Of a DNA stretch of 64,000 nucleotides, positions 1-64,000 are shown piece after piece (within the stretch, counting starts at the first letter, position 1; each line of letters starts with the position of its first letter). The DNA comes from an uncultured bacterium (GTDB lineage: Bacteria > Bacillota > Clostridia > Oscillospirales > Oscillospiraceae). The stretch lies in the NCBI GenBank assembly GCA_946056135.1, contig CAMGIN010000003.1, forward strand, positions 1-64,000. The letters run 5' to 3'. The translations under genes and the position numbers were made by a program. The notes beneath the pieces were generated by a model. It was not told the DNA's origin and searched no databases. It saw only the letters and a list, made by a program, of their open reading frames with translations.

Positions 1-2
1 AG

Positions 3-812
3 GGCAAGCAGTTCAAGGGCTGGGCAACCAGCGCAGACGGTGAAGTGATTTCCGATGCAACCATTGCCGTGACCGGGGACACCACCCTGTATGCGATCTG
101 GGAGAACATTCCTGTTACCACCTACACCGTGAGCTTTGACGCCAACGGCGGCACCGGTGAGATGGCCGATGTGACCGTCACTTCCGGCGAAAGCTACGAC
201 CTGCCCGAGTGCGGTTTCACCGCACCCGAGGGTAAGCAGTTCAAGGGCTGGGCAACCAGCGCAGACGGCGAGGTGATTTCCGACACCACCATTACCGTGA
301 CCGAGGACATCACCCTGTATGCTGTGTGGGAGGATGTTCCCGCACCAACCGATCCTTCGGAACCGGAATCTGTTCCCAGTACACCGGTAAAGCCCAGTTG
401 GCCGAGCTGGATGGATAAGATCTTTGGCGGTTGGTGGGGCGATGAAGAAGAAGCGTGTGACCACGTGTACACTTCCGTCGTCACCGAACCCACCTGCGAA
501 GAGAAGGGCTATACAACCCATACCTGCGAGAAGTGCGGCGATTCCTACAAGGATTCCTACACCGATCCTCTGGGCCATAAATGGGACGAGGGCACGGTAA
601 CCGTGGAAGCCACTTGCACCGAGGACGGTGAAAAGATACTCGCCTGCGAAACCTGCGGGAAAACAAAGGCTGAGAAAATCGATGCTCTGGGCCATAACTT
701 TGAAGATGGCATTTGTACCCAGTGCGGCGCGGAGGAAGCTTCCAAACCCGAAAATCCTGGCAGGCCCAGTTGGGACCACATCTGGGACTGGATTCCCCGC
801 TTGTGGAAGTAA
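3..812 (+). CDS. 3' part of a surface protein with InlB/Listeria-Bacteroides-type beta repeats and a C-terminal Cys-rich CxxCG/LGH region (5' end outside window)
   Basis: Frame is open from position 3 (GKQFKGWATSADGEV...). Repeat motif 'YTVSFDANGGTGEMADVTVTSGESYDLPECGFTAPEGKQFKGWATSADGEVISDTTITVTEDITLYAVWE', then C..CG..LGH repeats. Confidence 0.8.
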   Translation, partial: GKQFKGWATSADGEVISDATIAVTGDTTLYAIWENIPVTTYTVSFDANGGTGEMADVTVTSGESYDLPECGFTAPEGKQFKGWATSADGEVISDTTITVTEDITLYAVWEDVPAPTDPSEPESVPSTPVKPSWPSWMDKIFGGWWGDEEEACDHVYTSVVTEPTCEEKGYTTHTCEKCGDSYKDSYTDPLGHKWDEGTVTVEATCTEDGEKILACETCGKTKAEKIDALGHNFEDGICTQCGAEEASKPENPGRPSWDHIWDWIPRLWK

Positions 813-1038
813 CCATACGCAAGATTATCCCTCATGAATAAGGATTGCGGAGTAGGGATTTCTCCTTACTCCGCAATCGATCCATTCGAATGACCAGCTT
901 ACGATTCGTAGCGTGAATATTGGGGGGCAAAGGCCCTATCATTTTTCACCTTGACAAAGGTTGTCTGAACGCCGGACAGCTTTGAACACCTGTACGCCCG
1001 GATCGAGGAGCTTCGCCGAGGGCGTCAAAGTCGGCATA

Positions 1039-1066
1039 CGGCTGCAGCCAGTTGAGGCTGCAGCCG
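1039..1066. terminator. Perfect 11-bp hairpin CGGCTGCAGCC-agttga-GGCTGCAGCCG followed by TTTTG
   Basis: Read directly from sequence. Confidence 0.5.
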
Positions 1067-1394
1067 TTTTGCAGTATCATATCGTTACCACGCAAATGGA
1101 AAGAATTATTGAAATAAATGATTGGTGTACACATTTTGGGCCAAAAAAGTTATCCACTGCTTCGATATTCGAAAAAAGCAGACCCTTTCTATTTCCAGAG
1201 AGGATCTGCTTTTTTCTTAGGGGTTATTTAGCAGCCCCTTCAACACAATGGAAAACGACACCACGGAAAATGGACACATAGGATGAGAAGGCATCTTTTC
1301 TGGTACAACACTTAACGGATGAATTTTTCGTAACTATGGAAAACCAAGGCGGAATGTGATAAAATGAGGTAAATATAAATTACCTTTTGGGGGA

Positions 1395-2198
1395 ATGACC
1401 ATGGAGTTGGGAGAAAAGCTGCGGTGTGCGCGCATCGAGGCGGGACTCAGCCAGCGGCAGCTGTGTGGGGAAGCCATTACCCGGAATATGCTGTCTCAGA
1501 TCGAAAATGGAACCGCAAAGCCTTCCATGAAGACCCTGCAGTATCTGGCTGGAAGGCTCGGAAAGAACGTGAGTTTCTTTCTGGAAGAGGAAGCAGTGGC
1601 GTCTCCCAACCAGGGGATTATGGAATCTGCCCGGCGGCTGTACGATGTCGGGGACTGGGCAGGAGCGGCCCTGGTGCTGGAGGGATATCAGGAGCCGGAT
1701 GCTATTTTTGACAGGGAAAAGCAGCTTTTATGGGTCTTGGTCCATTTGGAGCTGGCAGAGCAGGCTCTTTCTGAAGGCCGGAAGCCCTATGCGGATATGC
1801 TGCTGGAGAAAGCAGGGACAGAAACCGTTTACTGCGCCAAAGAGCTGGAACGGCGGCGGCTTCTGCTTCTTGGTCGGCTTCCTGAGCACAAGGTAAGTGA
1901 GCACCTGCCCAGCCTGGATGGGGAGCTGGAGCTGCGGGCCAGGGAGGCTATGGCTGCGGGGGACCTACAGCGGGCGGCCTGCCTGCTGGATGCGGCGGAG
2001 GATCAAAGGTCTCCGAGCTGGTGTATGCTCCGGGGAGAAGTTTACATAACGAATAAAGCGTACCAAAATGCCGCCCGGTGCTTCCACAGTGCGGAGGAAG
2101 CCTATCCCATGGAAACGGCGCAAAAGCTGGAACTGTGCTACCGGGAACTGGAAGACTATAAACAGGCCTATGAATATGCCTGCAAGCAGAAAAAATAG
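1395..2198 (+). CDS. XRE-family HTH regulator with TPR-like C-terminal region
   Basis: N-terminal 'LGEKLRCARIEAGLSQRQLCGEAITRNMLSQIENGTAKPSMKTLQYLAGRLG' is a typical XRE HTH. Confidence 0.85.
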   Translation: MTMELGEKLRCARIEAGLSQRQLCGEAITRNMLSQIENGTAKPSMKTLQYLAGRLGKNVSFFLEEEAVASPNQGIMESARRLYDVGDWAGAALVLEGYQEPDAIFDREKQLLWVLVHLELAEQALSEGRKPYADMLLEKAGTETVYCAKELERRRLLLLGRLPEHKVSEHLPSLDGELELRAREAMAAGDLQRAACLLDAAEDQRSPSWCMLRGEVYITNKAYQNAARCFHSAEEAYPMETAQKLELCYRELEDYKQAYEYACKQKK

Positions 2199-2298
2199 GG
2201 CGATTCGGTTGTGATCTGGATTTCCTGCTATATGCAGGAAATCCTGCTGGACGGTCTCTTGCTGGAAAACGTCGCTGATTTTTCAGCATTATTTGTAT

Positions 2299-2439
2299 CT
2301 ATTCAGTCGTGCATATATTTATGCGGTAAATGATCGTTTACGTTTGCACCAACTGTAGGGCGGGGTCATGACCCCGCCCTACAGTTGGTGCGACACTAAA
2401 CGATCACTTATATGAGAAACTTGGGGTACGACTGAATAG
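2299..2439. mobile_element. MITE-like palindromic element with outer 12-bp inverted repeats CTATTCAGTCGT/ACGACTGAATAG and a central 46-bp perfect palindrome (2346-2391)
   Basis: Inverted repeats read directly. Palindrome GCACCAACTGTAGGGCGGGGTCATGACCCCGCCCTACAGTTGGTGC. Confidence 0.6.
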
Positions 2440-2479
2440 TTACCATTATTTTATACTGGCTCCCGATTTTCGTACTACC

Positions 2480-2508
2480 CTGCAATGAAAAGGAACTTTT
2501 CATTGCAG
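2480..2508. repeat. Hairpin repeat CTGCAATGAAAAG-gaa-CTTTTCATTGCAG (family member C)
   Basis: Perfect 13-bp stem, related by paired changes to hairpins at 8588 and 30170. Confidence 0.5.
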
Positions 2509-2560
2509 AATTGTATTGCGCAATTTCCCCGGGAAAACAGCTTTGCGCACTGTGCAAAAA

Positions 2561-2588
2561 TGACCTTTGCGGCAGAAGCCGCAAAGGT
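2561..2588 (-). terminator. Hairpin GACCTTTGCGGC-agaa-GCCGCAAAGGTC downstream of the DUF5058 gene pair
   Basis: Perfect 12-bp inverted repeat just beyond the stop codon at 2600. Confidence 0.6.
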
Positions 2589-2599
2589 CAGAGAGAAAT

Positions 2600-3376
2600 T
2601 TACTTGGCCTCAGCATCCTCGGCGGGGACGTTGGTGTCCACCACCTGGATCTTGCCTTTTTTCCACAGAATGCGGGATGTGATAATCGCCACCGGCAGCA
2701 TGGCCAGGATCAGGAAGCCCACCATACCCAGCACAGCGGAGCCAATGCCCATAAGGCGCGCAGCCAGGGTCACCAGGGACACAATCACGATGACGGGAAT
2801 GACACCCTTGATGCCGCCCTTGACGACTTTGCTCCCAGCACCGGTACTGGCAAACAGTCCCAAGGTCATGGAGCCGAACAGGGCAGGCAGCAGATAGCTG
2901 GACATGGTCTGGACAGCAGGCAGCTCGAAGATGGGGCTGATGAAGGAAATCAGCAAAGCGGCCAACGTCAAAATGACTACCGTCATGATGGAGCTTGCGG
3001 CAACACCGATGGAGGCCGCCACATCCCCTTCCGGGGTATTGGCTTCCTTACCGCTGAGCTTCAGCGCGTTGACGGCACAGGGCAGCTTCAGGTTCATAAT
3101 GTTGCCGGTGATGAAGCCAAGATAGGAAGAAGCACCCATCAGAGGGGAATAGCTTATGGCTTCCGACAGACCCACGGGAATGTAGATTGCCAGAATTCCA
3201 AAAGTAGCAATATTAAAGACCTGCCCCAGCGTAGGAATGCAGTCATAATAGTTCAGAACAATAAAAGGAAGCGCGATCATATAAATCAGTGCGATGACTG
3301 TGCCCAGACGGCCCCAGCGGTGCGCCCAGGCCTGGAAGGGATCCAGCGTGATGGGAGCGGTGGTTTTCTTGCTCAT
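2600..3376 (-). CDS. Polytopic membrane protein of unknown function, paired with a DUF5058-like gene
   Basis: Several hydrophobic segments. Start ATG preceded by a GGGAGGAAAACAAC RBS (MSKKTTAPITLDPFQAW). Confidence 0.7.
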   Translation of the reverse strand: MSKKTTAPITLDPFQAWAHRWGRLGTVIALIYMIALPFIVLNYYDCIPTLGQVFNIATFGILAIYIPVGLSEAISYSPLMGASSYLGFITGNIMNLKLPCAVNALKLSGKEANTPEGDVAASIGVAASSIMTVVILTLAALLISFISPIFELPAVQTMSSYLLPALFGSMTLGLFASTGAGSKVVKGGIKGVIPVIVIVSLVTLAARLMGIGSAVLGMVGFLILAMLPVAIITSRILWKKGKIQVVDTNVPAEDAEAK

Positions 3377-3390
3377 GTTGTTTTCCTCCC

Positions 3391-4110
3391 TTATTTGAAG
3401 ATAGCGGTCCACAGCAGGGACGATACCATGCCGAGGATCATAGAGCCGGCCATGATGAAGTTATTGATCCAAGTCCAGCCGGGCTTCTTGCCAACGATTC
3501 CCATAACAATGGCGACAATCAAACCGGTAATCATGACCAGGGCCTGAATGGTGTCGCTGATCAGCAGGACGGGAACATAAACAGCCAGCAATGTCAGCAT
3601 GAAACAGCCGCTCAAAACGTTGCTCCAGCCGTTGCCACCCTTCGTTTTGTCAACGGAGGTCATCAGCTTTTTGCCGAAGGGAATCAGAATCAGAAAACCG
3701 GACAGCATGCCCACACTCATCAGGATCATCACCACGCCGAACTGTTCCCCAGTGGCATTGTTCATCAGTTCGGTGGTATTGGCGTAGCCCAGAACAGGCG
3801 CCAGGGAACTGGCAATCTGCGTTTCAAAGGATAGGGAGCCGATGACAGACAGTCTCCACCAGGCCCAGATGGTACCCAGGGAAGCAGCCAGCGCTACCAG
3901 ACCGATGACAATGGACAGGCTGGGAACGATAGAGAAGATCAGAGAGGACTTGATGATGTCATTGATCTCTTTCTTGGTGATGCCCATCTCCAACGCGCGC
4001 TTTCTTGCCTTCAGCAGGTACACCACAGAGAAGGCCATGATGTATCCCAAGCCGCCGATGACCAGTGCCAGAAGAAGGGGGCTGCCTGTGATGTCTTTGA
4101 TTGTTGCCAT
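3391..4110 (-). CDS. DUF5058-family-like membrane protein
   Basis: 'MATIKDITGSPLLLALVIGGLGYIMAFSVVYLLKARKRALEMGITKKEINDIIKSSLIFSIVPSLSIVIGL' recalled as a DUF5058-type N-terminus. The listed ORF start at 4401 is too far upstream. Confidence 0.65.
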   Translation of the reverse strand: MATIKDITGSPLLLALVIGGLGYIMAFSVVYLLKARKRALEMGITKKEINDIIKSSLIFSIVPSLSIVIGLVALAASLGTIWAWWRLSVIGSLSFETQIASSLAPVLGYANTTELMNNATGEQFGVVMILMSVGMLSGFLILIPFGKKLMTSVDKTKGGNGWSNVLSGCFMLTLLAVYVPVLLISDTIQALVMITGLIVAIVMGIVGKKPGWTWINNFIMAGSMILGMVSSLLWTAIFK

Positions 4111-4288
4111 AATCTTTCGCTTCCTTTTCTTTGGGTGCATCCTTCGTGACGCGAAATCACAGACCGGATGCCAAAACCCGTATTTTTCAAAACGCGCCTT
4201 GAAATTGACTTTCCGTGAAAATAAACTGGAGTCACGTTGCTTTGCCCCACGTGACTCCATTGCCCCATACGCTGTTTTGAATAATCTG

Positions 4289-4316
4289 ATTATAGCATAC
4301 GGCTTGTATTTTGCAA
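4289..4316 (-). promoter_or_regulatory. Sigma70-like promoter TTGCAA-N16-TATAAT for the DUF5058 pair
   Basis: Minus-strand TTGCAAAATACAAGCCGTATGCTATAAT. Confidence 0.5.
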
Positions 4317-4951
4317 GTGTTTTGTGTGTATTCCTGCGTTTTTTAGAACATTGCGTATGGATGCGGGGGCCGGAGATGCGCATTCTGTGTATTCTATACA
4401 ATATTGGTATAAATATACCGACTGAATGCGGTGATTAAAAACGAAACGCTCAGGCTGGAACAGAAGAAACATCGAGGAAAGCTGGACTTTGCGTCTTTTT
4501 CTGCTTTTGTGTGATGCGTGAAAATGTATTATCATACATGCAGACTGATTACAACTTCTCCCAAAAACAGCGCAAAAGACCGGCTTGCTCTACATTTCAG
4601 CGGCTTTCCTGATGTGAGATGGGCGGGAAAGAAGCGCGTATTTTGCATAATCGTGTGTTTCTTCTTGCGATTTCCTGATGGCGCGGACGGAATAACCTAT
4701 GTACCCTGCTTTTCCGAAGACCGGGACAGGAGAAGAATCAATCCTTGCCGGATATAGGGAAATTGATAAAAGGCAGACATGGGGAAAGTCTCCATGCTGT
4801 CTGCCTCGCGCTTACAGCAGCGCTTTCCTTCCAAGAAAGGGACGCCTTGTTTTTTACATCTTACGGACATCCAATAAAAAGCAGCCATTTGAAAAATGTC
4901 TGGATCCATTGGATATCCGTTTAGAAGCGGACTATTGCTCGAAGAATCGTA

Positions 4952-5770
4952 TCAGATTCTATCTTTATTGTAGACGATGTTTCCATGTCCGCCGTCCGTT
5001 CTTCCCTTACCGGGGGTCATGGCTTTGGCGATTAAGCCGCTGACACCCTGAAACGAGAAAGGAGTATCGTCAGTATGGCCTTCGCGGATATCCTGGCAGA
5101 CCCGGATAACGCCCTGGATTTCGTCCGGGAAGCCGTTGCCGTCCCCATGAGACAGGAGAACCCTGTCGTATCTTCCCGCCAGCTGGACATCCAACTTCAC
5201 CAGGGCGTGCTGGTACTGTGTGACGGTGGTGGAATAATCATCGAACAGGAACGTGAATTCATTGCAGGCATCGCCCAGCAGCACCGTGCGCTCTTCCGGA
5301 ATCAGGAACACCACGGAGCCTCTGGTGTGGCCCGGACAGTCGTAAACCTCTACATGGACCCCACCCAAATCGAACACATCGCCGCTCTTCAGATCCTGCA
5401 GCGTGGTCACATCCTTGGTGGGGATCAAATCCGCCTCCGTAGCCTCCACCCCGGGATCCACCAGCTTCAGGCTGAACTTGCGGAATTCCTCACTGCCGTG
5501 CTGGAGGTAAATATCGTCATCCTCCCGGTTCATATACACCTGGTCAAACTCCGACGCACCCATAGCGTGATCCACATGTCCGTGGGTCAGCAGCACTGTA
5601 ACGGGCAGCTCTGTCAGCTGCTCCACGCAGGTTCGCAGGCTGCCGATACCGCTGCCGGTATCCAGAAGTGCGGCACGTTTGCTGCCAACCACCAGATACA
5701 TCAGCTCCGACGAAAGCGCGTGAATGCGGAAGATGTGTTCTGAGATTTTCTCTGTTTTGAATGTTAGCAT
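4952..5770 (-). CDS. MBL-fold metallo-hydrolase
   Basis: 'LLTHGHVDHAMGA', 'CPGHTRGSVVF', 'LLGDACNEF', 'LLSHGDGNGF' match MBL motifs. Confidence 0.85.
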   Translation of the reverse strand: MLTFKTEKISEHIFRIHALSSELMYLVVGSKRAALLDTGSGIGSLRTCVEQLTELPVTVLLTHGHVDHAMGASEFDQVYMNREDDDIYLQHGSEEFRKFSLKLVDPGVEATEADLIPTKDVTTLQDLKSGDVFDLGGVHVEVYDCPGHTRGSVVFLIPEERTVLLGDACNEFTFLFDDYSTTVTQYQHALVKLDVQLAGRYDRVLLSHGDGNGFPDEIQGVIRVCQDIREGHTDDTPFSFQGVSGLIAKAMTPGKGRTDGGHGNIVYNKDRI

Positions 5771-6003
5771 GGCATTTCCTCATTTCAGAAATAGTATCGT
5801 TATACGCCGGTTTCGCATGTTTCTATTGCCATTATACGGCAGTGAGTCCAAAAAGAAAAGGTTCAATTCTCACAGTCAGCCGGAAAAAGTTTTCTCCAAA
5901 GCGCAGCGAAAGTCAAGAAGATGTATTTTAGCCCTTTTCAAAACGGCATCTTTCCGCTATACTTGAATCGACAATAATGCCCAAATATGCTGGAGGTAGT
6001 TCT

Positions 6004-8385
6004 ATGCGTTATGGATATTTCGACAACAAGCAACGGGAATATGTCATTGACCGGGTGGATCTGCCTGTATCCTGGACCAACTATATTGGATTGAAGGACA
6101 TGTACGGCGTTTTCAACCACACTGCCGGAGGATATCTGCTGTACAAGTCCTCGGAATATCACCGGATTACCCGGTTCCGCCCCAATGGTGTGCCTATGGA
6201 CGGCCCCGGGCACTATGTCTACCTGCGGGATGACGATACCGGGGATTACTGGACCGTCTCCTGGCAGCCAGCGGGAAAGCCCAGGGAGCACTATTCCTGC
6301 CGCCACGGCTTGAGCTACACGAAATATCACTGTGATTACTCCGGCATTGATGCGGAGCAGAAGCTGTTTGTGGCAATGGACGACCCGGTGGAGATCTGGG
6401 ATGTGAAACTGCGCAACGATTCCGGCAGGCCACGGAAGCTGTCCGTCTTCTCCTACCTGGAGTTCAGCTACCACCATGTGGCCATGGACAACCAGAATTT
6501 CCAGATGAGTCTGTATGCCGCCGGCAGCCGGTACGAGGACGGTGTCATCGAGCACGATCTGTACTATGAGGAAGACGGCTACCAATTTTTTACCTCGGAC
6601 TTTACCCCGGATGGTTTCGACTGCCTGCGGGACAAATTCATAGGTCCCTACCGCACAGAGCGGAATCCCTTGGTTGTGGAAACCGGCATCTGCGGCGGCA
6701 GCTTTGAAAAGGGTGGCAACCACTGCGGCTGCCTGAGAAAGGCGGTTGCTTTAGAGCCCGGAGAAGAAGTCCGGCTCCTTTACCTGCTGGGCGAAGGCGG
6801 TTTAGAGGAAGGCAAAAAGATGCGGACCAAGTATACGCAGGAAAAGGCGGACGAGGATTTCGCGAGAACCGCCGCCTTCTGGGATGAAAAGCTCCGCTGC
6901 CTGCAGGTTTCCACTCCCAACGAGGGTATGAATACGGAGCTGAACATCTGGAACCTGTATCAGAGTGAAATCAACGTTATGTTCTCCCGGTTTACCTCCT
7001 TCATTGAGGTAGGCGGCCGGGTGGGACTAGGCTACCGGGACACGGCCCAGGACGCCATGATGGTGCCCCACTCCAATCCGGAGAAATGCCGCAGCCGCCT
7101 GGTGGAGCTGCTGCGGGCACTGACCACCCAGGGCTACGGCCTGCACCTGTTTGAACCCCGCTGGTTCGAGCCCCAGGAGACGCAGACAGATTTCAAGTCT
7201 CCAACTGTGGTTCCCACGCCGGACAAAAGCCAGATCGTCCACGGCTTGAAGGATGCCTGCGCAGACGATGCCCTGTGGCTGGTGTCCTCCATCGTTCAGT
7301 ACGTCCGGGAGACCGGTGACTTCGGATTTATCGATGAGGTTGTCACCTATGCTGACGGCGGGGAAGGCACAGTTTACGAACATATGAAGAAAATCCTGGA
7401 CTTTTCCGCCCGGGAGGTAGGCCGCAACGGCATCTGCAAGGGCCTGCGGGCGGACTGGAACGACTGCCTGAACCTGGGCGGCGGAGAAAGCGCCATGGTC
7501 AGCTTCCTGCATTACTGGGCCATCGGGAATTTCGCAGCTCTGGCCCGGCGGCTGGGAAGGGAAGAAGACGCCGCCCGTTACGAATCCATGGGGGAGCAGG
7601 TGAAGCAGATCTGCCAGCAGGTTCTGTGGGACGGCAAGTGGTACATCCGGGGCATTACTGCCGACAATCGGAAGATCGGAACCCAGGCAGATGCCGAGGG
7701 CAAAGTACACATGGAGAGCAACACCTGGGCAGTCCTCAGCGGTGTGGCGGACCATGACCGTGGCATTTCCGCCATGGATTCGGTGGACGAATATCTGTTT
7801 ACGGACTATGGCCTGATGCTGAACGCACCCTGCTACACTCACCGGGATGACGGCATTGGCTTTGTGACCCGAGTCTATCCGGGGCTGAAGGAAAACGGTG
7901 CGATTTTCAGCCACCCCAATCCCTGGGCCTGGTGTGCGGAAGCTGTACTGGGCCGGGGCAGCCGGGCGATGAAGTTCTATAACGCGCTGTGTCCTGCCCT
8001 GCAGAATGACAAGATCGAAATTCGGGAATCCGAGCCCTATTCCTACTGCCAGTTCGTAGTGGGCCGGAACCACACCGCCTTTGGTCGGGCGCGGCACCCA
8101 TTTATGACAGGCTCCTCCGGCTGGGCCTATTACGCGGCTACCCAGTATCTGCTGGGTGTAAAGCCGGACTTCGATACTCTGGTCATCGATCCCTGTATCC
8201 CAGCCGACTGGAAGGAATTTGACGTTCAGCGCAGATGGCGTGGCGCGGAGTACCGCATCCATGTGACCAACCTCAAGGGGGTGGAGAAGGGCGTGGCCTC
8301 CGTCACCATAAATGGGGAACCGGTGGACCAGCTCCCTGTGATGCCGGTGGGAAGCGTCAATAACGTGTCCGTTGTCATGGGCTGA
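6004..8385 (+). CDS. GH94 phosphorylase, most similar in recall to N,N'-diacetylchitobiose/cellobiose phosphorylases
   Basis: 'MRYGYFDNKQREYVIDRVDLPVSWTNY', 'PGHYVYLRDDDTGDYWTVSWQP', 'GRVGLGYRDTAQDAMMVPH', 'GLRADWNDCLNLGGGES', 'GSSGWAYYAATQYLLGV'. RBS GGAGG upstream of 6004. Confidence 0.85.
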   Translation: MRYGYFDNKQREYVIDRVDLPVSWTNYIGLKDMYGVFNHTAGGYLLYKSSEYHRITRFRPNGVPMDGPGHYVYLRDDDTGDYWTVSWQPAGKPREHYSCRHGLSYTKYHCDYSGIDAEQKLFVAMDDPVEIWDVKLRNDSGRPRKLSVFSYLEFSYHHVAMDNQNFQMSLYAAGSRYEDGVIEHDLYYEEDGYQFFTSDFTPDGFDCLRDKFIGPYRTERNPLVVETGICGGSFEKGGNHCGCLRKAVALEPGEEVRLLYLLGEGGLEEGKKMRTKYTQEKADEDFARTAAFWDEKLRCLQVSTPNEGMNTELNIWNLYQSEINVMFSRFTSFIEVGGRVGLGYRDTAQDAMMVPHSNPEKCRSRLVELLRALTTQGYGLHLFEPRWFEPQETQTDFKSPTVVPTPDKSQIVHGLKDACADDALWLVSSIVQYVRETGDFGFIDEVVTYADGGEGTVYEHMKKILDFSAREVGRNGICKGLRADWNDCLNLGGGESAMVSFLHYWAIGNFAALARRLGREEDAARYESMGEQVKQICQQVLWDGKWYIRGITADNRKIGTQADAEGKVHMESNTWAVLSGVADHDRGISAMDSVDEYLFTDYGLMLNAPCYTHRDDGIGFVTRVYPGLKENGAIFSHPNPWAWCAEAVLGRGSRAMKFYNALCPALQNDKIEIRESEPYSYCQFVVGRNHTAFGRARHPFMTGSSGWAYYAATQYLLGVKPDFDTLVIDPCIPADWKEFDVQRRWRGAEYRIHVTNLKGVEKGVASVTINGEPVDQLPVMPVGSVNNVSVVMG

Positions 8386-8411
8386 TCATTGCGGAAAGAA
8401 AGAGAGGAAGC

Positions 8412-8600
8412 ATGATGATCCATTTTGGAACCGGCGGCTGGCGAGCCATCATTGCGGACGAATTCACAAAGGAAAACATCCGCTTGGTCACGGCTGGGCT
8501 ATTATCATATAGAGATCATTATGAGACGGGTTTCCATGATCTTCTATCCCGAAAATCACGGAAGCAACATCGTGGCCTTGCGATGTCCCTGCGATAAAAA
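8412..8600 (+). pseudogene. Truncated N-terminal remnant of a phosphoglucomutase/phosphomannomutase-family gene
   Basis: 'MIHFGTGGWRAIIADEFTKENIRLVTAG' is the conserved N-terminus; homology stops abruptly after about 28 residues. Confidence 0.7.
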
Positions 8601-8621
8601 ACGTCTTCTTTTAATCGCAGG
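8588..8621. repeat. Hairpin repeat CCTGCGATAAAAAACGTCTTCTTTTAATCGCAGG (family member B)
   Basis: 34-nt imperfect palindrome. Shares GCGATGTCCCTGCGATAAAAA with the copy at 30170. Confidence 0.6.
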
Positions 8622-8628
8622 TTAGCAT

Positions 8629-8660
8629 GAGAGCCCCACGCTGAAAAGTGTGGGGCTCTC
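8629..8660 (-). terminator. Hairpin GAGAGCCCCAC...GTGGGGCTCTC
   Basis: 11-bp inverted repeat just past the stop of the GNAT gene. Confidence 0.65.
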
Positions 8661-8672
8661 AGTATAGAAATA

Positions 8673-9860
8673 TCAAAAATAATCGGTAATCATCAAAGGC
8701 TTTCGGAAGAATACCTGGTCCAGTACCGGATTTTCCCGCCGGATTGTCAGGCCGAAGAAGGTATGCCTTGCTTCTTCAAAATCGCAGACCCCGGCGATCA
8801 AGGCGGAGAACGCGGAAACAGACAAAACCGCGTCGGCTTCTCCGGTTCCTTTTTCCACAGAAACCGCTCTGTTTTCCGCGAAGGTGACCACAAAACGGCC
8901 ATTGTTTTCCGAGATCTGTCCATCCTGGACTTCCAGCTTCACCTGTCCGTTCCCGCGGTAGCGGGCTTTTTCCAGGACACTTTGGACATTCACGGCCCGG
9001 ACCATACCGCTGCTTGGCAAAAGCGTCCAGGTTACTGCACCCAGAGACCATTCCGGCAGCAGATATTGCAGGGCTGGCAGAGCAGGGGTTTGGAATTTCG
9101 CGTACCGGTGGTCGGCGGACAAGCTTTTGAACAGCTGCATCAATCCTGCAAAGCCCTCCCGGTCTGCAAAGCAGAACCGGCTGCATATCAGATTCCGTCC
9201 ATCCGCTTCCCGCGCGGCCCGGAAAGTGGTGTAGGCTCGGGGGCGATTGGCTTCGTCAAACCAGACGTAGGTGAACGCCTGTTCTACCGCTGGCTCCGCT
9301 TCCCGCGTCCACTGGTAAGCCTCTTCGCCATGCTGCACCATCATGTTGAAATGCCGCTCCCAGGTCTGATCCACGGATCGGATTGCCTCAGTCATGGGCC
9401 GGTCCGCCTCCGCCAGACGGAACGAGCCCGATGGCGTGGAGAACCCCAGCTGGGAAAGATCTACGGACCAGGCATATTTCTGCACACAGGTTTCAAAGCC
9501 GAATTTCCGGTAGTAGGCAGTGGAAAAAGGATATAGGTAAGAAAAATCATATCCGTTTGCGTATAGTTCCGGCAGCGCCGCCTGGAAGCAGGCCCGGATT
9601 CCACCCCGGCGGCGGTACTCCGGCAGCGTGGCGACACCGCCTACGCCGCCCATCTTGCATATATGGCCATCAAACTGGATGGAAAAATCCGAGATGGTGA
9701 AGGTGCTCATCATATTGCCGCTGTCGTCATACGCGGCCCAATGGGCGGCATCATCCTGCTCCGGATCGATGGGGCAGTTCTGATACGGCTGCTCAAAGCA
9801 GATGGCAAACAGCGCATTCACCCGGCGGTATTCCTCTGGCTTGGTTTTGCGAACGATCAT
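8673..9860 (-). CDS. GNAT-family (Eis-like) N-acetyltransferase
   Basis: 'MIVRKTKPEEYRRVNALFAICFEQP', 'GGVGGVATLPEYRRRGGIRACFQAALPELYANGYDFSYLYPFSTAYYRKFGFE'. Confidence 0.8.
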   Translation of the reverse strand: MIVRKTKPEEYRRVNALFAICFEQPYQNCPIDPEQDDAAHWAAYDDSGNMMSTFTISDFSIQFDGHICKMGGVGGVATLPEYRRRGGIRACFQAALPELYANGYDFSYLYPFSTAYYRKFGFETCVQKYAWSVDLSQLGFSTPSGSFRLAEADRPMTEAIRSVDQTWERHFNMMVQHGEEAYQWTREAEPAVEQAFTYVWFDEANRPRAYTTFRAAREADGRNLICSRFCFADREGFAGLMQLFKSLSADHRYAKFQTPALPALQYLLPEWSLGAVTWTLLPSSGMVRAVNVQSVLEKARYRGNGQVKLEVQDGQISENNGRFVVTFAENRAVSVEKGTGEADAVLSVSAFSALIAGVCDFEEARHTFFGLTIRRENPVLDQVFFRKPLMITDYF

Positions 9861-10085
9861 ACTGTGTCCTCCTTCTGATTCCGATGTTCGGCGTTGCCGG
9901 ATTCACCCGACAATGATTTACGTTAAGTTTATCGTACATCACTTTCATTGGAAGGTCAACTGATTTCAGGAAAACGGGCTCTTTGATGGATTAAATCGTT
10001 TTTTGCCCGCAGAAAAAACGCCCCCATTTTCCCGTAGAGGAAAATGGGGACAAGATTTGGGAAGAGAGAAATCGGAATCAGGCCT

Positions 10086-10280
10086 TCAAAGCGGCAATAA
10101 GGCCTGCATCTGCTGGGGCATCATCATGCCAAACCTGGCCAGGTACATCTCCAGCACAGCGGCTACGTCCTCGGCCCAGGGGCACTCCACAAGGGAACCG
10201 TTGTGCAGGACCACCACGGTGTTGGGCTGTACGGCAGTCACAGCAGCGAAATCGCTGCCCAGCTTGCCTATCCCAGCCAC
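10086..10280 (-). pseudogene. Degraded fragment of a GH3 beta-glucosidase
   Basis: 'AVTAVQPNTVVVLHNGSLVECPWAEDVAAVLEMYLA' matches the recalled GH3 C-terminal motif (xVxPNTVVVLxNGSPVEMPWxxxVxAILExYL). Confidence 0.65.
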
Positions 10281-10394
10281 AGTAATTTCACCCAGCGTTT
10301 CCGCCAGGCCTGCAGCATCACACCGGCCCAGTTCCGCCAGTCGGGACAGCAGAGAAAAACGAACGCCTGAGACAATCGTGGAATTCCGCGCCGG

Positions 10395-11387
10395 TCAGCG
10401 GGTGGAATCCCGGATAATGAGTTCTGTATTCAGCAGCATGTGCCGGTCAGACAGCCCCGGATTCAGGATTTTTTCCACCAGCAGGGCACAGGCCTGCTGC
10501 CCCATTTGAAATCCGGGCTGGGCAATTGTGGTGATTGCAGGCAGTGTCATACGGGAGGTCTCGATGTTGTCGAAGCCGATGACGGATAAGTCCTTTGGCA
10601 CCCGGATCCCCAGCTGCTGGGCAGCATTTATGGTCGCTGCCCCATAGACATCGGAGCAGGTGAAGAATGCGTCCGGGGTGGGGCCTGCATTCAGCGTCTG
10701 CAAAATGGCGGAATAAGCCAGGGTATAGTCGATGGTGGGAATGCTCACATACCAGTCCGGATTGTATTCCAGCCCGGCGTTGTTCAGGGCCCGCAGATAG
10801 CCCTCCCGGCGGTGACGGGCGTACTTGTATTTGAGACTGCAGTTGACAAAGCCGATTTTCCGGCAGCCGGTGGTAATCAGATAATTCACAGCCTTGAACG
10901 CGGCGCTGATGTCGTCGATACTGACATACGAGCACGGGTAGTCCTCCGGGTACTCGCAGCACATGACGATGGGACAGTGATGGGAGATAACGGACAGCAG
11001 CTCTACCGGAGGTGTGGAGGACAGCCAGAGGACGCCGCTGAAGCCCTCTTTTTTGATCATATTTACCAGATACCCGGTGTTGGGGTAGCTGTCCTTGGTG
11101 GGCATCAGGAATACCTCAAGGTCACTGTTGTGGGCTGTCTGCTGGATGCCGTCTATGATGGGAGCGTAAAAGGGGTTCACAAAGTCCGGCACCAGCACCA
11201 GAATGGTCTGGTAAACCGGTGTCAGGCTGTTCAGGGCGGAGCTGTATTCCAGCTCCCGTATGGCCTGAAGCACTTTCTGGCGGGTAGCAGGTGTGACCTG
11301 TCCGGTACCGTTTAGAATCCGGGAAACCGTTGCGATGGAGACGCCAGCCTTTTGGGCGATCTGGGTCAGGGTTACTTTCTCTTTCAT
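10395..11387 (-). CDS. LacI-family transcriptional regulator
   Basis: 'VTLTQIAQKAGVSIATVSRILNGTGQVTPATRQKVLQAIRELEY' LacI HTH; AGGAGG RBS upstream of 11387. Confidence 0.92.
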   Translation of the reverse strand: MKEKVTLTQIAQKAGVSIATVSRILNGTGQVTPATRQKVLQAIRELEYSSALNSLTPVYQTILVLVPDFVNPFYAPIIDGIQQTAHNSDLEVFLMPTKDSYPNTGYLVNMIKKEGFSGVLWLSSTPPVELLSVISHHCPIVMCCEYPEDYPCSYVSIDDISAAFKAVNYLITTGCRKIGFVNCSLKYKYARHRREGYLRALNNAGLEYNPDWYVSIPTIDYTLAYSAILQTLNAGPTPDAFFTCSDVYGAATINAAQQLGIRVPKDLSVIGFDNIETSRMTLPAITTIAQPGFQMGQQACALLVEKILNPGLSDRHMLLNTELIIRDSTR

Positions 11388-11400
11388 AGGCAAACCTCCT

Positions 11401-11420
11401 TTTTACAGAATACTGTAAAA
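11401..11420. promoter_or_regulatory. Perfect inverted repeat TTTTACAG-aata-CTGTAAAA just upstream of the lacI-type gene
   Basis: Read directly. Confidence 0.45.
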
Positions 11421-11570
11421 TTGTAATAATGTAAAGTAAAATGTAAAAAAGTAAAAGATTATTGTAAGTATTTGCTCAAAAACGCTCTGTGAAAATCATG
11501 CTGATTGCACAATTATCGCATTTGTTTGTTATATAAATTGTAGATTCCGTGCATAAGTGTTGAAATAACG

Positions 11571-11599
11571 TTGACAACCCCTTCCAAGATCTGTAAAAT
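11571..11599 (+). promoter_or_regulatory. Sigma70-like promoter TTGACA-N17-TAAAAT for the sugar ABC operon
   Basis: Read directly. Confidence 0.65.
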
Positions 11600-11606
11600 A
11601 ATGTAA

Positions 11607-11622
11607 AGCAAACCTGTTTGCT
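11607..11622. promoter_or_regulatory. Palindrome AGCAAAC-ct-GTTTGCT, candidate LacI-family operator
   Basis: 7-bp arms immediately downstream of the promoter. Confidence 0.45.
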
Positions 11623-11644
11623 GAAAACATTTGGAGGTGCAACA

Positions 11645-12763
11645 ATGAAAAAGGTAATTAGCATTGCCCTGGTGCTGGTCATGGTTCTGGCTCTGTTCGC
11701 AGGCTGCGGCGCTAAGAAGGAAGCAGCGGCTGCCGGTAAGACCATTTACATCACGGGCCCCACTCCCGATCATGGCTGGACTGCACAGGCCGGTGCCTAC
11801 GCCGAAAAGAAGGCTGAGGAAATCAACAAGGAAGGCAAGTATAAGGCAGTGTACATGCCCGCTTCCAGCGGTGAAGAGCAGGTTGACCAGGTCCAGACCA
11901 TCATTGCCAACGGCGATGCGGCGGGCGTTGTGTTCTTCGCTCTGGAGGACTCCGCTAAGGCAGGTCAGGAAGCTCTGATTTCCGCCAATATTCCCTTCAT
12001 CTCCTTCGACCGTATCATCGAAGGTCCCGACAAGTACGCTATCCTGAACGCCTCCGGTGATAACTGGCAGTGCGGCGCAGGCATCGCTTACTGGCTGCAG
12101 CAGAAGGGTATGGTGCCCGGCGATACTATGGTCACTCTGATCGGCGACAACGGTACCGTTTGCTCCCGCCGTCAGGAAGGCTTCGAGCAGTTCCTGAGAG
12201 GCGAACTGGAGTACTATGACGAGCACACCAAGCAGACCTACAAGACCGACAAAGTTTGGACCCAGGATGAAATCGATGCCCTGTGCGCCGACTACAAGGT
12301 CGTCTGCAACTGGAGCGCTGACGGTGCTTACGACTATCTGGAGCAGAAACTGGCTGATATCGTGGCCTCCGCAAAGGGCAATGGCAAGCTGTACATCTAC
12401 TCCATGGACGACGAGATGACCTTCGGCGTGCTGCGGCTGCTGGAAGGCAATGCCATCGATGAGGCTACCAAGGCCGATCTGGAGGCAATGGAAGTTTATA
12501 TCTCCGCCATCGGTGGCATGCAGGAGCTGTATGACGTCATGAGTGGCAAGTCCTCTCAGGCTCCCGTGGCGCAGAAGTACTTCGACGATATGATGTCCGT
12601 CTACTTCTCCCCCAAGATGATGACCAACGTCATTGGCTACATGGAAGATTATCTGGCCGGCAACTGGGACTACGAGGTCGGCGAAGGCAAGTACGAAGTC
12701 GTCTGGATCGTGGACAAGAACAACGTATCCGAATATGAAGGCTTCACTGGCCATGCTGAATAA
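11645..12763 (+). CDS. Sugar ABC transporter substrate-binding lipoprotein
   Basis: Lipobox 'LALFAGCG' and periplasmic-binding-protein pattern. Confidence 0.85.
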   Translation: MKKVISIALVLVMVLALFAGCGAKKEAAAAGKTIYITGPTPDHGWTAQAGAYAEKKAEEINKEGKYKAVYMPASSGEEQVDQVQTIIANGDAAGVVFFALEDSAKAGQEALISANIPFISFDRIIEGPDKYAILNASGDNWQCGAGIAYWLQQKGMVPGDTMVTLIGDNGTVCSRRQEGFEQFLRGELEYYDEHTKQTYKTDKVWTQDEIDALCADYKVVCNWSADGAYDYLEQKLADIVASAKGNGKLYIYSMDDEMTFGVLRLLEGNAIDEATKADLEAMEVYISAIGGMQELYDVMSGKSSQAPVAQKYFDDMMSVYFSPKMMTNVIGYMEDYLAGNWDYEVGEGKYEVVWIVDKNNVSEYEGFTGHAE

Positions 12764-12772
12764 GTAATCAGG

Positions 12773-12809
12773 AATCGGATGCAAGGCCAAGCCTTGCATC
12801 CGATTTTTT
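12773..12809 (+). terminator. Intrinsic terminator inside the ABC operon
   Basis: AATCGGATGCAAGG-ccaag-CCTTGCATCCGATT followed by a T tract. Confidence 0.75.
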
Positions 12810-12857
12810 CCGCGGCTATCCTTGCCAGCCTCAAGTATTCCATTAGGAGAAATGCGT

Positions 12858-14363
12858 ATGAACACAATGCTGCAAATGTGGGGGATCTCCAAATCCTTCG
12901 GTGGTGTCCATGCCCTGACAGACGTGCACCTGGATGTGGAAAAAGGAGAAATTCACGCCCTGCTGGGTGAGAACGGCGCAGGAAAGTCCACGCTGATGAA
13001 CATTCTCACCGGAGTTGTGCCCCTGGATGAGGGGCATATTGAATTTGACGGTAAGGTGTACACTTACCCCACCATCCGCCAGATGGAGGACGCCGGAATT
13101 GCTTTCGTCCATCAGGAGCTCAGCGTAATCAACGATCTGACCGTCTATGAGAATATTTTCCTGAACCGGGAAATCCGCAATAAATGGCATGTTCTTGAGA
13201 AAAAGCAGATGATTGATCAGACCCGGGAGCTGTTTCAGCGACTGGGAGTGGATATGGATCCAATGACGATGGTTTCGGAGCTGAAAACCAGTGAGAAACA
13301 GCTCCTGGAAATTTGCCGTGCCCTTCACGCCAATGCCAAGCTGCTGATTCTGGACGAGCCAACCACGGCGCTGAGCAACGAAGAAATATCCCATCTATTT
13401 GAAATTTTGAAAAAAATGAAGGCGGAAGGTACTTCTTTCATCTTCATTTCCCATAAAATGCCGGAGATTTTCGCTATCGCTGACCGCTATACGGTATTCC
13501 GCAACGGCCGTTTCATCTCTTCCGGCCTGATCCGGGACACCGATTCCCGGAGACTGACCTCGGATATGATCGGCCAGGAGTATGCCGACAAAGATGTTTA
13601 CCACACACGCACTCTGGGAGACGTGGTTTTGGAATTAAAGGATTTCACCGGCCACGGCTTCCGGGACGTGAACCTGCGCGTCCAAAAGGGAGAGATTGTT
13701 GCCTTTACAGGTCTTGCCGGCAGCGGCGCCAGCGAGGTGCTGCAAACCATGTTTGGTGTGCTGCCCATTGTGTCCGGTTCTGTGGAGGTTCATGGAAAGT
13801 CCATCTCCGGCAATATCTCCCGTTTTATGGAGCACCGGATGGCTATGCTTCCCTCCAACCGTAAGGAAAATTCCGTTATTCCGGATATGACCATTCAGGA
13901 GAACTTCCAGATTGCGGAGCATACCCTGTCCCGCAGGAAGCCTGTAATCCACCAAAAAAAGGAAGCTGCCGCCTTCGAACGGCTGCACACAATGCTGCGC
14001 ATCAAGTCCGACGATCCTCAGGATCCCATCAACTCTCTCAGCGGCGGCAACCAGCAGAAGATTTTCCTGGCCAGATGGCTGAACACCGATGCAGACATCT
14101 TGATATTCGACAACCCAACCCAGGGCGTAGATGTGGGCGCGAAAGCAGAAATCTACCAACTGATTCTACAGTTCGCCCAGGAGGGCAAGACTGTGATTAT
14201 TAACACCCTGGAAATTCCCGAGATCAAAAAGGTTTCCGACCGCTGTGTGGTTTTCTACGACGGCGCTGTGGCCAAAATTTTCAACCACGACGAAATTACC
14301 GAGCAGTCCGTAATGATGTACTCCACCAATGCTGTGGCAGAAGCCAGAAAGAGTGAGGCTTAA
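12858..14363 (+). CDS. Sugar ABC transporter ATP-binding protein (tandem ATPase domains)
   Basis: Walker A 'LLGENGAGKSTLMNIL', 'NSLSGGNQQKIFLARWL'. Confidence 0.92.
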   Translation: MNTMLQMWGISKSFGGVHALTDVHLDVEKGEIHALLGENGAGKSTLMNILTGVVPLDEGHIEFDGKVYTYPTIRQMEDAGIAFVHQELSVINDLTVYENIFLNREIRNKWHVLEKKQMIDQTRELFQRLGVDMDPMTMVSELKTSEKQLLEICRALHANAKLLILDEPTTALSNEEISHLFEILKKMKAEGTSFIFISHKMPEIFAIADRYTVFRNGRFISSGLIRDTDSRRLTSDMIGQEYADKDVYHTRTLGDVVLELKDFTGHGFRDVNLRVQKGEIVAFTGLAGSGASEVLQTMFGVLPIVSGSVEVHGKSISGNISRFMEHRMAMLPSNRKENSVIPDMTIQENFQIAEHTLSRRKPVIHQKKEAAAFERLHTMLRIKSDDPQDPINSLSGGNQQKIFLARWLNTDADILIFDNPTQGVDVGAKAEIYQLILQFAQEGKTVIINTLEIPEIKKVSDRCVVFYDGAVAKIFNHDEITEQSVMMYSTNAVAEARKSEA

Positions 14364-14364
14364 T

Positions 14365-15459
14365 ATGACCCGAAAAGCAAATAAGATTCAACCCCATAAA
14401 CTGCTGGCAGAATGCTGGAGCAAGTACAGCTATATTTTTGTATTTGTCCTCATTCTGATCGTCTACGCAATTACCATCAATGCCAACGGCAATCACTTCA
14501 ATCCGGGTCATATCTCCGGTATCCTTTCCAGCCAGAATACGGTCATTGTAGGTACCATGGCCATCGGCATGGCAATGATTATTATCACCGGCCAGATTGA
14601 CCTATCTCTGGGATCTTCTCTGGTGCTGTGCACCGGCGTGACCATCGTCAGCTACAACGCCACTGGCGGCAACGTACTGGTGATGCTGCTGGCTGCCCTT
14701 GGTTCCGGTCTGATCTGCGGCCTTATCAACGGCGTTCTGGTTGGCTACGCGAAAATGCCCGCTTTCATCGTAACCCTTGGCACCATGCTGATTTACCGCT
14801 CCCTGACCTTGAGCGTGGTGCGGGAAATGGACCCGGCACTTACAGGATCTTCCTCCAGTCAGTTCTCCATGATCAGTGATATGCCAAGCTATGAATTTCT
14901 GCGAATGCGGTTCGGCACCGGCAGTCTGCGGTTGGGCAGCATCCAGATACCCTATATCTCCTTCCTGTTTGTGGCCATAACCCTGTTCTTTATTTTCCTG
15001 ATGTCCAACACCAAATATGGCAAGAGCGTTTATGCGGTCGGCAGCAACGCGAAAACCGCACGGCTTACCGGTATCAACGTCGAGGGTGTGAAGGTTTCTG
15101 TTTTTGCCGTTACCGGGTTGCTGGTAGGAGTTGCAAGTTTCATCCAGGCATGCAAAATCGGCAACGTCACCCCCGCATCCTCCGGCACCTCTTATGAAAT
15201 GTACGCCATTGCTGCAGTTGTGCTGGGCGGTGTGAGTATGGCCGGCGGCCGGGGCAAAATCCTGGGGGTGTTCTTTGGCGCCCTGTCCTATACAACCATT
15301 AACTTTATCATTGTCAGCATTCCCGCCCTCAGCCCGGATATCCAGAATACCTTCCAGGGCCTGGTGCTGATTGTGGTCATTCTGGTTCAGACTGCCGGTC
15401 CGGTCATCAAGGAAAAAATCATCAGCCTCCGCCAGAGGGCGAAGGCTCCCAAGCAGTAA
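14365..15459 (+). CDS. Sugar ABC transporter permease (RbsC/XylH type)
   Basis: 'GQIDLSLGSSLVLCTGV', 'AVGSNAKTARLTGINVEGVKV', 'AVVLGGVSMAGGRGKILGVFFGAL'. Confidence 0.88.
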   Translation: MTRKANKIQPHKLLAECWSKYSYIFVFVLILIVYAITINANGNHFNPGHISGILSSQNTVIVGTMAIGMAMIIITGQIDLSLGSSLVLCTGVTIVSYNATGGNVLVMLLAALGSGLICGLINGVLVGYAKMPAFIVTLGTMLIYRSLTLSVVREMDPALTGSSSSQFSMISDMPSYEFLRMRFGTGSLRLGSIQIPYISFLFVAITLFFIFLMSNTKYGKSVYAVGSNAKTARLTGINVEGVKVSVFAVTGLLVGVASFIQACKIGNVTPASSGTSYEMYAIAAVVLGGVSMAGGRGKILGVFFGALSYTTINFIIVSIPALSPDIQNTFQGLVLIVVILVQTAGPVIKEKIISLRQRAKAPKQ

Positions 15460-15475
15460 CGAAGGAGGAACGAAT

Positions 15476-16513
15476 ATGAGCATCAAAGTTGGTATTATTG
15501 GCTGCGGAAAAATTGCCCAGGTTCGCCACATTCCCGAATATATGGCAAATCCCCATACGGAAATTGCCGGATTTTACGATATTAATCTGGCCAGGGCGGA
15601 GGAACTGGCGAAAACCTACGGCGGCAAGGCCTACCCAACCTATGAGTCGCTGCTGGCTGACCCTGCCATCGATGCCGTCAGTGTCTGTGCCGCCAACCAT
15701 GTTCACGCCGAAATCTCCATCGCCGCTTTGAAAGCAGGCAAGCACGTGCTGTGCGAGAAGCCTATGGCTATTTCTTTGGAAGAATGCGAGGCAATGGTCG
15801 CCGCGGCCAAAGAATCCGGCAAGTATCTGATGATCGGCCAGAACCAGCGCTTGGCCAAAGCCCACGCCAAGGCCAAGGAACTGATCGAGCAGGGGGCTAT
15901 CGGCAAGGTGCTGACCTTCCGCACCACCTTCGGTCACGGCGGTCCCGAAACCTGGAGCATTGACCCCGGTAAAAACGTATGGTTCTTTGACAAAACCAAG
16001 GCAGCCATGGGCGCAATGGCTGACCTGGGCATCCACAAGACGGACATGATTCAGTATGTGCTTGGCAGCAAAATCGTCAGAACCCAGGCCATGCTGACCA
16101 CGCTGGACAAGCGGGATGCCACCGGAAATCTCATCGGCGTAGACGACAACGCCATCTGCATTTACCAGATGGAAAATGGCGCCATCGGTACCATGACTGC
16201 CAGCTGGACCTACTACGCCGCCGAGGACAACACCACCGTTATCTATGGCACCAAGGGCGAACTGCGGCTGTATGACGACCCCAGATACTCCGTCCAGCAG
16301 ATCAATTCCGACGGTACCCGTATCGATTACCAGATCGACCAGATTCAGACCAACGACAACCAGACTGCTTCCGGTGTCATCGACCTATTCGTAAAGTCAC
16401 TGGTAGAGAATACGCCGCCTGAAATCTCCGGTGAGAACGTGCTGCACGCCATGAAGGCCGTCTTCGCCAGCATCGAGTCCTCTGCAAAGGGCTGTGCTGT
16501 GGATGTGAAATAA
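15476..16513 (+). CDS. Gfo/Idh/MocA-family oxidoreductase
   Basis: 'VGIIGCGKIAQVRHIPEY', 'AGKHVLCEKPMAIS', 'GQNQRL'. Confidence 0.9.
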   Translation: MSIKVGIIGCGKIAQVRHIPEYMANPHTEIAGFYDINLARAEELAKTYGGKAYPTYESLLADPAIDAVSVCAANHVHAEISIAALKAGKHVLCEKPMAISLEECEAMVAAAKESGKYLMIGQNQRLAKAHAKAKELIEQGAIGKVLTFRTTFGHGGPETWSIDPGKNVWFFDKTKAAMGAMADLGIHKTDMIQYVLGSKIVRTQAMLTTLDKRDATGNLIGVDDNAICIYQMENGAIGTMTASWTYYAAEDNTTVIYGTKGELRLYDDPRYSVQQINSDGTRIDYQIDQIQTNDNQTASGVIDLFVKSLVENTPPEISGENVLHAMKAVFASIESSAKGCAVDVK

Positions 16514-16525
16514 GGAGGAAGTAGC

Positions 16526-17440
16526 ATGAAACTGGGTCTGGTATCCGCCATTCTGGATGGCTGGAGTTTTGAAGAAATGATTGATACCGTGTCGGAAATG
16601 GGCTTTTCCTGCGTGGAAGTGGCCTGCTGGCCCCAGGGCAAAGCAGAGCGCCGCTATGCCGGTGTGAGCCATATTGACGTTGCGGAGTTGGACGACGAAA
16701 AGGCCGCTTATATTCTGGACTACTGTCACAAAAAGCAGGTAGAGATTTCCTCGCTGGCCTTCTATCCCAACACAATGGACGGCGATTTGGAAAAGCGCGC
16801 CCACAATATTGCCCATTTGAAAAAGGTAATTGCGGCCTCTGCGAAGCTGCGAGTCAATCTGGTTACGACCTTTATCGGCCGAGATCAGACCAAATCCGTA
16901 GAGGAAAACATCGAGCTGTTCCGGGAGATCTGGCCGGATATCATCGGCTATGCTGCCAGCTTGGGCGTGAAGGTTGCCATTGAGAACTGTCCCATGCTCT
17001 TTGGCCGGGATCAATGGCCCGGCGGTCAGAATCTGATGACCACTCCTGCCATCTGGCGGAAGCTTTTTGCGATTATCGATTCCCCTTATTTCGGTATCAA
17101 CTACGATCCCAGCCACTTTATCTGGCAGCAAATGGATTATGTAAAACCTCTGTACGAATTCCGGGATAAAATTTTCCATGTACACTTCAAGGATATCAAG
17201 CTCTTCCCCGACAAGCTCGATGATTGCGGCATTATGGCCTACCCCCTGGATTACATGTCCCCCAAGCTTCCCGGCTACGGCGACGTGAATTGGGGCCGAT
17301 ATGTCTCTGCTCTGACAGATATCGGCTTTGACGGCTATGCCTGCATTGAGGTGGAGGACAAGGCCTTCGAGAGCAGCCGCGAGCGAATTCTGGACAGCAT
17401 CCGCATTTCCAAGCGCTACATGGACCAGTTTGTCATCTGA
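16526..17440 (+). CDS. Sugar phosphate isomerase/epimerase (AP-endonuclease-like TIM barrel)
   Basis: 'MKLGLVSAILDGWSFEEMIDTVSEMGFSCVEVACWP', 'VKVAIENCPM', 'NYDPSHF'. Confidence 0.85.
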   Translation: MKLGLVSAILDGWSFEEMIDTVSEMGFSCVEVACWPQGKAERRYAGVSHIDVAELDDEKAAYILDYCHKKQVEISSLAFYPNTMDGDLEKRAHNIAHLKKVIAASAKLRVNLVTTFIGRDQTKSVEENIELFREIWPDIIGYAASLGVKVAIENCPMLFGRDQWPGGQNLMTTPAIWRKLFAIIDSPYFGINYDPSHFIWQQMDYVKPLYEFRDKIFHVHFKDIKLFPDKLDDCGIMAYPLDYMSPKLPGYGDVNWGRYVSALTDIGFDGYACIEVEDKAFESSRERILDSIRISKRYMDQFVI

Positions 17441-17829
17441 TACTGTTTCCTGGTAAAAAGGTTTCAATTTATCAGGAAATCACCGCCTTACGGTGTTGCC
17501 GAATATATTGATTTGGGGGATAGAAAATCACATATTCCCGTCTCATAGAATTCTCTCATGAAAATGAGTAATCAGGATCGATAAACATTTTAAAAGAGAA
17601 TCAGTATGACAGCATCGGTAGATACAAGTTGCGAAATTAAACCCCTCATAGGAGCCGCTCCTTCCCGCGGATTTCTATGGGGGGCATAGATTTTATCGGC
17701 ACAATCGCCAGCTATGGGGGTCAGCGCTATCGCCTATGATGCACCAGCTGTTTATCACTTTCTAAGGAGAGAAAATCTAGTTTCATCGCCACAGTTTTGG
17801 TTGAAGCGTCAGATACAGCCAAAATGGCA

Positions 17830-17870
17830 ACGCTCCCCGTTTCATAGAAAGTCCATGGAACGGGGAGCGT
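17830..17870 (-). terminator. Hairpin ACGCTCCCCGTT...AACGGGGAGCGT downstream of psuG
   Basis: 12-bp perfect stem. Confidence 0.55.
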
Positions 17871-17883
17871 ATACGAAACCGGT

Positions 17884-18804
17884 TTACAGCTTGCTGTAAA
17901 CCACAGCGGTCTGGGCCGCAATCCTGGCATTGTTGTACACCAGCCGGATATTGGAGGCCAGGCTGTCGCCGCCGGTGAGCTCAGAAACCCTCGCCAACAG
18001 GAAGGGGGTGGTTTCCTTTCCGTGGATGCCCTTTGCCTTGCACTCGGCAATGGCCTGGTCAATGGCGGCGTTGATCACATCCAGAGGCATGGCGTATTTC
18101 TCGGGGATGGGGTTGGTAACCAGCATGCCGCCCTTCAGGCCCATGTCCTGGCTGGCCTTGAATGCCGCAGCCAGCTCCTCAGGGCTGTCCACACGATAGT
18201 CCACGCCGAAGCCGGACTGGCGGGTGTAGAAAGCGGGCAGTTCCTCGGTGCCGTAGCCGATGACCGGCACGCCCTTGGTCTCCAGATACTCCAGAGTCAG
18301 GCCCAGATCCAGAATGGACTTGGCTCCGGCGCAGACCACCATAACAGGCGTCTGGCCCAGTTCCTCCAAATCGGCGGAGATGTCCATGGTGACTTCCGCC
18401 CCCCGGTGCACGCCGCCGATACCGCCGGTGGCGAAGATCTTGATGCCCGCCATGTGGGCGATAATCATGGTAGTCGTAACGGTGGTAGCGCCGTCCTCTC
18501 CCCGGGCGCAGAGCATGGCCAGGTCCCGGCGGGAAGCCTTGTGGATGGCGGTGCCCTTCTTGCCAAAGTACTCGATCTCTTCCGCAGTGAGACCGGCCTT
18601 CAGGCGTCCGCCGATGATGGCGATAGTGGCAGGCACCGCGCCGTTCTCCCGGATGATCCGCTCCACGTTCAGGGCCGTCTCCACATTCTGGGGATAGGGC
18701 ATACCGTGGGAAATAATGGTGGATTCCAGCGCCACAACGGGCTTGCCCTCCGCAATGGCGGCGGCAACTTCAGGGTTGATGTCCAGATACTTGTTCATAT
18801 GCAT
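17884..18804 (-). CDS. psuG: Pseudouridine-5'-phosphate glycosidase
   Basis: 'PVVALESTIISHGMPYPQN', 'TTVTTTMIIAHMAGIKIFATGGIGGVHRGAE'. Confidence 0.93.
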   Translation of the reverse strand: MHMNKYLDINPEVAAAIAEGKPVVALESTIISHGMPYPQNVETALNVERIIRENGAVPATIAIIGGRLKAGLTAEEIEYFGKKGTAIHKASRRDLAMLCARGEDGATTVTTTMIIAHMAGIKIFATGGIGGVHRGAEVTMDISADLEELGQTPVMVVCAGAKSILDLGLTLEYLETKGVPVIGYGTEELPAFYTRQSGFGVDYRVDSPEELAAAFKASQDMGLKGGMLVTNPIPEKYAMPLDVINAAIDQAIAECKAKGIHGKETTPFLLARVSELTGGDSLASNIRLVYNNARIAAQTAVVYSKL

Positions 18805-18824
18805 TTGACTCCCATTCCTTTATC

Positions 18825-19916
18825 TCAATTTTGTGATTGACCGTTCATTCTTGCTTTCAGGGCTTCCGCAGACATAGCGGGGTTGATGGTTTCCGGGGCT
18901 TCCATGGCAATGGCGCCTGCGGCCAGTCCGGCTTTCGCGGTGGCTTCCAGGTCGCTGCCCTGGAGATACGCCCAGACCAGTGCCGCCATAAAAGCGTCGC
19001 CGCAGCCGGTGGTGTTCACCATATGGCTGGGAACCGCAGGCAGCCACAGCCGCTGCTCACCCATGGCGGCATAGACCCCGTCGGCTCCCAATGACAGGAA
19101 TATCCGGTGGACCCCCAGTTCCATAAGCCGGTCCGCCGCCAATACCACATCCTCCCTGGTTTCGATCTTCACCCCGGACAGCAGCTCCGCTTCCAGCCGG
19201 TTGGGTTTCAGGGTGTGGATTTGGGACAGGATGGGACGGAGCTTTTCCGCCTTGGCGGTGGACACCGGGTCCACGAACAGGGGCGCCGTACAGTTTTCCG
19301 CCAGATACCGCAGGGATTCCTCCGGAATGTTGGTATCCGCCACCACCACCTGGGCGTTCTGCAAAAGAGCCAGTTTGGAGGCCAGATAAGCAGGCGTAAT
19401 CTTCTCGCAGATGGTCATATCGGAGACTGCCAGCACCATTTCCCCGTCCGGAGCCGTCAGGTACAAGTAAGTGGAGGTGGTCCCGCCGGGGATATGCAGG
19501 GCATGACTCATATCGATGCCCAGTTCCGAGCAGGATGCGGCGGCCCGCTCTCCGTTCAGGTCGTCGCCGTAGGCTGTCAGCAGCCGCACGTCCACCCCCA
19601 TCAGGCTCAGGTTGTGGGCGATGTTCCGTCCCACGCCGCCAAGGCTCACTCGTACCTGGCCGGGATTGGAGTCTGCAGCCACCAAGGGTGCGAAAGATCT
19701 GCCGCCAATATCCACATTGACGCCGCCCACCACCACGGCATAGCTTCCGCTACGCAGGACATAGCCCTTCCCGGCGATGCAGCCCTTTTTCATCAGGTTG
19801 GAAATATGCACCGCCGCAGAGGACCGGGTGATGCCAAGCTTGTCCGCGATCTGCTGCTGAGAGATCATGGGGTTGGCTTCGATCAGCTGTAAAACCTGCC
19901 GTTCCCGCTGGGTCAT
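18825..19916 (-). CDS. psuK: PfkB-family kinase with N-terminal winged HTH, probable pseudouridine kinase
   Basis: N-terminal HTH 'RERQVLQLIEANPMISQQQIADKLGITRSSAAVHISNLMKKG' fused to a PfkB fold ('NTTGCGDAFMAALVWA'); adjacent to psuG. Confidence 0.82.
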   Translation of the reverse strand: MTQRERQVLQLIEANPMISQQQIADKLGITRSSAAVHISNLMKKGCIAGKGYVLRSGSYAVVVGGVNVDIGGRSFAPLVAADSNPGQVRVSLGGVGRNIAHNLSLMGVDVRLLTAYGDDLNGERAAASCSELGIDMSHALHIPGGTTSTYLYLTAPDGEMVLAVSDMTICEKITPAYLASKLALLQNAQVVVADTNIPEESLRYLAENCTAPLFVDPVSTAKAEKLRPILSQIHTLKPNRLEAELLSGVKIETREDVVLAADRLMELGVHRIFLSLGADGVYAAMGEQRLWLPAVPSHMVNTTGCGDAFMAALVWAYLQGSDLEATAKAGLAAGAIAMEAPETINPAMSAEALKARMNGQSQN

Positions 19917-19998
19917 AGATTGTCCCTCCGGTCTGTATCTAAATATATGTTTATTATATAAGCTTTAGCTGTGTTCGTCAATAGGAAAATCATGAAAA

Positions 19999-20022
19999 AC
20001 GGCAGCCGAAACCGGCTGCCGT
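19999..20022 (-). terminator. Hairpin ACGGCAGCCG-aaac-CGGCTGCCGT
   Basis: 10-bp stem just past the stop of the VIT1-like gene. Confidence 0.65.
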
Positions 20023-20032
20023 TTTGGGAATA

Positions 20033-20914
20033 TTACAGATCGATCCCCAGGAACTTCTTTGCCAGGATGCCCACAATGAAGGACAGCACCGCCACGCTGA
20101 TGCTGATGACGGCCATTTCCAGGAATCTCCCCTTAAAGGGCTGATCCTGGGCCACAGAGGTGTAATAGGTGAACCCAGCAATGATCAGCACCACCACTGC
20201 AAGCATGCAGATCAGTGCGGGAATGTACTGGGTGGGGCCCAAAATCAGATAGGGCGCGATCAGAAGCACCACCGTGATCAGATAGGCAATACCGGTATAA
20301 GTACAGGACTTCAGCGCGTCGGTCCGGCCCTCGCTGCGGGCGGACAGGAACTCGCTGGAAGCCATGGAGAAGGTGGCGGAGATGCCCACGATCAGGCCGG
20401 ACAGAGCAATGAGCCGGTTGTTCTGCAAGGCGAACACAAAGCCCGCCAGAGAGCCGGTCAGCTCCACCAGAGCATCGTTCAGACCCAGCACCATGCTGCC
20501 CACATACTGCAGCCGCTCCTCGTCCAGCATGGCCAGCAGTGCCCGCTCATGCTCCTCCTCCTGCCGTCGGATCTGGATGCTCTCGGGCACCTCCTGCGCC
20601 AGAAGCGCGTATTCGGTCTGGGCGTTCTCCTCACCCCGTTCCATCAGCTTCACCGCGAAGGTAAAGCCAAGGGTCCTGGCCAGGGTGGTGTATTTCAGCA
20701 CCTTGGCCTTCTGGGGCTTCATTTCGATGCCGGAGTACCTCTTCCAGATCTCGTAGTGGGCTTTTTCCTCCCGGGACAGGCGAAGCAGCGTCTGCTTGTT
20801 CTCGTCCCCCTTGGCAAAGCCGGCGATCTTCTCATAGATTACGCTTTCGGTCAGCTCATTTTGCTGCATTTTACGAATAATTTCCATTGCCTGCGTGGAG
20901 ATTGTTTCCGCCAT
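20033..20914 (-). CDS. VIT1/CCC1-family transporter with N-terminal ferritin-like domain
   Basis: 'REEKAHYEIWKRYSGI', 'EEEHERALLAMLDEE', 'GLNDALVELTGSLAGFVFAL'. Confidence 0.83.
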   Translation of the reverse strand: MAETISTQAMEIIRKMQQNELTESVIYEKIAGFAKGDENKQTLLRLSREEKAHYEIWKRYSGIEMKPQKAKVLKYTTLARTLGFTFAVKLMERGEENAQTEYALLAQEVPESIQIRRQEEEHERALLAMLDEERLQYVGSMVLGLNDALVELTGSLAGFVFALQNNRLIALSGLIVGISATFSMASSEFLSARSEGRTDALKSCTYTGIAYLITVVLLIAPYLILGPTQYIPALICMLAVVVLIIAGFTYYTSVAQDQPFKGRFLEMAVISISVAVLSFIVGILAKKFLGIDL

Positions 20915-21009
20915 GATCGGTCACTCCTTTGTATTTTGTCTCTCCCATTATATTCCTTTCCCAGAAAAAAGCAAGGTTTATCTGTAGGAAATTCCGGTAA
21001 ATCAGAAAG

Positions 21010-21936
21010 CTATTGGGCCAGCCCAAGGGCGGCAGTCACCAAAATCCCCAGATTGTCCCGGTAAATTTCGTCGAACTGGGTGATTGGCAGCGGGTTCTCC
21101 CCTTCCCCGGCTTCGATGGTGTAGCCAGGGCGGCGGAAGGTCTGAATGAACCAGTCCTTGTAGCCTGCAAAGCTGGATTCGTAAGGGGTGTCCGCCAGGG
21201 TGTAGCCGCTGAGCCGGGCAAATTCCTCCCCCAGCTCCCGGGCCCCGGGGACCTGATAGTCCTGGAACTGCCAATAGATCACCTTGCCCTGGGTGTGATA
21301 GGCCAGTACCAGAGTGGGGTCGATCTGCTCGGTGTATTTTGCCAGAGCGATAGACTCTCGCTGGTTTAATGGCGCACGGCCTACATAATCCCTGGGGCCG
21401 GGCTTGGTATAGCCCTGGGCAAACTTGATCTCCCTGGCCCGGAGCCACCCGGCGGGGTATTGCAGGTTCAGGTCCACCCCCAGCAGATTGGCCTTCCAGC
21501 CGTCTGGAAAAGGGATGTTGGGATAATTGTCCCCCAGACGGCGGGCAGTCTCGTATTCCAGGGTTCCGGTCTCAATGGCTCCGGTGACCAGATCCACCCC
21601 GTCGGGATTCACCAGGGGGACGGTATAGATGGTGGCCGCTTTTACAATATTTTGGGCGTCCACGCCATAGAGCTTCCCGCCGCTTTGCACCGCCTGGGCC
21701 AGATCCTCCATGAATTTCAGCAGTACCGGGCAGGTGATCCACTCGTTGGCGTGGTGGGCGGCCGTGTACAGTACCTTTCGGTCCCCCTCGCCGATGGTCA
21801 GAGTCTGCACCGGGCGGCCAAAGGCAGTTGTCGTCAGCACTTCGGTTTGTAACATGGGATAGGCTGTAATCAGCTTCTGAATGGTCTCCTCGCACAGGGC
21901 GGAAGTCATGGGTATGTCGGTTCGCACGATAGCCAC
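21010..21936 (-). CDS. M14-family zinc carboxypeptidase / gamma-D-glutamyl peptidase-like protein
   Basis: 'AAHHANEWITCPVLLKFMEDL', 'VPLVNPDGVDLVTG', 'YHTQGKVIYW', 'YTIEAGEGENPL'. Likely GTG start at 21936 with GGAGGTGA RBS. Confidence 0.85.
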   Translation of the reverse strand: MAIVRTDIPMTSALCEETIQKLITAYPMLQTEVLTTTAFGRPVQTLTIGEGDRKVLYTAAHHANEWITCPVLLKFMEDLAQAVQSGGKLYGVDAQNIVKAATIYTVPLVNPDGVDLVTGAIETGTLEYETARRLGDNYPNIPFPDGWKANLLGVDLNLQYPAGWLRAREIKFAQGYTKPGPRDYVGRAPLNQRESIALAKYTEQIDPTLVLAYHTQGKVIYWQFQDYQVPGARELGEEFARLSGYTLADTPYESSFAGYKDWFIQTFRRPGYTIEAGEGENPLPITQFDEIYRDNLGILVTAALGLAQ

Positions 21937-21989
21937 AAAATCACCTCCGGTTATGGTATGCCCATGCCAGAGAAAATGTGTTACACCTC

Positions 21990-22018
21990 TTGACATTCTG
22001 TTTCTCTGGCAGTATGAT
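21990..22018 (+). promoter_or_regulatory. Sigma70 promoter TTGACA-N17-TATGAT upstream of the AbrB-like gene
   Basis: Read directly. Confidence 0.75.
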
Positions 22019-22044
22019 TGGTATAACTAATCATACTTCCAGAG
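22004..22044. promoter_or_regulatory. 16-bp inverted repeat (1 mismatch) overlapping the -10 and SD: CTCTGGcAGTATGATT-N9-AATCATACTtCCAGAG
   Basis: Read directly; likely operator. Confidence 0.6.
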
Positions 22045-22055
22045 GAGGCGCTATC

Positions 22056-22268
22056 ATGAAATTTCCAAAAGGGAAGCATGCCTGGATGGTGAAAATCGGC
22101 GAGAAGGGGCAATTCGTGATTCCCAAAGAGGCGCGGGATCTGTTCGATTTGCAGCCGGGTCAGACCATTCTGGTGCTTGCCGACGATGAAAAGGGCCTTG
22201 CCATTCCGCCCAAGGATGTCAGCGAGAAGCTGTTCGCGCAAATCTTCCAGGAATCCGAGGAGGAATAG
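22056..22268 (+). CDS. AbrB/MazE-type SpoVT-AbrB DNA-binding protein
   Basis: 'WMVKIGEKGQFVIPKEARDLFDLQPGQTILVLADDEKGLAI'. Confidence 0.88.
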   Translation: MKFPKGKHAWMVKIGEKGQFVIPKEARDLFDLQPGQTILVLADDEKGLAIPPKDVSEKLFAQIFQESEEE

Positions 22269-22269
22269 C

Positions 22270-23448
22270 ATGAGCCGCATTGTGTTTTTCTGCATCCCTG
22301 CCCAGGGCCATACCAACCCCACCCTGGGGGTTGTCCGGGAGCTGGTGGCCCGGGGGCATGAGGTACTGTACTACTCCTACAATATCCTTCGGGAAAAGAT
22401 TGAGGCCGCCGGAGCGGCATTTGTTGCCTGCGACGAATTCGACGCGGAGCAACACCTGACACCTCAGGAAGGGGCCCGGATTGGCTCGGATCTGGCCCTG
22501 TCCACCCGGGTACTGGTGGACACCACGTTGGCTCTCGACGAAATGGTCTGCGCGGAGATGGAACGGCTGCGGCCTGACTGCATCGTTGCGGACTCCATGG
22601 CTGTCTGGGGCAAAGCTGTAGCGCTGAAGCTGGGGATCCCCTTCGTTTCCTCCACCACTACCTTTGCTTTTAATCAACATTCCCCCAAGATCATGAAGCA
22701 AGGCCCAAAGGAACTTCTGAACATGGTCTTCTCCATGGGGAAGGTCAGCAGGCAGATCCAGCGGCTGCAGGACCGGGGATATCCGGTGAAGAACATTCTG
22801 GATATCGTCAGCAATGACGATCAGACCGACACCATTGTCTATACCTCGCCCCAGTTCCAGCCCTGTTCTGAGACCTTTTCGGAGAAATATGCCTTTGTAG
22901 GGCCTTCCATCCGCCCGGCCCAGAGCGAGATCCCGAAGACCAGAGAGAAACTGGTCTACATCTCCATGGGTACCGTGAACAATGACATGCTGCCTCTGTA
23001 CCGAAACTGCATCGACGCTTTGAAAGATTCCGGTTATCAGGTGATTCTTTCCGTAGGAGATCAGGTGGATATCTCCCAATTCGGCAAACTGCCGGAGGGA
23101 ATTGCCGTTTATCCTTCTGTGGATCAGATCGCGATCTTGGAAAAAGCGGACGTGTTTCTGTCTCACTGCGGCATGAACAGTGCCAGTGAGGGGCTCTATT
23201 TCGGCGTTCCTCTGGTGATGCTTCCAAAAACCACAGAGCAAAGCGGCGTAGCAGCCCGGGTGGCACAGCTGGAAGCGGGAATTCCACTGAAGAAGACCAC
23301 CCCGCAAGCCATCCGGGAAGCCATCATCACCGTTCTGACGGATCCCCAATACAGGGAAAACGCCGCTAAGATTGCGGAAGGCTTTCGAAGCTGCCCCGGA
23401 GCCAAAGGCGCGGCTGACAAAATCGAACGCTGCTGCAAGATTCGATAA
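22270..23448 (+). CDS. MGT-type (macrolide/UDP) glycosyltransferase, GT1-like
   Basis: 'MSRIVFFCIPAQGHTNPTLGVVRELVARGHEVLYYS', 'FLSHCGMNSASEGLYFGVPLVMLPKTTEQSGVAARVAQLEAGIPL'. Confidence 0.88.
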   Translation: MSRIVFFCIPAQGHTNPTLGVVRELVARGHEVLYYSYNILREKIEAAGAAFVACDEFDAEQHLTPQEGARIGSDLALSTRVLVDTTLALDEMVCAEMERLRPDCIVADSMAVWGKAVALKLGIPFVSSTTTFAFNQHSPKIMKQGPKELLNMVFSMGKVSRQIQRLQDRGYPVKNILDIVSNDDQTDTIVYTSPQFQPCSETFSEKYAFVGPSIRPAQSEIPKTREKLVYISMGTVNNDMLPLYRNCIDALKDSGYQVILSVGDQVDISQFGKLPEGIAVYPSVDQIAILEKADVFLSHCGMNSASEGLYFGVPLVMLPKTTEQSGVAARVAQLEAGIPLKKTTPQAIREAIITVLTDPQYRENAAKIAEGFRSCPGAKGAADKIERCCKIR

Positions 23449-23476
23449 CGAATACTATCATTTTGCATTGAAAAAG

Positions 23477-23511
23477 CTCCCCCAACGGTCACTTCAGAAC
23501 CGTTGGGGGAG
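23477..23511. terminator. Hairpin CTCCCCCAACGGT...ACCGTTGGGGGAG between convergent genes
   Basis: 13-bp perfect stem with flanking A and T runs. Confidence 0.75.
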
Positions 23512-23518
23512 TTTGATA

Positions 23519-24625
23519 TTACAGGTCCAGCTTCAGATCGTTTTCCTGAATCCAGCCCCATTTGCGAAGCACCTCGCAGAACACCCAGCTGAGGACTCCA
23601 GGCAGTACAAAGCAGATCAGTGCCAACCCGATCCAGTCCATGGCGGTGATGGCCGCCTTTGTGCCGTTGGCGATGTCATTGACCCAGCCGGTGTAGACGC
23701 CGATCTGGCCCACAAAGCCACAGGTGCCCATGCCGGAGGACACCGCCGTGCCGTTCATCTCCAGCTTAAACAGACAGGTGGCCAGAGGACCGGTGATGGC
23801 GGAAGCCAGCGTAGGCGGAATCCAGATCCGGGGATTTTTCACAATATTGGGCATTTGCAGCATACTGGTGCCCACGCCCTGCGCAATTAAACCGCCCCAG
23901 CGGTTTTCCCGGAAGCTCATAACGGCGAAGCCCACCATCTGGGCGCAGCAGCCCGCTACCGCGGCGCCGCCCGCCAGGCCTGTCAGGCTCAGAGCCGCGC
24001 AGATGGCGGCAGAGGAAATGGGCAAGGTCAGGGCAACGCCGATGACCACGGACACCAGAATGCCCATCCAGAAGGGCTGCAGCATAGTGGCCCATTTGAC
24101 GAAGTCACCCACGGCGCTGGCTGCCCTGCCAATGGGGGCCGCCACCAGGCTGGCGAAGCCGATGCCCACCAGCACTGTGACAATAGGCGTCACCAGAATG
24201 TCGATCTTGGTCTCCTTAGATACCAGCTTGCCGCACTCCGCTGCCACAATGGCCACGAAGTACACCGCCAGCGGGCCTCCCGCGCCGCCCATAGCATTGG
24301 CCGCGAAGCCCACGGGAATCAGGGAGAACAGCACCAGCGGCGGGCAGTGAAGAGCAAAGCCGATGGCAATGGCAATACCGGGGCCCACCATGGCCGAAGC
24401 CAGACCGCCGATGGTATAGCCCACCGCGCCCTCTCCGGAGCCGATTCTGACAATTGTCTCCGTCAGAAAGCCGATGTGGAACTGCTGCCCGATGGTATTC
24501 AGGATGGTACCAACCAGCAGCGTACAGAACAGTCCCTGGGCCATCGCACCCAAAGCGTCGATGCCATAGCGCTGGAAGGTGAACAGGATATCTTTCCGTG
24601 TCAAGAATTTTTTAAGTTTTTCCAT
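23519..24625 (-). CDS. PTS transporter subunit IIC (PTS_EIIC_2 type)
   Basis: Polytopic; 'GGLASAMVGPGIAIAIGFALHCPPLVLFSLIPVGFAANAMGGAGGPLAVYFVAIVAAECGKLVSKETKIDILVTP'. Confidence 0.8.
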   Translation of the reverse strand: MEKLKKFLTRKDILFTFQRYGIDALGAMAQGLFCTLLVGTILNTIGQQFHIGFLTETIVRIGSGEGAVGYTIGGLASAMVGPGIAIAIGFALHCPPLVLFSLIPVGFAANAMGGAGGPLAVYFVAIVAAECGKLVSKETKIDILVTPIVTVLVGIGFASLVAAPIGRAASAVGDFVKWATMLQPFWMGILVSVVIGVALTLPISSAAICAALSLTGLAGGAAVAGCCAQMVGFAVMSFRENRWGGLIAQGVGTSMLQMPNIVKNPRIWIPPTLASAITGPLATCLFKLEMNGTAVSSGMGTCGFVGQIGVYTGWVNDIANGTKAAITAMDWIGLALICFVLPGVLSWVFCEVLRKWGWIQENDLKLDL

Positions 24626-24827
24626 ATCTCTCTTCCTTGTCAAAATTTATGCGTCCTATTATACATACTGGATTCGATAGTTGCAATCCTTTTTTCCAAG
24701 AGAGGCCAGAAATTACTTTTTTCTTTCCCATCCAGGCTGTGTGCAAGAACCCTCTTCTCGAGCCGGCGCAGCAGGAAGTGCCTTTGAGGGCGAAACGATC
24801 ATTTTGCCATTCCCAAATTGCCAAAAA

Positions 24828-24855
24828 CTGCCCCTCCCGTTTCCAGGAGGGGCAG
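24828..24855 (-). terminator. Terminator after rnf operon, CTGCCCCTCC...GGAGGGGCAG
   Basis: 10-bp stem; minus-strand T run. Confidence 0.65.
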
Positions 24856-24872
24856 GGCAATGGATCAGGGAA

Positions 24873-25742
24873 TCAGACAGCGGGGCCGTTGGTGGACTGG
24901 ACAACAGGGTCGCCCAGGGTCTCCACCTTGGAGTCCTTGATCAGCTTCTTGGGACAAACCGTAGCACACAGGCCGCAGTTGTCGCACTTGGTGTAGTCGA
25001 TCCGGGCCAGGTTCTTCTCCACGGTGATGGCATCCTTGGGGCAGATCTTCTTACACAGACCGCAGCCGATACAGCCAACGGTACAGGCACGGGTGGTAGC
25101 AGCGCCCTTGGCCATGGAATTACAGGCAATGACCACATTCCGATCAGGCTCCACGGGAATAATCAGCTGGCGAGGGCAGACCGCAGCGCAGGCCATACAG
25201 CCAACGCACAGATCCTCGTCCACGCGGGCCACGCCATCCACGACCTTGATGGCACCGTACTTACAAGCCTTGGTGCAGGAGCCGTAGCCCAGGCAGCCGA
25301 ACTTACAGGACAGGGGGCCGCTGCCGCCAACCTTGGAGGCGGCCAGGCAATCCTTAAAGCCTTCGTAGTTGGCCTTGACCTTGGCACCCTTGGTCAGGTT
25401 GCCGTCCTGGTCATAGGTTTTGGCGCCGGAGCAGCGGACCAGAGCCACCTTGCGGGTGACGGATTCGGCCTTAACGCCCATGATAGCAGCCATGGCCTGA
25501 GCACACTCGTTGCCGCCGGAGGCACACTTGCCGATTTTGGCCTGGCCATTCAACACTGCTTCCGCGTAGGCACCGCAGCCTGCGAAGCCGCAGCCACCGC
25601 AGTTGGCACCGGGAAGACACGCATTCAGCTTGTCCAGCCGGGGGTCCGTCTCCACATAGAAGACCTTAGAGGCGGCTGCCAGCACCAGACCGAAGATCAG
25701 GCCCAGGCCGCCCAGAATTGCAACAGCAATCAAAATACTCAT
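24873..25742 (-). CDS. rnfB: Rnf complex subunit B (multi-[4Fe-4S] ferredoxin)
   Basis: 'LPGANCGGCGFAGCGAYAEAVL' and two CxxCxxCxxxC clusters; operon position. Confidence 0.95.
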   Translation of the reverse strand: MSILIAVAILGGLGLIFGLVLAAASKVFYVETDPRLDKLNACLPGANCGGCGFAGCGAYAEAVLNGQAKIGKCASGGNECAQAMAAIMGVKAESVTRKVALVRCSGAKTYDQDGNLTKGAKVKANYEGFKDCLAASKVGGSGPLSCKFGCLGYGSCTKACKYGAIKVVDGVARVDEDLCVGCMACAAVCPRQLIIPVEPDRNVVIACNSMAKGAATTRACTVGCIGCGLCKKICPKDAITVEKNLARIDYTKCDNCGLCATVCPKKLIKDSKVETLGDPVVQSTNGPAV

Positions 25743-25755
25743 TCTTTCGCCCTCC

Positions 25756-26334
25756 TTAGAAAATGCTCAGGCCGGAGAAGCCCATGAACGCCAGCGCCAG
25801 CAGGCCGGCGGCGATCAGCGCAATGGGGAAGCCCTTGAAGCACTCGGGGCACTCGGTCTTGTTGACACGCTCCCGGATGGAGGCGAACAGGACGATGGCC
25901 ACGGTGAAGCCCAGGCCGCCGGCAGCGCCGTTGATGACGCTGAGCAGGAAGTTGTAGCCCTCCTGCACGTTGACCAGCACCACGCCCAGAACGGCGCAGT
26001 TGGTGGTGATCAGGGGCAGGAACACGCCCAGAGCCTTGTACAGGGCGGGGACAGCCTTCTTCAGGAACATCTCCACCACCTGTACGATGGAGGCAATGAC
26101 CAGAATGAAGGCCACGGTCTGCATATACTCCAGGTTCAGGGCCACCAGCAGCAGATTGACCGCAAAGCAGGCGGCGGAGGCCAGGGCCATAACGAAAGTA
26201 ACGGCCATGCCCATGCCGACGGCGGTGTCGATCTTCTTGGAAACGCCCATGAAGGGGCAGATGCCATAGAACTTCACCAGAATGAAGTTCTCACTGAGGA
26301 TGGCGCTGATAATAATACCGAGAATCGCTTCCAT
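25756..26334 (-). CDS. rnfA: Rnf complex subunit A
   Basis: 'ENFILVKFYGICPFMGVSKKIDTAVGMGMAVTFVM'. Confidence 0.95.
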   Translation of the reverse strand: MEAILGIIISAILSENFILVKFYGICPFMGVSKKIDTAVGMGMAVTFVMALASAACFAVNLLLVALNLEYMQTVAFILVIASIVQVVEMFLKKAVPALYKALGVFLPLITTNCAVLGVVLVNVQEGYNFLLSVINGAAGGLGFTVAIVLFASIRERVNKTECPECFKGFPIALIAAGLLALAFMGFSGLSIF

Positions 26335-26978
26335 TATTTCGCAGCCTCCTTCTTCTTACTCTTCATTTCCAGATACTTCATCAGCCACTGGGAAGCGGCA
26401 ATGACAAAGCCCAGGACCAGGAAGCCGCCGACGGGCATGACCATCTGCATAGCGGGGAACTGAGCGGGGATAATACGGATGCCTTCGCCGCCGTTCAGCA
26501 GACCGCCGCCGAAGGTACCGGAACCCAGCAGCTCACGGATGACACAGGTGATGACCAGTGCTACCGTATAGCCGATGCCCTGGCACAGGCCATCCACAGC
26601 GGAGGCCAGAACGCTATTCTTGGAAGCAAAGGCTTCGGCACGGCCCAGGACAATACAGTTAACCACGATCAGGGGGATGAACACACCCAGGCTTTCCGCC
26701 AGGGCAGGAATGTAAGCCTGCAGGAACAGATCCACCACGGTGACAAAGCCCGCGATGATGGTGATGTAAGCGGCGATACGGATCTGAGAGGGAATGAAAT
26801 TCCGCAGAGCGGAGATCAGCACGTTGGAGCAGATCAGGATGATGGTAACGGCCAGGCCCATGCCGATGCCGTTGAACAGGCTGGTGGTGATCGCCAGCGT
26901 GGAGCACATGCCCAGCAGCTGAACGGTGACCGGGTTCTTGGTCAGCAGGCCTTCTTTAAATTGCTTCTTGAAATTCAT
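26334..26978 (-). CDS. rnfE: Rnf complex subunit E
   Basis: 'FKEGLLTKNPVTVQLLGMCSTLAITTS'. Confidence 0.95.
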   Translation of the reverse strand: MNFKKQFKEGLLTKNPVTVQLLGMCSTLAITTSLFNGIGMGLAVTIILICSNVLISALRNFIPSQIRIAAYITIIAGFVTVVDLFLQAYIPALAESLGVFIPLIVVNCIVLGRAEAFASKNSVLASAVDGLCQGIGYTVALVITCVIRELLGSGTFGGGLLNGGEGIRIIPAQFPAMQMVMPVGGFLVLGFVIAASQWLMKYLEMKSKKKEAAK

Positions 26979-26991
26979 TTAAAGTACCTCC

Positions 26992-27540
26992 TTAACCCAT
27001 GTTGGCTACGCAGCTCAGCGCGGCGTTGACACCGGCGCAGACCGCACGGGAGGTGATGGTGGCGCCGGTAATGGCATCCACCGCGCCGCCGTCCTTGGTG
27101 ACGGAGACGGAGCCGCTCATACCGGCGAACTGGCCACGGAAGGCCTCACCGGCGGAGGTGCTGGCAGCGGACACAGCGCCCAGGCCGGCAGTCTCAGACT
27201 GGCTGATGACGGAGATGCCCAAGACGTTGCCGCTGGGATCGATGCCCACCATCATTTCCACAGTGCCGTTGAAGCCGGTGGGAGTAACCTTTACGGCATA
27301 ACCGGCATTGCCCTGATAGACCGTGGCAACCAGGCCGGTGTCATCCGTGAACGCCACTTCCTCGCCGCCGCCGGGCAGGACGGCCTCAATGGCCTCCTGG
27401 GTTTTCTGGGCATTCAGCAGGGCGATCTTGGGTGCGGTGACGGAGTTCACGGCTGCCAGAGCCACAGCCACCACGGCCGTGATCAGCAGCAGCGTCAGCG
27501 CCAGCCGCAGAACATATTTCACAGTGGATTCCGTTTTCAT
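26992..27540 (-). CDS. rnfG: Rnf complex subunit G (FMN-binding)
   Basis: FMN-binding motif region 'DAITGATITSRAV'; operon position. Confidence 0.93.
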   Translation of the reverse strand: MKTESTVKYVLRLALTLLLITAVVAVALAAVNSVTAPKIALLNAQKTQEAIEAVLPGGGEEVAFTDDTGLVATVYQGNAGYAVKVTPTGFNGTVEMMVGIDPSGNVLGISVISQSETAGLGAVSAASTSAGEAFRGQFAGMSGSVSVTKDGGAVDAITGATITSRAVCAGVNAALSCVANMG

Positions 27541-28535
27541 TTCTTCGCCGCCTCCTTCTTGGGTGCGCCGAACTTCACAGGACGGCCGATTCTATCCAGC
27601 AGGACAACGCAGGCATTCATAACCAGGATGGCGTAGGACACGCCCTCGTTGTAGCCGCCGAAGTAGCGGATCAGGATGGTCAGGGCACCGCAGCCGATGC
27701 CGTAGACAATCTGGCCCAGCTTGGTAACGGGAGAAGTAACATAGTCGGTAGCCATGAAAATGGCACCCAGCATCAGGCCGCCGCCGCACAGCTGCGCGGC
27801 CATCCACGCAATGCGGTCATTGCCCTGGGGGAACAGGAAGCTCAGGACCGCCACAGTGCCAATGAAGGCCAGGGGAATCCGGGGAGTGATGACCTTGCGC
27901 AGCAGCAGGTACGCGAAGCCAATGAGCAGCAGCAGCGCGGAGGTCTCACCGATACAGCCGCCCACATTGCCCAGGAACATGTCCAGGATGGAGCAGTCCG
28001 GCATCAGGCCCTGGTGCATATTGCCCAGAGGAGTTGCCGCAGTAACTGCATCGGCAGTGGAAACCAGGCCGGCTGCGTTGTTAAAGCCCACCTTGACCCA
28101 GGTGCTCATCAGCACGGGCCAGCTGAACATAAAGGCACGGCCAGCCAAAGCGGGGTTGACGATGTTCCGGCCCAGACCGCCGAAAAGCATCTTCACCACG
28201 ATGATGGCGAAGAGCGCGCCCAGGATAATGGTCCAGTAGGGAATGGTGACCGGGCAGACAAAGGCCAGCAGCACACCGGTAACACAGGCGGATAGGTCAT
28301 AGATTTTGCAGTGCATCTTGGTGACACGGCAATAAGCCCACTCAAAGAACACACAGGCCGCCACGCTGACCAGGGTGACCATCAGGGCGCGGAAGCCGAA
28401 GAAGTAAATAGAGCCGATCAGGGCGGGAGCCAGCGCGATCAGCACATCCCGCATGATGGTCTGGGTGGTAACGGGGGAATGCGCATGAGGAGAGCTGGAA
28501 ATCGTCAGCTCATAAAAGTATTTCATCTGTGCCAT
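27537..28535 (-). CDS. rnfD: Rnf complex subunit D
   Basis: 'SSPHAHSPVTTQTIMRDVLIALAPALIGSIYFFG', 'TAATPLG'. Confidence 0.95.
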   Translation of the reverse strand: MAQMKYFYELTISSSPHAHSPVTTQTIMRDVLIALAPALIGSIYFFGFRALMVTLVSVAACVFFEWAYCRVTKMHCKIYDLSACVTGVLLAFVCPVTIPYWTIILGALFAIIVVKMLFGGLGRNIVNPALAGRAFMFSWPVLMSTWVKVGFNNAAGLVSTADAVTAATPLGNMHQGLMPDCSILDMFLGNVGGCIGETSALLLLIGFAYLLLRKVITPRIPLAFIGTVAVLSFLFPQGNDRIAWMAAQLCGGGLMLGAIFMATDYVTSPVTKLGQIVYGIGCGALTILIRYFGGYNEGVSYAILVMNACVVLLDRIGRPVKFGAPKKEAAKK

Positions 28536-28550
28536 TGGATCTCCACCTCC

Positions 28551-29879
28551 TTAAGCCTTTGCTTTTTCCTTGGCAGCAGCGTTGCGGATGAGCTGCTTGC
28601 CCACACGGAAGCCCAGCACCAGGGGAACACTGGCGGGGCAGGTGTAGGCGCAGCTGCCACACTCGATGCAGTCCATAATGTTGTTGGCCTTCATCTCTTC
28701 CACATCGTTGGACTGGAGGGCCTTGTACATCAGAACGGGCATCAGCTTCATGGGGCAGGCGTCGATGCACTTGCCGCAGCGCAGGCAGCGGGGTTCTTCC
28801 ACCGCGTATTCGTTCTTCTTGCCAAGAACGGTGATAGCGTTGACGCCCTTGATGGTGGGAACGCTCAGGTCATACTGGGCAGCACCCATCATGGGGCCGC
28901 CGGAGAGAACCTTGTAGGGGTTCTCAGAGAAGCCGCAGGCTTCAATCAGAGCGTCAAAGGAGGTGCCGATGGGAACCAGCAGGTTCTTGGGCTCCATCAG
29001 GATGTCGCCGGAGACGGTGACGATCCGCTTAATCAGGGGCATACCGTCATAGACCACATCGTGGATGGCCTTGCAGGTGGCAGCGTTGAACACTGCACAG
29101 CCCACCGCTGCGGGCAGACCGCCAGAGGGAACCTCCCGGCCGGTGACGGCATAGATCAGCTGTTTCTCAGCGCCCTGGGGGTACTTGGCGGGCAGCACGT
29201 CCACGATGATGCCGTCGCTGGCGGCCAGATGGGCCTTCAGGGCCTTGACTGCCTCGGGCTTATTGTCCTCGATACCGATGTGGCCCTCCTTCAGGCCGAA
29301 GATCCGCATAACGATCTTCAGTCCGGAGATCAGCTTCTCGGGCTGTTCCCGGCACAGGCGGTCGTCGGACGTGATGAAGGGCTCACACTCGCCAGCGTTG
29401 ACGATGACGGTATCCACCTTGCCGATACCGCCGGAGAGCTTGACATGGGTGGGGAAGGTGGCACCGCCCATACCGACAATACCGCCCTCATGGATGATAT
29501 TGATCAGATCTTCAACGGAAAGGGCATCCACTTCCTCCTGCGTGCGGGGCTTGCAGTCCTCACAAAGGGTATCCAGGTGATCATTCTCGATCACCACACT
29601 CATGACTGTGGTGCCGCTGGTGTGGGCCCTCGCCTCCACGGCCTTGACCTTGCCGGAAACGGAAGCGTGCACAGGGACGCACAGGCCCTGGTTGTCGCCG
29701 ATCTTCTGACCAACGGTAACCAGGTCGCCCTTCTTGACGAGGGGCTTGCAGGGGGCGCCGATATGCTGGGACATGGGGATCACAACGATATCCGGTTCGG
29801 GGAATACCTGAGTCTCCTTGTCACAAGCGTACCACTTATTTTCTTTGGGATGAACCCCTCCGAAAAAAGAAAACGCCAT
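28551..29879 (-). CDS. rnfC: Rnf complex subunit C
   Basis: 'GGVHPKENKWYACDKETQVFPEPDIVVIPMSQHIGAPCKPLVKKGDLVTVGQKIGD', 'GMGGATFPTHVKL', CxxCxxC clusters. Confidence 0.96.
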   Translation of the reverse strand: MAFSFFGGVHPKENKWYACDKETQVFPEPDIVVIPMSQHIGAPCKPLVKKGDLVTVGQKIGDNQGLCVPVHASVSGKVKAVEARAHTSGTTVMSVVIENDHLDTLCEDCKPRTQEEVDALSVEDLINIIHEGGIVGMGGATFPTHVKLSGGIGKVDTVIVNAGECEPFITSDDRLCREQPEKLISGLKIVMRIFGLKEGHIGIEDNKPEAVKALKAHLAASDGIIVDVLPAKYPQGAEKQLIYAVTGREVPSGGLPAAVGCAVFNAATCKAIHDVVYDGMPLIKRIVTVSGDILMEPKNLLVPIGTSFDALIEACGFSENPYKVLSGGPMMGAAQYDLSVPTIKGVNAITVLGKKNEYAVEEPRCLRCGKCIDACPMKLMPVLMYKALQSNDVEEMKANNIMDCIECGSCAYTCPASVPLVLGFRVGKQLIRNAAAKEKAKA

Positions 29880-30169
29880 ATTACTTCACCTCTTTCAAAT
29901 TTCGCGGAGTATACCGCATTATCCGATATCTATGATACCGCATTTTTTTCCGTTTGTCCACCCTGTTTTTGTCATTGTAGACAAAAAGTTTCCAAAAAAG
30001 CATTTCGTATCGATACAAGTTGACCGAATTGCGGTCCAATGGCAAAAAGCGCGGAAAGCAGCCTTTCCGCGCGGATGATCGGATTTTTTCGGATACAAAG
30101 AACCGCCAATTGACCCTCCTCTACAGTGGGTGCTGTGAAAGCCAAACCTTCATGCGGCCAAGCGATGTC

Positions 30170-30203
30170 CCTGCGATAAAAAGTAGACACTTTTTATCGC
30201 AGG
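30170..30203. repeat. Perfect 15-bp-stem hairpin CCTGCGATAAAAAGT-agac-ACTTTTTATCGCAGG (family member A)
   Basis: Read directly. Confidence 0.7.
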
Positions 30204-30209
30204 TTCGTA

Positions 30210-31496
30210 TCAAACGCCGAAAACCAGCCAGATGTAAATGTACGCCGGGATGATGGCTGACAGAGTGAAGGGAATCCCGATCCGGAAAAAATCGGAATTT
30301 GCCACCTCATGGCCCTCCTTGCGCAGGATGCCGATGGCGGCGATATTGGCCGAAGCGCCGATAGGGGTAATGTTACCGCCCAGAGTAGCGCCGGAAAGAA
30401 GGCCAAAGTACAGCGGCGTGGGATCGCAGCCCATCTGCGCCGCCAGCCCTGCCAGCACGGGGATCATGGTAGCGACATAGGGAATATTGTCGATAAACGC
30501 GGAGATCAGAACCGAAGCCCAGACGATGATGGTGTACATCAGGAACACGCTGCCCCGGCCCAGCCTTGCCAGCAGCGACGCCAGGGAATCAATGACGCCC
30601 ATATTGGAAATGCCACCGATCATGAGGAACAGTCCCACCAGAAGATCCAAGGTCTCAAAATCGATGGCTTTCAAGGGATCCAGGGCCGCCCTCCAGCTTT
30701 TCTGCTTCATGCCGGTGTAGATTAGGCCGATCACCAGCAGGGTGCAGCAGATGATGCCGTTGGTCTCGGCAGGCAGATTCCAGTTGTCGGGCGCAAAGGA
30801 CGCGCAGATCAGTGCTCCGATGGCGCCCAGCAGCAAAACCGTGGGTACATAGTCCGTAACCTCGGTCATCTGGCCGGTCCTGGGAATGGGAGCCTTCTCC
30901 TTCCGGAACAGGAACCAGACAATGCAGGCGGACAGCAGGGCCCCCAGCTCCACCGCGAAGAAGATGGAGGGCTTGCCCTGAAACCGGAAGAAGTCCATGA
31001 AGGTCATGTCCAGGGCGGAGCCCAGCATGATGGCGGTGGTGTCCCCCACCAGGGTCGCGGCTCCCTGGAGGTTGGAGGACACCGCGATGGAGATGAGGAA
31101 GGGCACCGGATTGGTTTTCAGCTTTTTGCAGATCTCCAGAGCCACGGGGGCCACCATCAGCACCGTGGCGACGTTGTCCACGAAAGCGGAGATCACACCG
31201 GCGAACAAGCTCAGCGCCACCGCCGCCCACTGGACAGTGGGGACCTTGTCCATAATCGCGTCGGCCATCCGCTCCTGCATGCGGCTGTCGATGAACAGCT
31301 GCACCAGACCCATGGTGCCGCCGATCATCAACAGTACATTGAAGTCCAGGGCGGGAAGAATCTGATCCAACGGCAGCATACCGCTGAGGATAAAGATCAG
31401 TCCGGAGGTCAGGGCAATGTAGGGCCGGTACTTGCTAAAGGTCAGCATCAGGATGTATGTCACGGCAAAGAGAATGAGGGCAGGCAGCATTTGCAA
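30210..31496 (-). CDS. SLC13/ArsB-NhaD-type ion permease
   Basis: Polytopic; 'ISAFVDNVATVLMVAPVALEICKKL', 'ISAFIDNIPYVATMIPVLAGLA', 'GGNITPIGASANIAAIGILRKEGHEV'. Confidence 0.85.
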   Translation of the reverse strand: MQMLPALILFAVTYILMLTFSKYRPYIALTSGLIFILSGMLPLDQILPALDFNVLLMIGGTMGLVQLFIDSRMQERMADAIMDKVPTVQWAAVALSLFAGVISAFVDNVATVLMVAPVALEICKKLKTNPVPFLISIAVSSNLQGAATLVGDTTAIMLGSALDMTFMDFFRFQGKPSIFFAVELGALLSACIVWFLFRKEKAPIPRTGQMTEVTDYVPTVLLLGAIGALICASFAPDNWNLPAETNGIICCTLLVIGLIYTGMKQKSWRAALDPLKAIDFETLDLLVGLFLMIGGISNMGVIDSLASLLARLGRGSVFLMYTIIVWASVLISAFIDNIPYVATMIPVLAGLAAQMGCDPTPLYFGLLSGATLGGNITPIGASANIAAIGILRKEGHEVANSDFFRIGIPFTLSAIIPAYIYIWLVFGV

Positions 31497-31656
31497 TTTC
31501 CTTTCCTTTTGAGAATATGTGCAGTTAGTATAATGCTTTCTTCTCCGTCCGTAAAGATGTCCTCCGCAAAGATGCAGCTAAGAAATTGAGACATAAGAAC
31601 AAGATATTCGATAATGCGGTCTGCCCAGCTGAAAACGGGGGTAAATGAGCGAATGA

Positions 31657-31794
31657 TCAATTATCAATTTTCGACGTCAGCCGGTTCAGCAGGGACACCG
31701 CTCCGATGATTACGATGGTCACCAGAAAGGTTCCCAGGAAACCTTTTCCAAAAATTGGCAGGATCGCCAGGAAATCGTCAAACCGCAATTCCAT
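31657..31794 (-). CDS. 45-aa single-TM protein, candidate OadG/gamma-like small subunit (absent from the ORF track)
   Basis: Minus-strand ORF MELRFDDFLAILPIFGKGFLGTFLVTIVIIGAVSLLNRLTSKIDN*, directly downstream of the beta-subunit stop at 31796. Confidence 0.6.
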   Translation of the reverse strand: MELRFDDFLAILPIFGKGFLGTFLVTIVIIGAVSLLNRLTSKIDN

Positions 31795-31795
31795 A

Positions 31796-32893
31796 TTACC
31801 CTCCCACCAGAGCCAGAACCAGGCCTCCCGCTATGACGGAGGCGATCTGCCCGGAAACGTTGACGCCCACGGCGCTCATTAACAGGAAATTCTGATTGTC
31901 CTCCTCCCGGCCCAGCTTATGAACCACACGGGCGGACATAGGGAACGCGGAGATCCCCGCCGCGCCGATCATGGGATTCACCTTCTCCTTCAGGAACAAA
32001 TTCATGAGCTTTGCCAGCAGAATGCCGCCCACAGTATCCATGACAAAGGCCACCAGCCCCAGGCCAAGGATCAGCAGAGTCTGTGCCTGGAGAAATTCCT
32101 CCGCAGACATCCGGGCGGCTACGGTGATGCCCAGCAGCAGGGTGATGAGGTTGGCCAGCACGTTCTGCGCTGTCTCGGACAGGGTGTTCAGGACACCGCA
32201 TTCCCGGATCAGATTGCCGAACATCAGAAAGCCGATCAGCGCCACGGCTCCCGGCGCAGCCAGGCCCACGATCACAGTAACCAAAACGGGAAACAGGATC
32301 CGCGTCCGCTTGGAGACAGGTCTGCCCTTGTCCTGCATTCGGATCCTCCGCTCCGCCCGGGTGGTACAGCGCCGGATGATGGGCGGCTGCACAATGGGCA
32401 CCAAAGCCATGTACGAATACGCTGCCACCAGAATCGCGGCGGTATATCGGGAGTTCAGTGTTTGGGCCACGAAAATCGAGGTTGGGCCGTCCGCTGCCCC
32501 GATGATGGCAATAGAAGCCGCGTCTTTTTGTTCGAAGCCCAGAAGCGACGCCAAACCCAGGGTAAAAAAGATGCCGAACTGGGCTGCTGCGCCGAAGAGC
32601 ATCAATCTGGGTTGCCGCAACAAGGGTGTAAAGTCGATCATGGCACCGATACCAAGGAACAGTAGCAGCGGAAACAGTTCGTTATCCGCAATTCCGATCT
32701 CATACAGCCGCCCAAGGACCGCCGCCGCTCCGGAATTGGGCAGGTTCACCAAGATGGCTCCAAACCCCATGGGCAGCAGCAGGGCAGGCTCCATCTTCTT
32801 TCCGATGGCAAGATACATCAGTACGCCGCCGATACACCACATGATGACCTGGGCCGCGGTGATGCTGCACAGATTTTGCGCCAGCACTTCCAT
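31796..32893 (-). CDS. Sodium ion-translocating decarboxylase beta subunit (OadB/GcdB/MmdB family)
   Basis: 'IGAMIDFTPLLRQPRLMLFGAAAQFGIFFTLGLASLLGF', 'AIIGAADGPTSIFVAQ', 'MIGAAGISAFPMSARVVHKLGREEDNQNFLLMSAVGVNVSGQIASVIAGG'. Confidence 0.93.
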   Translation of the reverse strand: MEVLAQNLCSITAAQVIMWCIGGVLMYLAIGKKMEPALLLPMGFGAILVNLPNSGAAAVLGRLYEIGIADNELFPLLLFLGIGAMIDFTPLLRQPRLMLFGAAAQFGIFFTLGLASLLGFEQKDAASIAIIGAADGPTSIFVAQTLNSRYTAAILVAAYSYMALVPIVQPPIIRRCTTRAERRIRMQDKGRPVSKRTRILFPVLVTVIVGLAAPGAVALIGFLMFGNLIRECGVLNTLSETAQNVLANLITLLLGITVAARMSAEEFLQAQTLLILGLGLVAFVMDTVGGILLAKLMNLFLKEKVNPMIGAAGISAFPMSARVVHKLGREEDNQNFLLMSAVGVNVSGQIASVIAGGLVLALVGG

Positions 32894-33069
32894 ATGCATC
32901 CTCCCCCGGCAGGGTAATTTCCCTTGCCGGTTCATTATAGTCCCTGGAGAATGAAAATAGAATTCTTTTTTCCGAAGTTTTCTGATAAATATAGAGCCAA
33001 ATTCCAAGAAAAATCAAAATATTTCTGATTTCTCTTGGATTTTTTCCTGCTTCCGTCTGGGCAGCAGTG

Positions 33070-33765
33070 TTACTCGTCCACCATCCGGTAGCCTACTCCC
33101 AGTTCGTTGGTCACATACCGGTTGTCTCCCGGGCGGCAGCCCAGTTTTTTGCGGATGTTGGCCATGTTCACCTGGAGCTTTTTGATGCTGCCGTCATCCA
33201 TGGTGCCCCAGATGGCCTGGATGATGGCGCTATAGGTCATGACCTTTCCCGTATGCTGGCTCAGCAGCGCCAGAATGTTGTATTCTGTCTGTGTCAGATG
33301 TACCGGCTGACCGCCGATGCTGACCTGGCGGCGGTCATAGTCGATAAGCAGATCGCCCACGGTGAAGGTGCTGCCGGGCATAGCCGCCTGGATTCGGCTG
33401 GTCCGCAGGGCAGCCCGGACTCTTGCCAGCAGCTCCGCGGTGCCAAAGGGCTTCGTGATGTAATCATTGGCCCCCAGATCCAGAGCGGAAACCTTGTCGC
33501 TTTCCTCGGTTCGTGCGGAGAGGACGATGATGGGCACCATGCTGCTTGTGCGGACCTGGCGGATAAATACCTCCCCGTCCAGGTCCGGCAATCCCAGATC
33601 CAGTACCACCAGATCCGGAATGTGGGACGAATAAACCAGAAGTCCCTGGCGGCACCGTTCCGCCGTCAGCACCTGATAGCCGTTGGTCTCCAGAATGGTC
33701 TGGACAAAGCTGGCAATGTTCCGGTCGTCCTCGATAATCAACACTTTATATTTATTATTCCCCAT
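33070..33765 (-). CDS. KdpE/OmpR-type response regulator
   Basis: 'KVLIIEDDRNIASFVQTILETNGYQVL', 'DLVVLDLGLPDLDG', C-terminal wHTH 'LTQTEYNILALLSQHTGKVMTYSAIIQAIWG'. Confidence 0.9.
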   Translation of the reverse strand: MGNNKYKVLIIEDDRNIASFVQTILETNGYQVLTAERCRQGLLVYSSHIPDLVVLDLGLPDLDGEVFIRQVRTSSMVPIIVLSARTEESDKVSALDLGANDYITKPFGTAELLARVRAALRTSRIQAAMPGSTFTVGDLLIDYDRRQVSIGGQPVHLTQTEYNILALLSQHTGKVMTYSAIIQAIWGTMDDGSIKKLQVNMANIRKKLGCRPGDNRYVTNELGVGYRMVDE

Positions 33766-34813
33766 GACTGTCCTCCATATCCAGGGTAAAGCAGAAGGAT
33801 GCGCCGCCCTCCGAGCGGTTCCCGGCGTAAATCTTGCCGCCATGGGCTTTGATGATAGTGCTGCATACCGCCAAACCGATGCCCATGCTGCTGCGGCTGG
33901 TGTCCGTAGGCGCCTCGCTGTCCAGCATTCCTGTGAACAGCTGTCCCAGACGGTCCTCCGGAATACCGCAGCCGTCATCCTCTACCCAAAACACCGCTTT
34001 TCTGCCCCGAACCTGAACCCGAAGCCATAGGTTTCGCATGCCCCTGGCGTGAAAAACCGCGTTTTCCAGCAGATTCATCAGCACCTGTTCCATGAGCATA
34101 GCATCCATAGGAACGCTGACAAACTCTTCCGGCAGCTCCGCCTGGACCGGCTGCTCAGGATAGTGCTTGTGGAATTTTACCAGAACTGCGTCAATGAGTT
34201 CTTCCAAAACCGTGTCCCGTTTGGATAGATTCACCTGATCGGCATCCACTCGGGTGACGGAGAGCAGATTCTCAACCATCCGCACCAGCCACTGGGCATC
34301 GTTACGGATATCCCCCAGCAGCTTCAGATGCTTTTCCTTGGGCAGCTTCTCATAGCTCTCCAGCATGGCAGAGCAAGCCCCGTAGATGGAGGTCAGCGGC
34401 GTGCGCAGGTCGTGGGACACCGCCCGCAGCAGATTGCCCCGCATACGTTCCTTTTCCGCCTCAGCCTTCATCTTCTCCTGACGCTTGAGCTTGGTGGTCA
34501 GTGTCCCGGTGAGGATCGCCACAATCAGCATTACCACTGCAGAAGAAATACACTCCGGCGAGATCAGGTCAAAGGCCCAGTAAGGATATGTAAAAGCGTA
34601 GTTTACCGCCAGCACGCTGATTAGCGACGCGGCAATACCCCAGAAATACCCCTGTGTCCGCCAGGACACCAGGAACACCCCCAGTACGAAAATCATAGGG
34701 ATCATGGTACGGGTATCAAATTGTTTCAAAAGCAGCAGATTCAACGCGAAGGACGCCCCAAGCGTCAAAAGCATATAAATTCCATCCGCCAGCATATTCT
34801 TGTGCAGCTTCAT
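33755..34813 (-). CDS. Sensor histidine kinase with DUF4118-type membrane region (KdpD C-terminal-like)
   Basis: 'AVSHDLRTPLTSIYGA', 'VLMNLLENAVFHA', 'VEDDGCGIPEDRLGQLF', 'SMGIGLAVCSTIIKAHGG'. Confidence 0.88.
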   Translation of the reverse strand: MKLHKNMLADGIYMLLTLGASFALNLLLLKQFDTRTMIPMIFVLGVFLVSWRTQGYFWGIAASLISVLAVNYAFTYPYWAFDLISPECISSAVVMLIVAILTGTLTTKLKRQEKMKAEAEKERMRGNLLRAVSHDLRTPLTSIYGACSAMLESYEKLPKEKHLKLLGDIRNDAQWLVRMVENLLSVTRVDADQVNLSKRDTVLEELIDAVLVKFHKHYPEQPVQAELPEEFVSVPMDAMLMEQVLMNLLENAVFHARGMRNLWLRVQVRGRKAVFWVEDDGCGIPEDRLGQLFTGMLDSEAPTDTSRSSMGIGLAVCSTIIKAHGGKIYAGNRSEGGASFCFTLDMEDSHGE

Positions 34814-35260
34814 ATTGTTCACCTCACACAGTATCCTAGTCGTATTATACCATCGATTTCCCTCCATTGACACCCCCAGAGTTCGCCGTCACCCGGCGCT
34901 TTGGCAAAGATGCGGTAAAGATTCCCCTGCCTGTGCCAAGGGAAACGTCCGGCATCCAGCGATATGGGAATTCCCTCATAAAATCAGGAAATTCAGAAAA
35001 AAGTTACACAAATACCGCTGTATTCTCTATCAGAAGTTGCATAAGCTCCAAATTGGAAGGAGTCATTCTCAAGTTCGCGTTTTCCTTATTTACAGTCATT
35101 TGACTGTTTTTCACAATTTTATAACCTTAACGTTACAGAATTCGATAAATAATTACCGATTTTGAAAATAGATTAGTAAATTTATCCCATTTTTCAGTCT
35201 CACCCCAATATTATTTGTTATTTTTATCCAAGAAATTCTTGTTTTTGCGGGTTTCGCCAA

Positions 35261-35289
35261 TTGACCTGGCCGCGGATTTCTGGTATGAT
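35261..35289 (+). promoter_or_regulatory. Sigma70 promoter TTGACC-N17-TATGAT upstream of the NfeD-SPFH operon
   Basis: Read directly. Confidence 0.6.
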
Positions 35290-35326
35290 AGCTTCACAGC
35301 AAAAAAGCAGAAAGGAGGCAGCAACA

Positions 35327-35776
35327 ATGAATTGGGCTGCAATTATCTGGCTGGCGCTGATCGTGGTCTTCCTTCTGGCAGAAGCCGCCACCGTGTCCCT
35401 GGTTTCCCTGTGGTTCGCGGCGGGTGCTTTGGCCGCCATGATCGTCTGCCTGCTGCAAGGAGCCGTTGGGCTCCAGATCGCCGTGTTTCTGGCGGTGTCC
35501 GGAGGATTGCTGGCACTGCTGCGGCCCCTGGTCCGTAAGTACGTGACCCCGAAGCTCACATCCACAAACGTGGACGCGGTGATCGGCTCCACCGGGATTG
35601 TCACTGCTGCCATCGATAACGTGGCCGCCGCTGGACAGGTGAAGCTGGGCGCCATGGTCTGGACCGCCCGGAGTACCTCTGGCGACCCCATTCCCGAGGG
35701 TACCAGAGTCAGAGTAGACCGCGTAGAGGGCGTCAAAGCCTTCGTCTCTCCCGCGGATGTTCCCGCAAATGTCTAA
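35327..35776 (+). CDS. NfeD-family membrane protein
   Basis: Two TM segments plus 'GSTGIVTAAIDNVAAAGQVKLGAMVWTARS' OB-fold; next to SPFH gene. Confidence 0.85.
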   Translation: MNWAAIIWLALIVVFLLAEAATVSLVSLWFAAGALAAMIVCLLQGAVGLQIAVFLAVSGGLLALLRPLVRKYVTPKLTSTNVDAVIGSTGIVTAAIDNVAAAGQVKLGAMVWTARSTSGDPIPEGTRVRVDRVEGVKAFVSPADVPANV

Positions 35777-35799
35777 CAATTATATCAGGAGGTAGTATT

Positions 35800-36720
35800 A
35801 TGGGTTGGATCATTTTCGCACTGTTTATCATTCTTTTCGTCATTCTCATCGCCAACATTTCTGTGGTTCAGCAGTCCCGGGCTTATGTCATCGAGCGCCT
35901 GGGCGCGTTCCACCAGGTATGGGGCGTGGGCCTGCACTTCAAGGTTCCCTTCATCGACCGGATCGCGCGGCGGGTCAGCCTGAAGGAGCAGGTGCTGGAT
36001 TACCCTCCCCAGCCCGTTATCACCAAGGATAACGTGACCATGCAGATCGATACCGTGGTGTATTTCCAGATCACCGATCCCAAGCTGTACGCCTACGGAG
36101 TCGAGCAGCCCATGGCGGCAATGGAAACCCTCACCGCAACCACCCTGCGTAACATCATCGGCGACCTGGAGCTGGACCAGACCCTGACCAGCCGGGACGT
36201 GGTCAACACCAAGATGCGGGCCATCCTGGACGAGGCCACCGACCCCTGGGGCATCAAGGTCAACCGGGTGGAGCTGAAGAACATTCTGCCGCCCCAGGAC
36301 ATTCAGAACTCCATGGAGAAGCAGATGAAGGCCGAGCGTGACCGCCGTCAGGCCATCCTACAGGCTGAGGGCCAGAAGAAGTCCGCCATCCTTATCGCCG
36401 AAGGTGAGAAGGAATCCGCCATCCTCCGGGCCAGCGCGGAAAAGGAAGCCGCCATTCTGAAGGCCGAGGCTGAGAAGCAGGCCGCCATCCTCCGGGCCGA
36501 CGGTGAAGCCCAGGCCATCCTGGCCGTCCAGAAGGCCATGGCCGACTCCCTTGCCCTGCTGAACGAAAAGGCCCCCAACGACCAGGTGATCAAGCTGAAG
36601 TCCATCGAAGCCATGCAGAAGATTGCCGACGGCAAGGCCACCAAGATCATCATCCCCAGCGAAATGCAAGGCCTGGTGGGCATGGCTAATGGTATCGTCG
36701 AGGGCGTAAAGGAGCAGTAA
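35800..36720 (+). CDS. SPFH/Band-7 (stomatin-like) protein
   Basis: 'VVQQSRAYVIERLGAFHQVWGVGLHFKVPFIDRIARRVSLKEQVLDYPPQPVITKDNVTMQIDTVVYFQITDP'. Confidence 0.93.
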   Translation: MGWIIFALFIILFVILIANISVVQQSRAYVIERLGAFHQVWGVGLHFKVPFIDRIARRVSLKEQVLDYPPQPVITKDNVTMQIDTVVYFQITDPKLYAYGVEQPMAAMETLTATTLRNIIGDLELDQTLTSRDVVNTKMRAILDEATDPWGIKVNRVELKNILPPQDIQNSMEKQMKAERDRRQAILQAEGQKKSAILIAEGEKESAILRASAEKEAAILKAEAEKQAAILRADGEAQAILAVQKAMADSLALLNEKAPNDQVIKLKSIEAMQKIADGKATKIIIPSEMQGLVGMANGIVEGVKEQ

Positions 36721-36721
36721 C

Positions 36722-36922
36722 GTGGCAAAAACAGAGGACCGGTTCATCAGGACCTATGTCCAGGGGAGCAGCTTCGGTACAAGAGTCGAGATCTGGGTGG
36801 ATAAGCAGACCGGTGTAAATTACCTGTGGCAGGCCAGCGGCTACGCGGGCGGCCTGACCCCACTGCTAAATCCCAACGGCTCCCCCATCGTCACGCCCTT
36901 GCCCAGAAAATACGAAGAATAA
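36722..36922 (+). CDS. DUF6440-like small protein
   Basis: 'DRFIRTYVQGSSFGTRVEIWVDKQTGVNYLWQASGYAGGLTPLLNPNGSPIV'; GTG start 1 nt after the SPFH stop. Confidence 0.65.
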   Translation: MAKTEDRFIRTYVQGSSFGTRVEIWVDKQTGVNYLWQASGYAGGLTPLLNPNGSPIVTPLPRKYEE

Positions 36923-37003
36923 CCAACATGTCCCCGGCGGAACCCGCCGGGGACGCATTTATTGCAAAAGGACGGATCCATTTCAGCAGGTGCATGAATA
37001 CGT

Positions 37004-37417
37004 CTATGCCTCCCGTTTTTTGGGTGGAAGCCTGCCGATCAGCTTGTCCAGCCCAGCGTCCGCCCAACTGTATAAGCCCATCGCCGCCGCCGCCACGGGA
37101 ACCCACAACGCCGTAAACATGGGGCAGATCTGGCCCAAAAAATTCCCCGGCTGCCCCCGGTAGTCCCAAACCTGATAATCTTGGTTCACCAGCAGTCCCG
37201 TCACCAGCTCCACCGCCGTAATGATGCCCGCACCGCAGCCTACCCGGGCAGGCTTGGAAACGGGCAGCTTCCTTAATTGGCCGATCAGCAGAAAGCACAG
37301 CCCTCCCGCTCCGAACATGCTGATATGGCTATAGCCCCGGTACAGCAGCTCCAGCCCCACATAGGCGCTGCCGCCGATGCCAAAGAGAGCAATCCTTTTC
37401 GCAGCTTTCAAGCGCAT
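37004..37417 (-). CDS. Small membrane protein, putative CmpB/type-IV ABC-transporter-like family
   Basis: Hydrophobic segments and 'ELVTGLLVNQDYQVWDYRGQPGNFLGQICPMFTALW'. Confidence 0.65.
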   Translation of the reverse strand: MRLKAAKRIALFGIGGSAYVGLELLYRGYSHISMFGAGGLCFLLIGQLRKLPVSKPARVGCGAGIITAVELVTGLLVNQDYQVWDYRGQPGNFLGQICPMFTALWVPVAAAAMGLYSWADAGLDKLIGRLPPKKREA

Positions 37418-37542
37418 TCACCTCAGGAAAAGTATTTCCATAATTTTCTGAAAAAATTCTAAATTTATTCTTGACAAAAAAGGGTTCTAAGGATATAATA
37501 AGGAAGCTGATTTCGGCGGTGCCCGAAATCCTTTGACCACAT

Positions 37543-37618
37543 GGCGGCATAACTCAGTTGGTAGAGTAGCCGGTTCATACCCGGTATGTCATCTGTTCGA
37601 ATCAGATTGCCGCTACCA
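37543..37618 (+). tRNA. tRNA-Met (CAT)
   Basis: GGCGGCATAACTCAGTTGGTAGAGTAGCCGGTTCATACCCGG...TTCGAATCAGATTGCCGCTACCA; encoded CCA. Confidence 0.92.
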
Positions 37619-37693
37619 GGCCCGTTGGTCAAGCGGTTAAGACACCGCCCTTTCACGGCGGTAACATGGGTTCGATTCCCGTACGGGTCACCA
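37619..37693 (+). tRNA. tRNA-Glu (TTC)
   Basis: GGCCCGTTGGTCAAGCGGTTAAGACACCGCCCTTTCACGGCGGTAACATGGGTTCGATTCCCGTACGGGTCACCA. Confidence 0.93.
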
Positions 37694-37702
37694 TGAAAAA
37701 TA

Positions 37703-37731
37703 CTCCGATGCGTAACGCATCGGAGTTTTTT
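37703..37731 (+). terminator. Terminator after the tRNA pair: CTCCGATGCG-taa-CGCATCGGAG-TTTTTT
   Basis: Perfect stem and T tract. Confidence 0.85.
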
Positions 37732-37733
37732 CA

Positions 37734-38183
37734 TTATCCATTGCTGCCAAGAAGATGGGCGATCCGGGCGCAATGTTCCTCTTCCTTCGCCGCCAGACGC
37801 CGGAACACAGACCCGAACTCCGAGTCCACCGTCCGGGCGGTATACTCCGTCACTGTCCGCCGGGCCCGGTGATAGCATTTCTCCAGCACCTTGTCCGGGC
37901 GATCCTGTATCGCGGATATCCCCTTCGGCCTTTCCTTTCCGCCTCCAGACAGGCGATGCAGTCCCCGCAGGCAGGCCGTGGTCTCCTGTTCCTCCTCCCA
38001 CAACCGCCTTGCCAATTCTCTGGACCTGCCGGTCAGGATTCCCGCCAGATACCGGTAGGCCCCTGCCGCCTCCAGAGAGGATAATACCAGCATCCGCAGA
38101 TCGTCCCCTTCCGGCTTTGTCTGGGGCTGGGCAAATACCCGCTGCCAGACCTGCCGCTCCACATCCTGGTTCTCATTCGCCAT
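37734..38183 (-). CDS. Ferritin-like/rubrerythrin-type helical protein (putative)
   Basis: 'SSLEAAGAYRYLAGIL', 'WEEEQETTACLRGLHRL', 'RRLAAKEEEHCARIAHLL' E/H patterns. Confidence 0.55.
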   Translation of the reverse strand: MANENQDVERQVWQRVFAQPQTKPEGDDLRMLVLSSLEAAGAYRYLAGILTGRSRELARRLWEEEQETTACLRGLHRLSGGGKERPKGISAIQDRPDKVLEKCYHRARRTVTEYTARTVDSEFGSVFRRLAAKEEEHCARIAHLLGSNG

Positions 38184-38320
38184 GGTTAACGCCCCCTTTA
38201 CTATCAATATAGTCCGGAGCCGGGAATTCCTTGCGAAAAACTTTTGAAAAAGCTCTTTTCTTTTTCGGTCATATGTGCTATAATAAAGAAAATGCATCCC
38301 CACTCCAAGGAGGAATGACC

Positions 38321-38896
38321 ATGCCCAGGACCAGCAACAAGGCTGAGATGATTATGGATTATGTCAACCAATTCATTCAGGAAAACGGCTATTCCCCCTC
38401 CGTGCGGGAGATCGGCGCGGCGGTCGGCCTGCGCTCCACCGCCTCCGTCAGCTACCATCTCCAGGCCCTGCAGGAGAAGGGGCTGCTGCAGTCCCCCGGC
38501 GCCAAGGGCCGCAAACGGGCTCTGGTCACCGGAGCCCGGCCTGGGCAGATCCCCATTGTGGGTGTCGTCACTGCAGGAGTTCCCATTCTGGCAGTGGAGA
38601 ACCAGGAGGGCACCATGCCCTGGCACGATCCCGGCTGCTTCGCCCTGCGGGTCCGTGGCGACAGTATGATAAACGCGGGGATCCTCAGCGGCGATATGGT
38701 GGTGGTCCGCCCCCAGCCCAACGCCGATGACGGACAGATTGTGGTGGCCCGGATTCAGGACGAGGCCACCGTGAAACGCCTGCGCCGGAGAAACGGGCAG
38801 ATCTGGCTCATGCCGGAGAACGACAACTACGAGCCCATCGACGGCACGGAAGCCGAGATCGTCGGCATCGTCAAGGCAGTGGTGCGGGAGTATTAA
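38321..38896 (+). CDS. lexA: LexA repressor
   Basis: 'YSPSVREIGAAVGLRSTASVSYHLQALQEKGLL', cleavage-site region 'VTAGVPILAVEN', 'LRVRGDSMINAGILSGDMVVV'. Confidence 0.95.
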   Translation: MPRTSNKAEMIMDYVNQFIQENGYSPSVREIGAAVGLRSTASVSYHLQALQEKGLLQSPGAKGRKRALVTGARPGQIPIVGVVTAGVPILAVENQEGTMPWHDPGCFALRVRGDSMINAGILSGDMVVVRPQPNADDGQIVVARIQDEATVKRLRRRNGQIWLMPENDNYEPIDGTEAEIVGIVKAVVREY

Positions 38897-38926
38897 AAAA
38901 CGTCCGCTCTCCGCGAAAAAAAGTTC

Positions 38927-38955
38927 TTGACAAACGGACACCAATGGTGTATAAA
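38927..38955 (+). promoter_or_regulatory. Sigma70 promoter TTGACA-N17-TATAAA for the T-box leader
   Basis: Read directly. Confidence 0.75.
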
Positions 38956-38969
38956 GAGCATAACTTAAT

Positions 38970-39243
38970 CATGAAACCATTGAAGCGGAAGTAAAGCTGC
39001 AAGGCGCATCCACAGAGAGTTCTGCATAGCTGAGAGCAGAGCGAAAAGCGGGGCAGCAAATGGGCCGCGGAGGGCAGAGGGAAATGGTTCTTCCAGAGTA
39101 TCTTCTGACGCATTGCCAGCGTTAACGGGCAGACGGTGTGTTGGCACCGTGCTGAGGCGGTCGGATTTTCCGGCAAACAAGGTGGTACCGCAGAAATTAT
39201 TGTTTCTGTCCTTGTTCCCTTAGGGGAACGAGGACTTTTTTTA
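38970..39243 (+). promoter_or_regulatory. T-box leader, probable tRNA-Trp specificity
   Basis: AGAGAG (39014), GCTG apical motif, candidate specifier TGG at 39061-39063 (CAAATGGGCC), T-box GGTGGTACCGC (39181), terminator GTCCTTGTTCCCTtagGGGAACGAGGACTTTTTTT. Confidence 0.88.
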
Positions 39244-39353
39244 TTGGGAAAGGAGAATGGCATATGCTGAATCCCGGAAGACGATGGCGATCCCTAACCG
39301 ATCCCATCCATCCAATTCTATAAATACATCACATCAAAAAGGAGTATATTGTT

Positions 39354-40382
39354 ATGAAAAAGGTTATCTCTCTGATTCTGTCCCTGGTCATGCTCGCCGC
39401 TCTGTTCACCGGCTGCGGCGCTTCCAAAACCGCTGAAACCACCCCCCAGACCGCCGCTCCCGCCGCTGAGGCTCCTGCCGAAACTGCCGCTCCCGGTTCT
39501 TACACTGTAGCCATCGTGCAGCAGATGGATCACGCCTCCCTGGACGAGATCCGCAACGCCATTACCGCCGAGCTTCAGGCCGTTGCCGCAGAGAAAGGCA
39601 TCGCCATCGAGATTAAGGAATTCAACGGTCAGAACGACGCCACCGTCCTGAACCAGATCGGCGCTCAGTTGGTGGGCGACAAGGTAGATATGATTATCCC
39701 CATCGCCACCCTGGCTGCCCAGTGCATGATCACCGCCGCCGACGGCACCGGCATCCCCGTGGTCTACGCCGCCATCTCTGACCCTGAGACCGCAGGCCTC
39801 ACGGGCATCCCCACCGTCACCGGCACCTCCGACGCCCTAAACACCGCCTTCATCCTGGACATGATGCTGGCCGTCAACCCCGATATCAAAACAGTTGGCC
39901 TGCTGTACAGCAACTCTGAAGCCAACTCCACCATGCCCATTGCGGAAGCCAAAGCTTATCTGGACGAGAAGGGCATCGCCTATCTGGAAAAGACCGGCAA
40001 CACCTCCGGCGAGATTACCGAAGCCGCGTCCAGTATGGTAGGCCGGGTAGACGCCGTCTTCACTCCCACCGACAACGTGGTCATGGGCACCGAAGCCTCC
40101 GTCGCGGACATTCTGAATGCCGCCGGCATCCCCCACTACACCGGTGCTGACTCCTTCGTCCAGCTGGGCGCCTTCACCACCTGCGGCGTCAACTACACCG
40201 AGCTTGGCGCCAAGACCGCCGATATGGCCGTAGACATCCTGCTGGGCGGTGCGGTCCCCGAATTCCACGTCATGGAGGGCGGCATCATCACCGTCAATAC
40301 CGAGACCGCCGCGGCACTGGGCCTGGACTACAGCGTGTTCTCCACCATGGCCAATACCGTTGTCGAAATCACCGGCGAATAA
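39354..40382 (+). CDS. trpX: ABC transporter substrate-binding lipoprotein (TrpX-like)
   Basis: Lipobox 'LAALFTGCG'; 'AIVQQMDHASLDEIRNAITAEL', 'PVVYAAISDPETAGLTG', 'VFTPTDNVVMG'; downstream of the T-box. Confidence 0.85.
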   Translation: MKKVISLILSLVMLAALFTGCGASKTAETTPQTAAPAAEAPAETAAPGSYTVAIVQQMDHASLDEIRNAITAELQAVAAEKGIAIEIKEFNGQNDATVLNQIGAQLVGDKVDMIIPIATLAAQCMITAADGTGIPVVYAAISDPETAGLTGIPTVTGTSDALNTAFILDMMLAVNPDIKTVGLLYSNSEANSTMPIAEAKAYLDEKGIAYLEKTGNTSGEITEAASSMVGRVDAVFTPTDNVVMGTEASVADILNAAGIPHYTGADSFVQLGAFTTCGVNYTELGAKTADMAVDILLGGAVPEFHVMEGGIITVNTETAAALGLDYSVFSTMANTVVEITGE

Positions 40383-40494
40383 AGAAATGCAAAATGATGG
40401 TATCCCCTTCCTCCCGAGGGGGATACCAACATTGCATGTTTTCCGGTCTATACGTGCTTTTCGACCTAACGCAGCAAGCTGAACATTTATATTC

Positions 40495-40621
40495 GCACGC
40501 ATTGTAGGGCGGGGTCATGACCCCGCCGACCAGCTAGGAAACGCAGTCAGGCAAAATAGACGTAAATATGCGAAACCATGCGTGCGTCGGCGGGGTCATG
40601 ACCCCGCCCTACAATGCGTGC
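40495..40621. mobile_element. MITE-like element with 36-bp perfect terminal inverted repeats, each holding the GGCGGGGTCATGACCCCGCC palindrome
   Basis: Left 40495-40530 and right 40586-40621 are exact reverse complements. Confidence 0.7.
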
Positions 40622-40722
40622 AAGCATAAACAATCATTTACTTCAAAGGCGAACAGGCCAAAGCACTCTCAACTCCACTCTCCTAACTCCACACTTCACA
40701 CTCACAACAAGGAGCAATTCCC

Positions 40723-41616
40723 ATGATCTCAACTGCCGTCATTCTGAGCGCCCTGGAGCTTGGCTGTATTTACGCCCTGGTGGCCATGGCTCTGTTTCTC
40801 AGCTTCCGGGTGCTGAACATCGCCGATATGACCACCGACGGAGCCTTCACCCTGGGCTGCGCTGTGTCCGCCACCGTGGCCGTGGCCGGGCATCCCCTGC
40901 TGGCCCTCCCTGCCGCCATGCTGGCGGGCGCCTGTGCAGGTTTCATTACAGCCTTTTTGCAGACCAAGCTGAATATCCCCTCCATTCTCGCGGGCATCAT
41001 CACCAACACCGGACTTTACACCGTGAACCTGGCGGTCATGGGCTTCTCCTCCAATGTCAACCTGCTGCGGACTCCCACTCTGTTCACTCTGGTGCAGCCC
41101 TACTTGGGCAGCTTTTTCAAACTGGTTCCCGCAGCCGTCATAATTGTGGTCATGGGCATTGCGCTGGTGATCTTCCTGAACACCCGACTGGGTCTTTCCA
41201 TCCGGGCCACCGGCGACAACCCTGACATGGTCCGGGCCTCCTCCATCAATACCGGCTTCACCATCACCGTAGGCCTGTGCCTGTCCAACTCCCTGACCGC
41301 CCTGTCCGGCGCCCTTCTGGCCCAGTACCAGAAGACGGCAGACATCAACCTTGGCACCGGCATGGTCATCATCGGCCTGGCCTCCCTGATCATCGGCGAG
41401 ACCCTGCTGCCCAAGGGAAAGATCTGGATGAAGGCACTGGGCGCGATTCTGGGCTCCATCCTGTACCGCTTCATCATTGCCATTGCCCTGCGGATGGATC
41501 TGCCCAGCGAATGTCTGAAGCTGATCTCCGCCACCATCGTGGCATTGGCCATCGGTCTGCCTGCCATCAAAGCCTATCTGAAACCCGCCACGAAAGGAGG
41601 AAAGACCGGATGCTGA
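40723..41616 (+). CDS. trpY: ABC transporter permease (TrpY-like)
   Basis: 'LGCIYALVAMALFLSFRVLNIADMTTDGAFTLG', 'FLNTRLGLSIRATGDNPDMVRASSIN'. Confidence 0.88.
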   Translation: MISTAVILSALELGCIYALVAMALFLSFRVLNIADMTTDGAFTLGCAVSATVAVAGHPLLALPAAMLAGACAGFITAFLQTKLNIPSILAGIITNTGLYTVNLAVMGFSSNVNLLRTPTLFTLVQPYLGSFFKLVPAAVIIVVMGIALVIFLNTRLGLSIRATGDNPDMVRASSINTGFTITVGLCLSNSLTALSGALLAQYQKTADINLGTGMVIIGLASLIIGETLLPKGKIWMKALGAILGSILYRFIIAIALRMDLPSECLKLISATIVALAIGLPAIKAYLKPATKGGKTGC

Positions 41617-42410
41617 AGCTCCACAATATTTCCAAGACCTTTAATCCCGGCACGGTGAACGAGAAGACCGCCCTGTCCGGCGTAAACCTCCATCTGGCCC
41701 CCGGGGATTTTGTCACCATTCTCGGCTCCAACGGTGCGGGCAAGTCCACCCTGTTCGGGGCCATCGCCGGCTCCTTCGTGGTAGATACGGGTGCCATTCA
41801 CCTGGACGGCGTGAATATCACCAACATGCCCGACTACAAGCGCAGCAAGTTCATCGGCCGTCTGTTCCAGGACCCCCTGAAGGGCACCGCCCCCAGCATG
41901 ACCATTGAAGAAAATCTGGCTCTGGCCTACATGCGGGCCAGCAGCGGCACCTCTCCCTTCTCCATGATCTCCCGGAAAGACCGGGCGGAGTTCCGGGACC
42001 GTCTGGCGGAGCTGGGCCTGGGGCTGGAGGACCGAATGAACCACCCCGTGGGTCTGCTCTCCGGCGGACAGCGGCAGGCATTGACGCTATTAATGGCCAC
42101 CCTGGTGACCCCCAAGCTGCTCCTGCTGGACGAACACACCGCCGCCCTGGACCCCGCCACCGCGGAAAAGGTTCTGGAGCTGACCAAGAAGATCGTGGAA
42201 GAAAACCACATCACCTGCCTGATGATCACCCACAACATCCCCTCGGCCCTGTCCCTGGGCAACCGGACCATCATGATGAACAACGGCTCCATCGTCTTGG
42301 AGCTGGCAGGGGAAGAACGGGCCAACATGACCACGGAACGACTGTTAAAGGTCTTCCACGAACAAGGAATCAGCAATGACCGCATCCTGTTCAGTGCGGA
42401 TGCCGAATAA
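41610..42410 (+). CDS. trpZ: ABC transporter ATP-binding protein (TrpZ-like)
   Basis: 'ILGSNGAGKSTLFGAIAG', 'LLSGGQRQALTLLMA', 'LLLLDEHTAALDP'; overlaps trpY stop. Confidence 0.9.
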   Translation: MLKLHNISKTFNPGTVNEKTALSGVNLHLAPGDFVTILGSNGAGKSTLFGAIAGSFVVDTGAIHLDGVNITNMPDYKRSKFIGRLFQDPLKGTAPSMTIEENLALAYMRASSGTSPFSMISRKDRAEFRDRLAELGLGLEDRMNHPVGLLSGGQRQALTLLMATLVTPKLLLLDEHTAALDPATAEKVLELTKKIVEENHITCLMITHNIPSALSLGNRTIMMNNGSIVLELAGEERANMTTERLLKVFHEQGISNDRILFSADAE

Positions 42411-42413
42411 TCC

Positions 42414-42449
42414 AAAATCGCCTCCGGAATGTTCTCCGGAGGCGATTTT
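42414..42449. terminator. Bidirectional terminator AAAATCGCCTCCGGA...TCCGGAGGCGATTTT
   Basis: 15-bp perfect stem between convergent genes. Confidence 0.8.
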
Positions 42450-42467
42450 CATTGGGTTTCTGGGGAA

Positions 42468-43358
42468 TCACTGGGGTTCCTGACCATTCTTTTCTTCCGC
42501 TTTTTCAGCTTCCGCCGCTTCTCTGGCTGCCGCCTGGTTTACCAGGAGCCTGGCCGGGTCATGGGGCCGGAAGCTCTGCCAGATCAGCACGGTAACGGCT
42601 GCCGCGCAGCTCAGGGCCGCCAGCATCTGGCTGACCCGAAAGGGGCCCCAGTACAGGCTGTCCACCCGCAGGCCCTCGATCATGCTGCGGCCCAGACCGT
42701 ACCAGGCGGCGTAGCCCAGAGCCACCTGCCCATCATACTTCCGCTTTTTCGACAGGAAGTGCAGCAGTACAAAGCCGAGGGCATTCCAAAGGGATTCGTA
42801 CAGGAAGGTGGGATGGTAATACTCCCACGCTCCGGTGACGGTGTTGTAAAGCCCCATGCGGAAGAAGGAATCCGTGGCCGCGCCGAAGGCCTCCCGGTTA
42901 AAGAAGTTGCCCCACCGGCCCATGGACTGTCCGATCAGAAAGCCCAGCAGCACCAAGTCCATCAGCGCGATGAACTTGATCTTCCTTACCCGGCAGAATA
43001 CCGCCACGCCCACAATGGCTCCCAGAACGCCGCCATAGATGGCCAGGCCTCCTTCCCAGATGTAAAGCACCGAGATGGGATTGTCCGCATAGTCCGCCCA
43101 GGAGAAGATCACATAGTAGGCCCGGGCGCAGAGAATGGCAAAGGGCGTGACCCACAGGACGCCGTCCAGAATGTCATTTTCCGAAATGCCGAATTCCTTG
43201 CTCCGCTTGCAGGCATAGAGCACCGCCAGGATCAGACCAACGGCAATGACCAGGCCGTAATAGTGGACGGTCAGTGGGCCGATGGACAGCGTGCGGGCCG
43301 GATTTACTTCGATCCCCAGGAAGAGGAAGGATATGGCGGAATAGTTACTGGGATTCAT
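42468..43358 (-). CDS. lgt: Prolipoprotein diacylglyceryl transferase
   Basis: 'VHYYGLVIAVGLILAVLYACKR', 'GGLAIYGGVLGAIVGV', 'GQSMGRWGNFFNREAFG', 'HPTFLYESLWN'. Confidence 0.96.
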   Translation of the reverse strand: MNPSNYSAISFLFLGIEVNPARTLSIGPLTVHYYGLVIAVGLILAVLYACKRSKEFGISENDILDGVLWVTPFAILCARAYYVIFSWADYADNPISVLYIWEGGLAIYGGVLGAIVGVAVFCRVRKIKFIALMDLVLLGFLIGQSMGRWGNFFNREAFGAATDSFFRMGLYNTVTGAWEYYHPTFLYESLWNALGFVLLHFLSKKRKYDGQVALGYAAWYGLGRSMIEGLRVDSLYWGPFRVSQMLAALSCAAAVTVLIWQSFRPHDPARLLVNQAAAREAAEAEKAEEKNGQEPQ

Positions 43359-44644
43359 ACCGTCTCCTCCTTTGCAATGGGTGTGATGATGGAGAGGCCG
43401 CACCGCGGCTGCCGGACCACCCTGCCCAGGAAATCGCAAATCTCCGACGCCTGGATGCCCCGGTAGACCTCCGGGAACCGAAAATAGGCAAAGTCCGAAA
43501 AATGGTAGGCGCAGATGCGGAAGCATGTGGAATCAAAGCTGTCCAGGTCCCGGATCCGGCGGCCCAAAGCGCTGCGTTTCATCCGCTGGAAGCGCTCCTC
43601 CGGGATCCCCTCGTTCACGATTTTCTCCGCCTGCGCCAAAATAGCGTCCCGGACCGTGGCAGCATCCTCCGAGTCGCCGGAGCAGAGCAGCATTGCGCAG
43701 CCGTCCACGGTCTCGAAGCCGCCGCCAAAGGAGGAATCGATGAGTCCCTGCTCATACAGCCGCAGGTACAGCTCCGAAGACTCCCCGAACAGCGCCTCCG
43801 CCGCCAGATCCGCCACCATTTCCATGCGGATAGCAGCATCCCCCGCTTCCAGGGGTTCGCATTTGAAGGCCAGGTTGAACATGGACATAGCCACTTCCAT
43901 GGTGTGGGAAACCTCCCCGGCAGGGCAGTTCATGTCCTCTTGCCAGGGCCGCAGCTTCCTGCCCACTTCCGTCTTTTCCGTTCCCAGCACCTGCCGGGCC
44001 ATGTCCGCCACCTGCTCCGGGTCCACGTCACCGATGACGCACAGCAGCATGTTCCCGGGGGTGTAGAAGGCCCGGTGGCAGCGGTACAGCACCTCCGGGG
44101 TGATCTCCCGGATGGTCTGGCAGGTGCCCAGGATCGGCACCCGGATGGGATGGGAACGGTACATGGCCTGCATCAGATTGTCGAACACCACACTGTCCGG
44201 AGAATCCTCGTTCATGCCGATCTCCTGGTCGATGATGCCCCGTTCCTTCTCCACGCTTTCTTCCGTAAAATAGGGAGTAGAGACAAACTCCAGCAGCAGA
44301 TGCAGGCTCTCCTGGAAATGCTCCGTACAGGAAAAATAGTAGGCGGTCATATCATAGCTGGTAAAGGCGTTGGTCATGGCCCCCAGGGCGGCAAATTCCG
44401 CGGAGACATCCCGGTCTCCCGGCAGATCAAACATCTTGTGCTCCAGGTAGTGGGCCACTCCCGCCGGGGCATGGTACGCCTGCCCCTCCAGTTCAAAATC
44501 CGTGTGGATGGAGCCGTAGTTGGTTACAAAGTAGGCCAGCTTCTTGGTAAAGCCCTTCCGGGGCACCACCGTCACCGTCAGACCGTTTTCCAGCACCTCG
44601 GTATAGAGGGTTTCGTCCAGCTCCGGGTAAGAAATCCGCTTCAT
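43355..44644 (-). CDS. M16-family peptidase-like protein (YfmH-like)
   Basis: 'APAGVAHYLEHKMFDLPGDRDVSAEFAALGAMTNAFTSYDMTAYYFSC'. Confidence 0.9.
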   Translation of the reverse strand: MKRISYPELDETLYTEVLENGLTVTVVPRKGFTKKLAYFVTNYGSIHTDFELEGQAYHAPAGVAHYLEHKMFDLPGDRDVSAEFAALGAMTNAFTSYDMTAYYFSCTEHFQESLHLLLEFVSTPYFTEESVEKERGIIDQEIGMNEDSPDSVVFDNLMQAMYRSHPIRVPILGTCQTIREITPEVLYRCHRAFYTPGNMLLCVIGDVDPEQVADMARQVLGTEKTEVGRKLRPWQEDMNCPAGEVSHTMEVAMSMFNLAFKCEPLEAGDAAIRMEMVADLAAEALFGESSELYLRLYEQGLIDSSFGGGFETVDGCAMLLCSGDSEDAATVRDAILAQAEKIVNEGIPEERFQRMKRSALGRRIRDLDSFDSTCFRICAYHFSDFAYFRFPEVYRGIQASEICDFLGRVVRQPRCGLSIITPIAKEETV

Positions 44645-45906
44645 CGGCTCGCTCCTTTCAGGAAATAGGTGGTGTGCAGCCGCACCTGCCTGGCCGCTGC
44701 CGCCACGTCCTCCAGCGTCACCTGCTCCACTGCCGCCATGTATTCCGCAGGTGTCATTTGCAGACCGCTGATGGCGGCGGTGGCATAGTAGCCCTCAATG
44801 GAGCCGGGAGAATCGTGAGTGGCACGGAGGCTGGACAGGATGGCCTCCTTGGCAGCCTTCAGCTCCTCCGGCGTGATCCCCCCATTGCGGCAGGCCTCCA
44901 GCTGGGTCAGGATCTCCTGACGGGTCAGCTGCTCCTTGTCAAAGTCAATGCCCGCGGACACCGCCAGAATGCCCTTGGTGCTGTAATACCCGGAACCCAC
45001 AGAATAGCACAGCGACAGCTTCTCCCGGACATTCCTGAACAGCTTGCTGGTCATACCTCCGCCGAAAACGGTGTTCAGCACCTGCATGGCCGGGAATTCG
45101 GGACAGCGGTTGGTGATAGGCGTGGTGAAGCCCATGCATAGCTTCCCCTGGGCCACATCCATGGTCTCCACCACATCCTGCCCCGGGCAGGAATGGAAAG
45201 CCGTCTGTGGTGCCAAGGGCATCACATCCCGCTCCAAATGCTGAAGCAGGGGTTGCAGCAGCTCCGCCACCCGCCCACTGGCCGCACTGCCTACATAGAA
45301 GATCTCGATGGGGCTGGTCCGCAGGCAATGGCGGTAGTGAGCATAGAGTTCCTTCGCGCCGATGGCGGCCACTTCCTCCGGCTCCCCCAACCTTGGCAGG
45401 CCGAAGGTATCAGCAGCGCACATAGTCTTCAGCAGCTGGCCCATGGCATAGGCGCGCTTGTCGTTCAGCTCCGACTCGATGGTGGAGATTAGGTTCTTTT
45501 TCTCGCTTTCCACAAAGGATGTCAGGAAGCCGCCGTCCTCCAGGGGAGAATCCAGCAGCAGCTCCTCCAAAAACGAGAGCACAGGCTGCAGCACCTTGTC
45601 GCCGGGCAGGGCAAACCGGTCATCCATGAAGCCGCAGCAAAGGCCTGTGGTCTGGTAGTCGCCTACCCGCCGTACCAGAGCGCTGACGGAAGCGCCGTAG
45701 AGAGTGTCCAGGTATTCCGTGATAGAGCGCAGGTCCGGGCAGCGCCGGGTGCCCCGCAGCAATACAGAGGGAAACAGCGCATTCCGGGCCGCTTCCTGCT
45801 TGTCCATTTGCCGAACCAGCTGGAAGCTCAGGCAGCCCTGCTTGAATCGGGTGTCCCGGCAAACGCGCAGCGTCACGCCGGAAAGAAGGGATATGGTTTC
45901 AATCAT
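44641..45906 (-). CDS. M16-family peptidase-like protein (YfmF-like)
   Basis: 'MQVLNTVFGGGMTSKLFRNVREKLSLCYSVGSGYYSTKGILAVSAGID'; pairs with the adjacent M16 gene. Confidence 0.88.
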   Translation of the reverse strand: MIETISLLSGVTLRVCRDTRFKQGCLSFQLVRQMDKQEAARNALFPSVLLRGTRRCPDLRSITEYLDTLYGASVSALVRRVGDYQTTGLCCGFMDDRFALPGDKVLQPVLSFLEELLLDSPLEDGGFLTSFVESEKKNLISTIESELNDKRAYAMGQLLKTMCAADTFGLPRLGEPEEVAAIGAKELYAHYRHCLRTSPIEIFYVGSAASGRVAELLQPLLQHLERDVMPLAPQTAFHSCPGQDVVETMDVAQGKLCMGFTTPITNRCPEFPAMQVLNTVFGGGMTSKLFRNVREKLSLCYSVGSGYYSTKGILAVSAGIDFDKEQLTRQEILTQLEACRNGGITPEELKAAKEAILSSLRATHDSPGSIEGYYATAAISGLQMTPAEYMAAVEQVTLEDVAAAARQVRLHTTYFLKGASR

Positions 45907-46067
45907 AATTTGCTCCTTGGGATTTTTCAGTCAGATAATGGATATTATATACCACTTTCTTAAAAATAGGAAGTAGTACACAAAAATTTAAGACTTTTTC
46001 TGTTGTCATTTTTCCGGTTCTGCGGTAGAATATATTCTGCAATTGTATGGATTGGAGGGGATCCGCC

Positions 46068-47003
46068 ATGGCATGGCTGGAAATTACCATTGATACCACC
46101 GCGAAGGACTGTGAAGATGTGGCCGCCTTCCTGACTGCGAAGGGTTTTTCCGACCTGGTTATTGAGGATCAGGCGGAATTTGAAACTTTTCTGGAGGAAA
46201 ACCGGGCCTATTGGGACTATATTGATGACAAACTACAGGACCAGCTGAAGGGGCTCTCCCGTATCAAGCTGTACTTAGAGGACACCGACATCCAGGGAAT
46301 GCAGCGGCTGGAAGATTCCGCCGCAGAAGGAAACCTGACCATGACGGTCAACCCCCTGGCCGAGGACAATTGGGAGGAAAGCTGGAAGGACAGCTATCCG
46401 CCCCAGGAAGTGGGAGACACCTTGGTGGTGCTGCCCTACTGGCTGGCAGACTGGGAAACCCTGCGAAAAAAGATTATTCTGGATCCCGGCCTGACCTTTG
46501 GCACCGGAGCTCACCCCTCCACCCAGATGGTCATGGAGAAAATGGAGCAGGTAGTGAAGCCCGGCTTCCACTGCCTGGACCTTGGCAGCGGCAGTGGAAT
46601 CCTGTCCATTGCCGCCCTGCGCCTTGGCGCGGAAACCGCCGTGGGCATCGACATCGACCCCAAGGCGGAGGACATCGCCCGGGAGAACGCCGCTTACAAT
46701 GGATTTTCCGCGCCGGAGTTCACCGCGCTCACCGGAAATGTCACGGAGGACCAAGCGCTGATGGCTTCCCTGGCCGCCCGGGAATATGACCTGGTGCTGG
46801 TAAACATTGTTGCCGATGTCATTATTGGCCTGGCTCCGACGCTGCCCGGCTTCCTGACAAACCGCAGCACCCTGATTTGCTCCGGCATTCTGGACACCCG
46901 CCTGGACGATGTCAGTGCCGCCCTGGAAAAGGCCGGACTGACCGTCACTGAAGTGAACGCCAAGGAAGACTGGCGCTGCGTCACCGCTGTAAAAGCCTTT
47001 TGA
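46068..47003 (+). CDS. prmA: Ribosomal protein L11 methyltransferase
   Basis: 'DPGLTFGTGAHPSTQMVMEKMEQVVKPGFHCLDLGSGSGILSIAALRLGAETAVGIDIDP', 'VLVNIVADVIIGLAP'. Confidence 0.96.
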   Translation: MAWLEITIDTTAKDCEDVAAFLTAKGFSDLVIEDQAEFETFLEENRAYWDYIDDKLQDQLKGLSRIKLYLEDTDIQGMQRLEDSAAEGNLTMTVNPLAEDNWEESWKDSYPPQEVGDTLVVLPYWLADWETLRKKIILDPGLTFGTGAHPSTQMVMEKMEQVVKPGFHCLDLGSGSGILSIAALRLGAETAVGIDIDPKAEDIARENAAYNGFSAPEFTALTGNVTEDQALMASLAAREYDLVLVNIVADVIIGLAPTLPGFLTNRSTLICSGILDTRLDDVSAALEKAGLTVTEVNAKEDWRCVTAVKAF

Positions 47004-47028
47004 TTCCTCTTTCGGAAAGGAGAAAAAT

Positions 47029-48078
47029 ATGAGCATTCCCTACCGCACCCAACGAGTGCTGAACCGTGTGGGCACCGTGGCTTTGGTGCTGGCGATTATC
47101 GGCATCGTAGGCTGGCTGTGCTGGGTCATCTGGCTGCAGCGCTATGTGGTCTACACCAACGACGGTGCCACCCTGGACTTTGGCCTGTCCGCCAACGAGG
47201 TCTCTGGCGAGATCGCCGTGCCCCCGGTGGCTGAAGAAAACATTGCCATTTATTATAATGAAGGTGCCAACGCCATCGACACCTCCAACGATCTGACCCA
47301 ACTCAACGGCTATTACATCACAGCCGAAATGTTCCAGAACAACATGGACAATGTGATGCTGCAGATCGAGCGTCTGCCCTCCGGCACAGCGGTGATGATC
47401 GATATGAAGAGCGCTTACGGTTCCTTCTACTATTCCTCCCAGCTGGGCGACGCCGTCATCTCCCAAAGCACCGACATTCCTTCTGTAGCCAAGCTGGTGG
47501 ACCGGCTACAGAGCAAGGGCTTCTACACCATTGCCCGGGTCAGCGCCTTTCGGGACTACAACTTCGGCCTGAACCATGTCAGTAGCGGCCTGTACATGCT
47601 CAGCCGGGTGGGCCTGTGGGCGGACAGTGCGGGCATGTACTGGCTGGACCCCACCAACGCCACCACTACCAGCTGGATCTCCTCCGTAATTCTGGAGCTC
47701 AAGGGACTGGGTTTTGACGAGGTGCTGCTGTCGAATTTCTGCTTTCCTTCCTCGGATCAGTACATCTTCAACGGCGATAAGGACGCGGCATTGCAGACAG
47801 CTGCAGCCACACTGGTAGCCACCTGCGCGTCCAAAGACTTTGCCCTGTCCTTCTGTATAGATAACCCCGCCTTCCCTCTACCGGATGAACGCTGCAGGCT
47901 GTACCTGGAGGATGTGGATGCCGGCAGCCTCACCACGAAGGTTTCTCAGGCCACCTCCGATAATCCCGAGGCGCAGATGGTCTTCCTCACCGAAAATGCC
48001 GATACCCGATACGACCAGTACAGTGTCCTGCGCTCCCTGGAGGTAGCGGAAGAAGTGGAAGCCCGGAAAGGTAACTGA
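47029..48078 (+). CDS. Putative glycoside-hydrolase-like TIM-barrel protein (DUF4015-like) with N-terminal TM
   Basis: N-terminal TM, 'GYYITAEMFQNNMDNVMLQIERLPSGTAVMIDMKSAYGSFYY', 'ARVSAFRDYNF', 'YWLDPTN', 'LKGLGFDEVLLSNFCFP'. Confidence 0.65.
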   Translation: MSIPYRTQRVLNRVGTVALVLAIIGIVGWLCWVIWLQRYVVYTNDGATLDFGLSANEVSGEIAVPPVAEENIAIYYNEGANAIDTSNDLTQLNGYYITAEMFQNNMDNVMLQIERLPSGTAVMIDMKSAYGSFYYSSQLGDAVISQSTDIPSVAKLVDRLQSKGFYTIARVSAFRDYNFGLNHVSSGLYMLSRVGLWADSAGMYWLDPTNATTTSWISSVILELKGLGFDEVLLSNFCFPSSDQYIFNGDKDAALQTAAATLVATCASKDFALSFCIDNPAFPLPDERCRLYLEDVDAGSLTTKVSQATSDNPEAQMVFLTENADTRYDQYSVLRSLEVAEEVEARKGN

Positions 48079-48154
48079 TGTCATTCCTTTCAAAAATGGT
48101 CAGAACACTCCTCCGCGGCAGTGAAGGGATCGTTCGCTGCACAATTGAGAATGA

Positions 48155-48190
48155 AACAAGGAGCTGCCCATTTCCGGACAGCTCCTTGTT
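48155..48190. terminator. Bidirectional terminator AACAAGGAGCTG...CAGCTCCTTGTT
   Basis: 12-bp stem between convergent genes. Confidence 0.75.
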
Positions 48191-48195
48191 TTCTT

Positions 48196-50220
48196 CTATT
48201 CTCCCTGCTTCAGGGCATCCGATACATAATTGAAAAAGTCCGTCTCCAGCACAGAACGGGAGTAGGTGATCTTGTTGGCCACTTGGTAAGAAATACGGTC
48301 CACATAGCCGTCCTCCACCATCACACCTTCTGCTAGGGTGAATTCACCGCTCTGGGCATCATAACAGCCCTTATCCGTCTTCCAGCTGTAATCCATCCAG
48401 AAAACCAGCGGTTCTTTTCCCGAGAATACATCCCTGCCCACCAGCAGACGGGAATCGTATTCCAAGCCAAACAGGTTGGAAAGGGTGGGCAAAATGTCCA
48501 GGCTGCAAACCGGCTCGTCCACCGTAATATTCCTACCCTCCAGGCAGCCGCTCCAGATGATCAGTGCGTTGTGATCCCGGATGAATTTGTCATAACTGTC
48601 CACTCCATACAACTCCGCCAGATAGTCCGACGTATTTTGCCAGGTGCTGCTGCGCTCCAGGCCATAGGGATAGTGATCCGTGGCCAAGACGACAACGGTA
48701 TCATCGGCAATGCCCGCTTCCTCCAGCTGTCGGATCAGCGACGCCATGGCAGCCTCCAGCTCCAGCTGGCAGGCATGGTAACACTTCACCGCCTCGCCGC
48801 AGTCCATATCTGCTACCTCGTCATAGTGCTTCCTGGTCATCGCGTTTTCTTCCTGGGAGTACATACAGTGGCCGCTGACAGTCATGTAATAGATACTGAA
48901 GGGCTGCTGGTCAATATACTGGGGGACAGAAACATCGATCATTTCCAGATCGCTTTCCGGCCACACCGGGGTGATACCCTCCAAGCCGCCGTACTGGGCC
49001 AGGAACTGATCGTACCCCAGATGGGTGTGGGTCTTGTCACGGTCGTAGAAGTCCTTGTTGTGATTGTGGTATGCCACGCTATAGTAACCCAGCTTCCGGA
49101 GCTGGTGGCCCATGGTCAGAAACAGATCCTGCTGCAGGGCCTCTTTCATGCACATACCGCCATTGGTGGGCACGATTCCCGTCAAATTCGAGAATTCCCC
49201 GGAGGTAGTGCTGGCCCCCCAGGCGGGCTGGTAGTAATCCGTAAACCGGATGCCCTCATTGGCCATGCGGTAGAGCGTGGGTGTACGCTCAGGATCGATA
49301 ACCTCCTCGGTAAAGGCCTCGGCTGTGATTAGGATCAGGTTTTTCCCCGCGAACGCTCCGGTGTATTCATTCTGCTTCGAAGGGGTCTGAGAAGCCACAT
49401 AGCTGCAGATAGACGCCACTGTGGAATTCCCGGCGGATTCCGCCAGCGCACCATAATCCAACTGGGCCAGCACATTGTCGCCATAGACAACCGTCGGCTG
49501 CGTAGCTTCCGGAACATCTTGCGTCTGCGTAGACTGCGGAACAGGAGCGGTGGTCTCCGGGGGCATCTCAACAAAGGATGGCTCTTTCTCCCCGCCGGAG
49601 CTATGGGTTGCCTCCAGCGTAAGTCCCATACTCAGGCCGAAACTCCGTACCGCGCTGTCGAACTCATAGGCCTTGCCGAGCCGGGCGGCATCCCCCGTCA
49701 GCTGTGTCACCGCTGCGATGCCCAGGAGATACACAATCAAGCAGAACGCCGCCAGGATGCCTCTGCTCTTCCAGCCGATGGTTCCCGGATGGCAGAACAG
49801 GGCATAAAGCACCGTAGGCACCAGCGCCACCACAATGCGCCAGAAACTGCGGCCCAGCAGAGACAGCACCAGATCCAGGTAGTCCTTGGCCACACCACCC
49901 GCACCGCTGAAAATCGTGGCAGGGGTCATAAAGGTCTTGTAGGCGTCCGAAATAAAATACTCCATCAGCCAGATCACCGCCACCATCACGGCCAGCCCGA
50001 CGCTGATCCATTTGACGGCTTTCTCAGAAGGAATCAGGCTGGTGAGCAGTGCCAGAATACCACCGAGGCCAAATCCGAAGGCCAGCACTGCCAGCAATCG
50101 CCCCGGTTGGATCTGCTCCGTGATCCAGAAATGGAGCAGGAGCTCATTGTATACAACGGTCAGGATTAGAAACAGCCATCCAGGAAAGCGCACTTCCCTG
50201 GATTCCTCTTTGCTCTCCAT
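48196..50220 (-). CDS. LTA synthase-family sulfatase-fold membrane enzyme
   Basis: 'KNLILITAEAFTEEVIDPERTPTLYRMANEGIRFTDYYQPAWGASTTSGEFSNLTG', 'DDTVVVLATDHYPYG'; N-terminal TMs. Confidence 0.9.
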   Translation of the reverse strand: MESKEESREVRFPGWLFLILTVVYNELLLHFWITEQIQPGRLLAVLAFGFGLGGILALLTSLIPSEKAVKWISVGLAVMVAVIWLMEYFISDAYKTFMTPATIFSGAGGVAKDYLDLVLSLLGRSFWRIVVALVPTVLYALFCHPGTIGWKSRGILAAFCLIVYLLGIAAVTQLTGDAARLGKAYEFDSAVRSFGLSMGLTLEATHSSGGEKEPSFVEMPPETTAPVPQSTQTQDVPEATQPTVVYGDNVLAQLDYGALAESAGNSTVASICSYVASQTPSKQNEYTGAFAGKNLILITAEAFTEEVIDPERTPTLYRMANEGIRFTDYYQPAWGASTTSGEFSNLTGIVPTNGGMCMKEALQQDLFLTMGHQLRKLGYYSVAYHNHNKDFYDRDKTHTHLGYDQFLAQYGGLEGITPVWPESDLEMIDVSVPQYIDQQPFSIYYMTVSGHCMYSQEENAMTRKHYDEVADMDCGEAVKCYHACQLELEAAMASLIRQLEEAGIADDTVVVLATDHYPYGLERSSTWQNTSDYLAELYGVDSYDKFIRDHNALIIWSGCLEGRNITVDEPVCSLDILPTLSNLFGLEYDSRLLVGRDVFSGKEPLVFWMDYSWKTDKGCYDAQSGEFTLAEGVMVEDGYVDRISYQVANKITYSRSVLETDFFNYVSDALKQGE

Positions 50221-50240
50221 TGGGGCCTCCTTCACGCCCG

Positions 50241-51479
50241 TTATGCTTCTGGCGTGGGCTTCTGGGGCTTGCGGCGCCGGTTATTGGAACGGCGGCGATT
50301 TTTGAGTGGCTGATCGCCCTCAGTCTCCGGATTCTTCTGTGCTTTTTTGAGCTTCTCCTGTTTGGGTACAGAATCCGCCTGTTTTGCCGCTCCCTCCGGA
50401 TTGGGCTCCGGGTTGGATTTCCGGCGGCGGGGACGGGGCGGCTTGCTCTCTGCAGAAGCAGCGGGTTCCTGGGGGGCCTTCTCCGGCTGCTCGTCCACAA
50501 TTTTCTCCGTGCTGTAACGGAAGCGGATGGGCTCCAGCATGGGTTTTTCCTCCTCCGGCTCCTTACGGGCCCGCTTGCCTCCGCCGGAAATAGGTGCCAG
50601 ATCCGCAGGGATGGGCGGATCATTCTTCTTGGCCTTGCCGCTGCGCAGCACTGCAATATCCGTATTGGCAAAGGTGGAAATCGTCTCGGGATTGTCCTCC
50701 ATGCGTACCTTCACCCGCTGGCGCAGCAGATCCACTTCCGTCACAATGCCTCGGCCCTCTGGTGTATCCACAAAGGAGTCCAGCTTGGGGCTTGTACGGA
50801 TCAGGTCCTCATAGGCATCCTGTTCGTATTTCAAACAGCACATCAGACGGCCGCAGGTACCGGAAATCTTGGTGGGATTCAGAGACAGATTCTGGGTCTT
50901 GGCCATTTTGATGGACACGGGCTGGAAATCATCCAGGAAACTGGCACAGCAGAATGGCCGGCCGCAGATTCCCAGGCCTCCCACCATCTTGGCCTTGTCC
51001 CGGACGCCAATCTGACGCAGCTCAATGCGGGTATGGAACACGGAAGCCAGATTTTTTACCAACTCCCGGAAATCCACCCGCTCGTCGGCAGTAAAATAGA
51101 ACAGGATCTTACTGCCATCGAAGGCCACCTCCGCAGACACCAGCTGCATATCCAGGCCGTGATCCGCAATCTTTTGCATGCAGACCTCATATGCCCGTTT
51201 TTCTTTGGCCCGGTTTTCCGCCACGGTTTTCTCGTCCTGGGGCGTGGTTTTGCGCAGCACCTTCCGCAAAGGGGCTACCACTTCTTTGGGCGGAATCCGG
51301 TGATTGCCTCCGGCGCAGATTCCGAACTCCGCGCCCCGGGCGGTATCGATGATGACATGATCCCCGGGGGCATAAGCCGTACCATCCGGGTCAAAATAAT
51401 AGATTTTCTGTCCGGGACGGAACTGGATATCCACGACTTCCACGTCTTCCCGCGTCACAGCTTTGATTTCTTCTTCCAT
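50241..51479 (-). CDS. ricT: PSP1-domain protein RicT/YaaT-like, with long basic C-terminal tail
   Basis: 'VRDKAKMVGGLGICGRPFCCASFLDDFQPVSIKMAKTQNLSLNPTKISGTCGRLMCCLKYEQDAYEDL'. Confidence 0.92.
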   Translation of the reverse strand: MEEEIKAVTREDVEVVDIQFRPGQKIYYFDPDGTAYAPGDHVIIDTARGAEFGICAGGNHRIPPKEVVAPLRKVLRKTTPQDEKTVAENRAKEKRAYEVCMQKIADHGLDMQLVSAEVAFDGSKILFYFTADERVDFRELVKNLASVFHTRIELRQIGVRDKAKMVGGLGICGRPFCCASFLDDFQPVSIKMAKTQNLSLNPTKISGTCGRLMCCLKYEQDAYEDLIRTSPKLDSFVDTPEGRGIVTEVDLLRQRVKVRMEDNPETISTFANTDIAVLRSGKAKKNDPPIPADLAPISGGGKRARKEPEEEKPMLEPIRFRYSTEKIVDEQPEKAPQEPAASAESKPPRPRRRKSNPEPNPEGAAKQADSVPKQEKLKKAQKNPETEGDQPLKNRRRSNNRRRKPQKPTPEA

Positions 51480-51590
51480 TGCATTACTCCATTCTTGGCA
51501 GATATAAGATAAGGTAGCTTCGGGGATGAATGAAATTCAAGCCATATCTCATATCTGATATCTAATATCTCATAACGTATATCTTTACGC

Positions 51591-52544
51591 TCAGCGGAGG
51601 TTCCACTCCAAATACCCGCAGACTGCTGCGGGGGAAACGTTGCTTTGCGTATACTCCAGGGCTTTTTTCAGGCTGCGCACCGCGTCATGCAGTTCTGCAC
51701 CGGTCCGAAGCTGGGCAAGCTCTCGGGCATAGGGAGAAACCGCACGGATTCCGCTTCGGCAGACCAGGGCACTTTCCATCAGCTCTACCCAGCTGCTAAG
51801 GATCTCAGTCAGGGCATCCCGCTTCCATTTTTCCATGGGCACCAGGGTCTGCATAAGCAGCAGGGTGTCCTTCCTGGCAAACGCCGTGACAAAGCCTTCC
51901 GTCTGAGGCGGCAGTTCTCCGCCGGACTTCAAAAGCGCTCTTGCCTGTCCCAGAAATCCGCCGCATCTGCCGATGGCCGCAGTCAAGTCCTCCTCCTGGG
52001 CCTGGGGAAAATCCAGGCGCAATTGCCGGCGCAGGGTGTCCTCGCTCAGGCCCTGCATCTGCAGCTGGGTACACCGGGAACGGACCGTAGGCAGTAATTT
52101 ATCCGGGTTGTCCGTCAACAGCAGGAAGACACCGTACTTCGGCGGTTCCTCCAACACCTTCAGCAGAGCATTCTGTCCCGGCAGACCCATATCCTGTGCC
52201 CGCGGAAACAGGTAGATCTTGTAGTCCGACTCATTGGGCTGGACATAGATGTCCGCCCTGGCCTGACGGATCAGGTCTACGGAAACGGTCTTCTTCTCCG
52301 GATCATCCACAGTGATGAAGTCTGGATGGTTCCCGTCCCGAACCTTCCGGCAGGAATTGCAGACGCCGCAGGGCTTTTCACTGCCCTGGCACAGGATAGC
52401 CGCTGCCAGGAGTTTTGCCAGCATGTGCTTACCGGAGCCCTCCGGGCCGGAAATCAGATAGAAATGGGAAATATGCTTTTTCGCCAGGCTTTCCGTTAGA
52501 TTCTGCTTCAGCCGGTCATTGCCGAGCAAGGCTTCAAATCCCAT
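51591..52544 (-). CDS. holB: DNA polymerase III subunit delta'
   Basis: 'YLISGPEGSGKHMLAKLLAAAILCQ', zinc-binding Cys motif 'CGVCNSCRKV', 'NALLKVLEEPPKYGVFLLLTDNPDKLLPTVRSRC'. Confidence 0.93.
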   Translation of the reverse strand: MGFEALLGNDRLKQNLTESLAKKHISHFYLISGPEGSGKHMLAKLLAAAILCQGSEKPCGVCNSCRKVRDGNHPDFITVDDPEKKTVSVDLIRQARADIYVQPNESDYKIYLFPRAQDMGLPGQNALLKVLEEPPKYGVFLLLTDNPDKLLPTVRSRCTQLQMQGLSEDTLRRQLRLDFPQAQEEDLTAAIGRCGGFLGQARALLKSGGELPPQTEGFVTAFARKDTLLLMQTLVPMEKWKRDALTEILSSWVELMESALVCRSGIRAVSPYARELAQLRTGAELHDAVRSLKKALEYTQSNVSPAAVCGYLEWNLR

Positions 52545-52616
52545 ATTTCCCTTCCCCTCTACGCAATACGATTACAATAACACAAATTTGTGAACTTTTC
52601 CAGGGGTTTCCCTTTT

Positions 52617-54230
52617 TTATCCCCACAGATCGGACAGCATGGGAATGACCTGCTTTTTCCGGCTCATAACCTTAGGCAGGAACACCGTATTGTCTTTCGG
52701 TGTCACGTTAAATGCCTGACGGATGGTATCGTCATCCCCCACATAAAGGATCTGAGTGCCCTCCAGCAATACATCCGTGAGCATCAGAACCATCAGATCA
52801 AAGCCCTTCTCCTTTGCGGTCTTCCGCATCAACGTCAGGAACGCATCCTTACGTTCGAGGACACTGGAGCTGTCCACGCAGGTCACCTGGGACACAGCCA
52901 GGCTGTGACCAGCAATGTGGAACTCCTTGTAATCTGTAAACAGGACCTCCTCCGGGGCTTTGTTATCCAAGGCGGCAGAGAAAATGGCTTTACCCAGCTC
53001 ATCCAGGGACACATTGGCAATCCGCGCCATCCGCTCCGCCGTGCGGATGTCCCGCTGGGTACAGGTAGGCGATTTGAACATAACCGTATCGGACAAAATC
53101 GCCGCCGCCATCATTCCCGCAAGATTCTCCGAGGGCATCAGGCCTCGGTCCTGGAACATACTGGCGATGATGGTATTGGTGGAGCCCACCGGTTCATTGC
53201 GGACATAAATTGGGCCGCTGGTTTGGATATCCGCCAGACGGTGGTGATCAATGATCTCCAGCAGCTCCGCTTCCTCCAGGCCGGGAACCGACTGGGAAGC
53301 CTCGTTATGGTCCACCAGCACCACCCGTTTCCGCCGGGGGCGCAGCAAATGATAGCGGGTCAGAATGCCCACTACCTTTTCATGCTCGTCCAGAATGGGA
53401 TAGCTGGGATGGCGATATTTCAGCACCACTTCCCGGACATCGTCCACCCGGTCGTCCAGGTGGAAGCCAACTAAACCCTGTGTGTTGCAGACACGGCCCA
53501 CAGGGGTGGACTGAAAGATCAGCCGGGCAGCCCGGTAGGCGTCAAAGGGTGTGGTGATGATACAGGTCTTCGTGGGAAAATCCCGGAATTCCATGGGCAG
53601 CTCCGCCTGGCACAGCACCAGACAGCTGACATTCCGTTCCAGAGCCCGGCGGATCATATCCGGCTGGTAACCGCACAGAACAATGCTCTCCTGTTTCTGG
53701 AACAGCAGATTCTCATTGCTCTGGGGCAAGGCAATGGTGACCTCTCCCGCCACGGTATCCGTGTCCTCTCCGGCTTCATTGAGAATCTTTCCCTCCAGCA
53801 CAGATAAAACATTGAACAGCGGCACCTCATCCAGAACGCAGGAAGTAATGCTGGACATATTATAGTTGGCAATGTCTGTCCTGGATAAGATGCCATAGAG
53901 CGTGCCGTTTTCCCGGGACACAGGAACAGCGGTGATGGCAGGATAGTCCTGAAATTCATCCCAGGCCCTTCCTACGGTAACGCCGGTACTCAGAATGGGC
54001 GGCGTATCAAAATCCAGATCCCGCACCTGGTTATATAGGTCCGCAATATATCTTGGTGGCTGGAAACCGAAGCGATCCAGCACAATCTGCGTCTCATCCG
54101 AGACTCTGCCCAAGCAGGCGGCCACATACTCCCGCTCGCCGCAGGCATTGCGCAGGGCGGAATAGGCAATGGCAGCCACAATGGAATCCGTATCCGGATT
54201 CCGGTGTCCGGTGACATAGATCGGGTCCAT
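52617..54230 (-). CDS. Manganese-dependent inorganic pyrophosphatase with CBS/DRTGG insert
   Basis: 'VTGHRNPDTDSIVAAIAYS', 'LVDHNEASQSVPGLEEAELLEIIDHHRLADIQTSGPIYVRNEPVGSTNTIIASMF'. Confidence 0.94.
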   Translation of the reverse strand: MDPIYVTGHRNPDTDSIVAAIAYSALRNACGEREYVAACLGRVSDETQIVLDRFGFQPPRYIADLYNQVRDLDFDTPPILSTGVTVGRAWDEFQDYPAITAVPVSRENGTLYGILSRTDIANYNMSSITSCVLDEVPLFNVLSVLEGKILNEAGEDTDTVAGEVTIALPQSNENLLFQKQESIVLCGYQPDMIRRALERNVSCLVLCQAELPMEFRDFPTKTCIITTPFDAYRAARLIFQSTPVGRVCNTQGLVGFHLDDRVDDVREVVLKYRHPSYPILDEHEKVVGILTRYHLLRPRRKRVVLVDHNEASQSVPGLEEAELLEIIDHHRLADIQTSGPIYVRNEPVGSTNTIIASMFQDRGLMPSENLAGMMAAAILSDTVMFKSPTCTQRDIRTAERMARIANVSLDELGKAIFSAALDNKAPEEVLFTDYKEFHIAGHSLAVSQVTCVDSSSVLERKDAFLTLMRKTAKEKGFDLMVLMLTDVLLEGTQILYVGDDDTIRQAFNVTPKDNTVFLPKVMSRKKQVIPMLSDLWG

Positions 54231-54245
54231 AATTACCTCCGTCTT

Positions 54246-55247
54246 TTAATCAAATCCTGTTACTTCGCCGGCGAGGCTGCGGTGGAAAAGCGCCGCAATC
54301 TCCTCCGGATTTCTGCCCTGGCCGATGGCCCACATAAGCTTGGTCATGGCTGCTTCTGTGGTCATGTCCCGGCCTTGGATGACCCCCAGCTCCAGCAGCT
54401 TGCTGCCCACCTGGTAGACCTCCAGGTTGGCGCTGTCATAGAGGCACTGGGTGGTGATCACCACGCTGACTCCATCCTCTACACACCGGCGGATCCCTCT
54501 CAGGCCCCGATGCAGCACGTTCATACCACCCAGGCCAAAGGCCTCGATGACGATTCCCTTGTAACCCATGGCCGCCAGCATGTCAAAGACCGCCGGATTC
54601 AGACCGGGGGTCAGCTTCAAAAGGAAAACGCTCTGGCTGATTCCTGGGAAGAAGCCAGGCTGTCCATCTCTCGGCGGCAGAACCGCAGGGTCCACCACCA
54701 GCCCTAAGTTACTGACTCTGGCAGCATAGCGGGCATTGACACTTTCAAAAGCGGAGAAGCCGGAAGCCCGGACCTTCACCGCCCGGCATCCCAGCATGAC
54801 CTTCCGGTCAAATGCCAGGAACACGCCGGGATGTCCCGATGCCGCCATAGCAAAGGCTGTGCGCAGATTGTCCGGTCCATCCGAAAGGATGTCCGCTAAC
54901 GGCAGTTGAGAGCCGGTAAATACCACAGGGACATCAATAAACGGCAGCATAAAGGTCACGGCGGAGGCAGTATAGGCCATGGTGTCAGTGCCGTGGGAGA
55001 CCACAATCCCGTCAAACCCAGCCCGGTCCCGGAAAATATGTCCGGCAATCACCTGCCACTCCTCCGGGCCGATGTTGGAGGAGTCCAGACACATCACGTC
55101 CCGGACAGTGATGTCATAGTAGGATCTGAGCTGCTCCAGCTCCCGCTCCATCACATCGGAGCGGCGGGGCTCCAATCCTTCCCCTCCGGGTACGGAGGCA
55201 ATGGTTCCGCCAGTGGTCAGCAGTAGAATCCTTTTCTTTTGCGTCAT
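54246..55247 (-). CDS. Asparaginase
   Basis: 'ILLLTTGGTIASV', 'DGIVVSHGTDTMAYTASAVTFML', 'PVVFTGSQLPL'. Confidence 0.94.
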   Translation of the reverse strand: MTQKKRILLLTTGGTIASVPGGEGLEPRRSDVMERELEQLRSYYDITVRDVMCLDSSNIGPEEWQVIAGHIFRDRAGFDGIVVSHGTDTMAYTASAVTFMLPFIDVPVVFTGSQLPLADILSDGPDNLRTAFAMAASGHPGVFLAFDRKVMLGCRAVKVRASGFSAFESVNARYAARVSNLGLVVDPAVLPPRDGQPGFFPGISQSVFLLKLTPGLNPAVFDMLAAMGYKGIVIEAFGLGGMNVLHRGLRGIRRCVEDGVSVVITTQCLYDSANLEVYQVGSKLLELGVIQGRDMTTEAAMTKLMWAIGQGRNPEEIAALFHRSLAGEVTGFD

Positions 55248-55396
55248 GGCAGATTCCTCCGGAAGAACGTTTTTGGCAAAACTGCATGCTAAAAAAGCAT
55301 CCGCTTTTCCCAGCATGGCAGAATCGCAAATCAGTATTCTTTATTATAGCCGCAACTGTTGGAAATAGCAAGAAAAATCCCAACCTTCCAAAAGGA

Positions 55397-55425
55397 AAAC
55401 GGAAGCAGATTGTCCGCTTCCGTTT
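55397..55425 (-). terminator. Terminator AAACGGAAGC...GCTTCCGTTT after capA-like gene
   Basis: 10-bp stem. Confidence 0.55.
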
Positions 55426-55474
55426 CTTCTGATGATACGAAAATCTGAAGAAAAGATCTCATCAAGTTTTCGTA

Positions 55475-56797
55475 TTAACTCCCATTTTTCATGACGACAC
55501 GATCTTCTATCCGCGTCAGAGCGTACTCCATATTGGCCGCGCAGGTGGCGGTTACCTTGTCCAGGAAATTGCCGTTATAGGCCTCAATGGCCTTTTCAAC
55601 ACGCATTACCCGGCTGTAGCTGTAGTCTCCTTCGCTGTCCGAAGGCTTGACCGTGTAGATAGGCGTATAGCTGTAATCCGTCACCTTGGTGACACCGGTG
55701 CTGGAATCCTTGGTAATCTCGATATCCAGGATGATGGAATAGTTTGTACCGCCCCGCTCCGCATCGCCGAAAAAGTCGCCCAGCGAATAGGCTACCAGGG
55801 TTCCTGCCGCCTCGTCATAGACGATGGGCTGCACCAAATGGGGATGGGTGCCAATAATCACGTCCACACCGTTCTTCTGCATCAGGGAGATGATGGTTCC
55901 CTGGCTTTTGCTGATGTCGTCGTTATACTCGCTGCCCCAGTGGAGCATAGCCACAGTGATATCCGGTTTTTCTGCCTCCACGTTTTTCAGAATCGTCTCA
56001 ATGCGCTCCTTATCCACCTTCTGATATTCGGTGGCATAGTCGGTGTAAAGCAGGTTCACCAGGTCCTCATTTCCCGCTGGCATACCCCGGCCTCCCAGCC
56101 CCTTGGTGAAAGCCACGAAGGCCACCTTGATGCCCTGGACCTCGGTAATGGTATACCCCTTGGAGGTGCGGAACTCGCTGGCGCTGCTGTAGGCTCCCAA
56201 AGGCTCAATGCCCGCATTTCGAATTGCCCGCAAGGTCGCATTCAGGCCATTCAGGCCGTTGTTAATGGAACAGGAGTTTGCCATCTGCAGCAGATCCACA
56301 CCGGCAGAGCGGAGGCCCTGCAGAATCTCCGCCGGAGCAGAGGTGGTCTCCGTACCGTAGGGCTCGCCGCAGACGTTCCCCTCGAAGTTCATCACAGTCA
56401 GATCCGCGTCAGACAGGATCGCAGCCACATCTTTGAACGCGCTGCTGTAGTCATAGCCGCCCGCAGTCAGGCCAGAAGTGATAATACTATCGGTAATGTT
56501 TAAGTCTCCCGCCGCCTTGATATGAATGGTGGTGGTGGGACTCTGCTGGGCAGGAGAGGTGGCCCTGGTGGGCTGGGTGGGAGTGATCGTCTCCTGCACT
56601 GGCTGGAAAGCCTGGACGCTTTCCTCACTGCCGCCCATGCGCTGCACCAGCAGGTAGATTCCCACACCGCACAGCACCAGTACCAAAACTGCCAGGATCA
56701 GCATCCGCTTCATACGTTTTGCTTCCGCTTCCCGCTTTTTCCTCTGGGCTTCCCGTTTTTGACGGCGTCGCTGCATATCCTCGTCGTATTGCGGCAT
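55475..56797 (-). CDS. CapA-family (poly-gamma-glutamate synthesis-type metallophosphatase) protein with N-terminal TM
   Basis: 'IKAAGDLNITDSI', 'MNFEGNVCGE', 'MLHWGSEYNDDISKSQGTIISLMQKNGVDVIIGTHPHLVQPI', 'YSLGDFFGD'. Confidence 0.9.
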   Translation of the reverse strand: MPQYDEDMQRRRQKREAQRKKREAEAKRMKRMLILAVLVLVLCGVGIYLLVQRMGGSEESVQAFQPVQETITPTQPTRATSPAQQSPTTTIHIKAAGDLNITDSIITSGLTAGGYDYSSAFKDVAAILSDADLTVMNFEGNVCGEPYGTETTSAPAEILQGLRSAGVDLLQMANSCSINNGLNGLNATLRAIRNAGIEPLGAYSSASEFRTSKGYTITEVQGIKVAFVAFTKGLGGRGMPAGNEDLVNLLYTDYATEYQKVDKERIETILKNVEAEKPDITVAMLHWGSEYNDDISKSQGTIISLMQKNGVDVIIGTHPHLVQPIVYDEAAGTLVAYSLGDFFGDAERGGTNYSIILDIEITKDSSTGVTKVTDYSYTPIYTVKPSDSEGDYSYSRVMRVEKAIEAYNGNFLDKVTATCAANMEYALTRIEDRVVMKNGS

Positions 56798-56910
56798 GCT
56801 TCTCCCTCCCCGCAAATTTTTTCTTATTATACCGCATTTTCCCCCATAACACAAGGGGGCAGAATGTGAACGTTATTTTAAGGAAGCTCTTGGCAATTTC
56901 TTCAGAGGTT

Positions 56911-57795
56911 TCATACAGAAAAAAATTCCCTTGTTTCCTCCGCGTTCCGGAAGACCTCCTCCTTCAGTGCCTCCAAAGACGGAAATTTCTGCTCCGGGCG
57001 CAGGAAAAAGTGGAATTCCAGCGTCAGCTCCCGGTCATACAGGTCTCCCTCGTAGTCCAGAATCCAGGGCTCCACGGTGACGCTGTGGCCCTCCACCGTA
57101 GGCCGGGTGCCGATGTTGGTGACAGCGGGATAATGTTTTCCGTCAATGCGGCACCGGCAGGCGTAGACGCCGAACTTCGGCACCGCCAGCTCCTCCGGCA
57201 GCTGCAGATTGGCGGTAGGGATTCCCAGACGCCGTCCCAACTGGTGGCCGTGAACGACCTTACCGCTTAAGATATGGGGATGCCCCAGAAACCGTACCGC
57301 CGTGGCCATATCCCCGGTTTCGATCTGATCCCGGATATAGGTGCTGGACACCCGGATGCCGTCCATGGTCTGCTCCGGCACCACAGTTCCGGGAATTCCC
57401 CAGGCCGCACAGGTCTCCGCAAGCAGCCGGGCAGTCCCCTGCCCCTTGTCGCCGAACCGGAAATCCTCACCACAGACAAAGCCCGCCGCGTCATATTCCC
57501 GGACCAGCATGGTCAAAAAATTCATCCATGGCATGGACCGCATCCGCTCGTCGAAGGGCAGGGTGATGACAGTATCCATGGCAAATCGCTCCCGCAGGAG
57601 CTTTTCCCGGTCATAGGGTGTATTGATCAGCCTTGGCGTATTCCCAAGCACAAGCGTGTCCGGATGGGAACCAAAGGTCACGACACCGGCCCCACAGCCA
57701 TCGCGTTTTGCCAAAGCCCGGCACTCCCGCAGCAGCTCCGCATGGCCAATGTGAACCCCATCAAAAAATCCTAGGGCGTAAATTGTCTTGTTCAT
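56911..57795 (-). CDS. ribF: Bifunctional riboflavin kinase/FAD synthetase
   Basis: 'MNKTIYALGFFDGVHIGHAELL', 'GHQLGRRLGIPTANLQL', 'GVYACRCRIDGKHYPAVTNIGTRPT'. Confidence 0.95.
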   Translation of the reverse strand: MNKTIYALGFFDGVHIGHAELLRECRALAKRDGCGAGVVTFGSHPDTLVLGNTPRLINTPYDREKLLRERFAMDTVITLPFDERMRSMPWMNFLTMLVREYDAAGFVCGEDFRFGDKGQGTARLLAETCAAWGIPGTVVPEQTMDGIRVSSTYIRDQIETGDMATAVRFLGHPHILSGKVVHGHQLGRRLGIPTANLQLPEELAVPKFGVYACRCRIDGKHYPAVTNIGTRPTVEGHSVTVEPWILDYEGDLYDRELTLEFHFFLRPEQKFPSLEALKEEVFRNAEETREFFSV

Positions 57796-57882
57796 AGGCT
57801 TCACCGAATCGGAATGCAAAATGCGCAAGGCACAATGCAAAATGATTTGTCTTTTGTTCGCGGATTTTGCGGCGGCGCGGCA

Positions 57883-58746
57883 TTATCCGACTTCAAAAAA
57901 GCTCTTCACTGTTGACATAACACCATTTTCCACCTTCGCCAGCATGAGAAATTCCCCGCTTTGGCTATAAGCGCGATAGGTACCGTCGGGAAGGTTTCTG
58001 GAAAAGGAATTCCCGTTGCGGCAGCGTGTTTCCTGGTTGGCAGTCAGCTTTACCGCAGGGTAATTGCGGAACATGGTATCCACGCCCCGCAGATACCCTT
58101 CCGGTGCCTGGGAATCCAGCAGCTCCTGCAGAGGCACCGCTTCGGCAATGGTATATTCACCCGCCGTTACCCTTCGCAGCTGGGCCATGCAGCCGCCGCA
58201 GCCCAGGGCCTCGCCGATGTCCTTGCACAAGGTGCGGATGTAGGTGCCCTTGGAGCAGCGCACCCGCAGACGGACATCACTGCCCTCCATGCCCAAAAGC
58301 GTCAGCTCGCGGATGGTGATGGGACGGGGCTTCCGCTCCACCTCTTTTCCCTTCCGCGCCAGATCGCAGAGCTTCTGGCCGTTAACCTTCAGGGCCGAGT
58401 ACATGGGCGGGACCTGCATGATTTCCCCACGGAAGCGCTCCAGCACAGCTTCCACCTGATCGGCGGTCACACGAACCTCCCGCTGTGTCAGCACTGCGCC
58501 GGTGATATCCTCGGTGTCGGTGGTCAGTCCCAGACGGAGCACCGTCTCATAGGTTTTTTCCGCGTGCTCAAAAAATTCCACACCCCTGGTGGCCCGGCCC
58601 ACGAACACCGGCAGGACGCCGGTAGCCATGGGATCCAGCGTTCCGCCATGGCCGATCCTACGGGTATGGAATACCCTGCGTAGCCTGGCAGTCACATCCT
58701 GGCTTGTCCACCCCTGGGGCTTATCTACGATTACAATTCCATTCAT
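57883..58746 (-). CDS. truB: tRNA pseudouridine(55) synthase
   Basis: 'GIVIVDKPQGWTSQDVTARLRRVFHTRRIGHGGTLDPMATGVLPVFVGRATRG'. Confidence 0.97.
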   Translation of the reverse strand: MNGIVIVDKPQGWTSQDVTARLRRVFHTRRIGHGGTLDPMATGVLPVFVGRATRGVEFFEHAEKTYETVLRLGLTTDTEDITGAVLTQREVRVTADQVEAVLERFRGEIMQVPPMYSALKVNGQKLCDLARKGKEVERKPRPITIRELTLLGMEGSDVRLRVRCSKGTYIRTLCKDIGEALGCGGCMAQLRRVTAGEYTIAEAVPLQELLDSQAPEGYLRGVDTMFRNYPAVKLTANQETRCRNGNSFSRNLPDGTYRAYSQSGEFLMLAKVENGVMSTVKSFFEVG

Positions 58747-58864
58747 TTATCCATTTCTCTTTGGAAATGCAAAATTCAAAATGTATAAGCAAAATTATCG
58801 TATTGCTTCGTAATTTGTTTCAATCGCGGGCTTCGCGCACACCATCATTTTGCATTTTGCATTC

Positions 58865-59809
58865 TTATTCCAGCATCGCTGCCTCTACCGCTTTGACCGC
58901 TTCATCCAAGGGCATCTGTAAAGACGCGCCTGCAGCGCCTTTATGCCCGCCGCCGCCGAACTTTTCGGCAACCTTGGCGGCATCAAAGCCGGGAACCGCG
59001 CGGATGGAGATCTTCACCTCTCCGTCCGCCGTCTCCCGCAATGTGGCCGCCATGCGGACCCCCGCCACTGTCCGTGGGAAGGAGGAAATATTGTCCATAT
59101 CGTCCTCGGTGACGCCGATCTGCTTCTCCACACTGCGGGGAATGGCGCAGATGGCCATTTCCCCGTCCCGAATCAGCTCCAGATGCTCCACGATCCATCC
59201 CTGAATCCGCAGGCGGCCCAGGGTGTTTGTCTCAAACAATTCCTGATTCAGCTCATAGATCCTGGCTCCCGCTTTGGCGCACTGTGCCGCCACGGCAAAG
59301 GTGTGTGCGGTGGTATTGGCGAAGCGGAAGCAGCCGGTGTCCGTGGAAGTACCCACATAGACCGCCTCCGCAAGGGGACGGTCCGCAGAAATCCCCATCT
59401 CCATCAGCACATCCCAGACGATCTCGGCGCAGGAGGCGCTGCCGGGGTCCACCAGCTCCAGCTCCGTGAAAGAGGTGGAAGAGCCGTGGTGGTCAATGCG
59501 CAGATCGATCCTGCCAAGCAGCTGCTCAAAGGCTTTGGGCAGCATACCGGGGGACGCCACGTCCACTGTGACTACAATATCCCCTTCCTCCGCTTCCGGC
59601 TTGGTCAGTCCCTCGTGGAGCCACTGGAATCTGGGGGTGACTTCCTTGTTAAAAAGCACATGGGCTGTTTTTCCCAACTGCCGGAGCCCTAAGCACAGCG
59701 CCGCAGTGGACCCCACAGTATCTCCGTCGGGGCGGCGGTGGCTCAGGATGCAGTAGCGGTCATGCTCCAGCAGAAACCGCGCCGTCTCACTCCTGGTCAG
59801 GGTCTTCAT
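58865..59809 (-). CDS. DHH/DHHA1 phosphoesterase (NrnA-like)
   Basis: 'SHRRPDGDTVGSTAALCLGLRQLG', 'LRIDHHGSSTSF', 'FGGGGHKGAAGASL'. Confidence 0.94.
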   Translation of the reverse strand: MKTLTRSETARFLLEHDRYCILSHRRPDGDTVGSTAALCLGLRQLGKTAHVLFNKEVTPRFQWLHEGLTKPEAEEGDIVVTVDVASPGMLPKAFEQLLGRIDLRIDHHGSSTSFTELELVDPGSASCAEIVWDVLMEMGISADRPLAEAVYVGTSTDTGCFRFANTTAHTFAVAAQCAKAGARIYELNQELFETNTLGRLRIQGWIVEHLELIRDGEMAICAIPRSVEKQIGVTEDDMDNISSFPRTVAGVRMAATLRETADGEVKISIRAVPGFDAAKVAEKFGGGGHKGAAGASLQMPLDEAVKAVEAAMLE

Positions 59810-60155
59810 CGTTTTTCACCTCGAGGGAGTTAATGAGCTTCAGCATTTTCGCGCCGTAAAGGATGGAATCATCCTGGGCCCAGACAATCTCTGGGCTGTA
59901 GCGCAGCCGCAGGTTGCTGCCCAGCTGACGGCGCAGGAATCCTGCGGCGGATTTCAGCCCCGCCATGGCGTCCTTGGCTTTGTCCTCCTGGAGGAAGGAA
60001 ACATAGACCTTGGTATAGCGCAGGTCGGGAGTGGTTTCCACACGGGTAATGGAGATCATGACGTCCTGGACCCGGGGGTCCTTGACCGTACGGAGCAGTG
60101 CGGACAGCTCCTTCTGGATCTCCTCATTGATGATTGCAATTCGATTGGATGCCAT
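59787..60155 (-). CDS. rbfA: Ribosome-binding factor A
   Basis: 'RIAIINEEIQKELSALLRTVKDPRVQDVMISITRVETTPDLRYTKVYVSFL'. Confidence 0.95.
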   Translation of the reverse strand: MASNRIAIINEEIQKELSALLRTVKDPRVQDVMISITRVETTPDLRYTKVYVSFLQEDKAKDAMAGLKSAAGFLRRQLGSNLRLRYSPEIVWAQDDSILYGAKMLKLINSLEVKNDEDPDQE

Positions 60156-60189
60156 AGTATTCTTCCTTTCGTAAGGGGAAATACGGAAA

Positions 60190-60225
60190 TTTTTCGCCGC
60201 GCCGCAAAAGCGGTGCGGCGAAAAA
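60190..60225 (-). terminator. Strong hairpin TTTTTCGCCGCGCCGC-aaaa-GCGGTGCGGCGAAAAA between infB and rbfA
   Basis: 16-bp stem with one G-U-type pair and T run. Confidence 0.75.
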
Positions 60226-60228
60226 GGA

Positions 60229-62601
60229 TTAGCGTTTCACTTCCTGCATGATGAAGCACTCGAAGATGTCGCCTTCCTTAATGTCGTTAAACTTGACGAC
60301 GCTCATGCCGCACTCGTAACCGGCGGTAACTTCCTTGACTGCGTCCTTGAAGCGCTGCAGAGAGCCGATCTCGCCCTCGTGGATGACGATGTTGTCCCGC
60401 AGGATTCGCACCTGGGCGTCCCGGGTAACCTTGCCGTCCTTCACCATACAGCCCGCGATGGTGCCGATGGCGGAGACCTTGTAGGTCATGCGCACTTCCG
60501 CGTGACCGATGACCACTTCCTCGTACTTGGGTGCCAGCATTCCCTTCATAGCCGCCTCAATCTCGTCGATGGCATCATAGATGACCCGATAGAAGCGCAT
60601 ATCCACATTGGCCCGCTGGCCGTTGGCTGCAGCGGAAGCGTCGGGACGGACGTTGAAGCCCACGATAATGGCGCCGGAGGTGGAAGCCAGCAGGATGTCG
60701 GACTCGTTGATGGCGCCGACGCCGGCATGGATGACCCGGACACGGACCTCCTCGTTGCTCAGCTTCTCCAGGGAGCTCTTGATGGCTTCGGCAGAGCCCT
60801 GCACATCGGCCTTGACGATCAGGTTCAGCTCCTTCATCTCGCCCTCCTGCATCTTGGCGAACAGGTTGTCCAAGGTTACCTTCTGGTTCAGCTTGGCCAG
60901 GGCGTCTTTCTGAGCCTGACGGCGCTGCTCTACCAGCTCCCGAGCCATGCGCTCATCGGTGACGGCGTTAAACTCGTCGCCAGGAGTGGGAACCTCGGCC
61001 AGGCCGGTGATCTCCACGGGCACGGAAGGACCGGCGGTTTTGACGGTACGGCCCTTATCATTGGTCATGACACGGACACGGCCCACGGAAGTACCGGCAA
61101 TGACGATATCGCCCTGGTTCAGGGTGCCGTTCTGCACCAGCAGCGTTGCCACAGGGCCCCGGGTCTTGTCCAGACGGGCCTCGATGACGGTACCCTTGGC
61201 CCGGCGGTTGGGGTTGGCCTTCAGCTCCTGAACCTCGGCGGTCAGGATGACCATCTCCAGCAGTTCTTCCAGACCCTGGCCGGTCTTGGCGGAGATGGGG
61301 CAGATCACCGTGTCGCCGCCCCACTCCTCGGGGATCAGGTCATACTTGGTCAACTGCTCCTTGATCTTATCGGGGTTGGCGGTGGGCTTATCCATCTTGT
61401 TGATGGCAACGATGATGGGCACCTCCGCCGCCTTGGCGTGGTTGATGGACTCCACGGTCTGGGGCATGATGCCGTCGTCCGCCGCCACCACCAGGATGGC
61501 AATATCGGTGGACTTTGCGCCGCGGGCACGCATGGAGGTAAAGGCCGCGTGGCCGGGGGTATCCAGGAAGGTGACCATATTGCCGTTTACATCCACGGTA
61601 TAAGCGCCGATGTGCTGGGTAATGCCGCCGGCCTCTCCGGCGGTGACAGAGGTCTTCCGGATGGCATCCAGCAGGGAGGTCTTGCCGTGGTCGACATGGC
61701 CCATGACCACCACCACAGGGGCCCGGGTCTCCAGCTCTTCCGCAGTGTCCACATGGTCGTCGATAATCTGCTCCTCGATGGTGACGGTAACTTCCTTCTC
61801 CACCTTGCAGCCCATTTCGGTAGCCACGAACTCGGCGGTGTCGAAGTCAATAACCTGGTTGATACCGGCCATGACGCCGTTCTTCATCAGGCATTTGATG
61901 ACCTCGCTGGCGGTCTTCTTCATCCGGGAAGCCAGCTCACCCACGGTGATCTCGTCAGGAATCTTGACCGTGACAGGAGCCTTCCGGGCGACCTCCATCT
62001 GGAGGCGGCGCATCTTCTCCTGCTCTTCGTTCCGACTCTTATTACCCTTGAACTTGGCGTCCTTCTTGTTCTGCTGCTGACCCTTCTTGCCGCCGATACG
62101 CTGCTTGCCGCCCTGGAATTTCTGGGCCCGCTCGGAAATCAGGCTGTCCACCCGATCGTCAAAACGGGCGGCGTTGACCTGGACGGCGGAGGTGTCCACC
62201 ACCCGGCGTTCCCGCTTCCGCTCCGGTTCCTTGGGCTTGTCCTGCTTTTCCTGCTTGGGAGACGGCTGGTTGTTCTGCTGCTGGGGCCGATTGTTCGCAT
62301 TGGGCTGGTTCTGGGGACGGCTGCCCTGCTGGGGTGCGGCCTTGGTTGCTTCGGTCTTGGGCACTTCAGCCTTGGGCTCGGACTTGGGAGCTGTGGGCTT
62401 CACGGCAAAGACCTGCTCAATGGACTTGATCTGGTTCTTCTGCGTCATGTAGTCGAACACCACATTCAGCTCTGCATCGTTCAGCACCTGGGTATTGGAC
62501 TTGGGCCTGTCATAAAACTTTCCAATAATCTCGGAGATCTCCTTGGGGGTCACACCGAAGTCGGCGGCGACCTCCTTCACGCGATACTTAACAAAACTCA
62601 T
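60229..62601 (-). CDS. infB: Translation initiation factor IF-2
   Basis: '[41 protein letters not shown]', '[16 protein letters not shown]'. Confidence 0.98.
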
Positions 62602-62733
62602 CTATAAACGCACCTCCAAAATGTGAAAATGCAGAATGCAGAATGCAAAATGCAAAAGGAGGTTTCACATTTGGCATTACACATTTTACATTTGTATTCG
62701 CCGGAAGCCGACGAATACAGGTCTATGGACTAC

Positions 62734-63147
62734 TTACTTCTTTCCTTTTCTCAAATTCCTTCTATGGGCTTTCGCTTCTGCCTGGTGTTTTTGGGCTTTC
62801 TCCGCCTTGGCATTCAGGACTTCCAATGTTTTGGCGAACTTTTCCGGTTCGCCCAAGGCATTCACCAACGCCAGCGCCAGCCGGGGATCTGTAATGGCGG
62901 CGATGGCCAGGCTGGTCCTGCCCACCACAAAGCCCATTTCTTCCTTGCTGGCCTCCAGCCGAACACATTGCTGATCCGTACCCGCGGCAAAGGACTTGGC
63001 CCGGCGCCAGGTGTGGTCGGAAGCATCCCCGGCCACCAGGATCAGGTGGGCCTTCATCCCTCTGGCAGCGGCGCCCACAGGCTCCTCTCCCAGCTCTGCC
63101 ATGCCGCCCTTCCGGGCCAGGGACAGATAATTCAGCGCTTTATTCAT
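62734..63147 (-). CDS. L7Ae-family RNA-binding protein (YlxQ-like)
   Basis: 'MNKALNYLSLARKGGMAELGEEPVGAAARGMKAHLILVAGDASDHTWRRAKSF'; operon position. Confidence 0.88.
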   Translation of the reverse strand: MNKALNYLSLARKGGMAELGEEPVGAAARGMKAHLILVAGDASDHTWRRAKSFAAGTDQQCVRLEASKEEMGFVVGRTSLAIAAITDPRLALALVNALGEPEKFAKTLEVLNAKAEKAQKHQAEAKAHRRNLRKGKK

Positions 63148-63409
63148 GGCTGTGCTCCATTTCTTTGGCGAGCCGGTCATAAACTTCCTCGGGAATGGTC
63201 ACTTCCAGGCTCCGGTCCAGAGCCTTGGAGCGCAGCGCTTTTTTCAGGCACTCGGAATTGGGGCAGATATAAGCCCCCCGGCCCGGCGCCTTGCCGCCGA
63301 AGTCCAGGCTGACATTGCCGTCAGTCCCCCGGACGACCCGGATCAGCTCCCGCTTCGCCTTCCGCTCCCGGCAGCCCATACACTGCCGCTGAGGAATTTT
63401 CTTCTGCAT
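63140..63409 (-). CDS. YlxR/RnpM-family RNA-binding protein
   Basis: 'IPQRQCMGCRERKAKRELIRVVRGTDGNVSLDFGGKAPGRGAYICPNSECLKKAL'. Confidence 0.93.
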   Translation of the reverse strand: MQKKIPQRQCMGCRERKAKRELIRVVRGTDGNVSLDFGGKAPGRGAYICPNSECLKKALRSKALDRSLEVTIPEEVYDRLAKEMEHSHE

Positions 63410-63480
63410 GCGAACACCTCACACCACTGGGGAGATAGGAGATATAAGACAGAGAAATTATCTTATACCTTGTATCTTTC

Positions 63481-64000
63481 TTATTCTTCCTCTTTTTCTT
63501 CTTCTACAGTCTCTGCCGCTTCTGCGGGCTCTGCCTGAGAGGCGGGCTTGATATCAATCTTATAGCCGGTAAGGCGTGCCGCCAGGCGGGCGTTCTGGCC
63601 CTCCTTGCCGATGGCGAGAGACAACTGGTCGTCAGGGACGATAACCCGGCAGGCCTTCTGACCCGGGATCAGGCTGACAGAGATCACATCAGCAGGGCTC
63701 AAAGCGGCCCGGACATATTCACAGGGGTCCTCGCTCCAAACCACGATGTCGATCTTCTCGCCGCCCAGCTCTTCCACGACAGCGCCGACACGTCCGCCCC
63801 GGGGACCGACGCAGGCGCCCACAGGGTCCACACCCTCCATGGTGGCCCGGACGGCCATCTTGGAACGGGAACCGGCTTCCCGGGCGATGTTGCGAACTTC
63901 CACCTGCCCATCAGCAATCTCAGGAGTCTCCAGCTCGAACAGGCGGCGCACCAGATTCGGATGGGTCCGGGACACATGGACCAGGGGGCCCCGGTTGGCC
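63481..64000 (-). CDS. nusA: Transcription termination/antitermination factor NusA, C-terminal part (5' end outside window)
   Basis: '[63 protein letters not shown]', '[22 protein letters not shown]'. Confidence 0.95.

Follow-up and report, generated by a model that had tools for sequence, protein, structure and literature searches.

The segment at 40504–40612 of the window, the 64,000-nt stretch of DNA analysed here, is very probably a REPIN, a non-autonomous element that is copied by the single RAYT of its genome and that in this case lies inside a separate palindromic frame. Two inverted, GTAG-tagged REP palindromes make up the element, and the RAYT of the same genome, a Y1 HUH transposase, would cut single-stranded REP hairpins beside GTAG. 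The putative substrate is single-stranded GTAGGGCGGGGTCATGACCCCGCC, with cleavage expected at YY|GTAG; this single-strand chemistry is modelled on that of E. coli TnpAREP. Copying is probably the work of one "tamed" transposase.

Anatomy and copies of the palindrome

The initial annotation described 40495–40530 and 40586–40621 as exact 36-bp reverse complements, and they are; the inverted-repeat listing (I2) gives wider arms of 45 nt at 40486–40530 and 40586–40630, which are 93% complementary. The core GGCGGGGTCATGACCCCGCC is indeed common to this palindrome and to a second one at 2346–2391 (core at 2354–2383), and the hexamers read as stated, CAACTG in the latter and GCATTG at 40495–40621. 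Because the window contains four occurrences of GTAGGGNNGGNNNNNNNNCC where shuffles predict 0.12, the palindrome is not a product of chance. The natural unit is the 109 bp from GTAG to CTAC, outside which the GCACGCATT arm and the frame constitute a different layer (Table 1). The shared TAAATGATYGTTTA flank that had been proposed is real, but at 40495–40621 only its right frame end is good (one mismatch) and the left one is degenerate.

Table 1. Features of the palindrome at 40495–40621 and of its sister copy in the window
Feature	Position	Strand	Basis
Left REP: GTAG + 20-bp palindrome GGCGGGGTCATGACCCCGCC	40504..40527	+	sequence, copy search
Spacer, 109-bp class (6/40 places)	40528..40588	.	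copy layout
Right REP, inverted, CTAC at end	40589..40612	-	sequence, copy search
Left variable arm GCACGCATT, frame layer; pairs with right arm here	40495..40503	+	arm comparison
Right variable arm AATGCGTGC	40613..40621	-	arm comparison
Left frame end, degenerate, TGAACATTTA	40480..40489	+	sequence; repeat family D9
Right frame end TAAACAATCATTTA, 1 mismatch to TAAACGATCATTTA	40627..40640	-	motif search
28-bp single-palindrome copy GTAGGGCGGGGTCATGACCCCGCCCTAC	2355..2382	.	copy search, layout
Left frame end TAAATGATCGTTTA, second copy	2327..2340	+	motif search
Right frame end TAAACGATCACTTA, second copy	2397..2410	-	sequence
Third, outer inverted layer (ATCTATTCAGTCGT ... ACGACTGAATAGTT) round second copy	2297..2441	.	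outer-layer search

The copy at 2355–2382 is probably a collapsed doublet, as a 28-bp form would be the expected leftover of a deletion between two identical 20-bp palindromes. The outer layer at 2297–2441 (CTATTCAGTCGT..ACGACTGAATAG) recurs at other framed elements of the genome. Other repeats of the window include a 93% identical 27-nt repeat, GGCCTTGCGATGTCCCTGCGATAAAAA, at 8574–8600 and 30156–30182, each beside an inverted CCTGCGATAAAAA copy and representing another hairpin family, and a 112-nt direct repeat within 1–340 (87% identical, spacing 228).

The palindrome belongs to a repeat family, as it had first been read, and the possibility that only two copies exist is dismissed by the presence of GGCGGGGTCATGACCCCGCC at ~40 places in the assembly (G000; 2.46 Mb, 231 contigs, 83% complete), eight of them cut by contig ends; the true copy number is uncertain because contigs break at REPIN repeats. 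An intact copy consists of two inverted GTAG-GGCGGGGTCATGACCCCGCC REP palindromes or of one alone, and the GTAG tetranucleotide adjoins the palindrome, as is typical of a GTAG REP. Measured from GTAG to CTAC, 22 copies are 135–136 bp long, six are 109–110 bp (including 40504–40612), three are 28-bp single palindromes (including 2355–2382) and one is 592 bp, the remaining eight being the contig-cut ones. Inverted doublets that lack a RAYT gene occupy 28 of the 40 places. The window copy at 40495–40621, the one copy checked for position, is intergenic.

The claim that arms match within each copy stands for both window copies, which belong to a minority. Among the 31 copies with both arms, the 8-base arms are identical in eight, where shuffling gives 2.4 on average (P about 0.001), and mismatched in 23, and mean arm identity over nine positions is 6.45 versus 6.10 in shuffles (P = 0.048). 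Matching is above the shuffled level but is no rule, and the independent divergence of arms that the initial annotation had named as its own refutation is what most copies display. Some memory of paired arms is retained, with no rule keeping them paired. The variable hexamer belongs to the frame layer and not to the REPIN; the strong covariation is inside the REP stem, when species are compared (see below).

These data also bear on the idea that the palindrome is not mobile and is kept by selection as an RNA or terminator structure. An RNA fold predicted to be very stable (−95 kcal/mol for 40495–40621) and a location between co-oriented ABC-transporter genes would suit such a role, but the arm mismatches in most copies argue against it, as does the absence of the REPIN of 40495–40621 from the orthologous region in all 19 related species that have both flanking genes, and we regard it as very improbable. 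These species include G032, the searched genome whose genes most resemble those of the window (83–91% identity over aligned parts), whose orthologous intergenic region holds an unrelated core in a different frame, a CAAATT-framed CCTTCCCC element. An Rfam scan of the window returned only two tRNAs.

The RAYT and its cognate REPs

The copy at C9:5750–6343 (~592 bp) has the GTAG-REP ends of the other copies and contains one intact Y1 ORF, the RAYT reading frame (C9:5811–6302; L035 459–953, minus strand). The check for a RAYT or IS transposase that the initial annotation had called for thus yielded a RAYT bracketed by matching REP ends. The protein matches PF01797 (Y1_Tnp) with E = 2.8e-7 and NF047646 (NCBIfam REP_Tyr_transpos, REP-associated tyrosine transposase) with E = 8e-22 and 77.7 bits, against a cut-off of 80. 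An alignment with E. coli TnpAREP (4er8, E = 3e-5) places HxH, WQ, R, the catalytic Y and the next N in register; the roles of the aligned TnpAREP residues have been described (PMC6006769). This RAYT is the sole Y1 gene in the 83% complete assembly, and several relatives have two to six RAYT matches per genome. On sequence features the family falls within the REPIN-RAYT group, and we infer that its members are mobilised by the RAYT at C9.

Inverted terminal repeats, high copy number and one copy with a transposase would also be expected of MITEs whose parent was an ordinary DDE transposon bounded by the same repeats. The transposase, however, is of the Y1/HUH and not the DDE type, the ends are GTAG-tagged hairpins, and no duplication is apparent by eye at REPIN junctions in other species (the computed duplication test covered frame ends), which makes a DDE origin highly improbable.

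Many RAYTs of relatives are flanked by inverted GTAG palindromes, and from genome to genome the stems of these palindromes vary through compensatory changes. In a set of 13 such REPs, chosen by hand to be of equal length, 99% of the stem cells are paired, and six of eight pairs covary with 28 two-sided changes, a level reached in 0 of 500 shuffles. Of 15 same-genus genomes that have a close RAYT, 11 contain the exact REP, against 6 among 58 others (P = 3e-6 in a one-sided Fisher test that ignores phylogeny and uses a RAYT threshold, E ≤ 1e-45, chosen after the table was seen). The closest RAYTs are hosted by Oscillospiraceae/Clostridiales metagenome genomes, many of them from ruminant guts. 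In other species the same REPINs lie mostly outside frames, and the GTAG is preceded by two pyrimidines, CT, TT or TC (YY|GTAG); CT is a described TnpAREP cleavage site (PMC8266576).

Counting against the REPIN-RAYT reading are the NF047646 score just below cut-off, the 28 exact REPs of G018, an incomplete assembly with no RAYT match, and the RAYT copy at C9:5750–6343 itself, which lacks a frame, unlike most REPINs of G000. Frames enclosing RAYTs were found in neither G000 nor G005; G032 and G028 have a framed repeat close to the RAYT, but the gene itself is outside the frame. At the RAYT locus of G032 (L112 1200–2260), tandem 70-bp repeats of GTAGGGGCGGCTATCAGCCGCCC surround the gene as a REP cluster.

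The species-specific frame

The frame, TAAATGATCGTTTA...GCACC / GGTGC...TAAACGATCATTTA, is an inverted, palindromic 14-bp motif separate from the REPIN. TAAATGATCGTTTA and its reverse complement have 200 and 206 matches in G000 with at most one mismatch (control, 1 and 0), and 320 kb of sampled G000 stretches contain 41 inverted frame pairs, 66–600 bp apart. Framed cores comprise the REP GGCGGGGTCATGACCCCGCC, GTAGGGGAGGGTCATTGACCCTCCC, GTAGGGGCCGATG.., a TCTCCC hairpin, the GTCATTGCGA repeat and a CCTTCCCC hairpin; one of the 41 units has no recognisable core. All nine GTCATTGCGA elements examined in G000 are in the TAAATGATCGTTTA frame. G032 has 99 such elements, 47 in paired CAAATTGGTGTTTG frames and 37 more beside a single one. 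Matches to CAAATTGGTGTTTG number 309/340 in G032, 274/294 in G005 and 1/0 in G000, and exact matches to TAAATGATCGTTTA number 2/0 in G032 with none in G005. The frame variants share xAAATnnnnGTTTx. An outer AACTATTCAGTCG layer is present within about 34 bp of at least 29 of 159 sampled frame ends, and paired examples exist.

Near-identical 159-bp framed TCTCCC elements occur at unrelated sites (L080 2306, 9744 and 18773; L073 6279; L071 10630, inverted), which suggests recent spread of whole framed units. At L084 13235, a AACGATTCAGTC..GACTGAATCGTT pair has only TAAATGAT between its halves and is either the remnant of a deletion or an outer palindrome that is empty. A unit ACGCACTTTGGGTGGTAGACGAACATCC...CAGTGCTATGG lies directly outside several frame ends (L049, L060, L061, L077, L083, L085 and L090), some copies being preceded by a frame end.

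The frame appears to travel with whatever hairpin sits inside. We tentatively propose, as a reading that could well prove wrong, that each frame-bearing species of this gut genus has one dominant 14-bp frame (xAAATnnnnGTTTx') that encloses unrelated hairpin families and is swapped wholesale between related species while the cores persist; this would be a second, undescribed mobilisation or capture system for hairpin DNA of any sequence.

How the frame arises can be read in different ways. There is about an even chance that it forms the terminal inverted repeats of a miniature transposon of its own, with a putative transposase that changes specificity between species and with REPINs and other hairpins as passengers. 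The identical 159-bp units, which have unrelated flanks and of which four are in one orientation and one is inverted, fit this origin, as do the near absence of framed units without a core, the switch of motif between related species round similar cores and the sequence shared by the variants. Against it, no autonomous framed element with a transposase was found in the 384 kb examined, where the longest paired unit is 600 bp, and frame ends have no target-site duplications of 3–9 bp beyond shuffles; the ends are TA, so that a TA duplication is uninformative.

Alternatively, the frame may be an older palindrome into the centre of which RAYT-type insertions land, so that palindromes nest in palindromes, a possibility that we consider rather doubtful. 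Published REP dimers in long palindromes (PMC3733652) set a precedent, most of these REPINs have no frame in other species, and some frames are themselves centred in the outer AACTATTCAGTCG layer. Over 16 positions, the two sequences that flank an unframed REPIN complement each other more than shuffled ones do (P = 0.002), which hints at a REPIN preference for palindromes; without the first four positions, however, the signal falls to P = 0.054 (positions 5–16), so that most of it comes from the YY|RR junction, possibly part of the element. The sequences outside frame ends have no excess of complementarity. That empty frames are almost absent and that non-GTAG cores use the same frame also speaks against insertion into a pre-existing palindrome.

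Comparison with known systems

A literature search restricted to open-licence papers found nothing specific on clostridial RAYTs or REPs and no account of several unrelated cores sharing one species-specific frame. The text of a 2013 survey (PMC3733652) does not mention Clostridia or Firmicutes, and a 2018 survey assigns class 2 genes mainly to Cyanobacteria, Bacteroidetes and Proteobacteria. The present family would extend RAYT/REPIN systems to a genus of Clostridia with many sequenced species, in which cognate REPs and RAYTs can be traced together. Hairpins nested in a species-specific frame common to unrelated repeats would make REPIN site choice, and any attraction of palindromes by palindromes, testable.

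The family resembles GTAG REPIN/BIME elements and their RAYTs (TnpAREP, IS200/IS605-like Y1 superfamily; PMC3116915, PMC2817692, PMC3733652) in its GTAG tag, hairpin REP and inverted (HH) doublet of about 110–140 bp. Further likenesses are a single RAYT with these REPs on either side, cognate REP-RAYT pairings that change from one species to the next, a YY cleavage context and an intergenic location. It departs from them in its host, an uncultured gut clostridium of Oscillospiraceae type, in a REP that is a perfect palindrome and in the second frame that holds most copies.

REP dimers in long palindromes are known from A. variabilis (GTAG-15), T. roseum (GTAG-23) and H. neapolitanus (CGTC-1), and in A. 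variabilis palindromes without a REP were not found (PMC3733652). As in those cases, the REP doublet is centred in a longer palindrome, but here one species-specific frame surrounds several unrelated core families. TIRtrons and TIRYTs are a further parallel, with Y1 transposases flanked by non-REP inverted repeats (PMC3733652); the TAAATGATCGTTTA frame differs in that no Y1 gene was found inside it.
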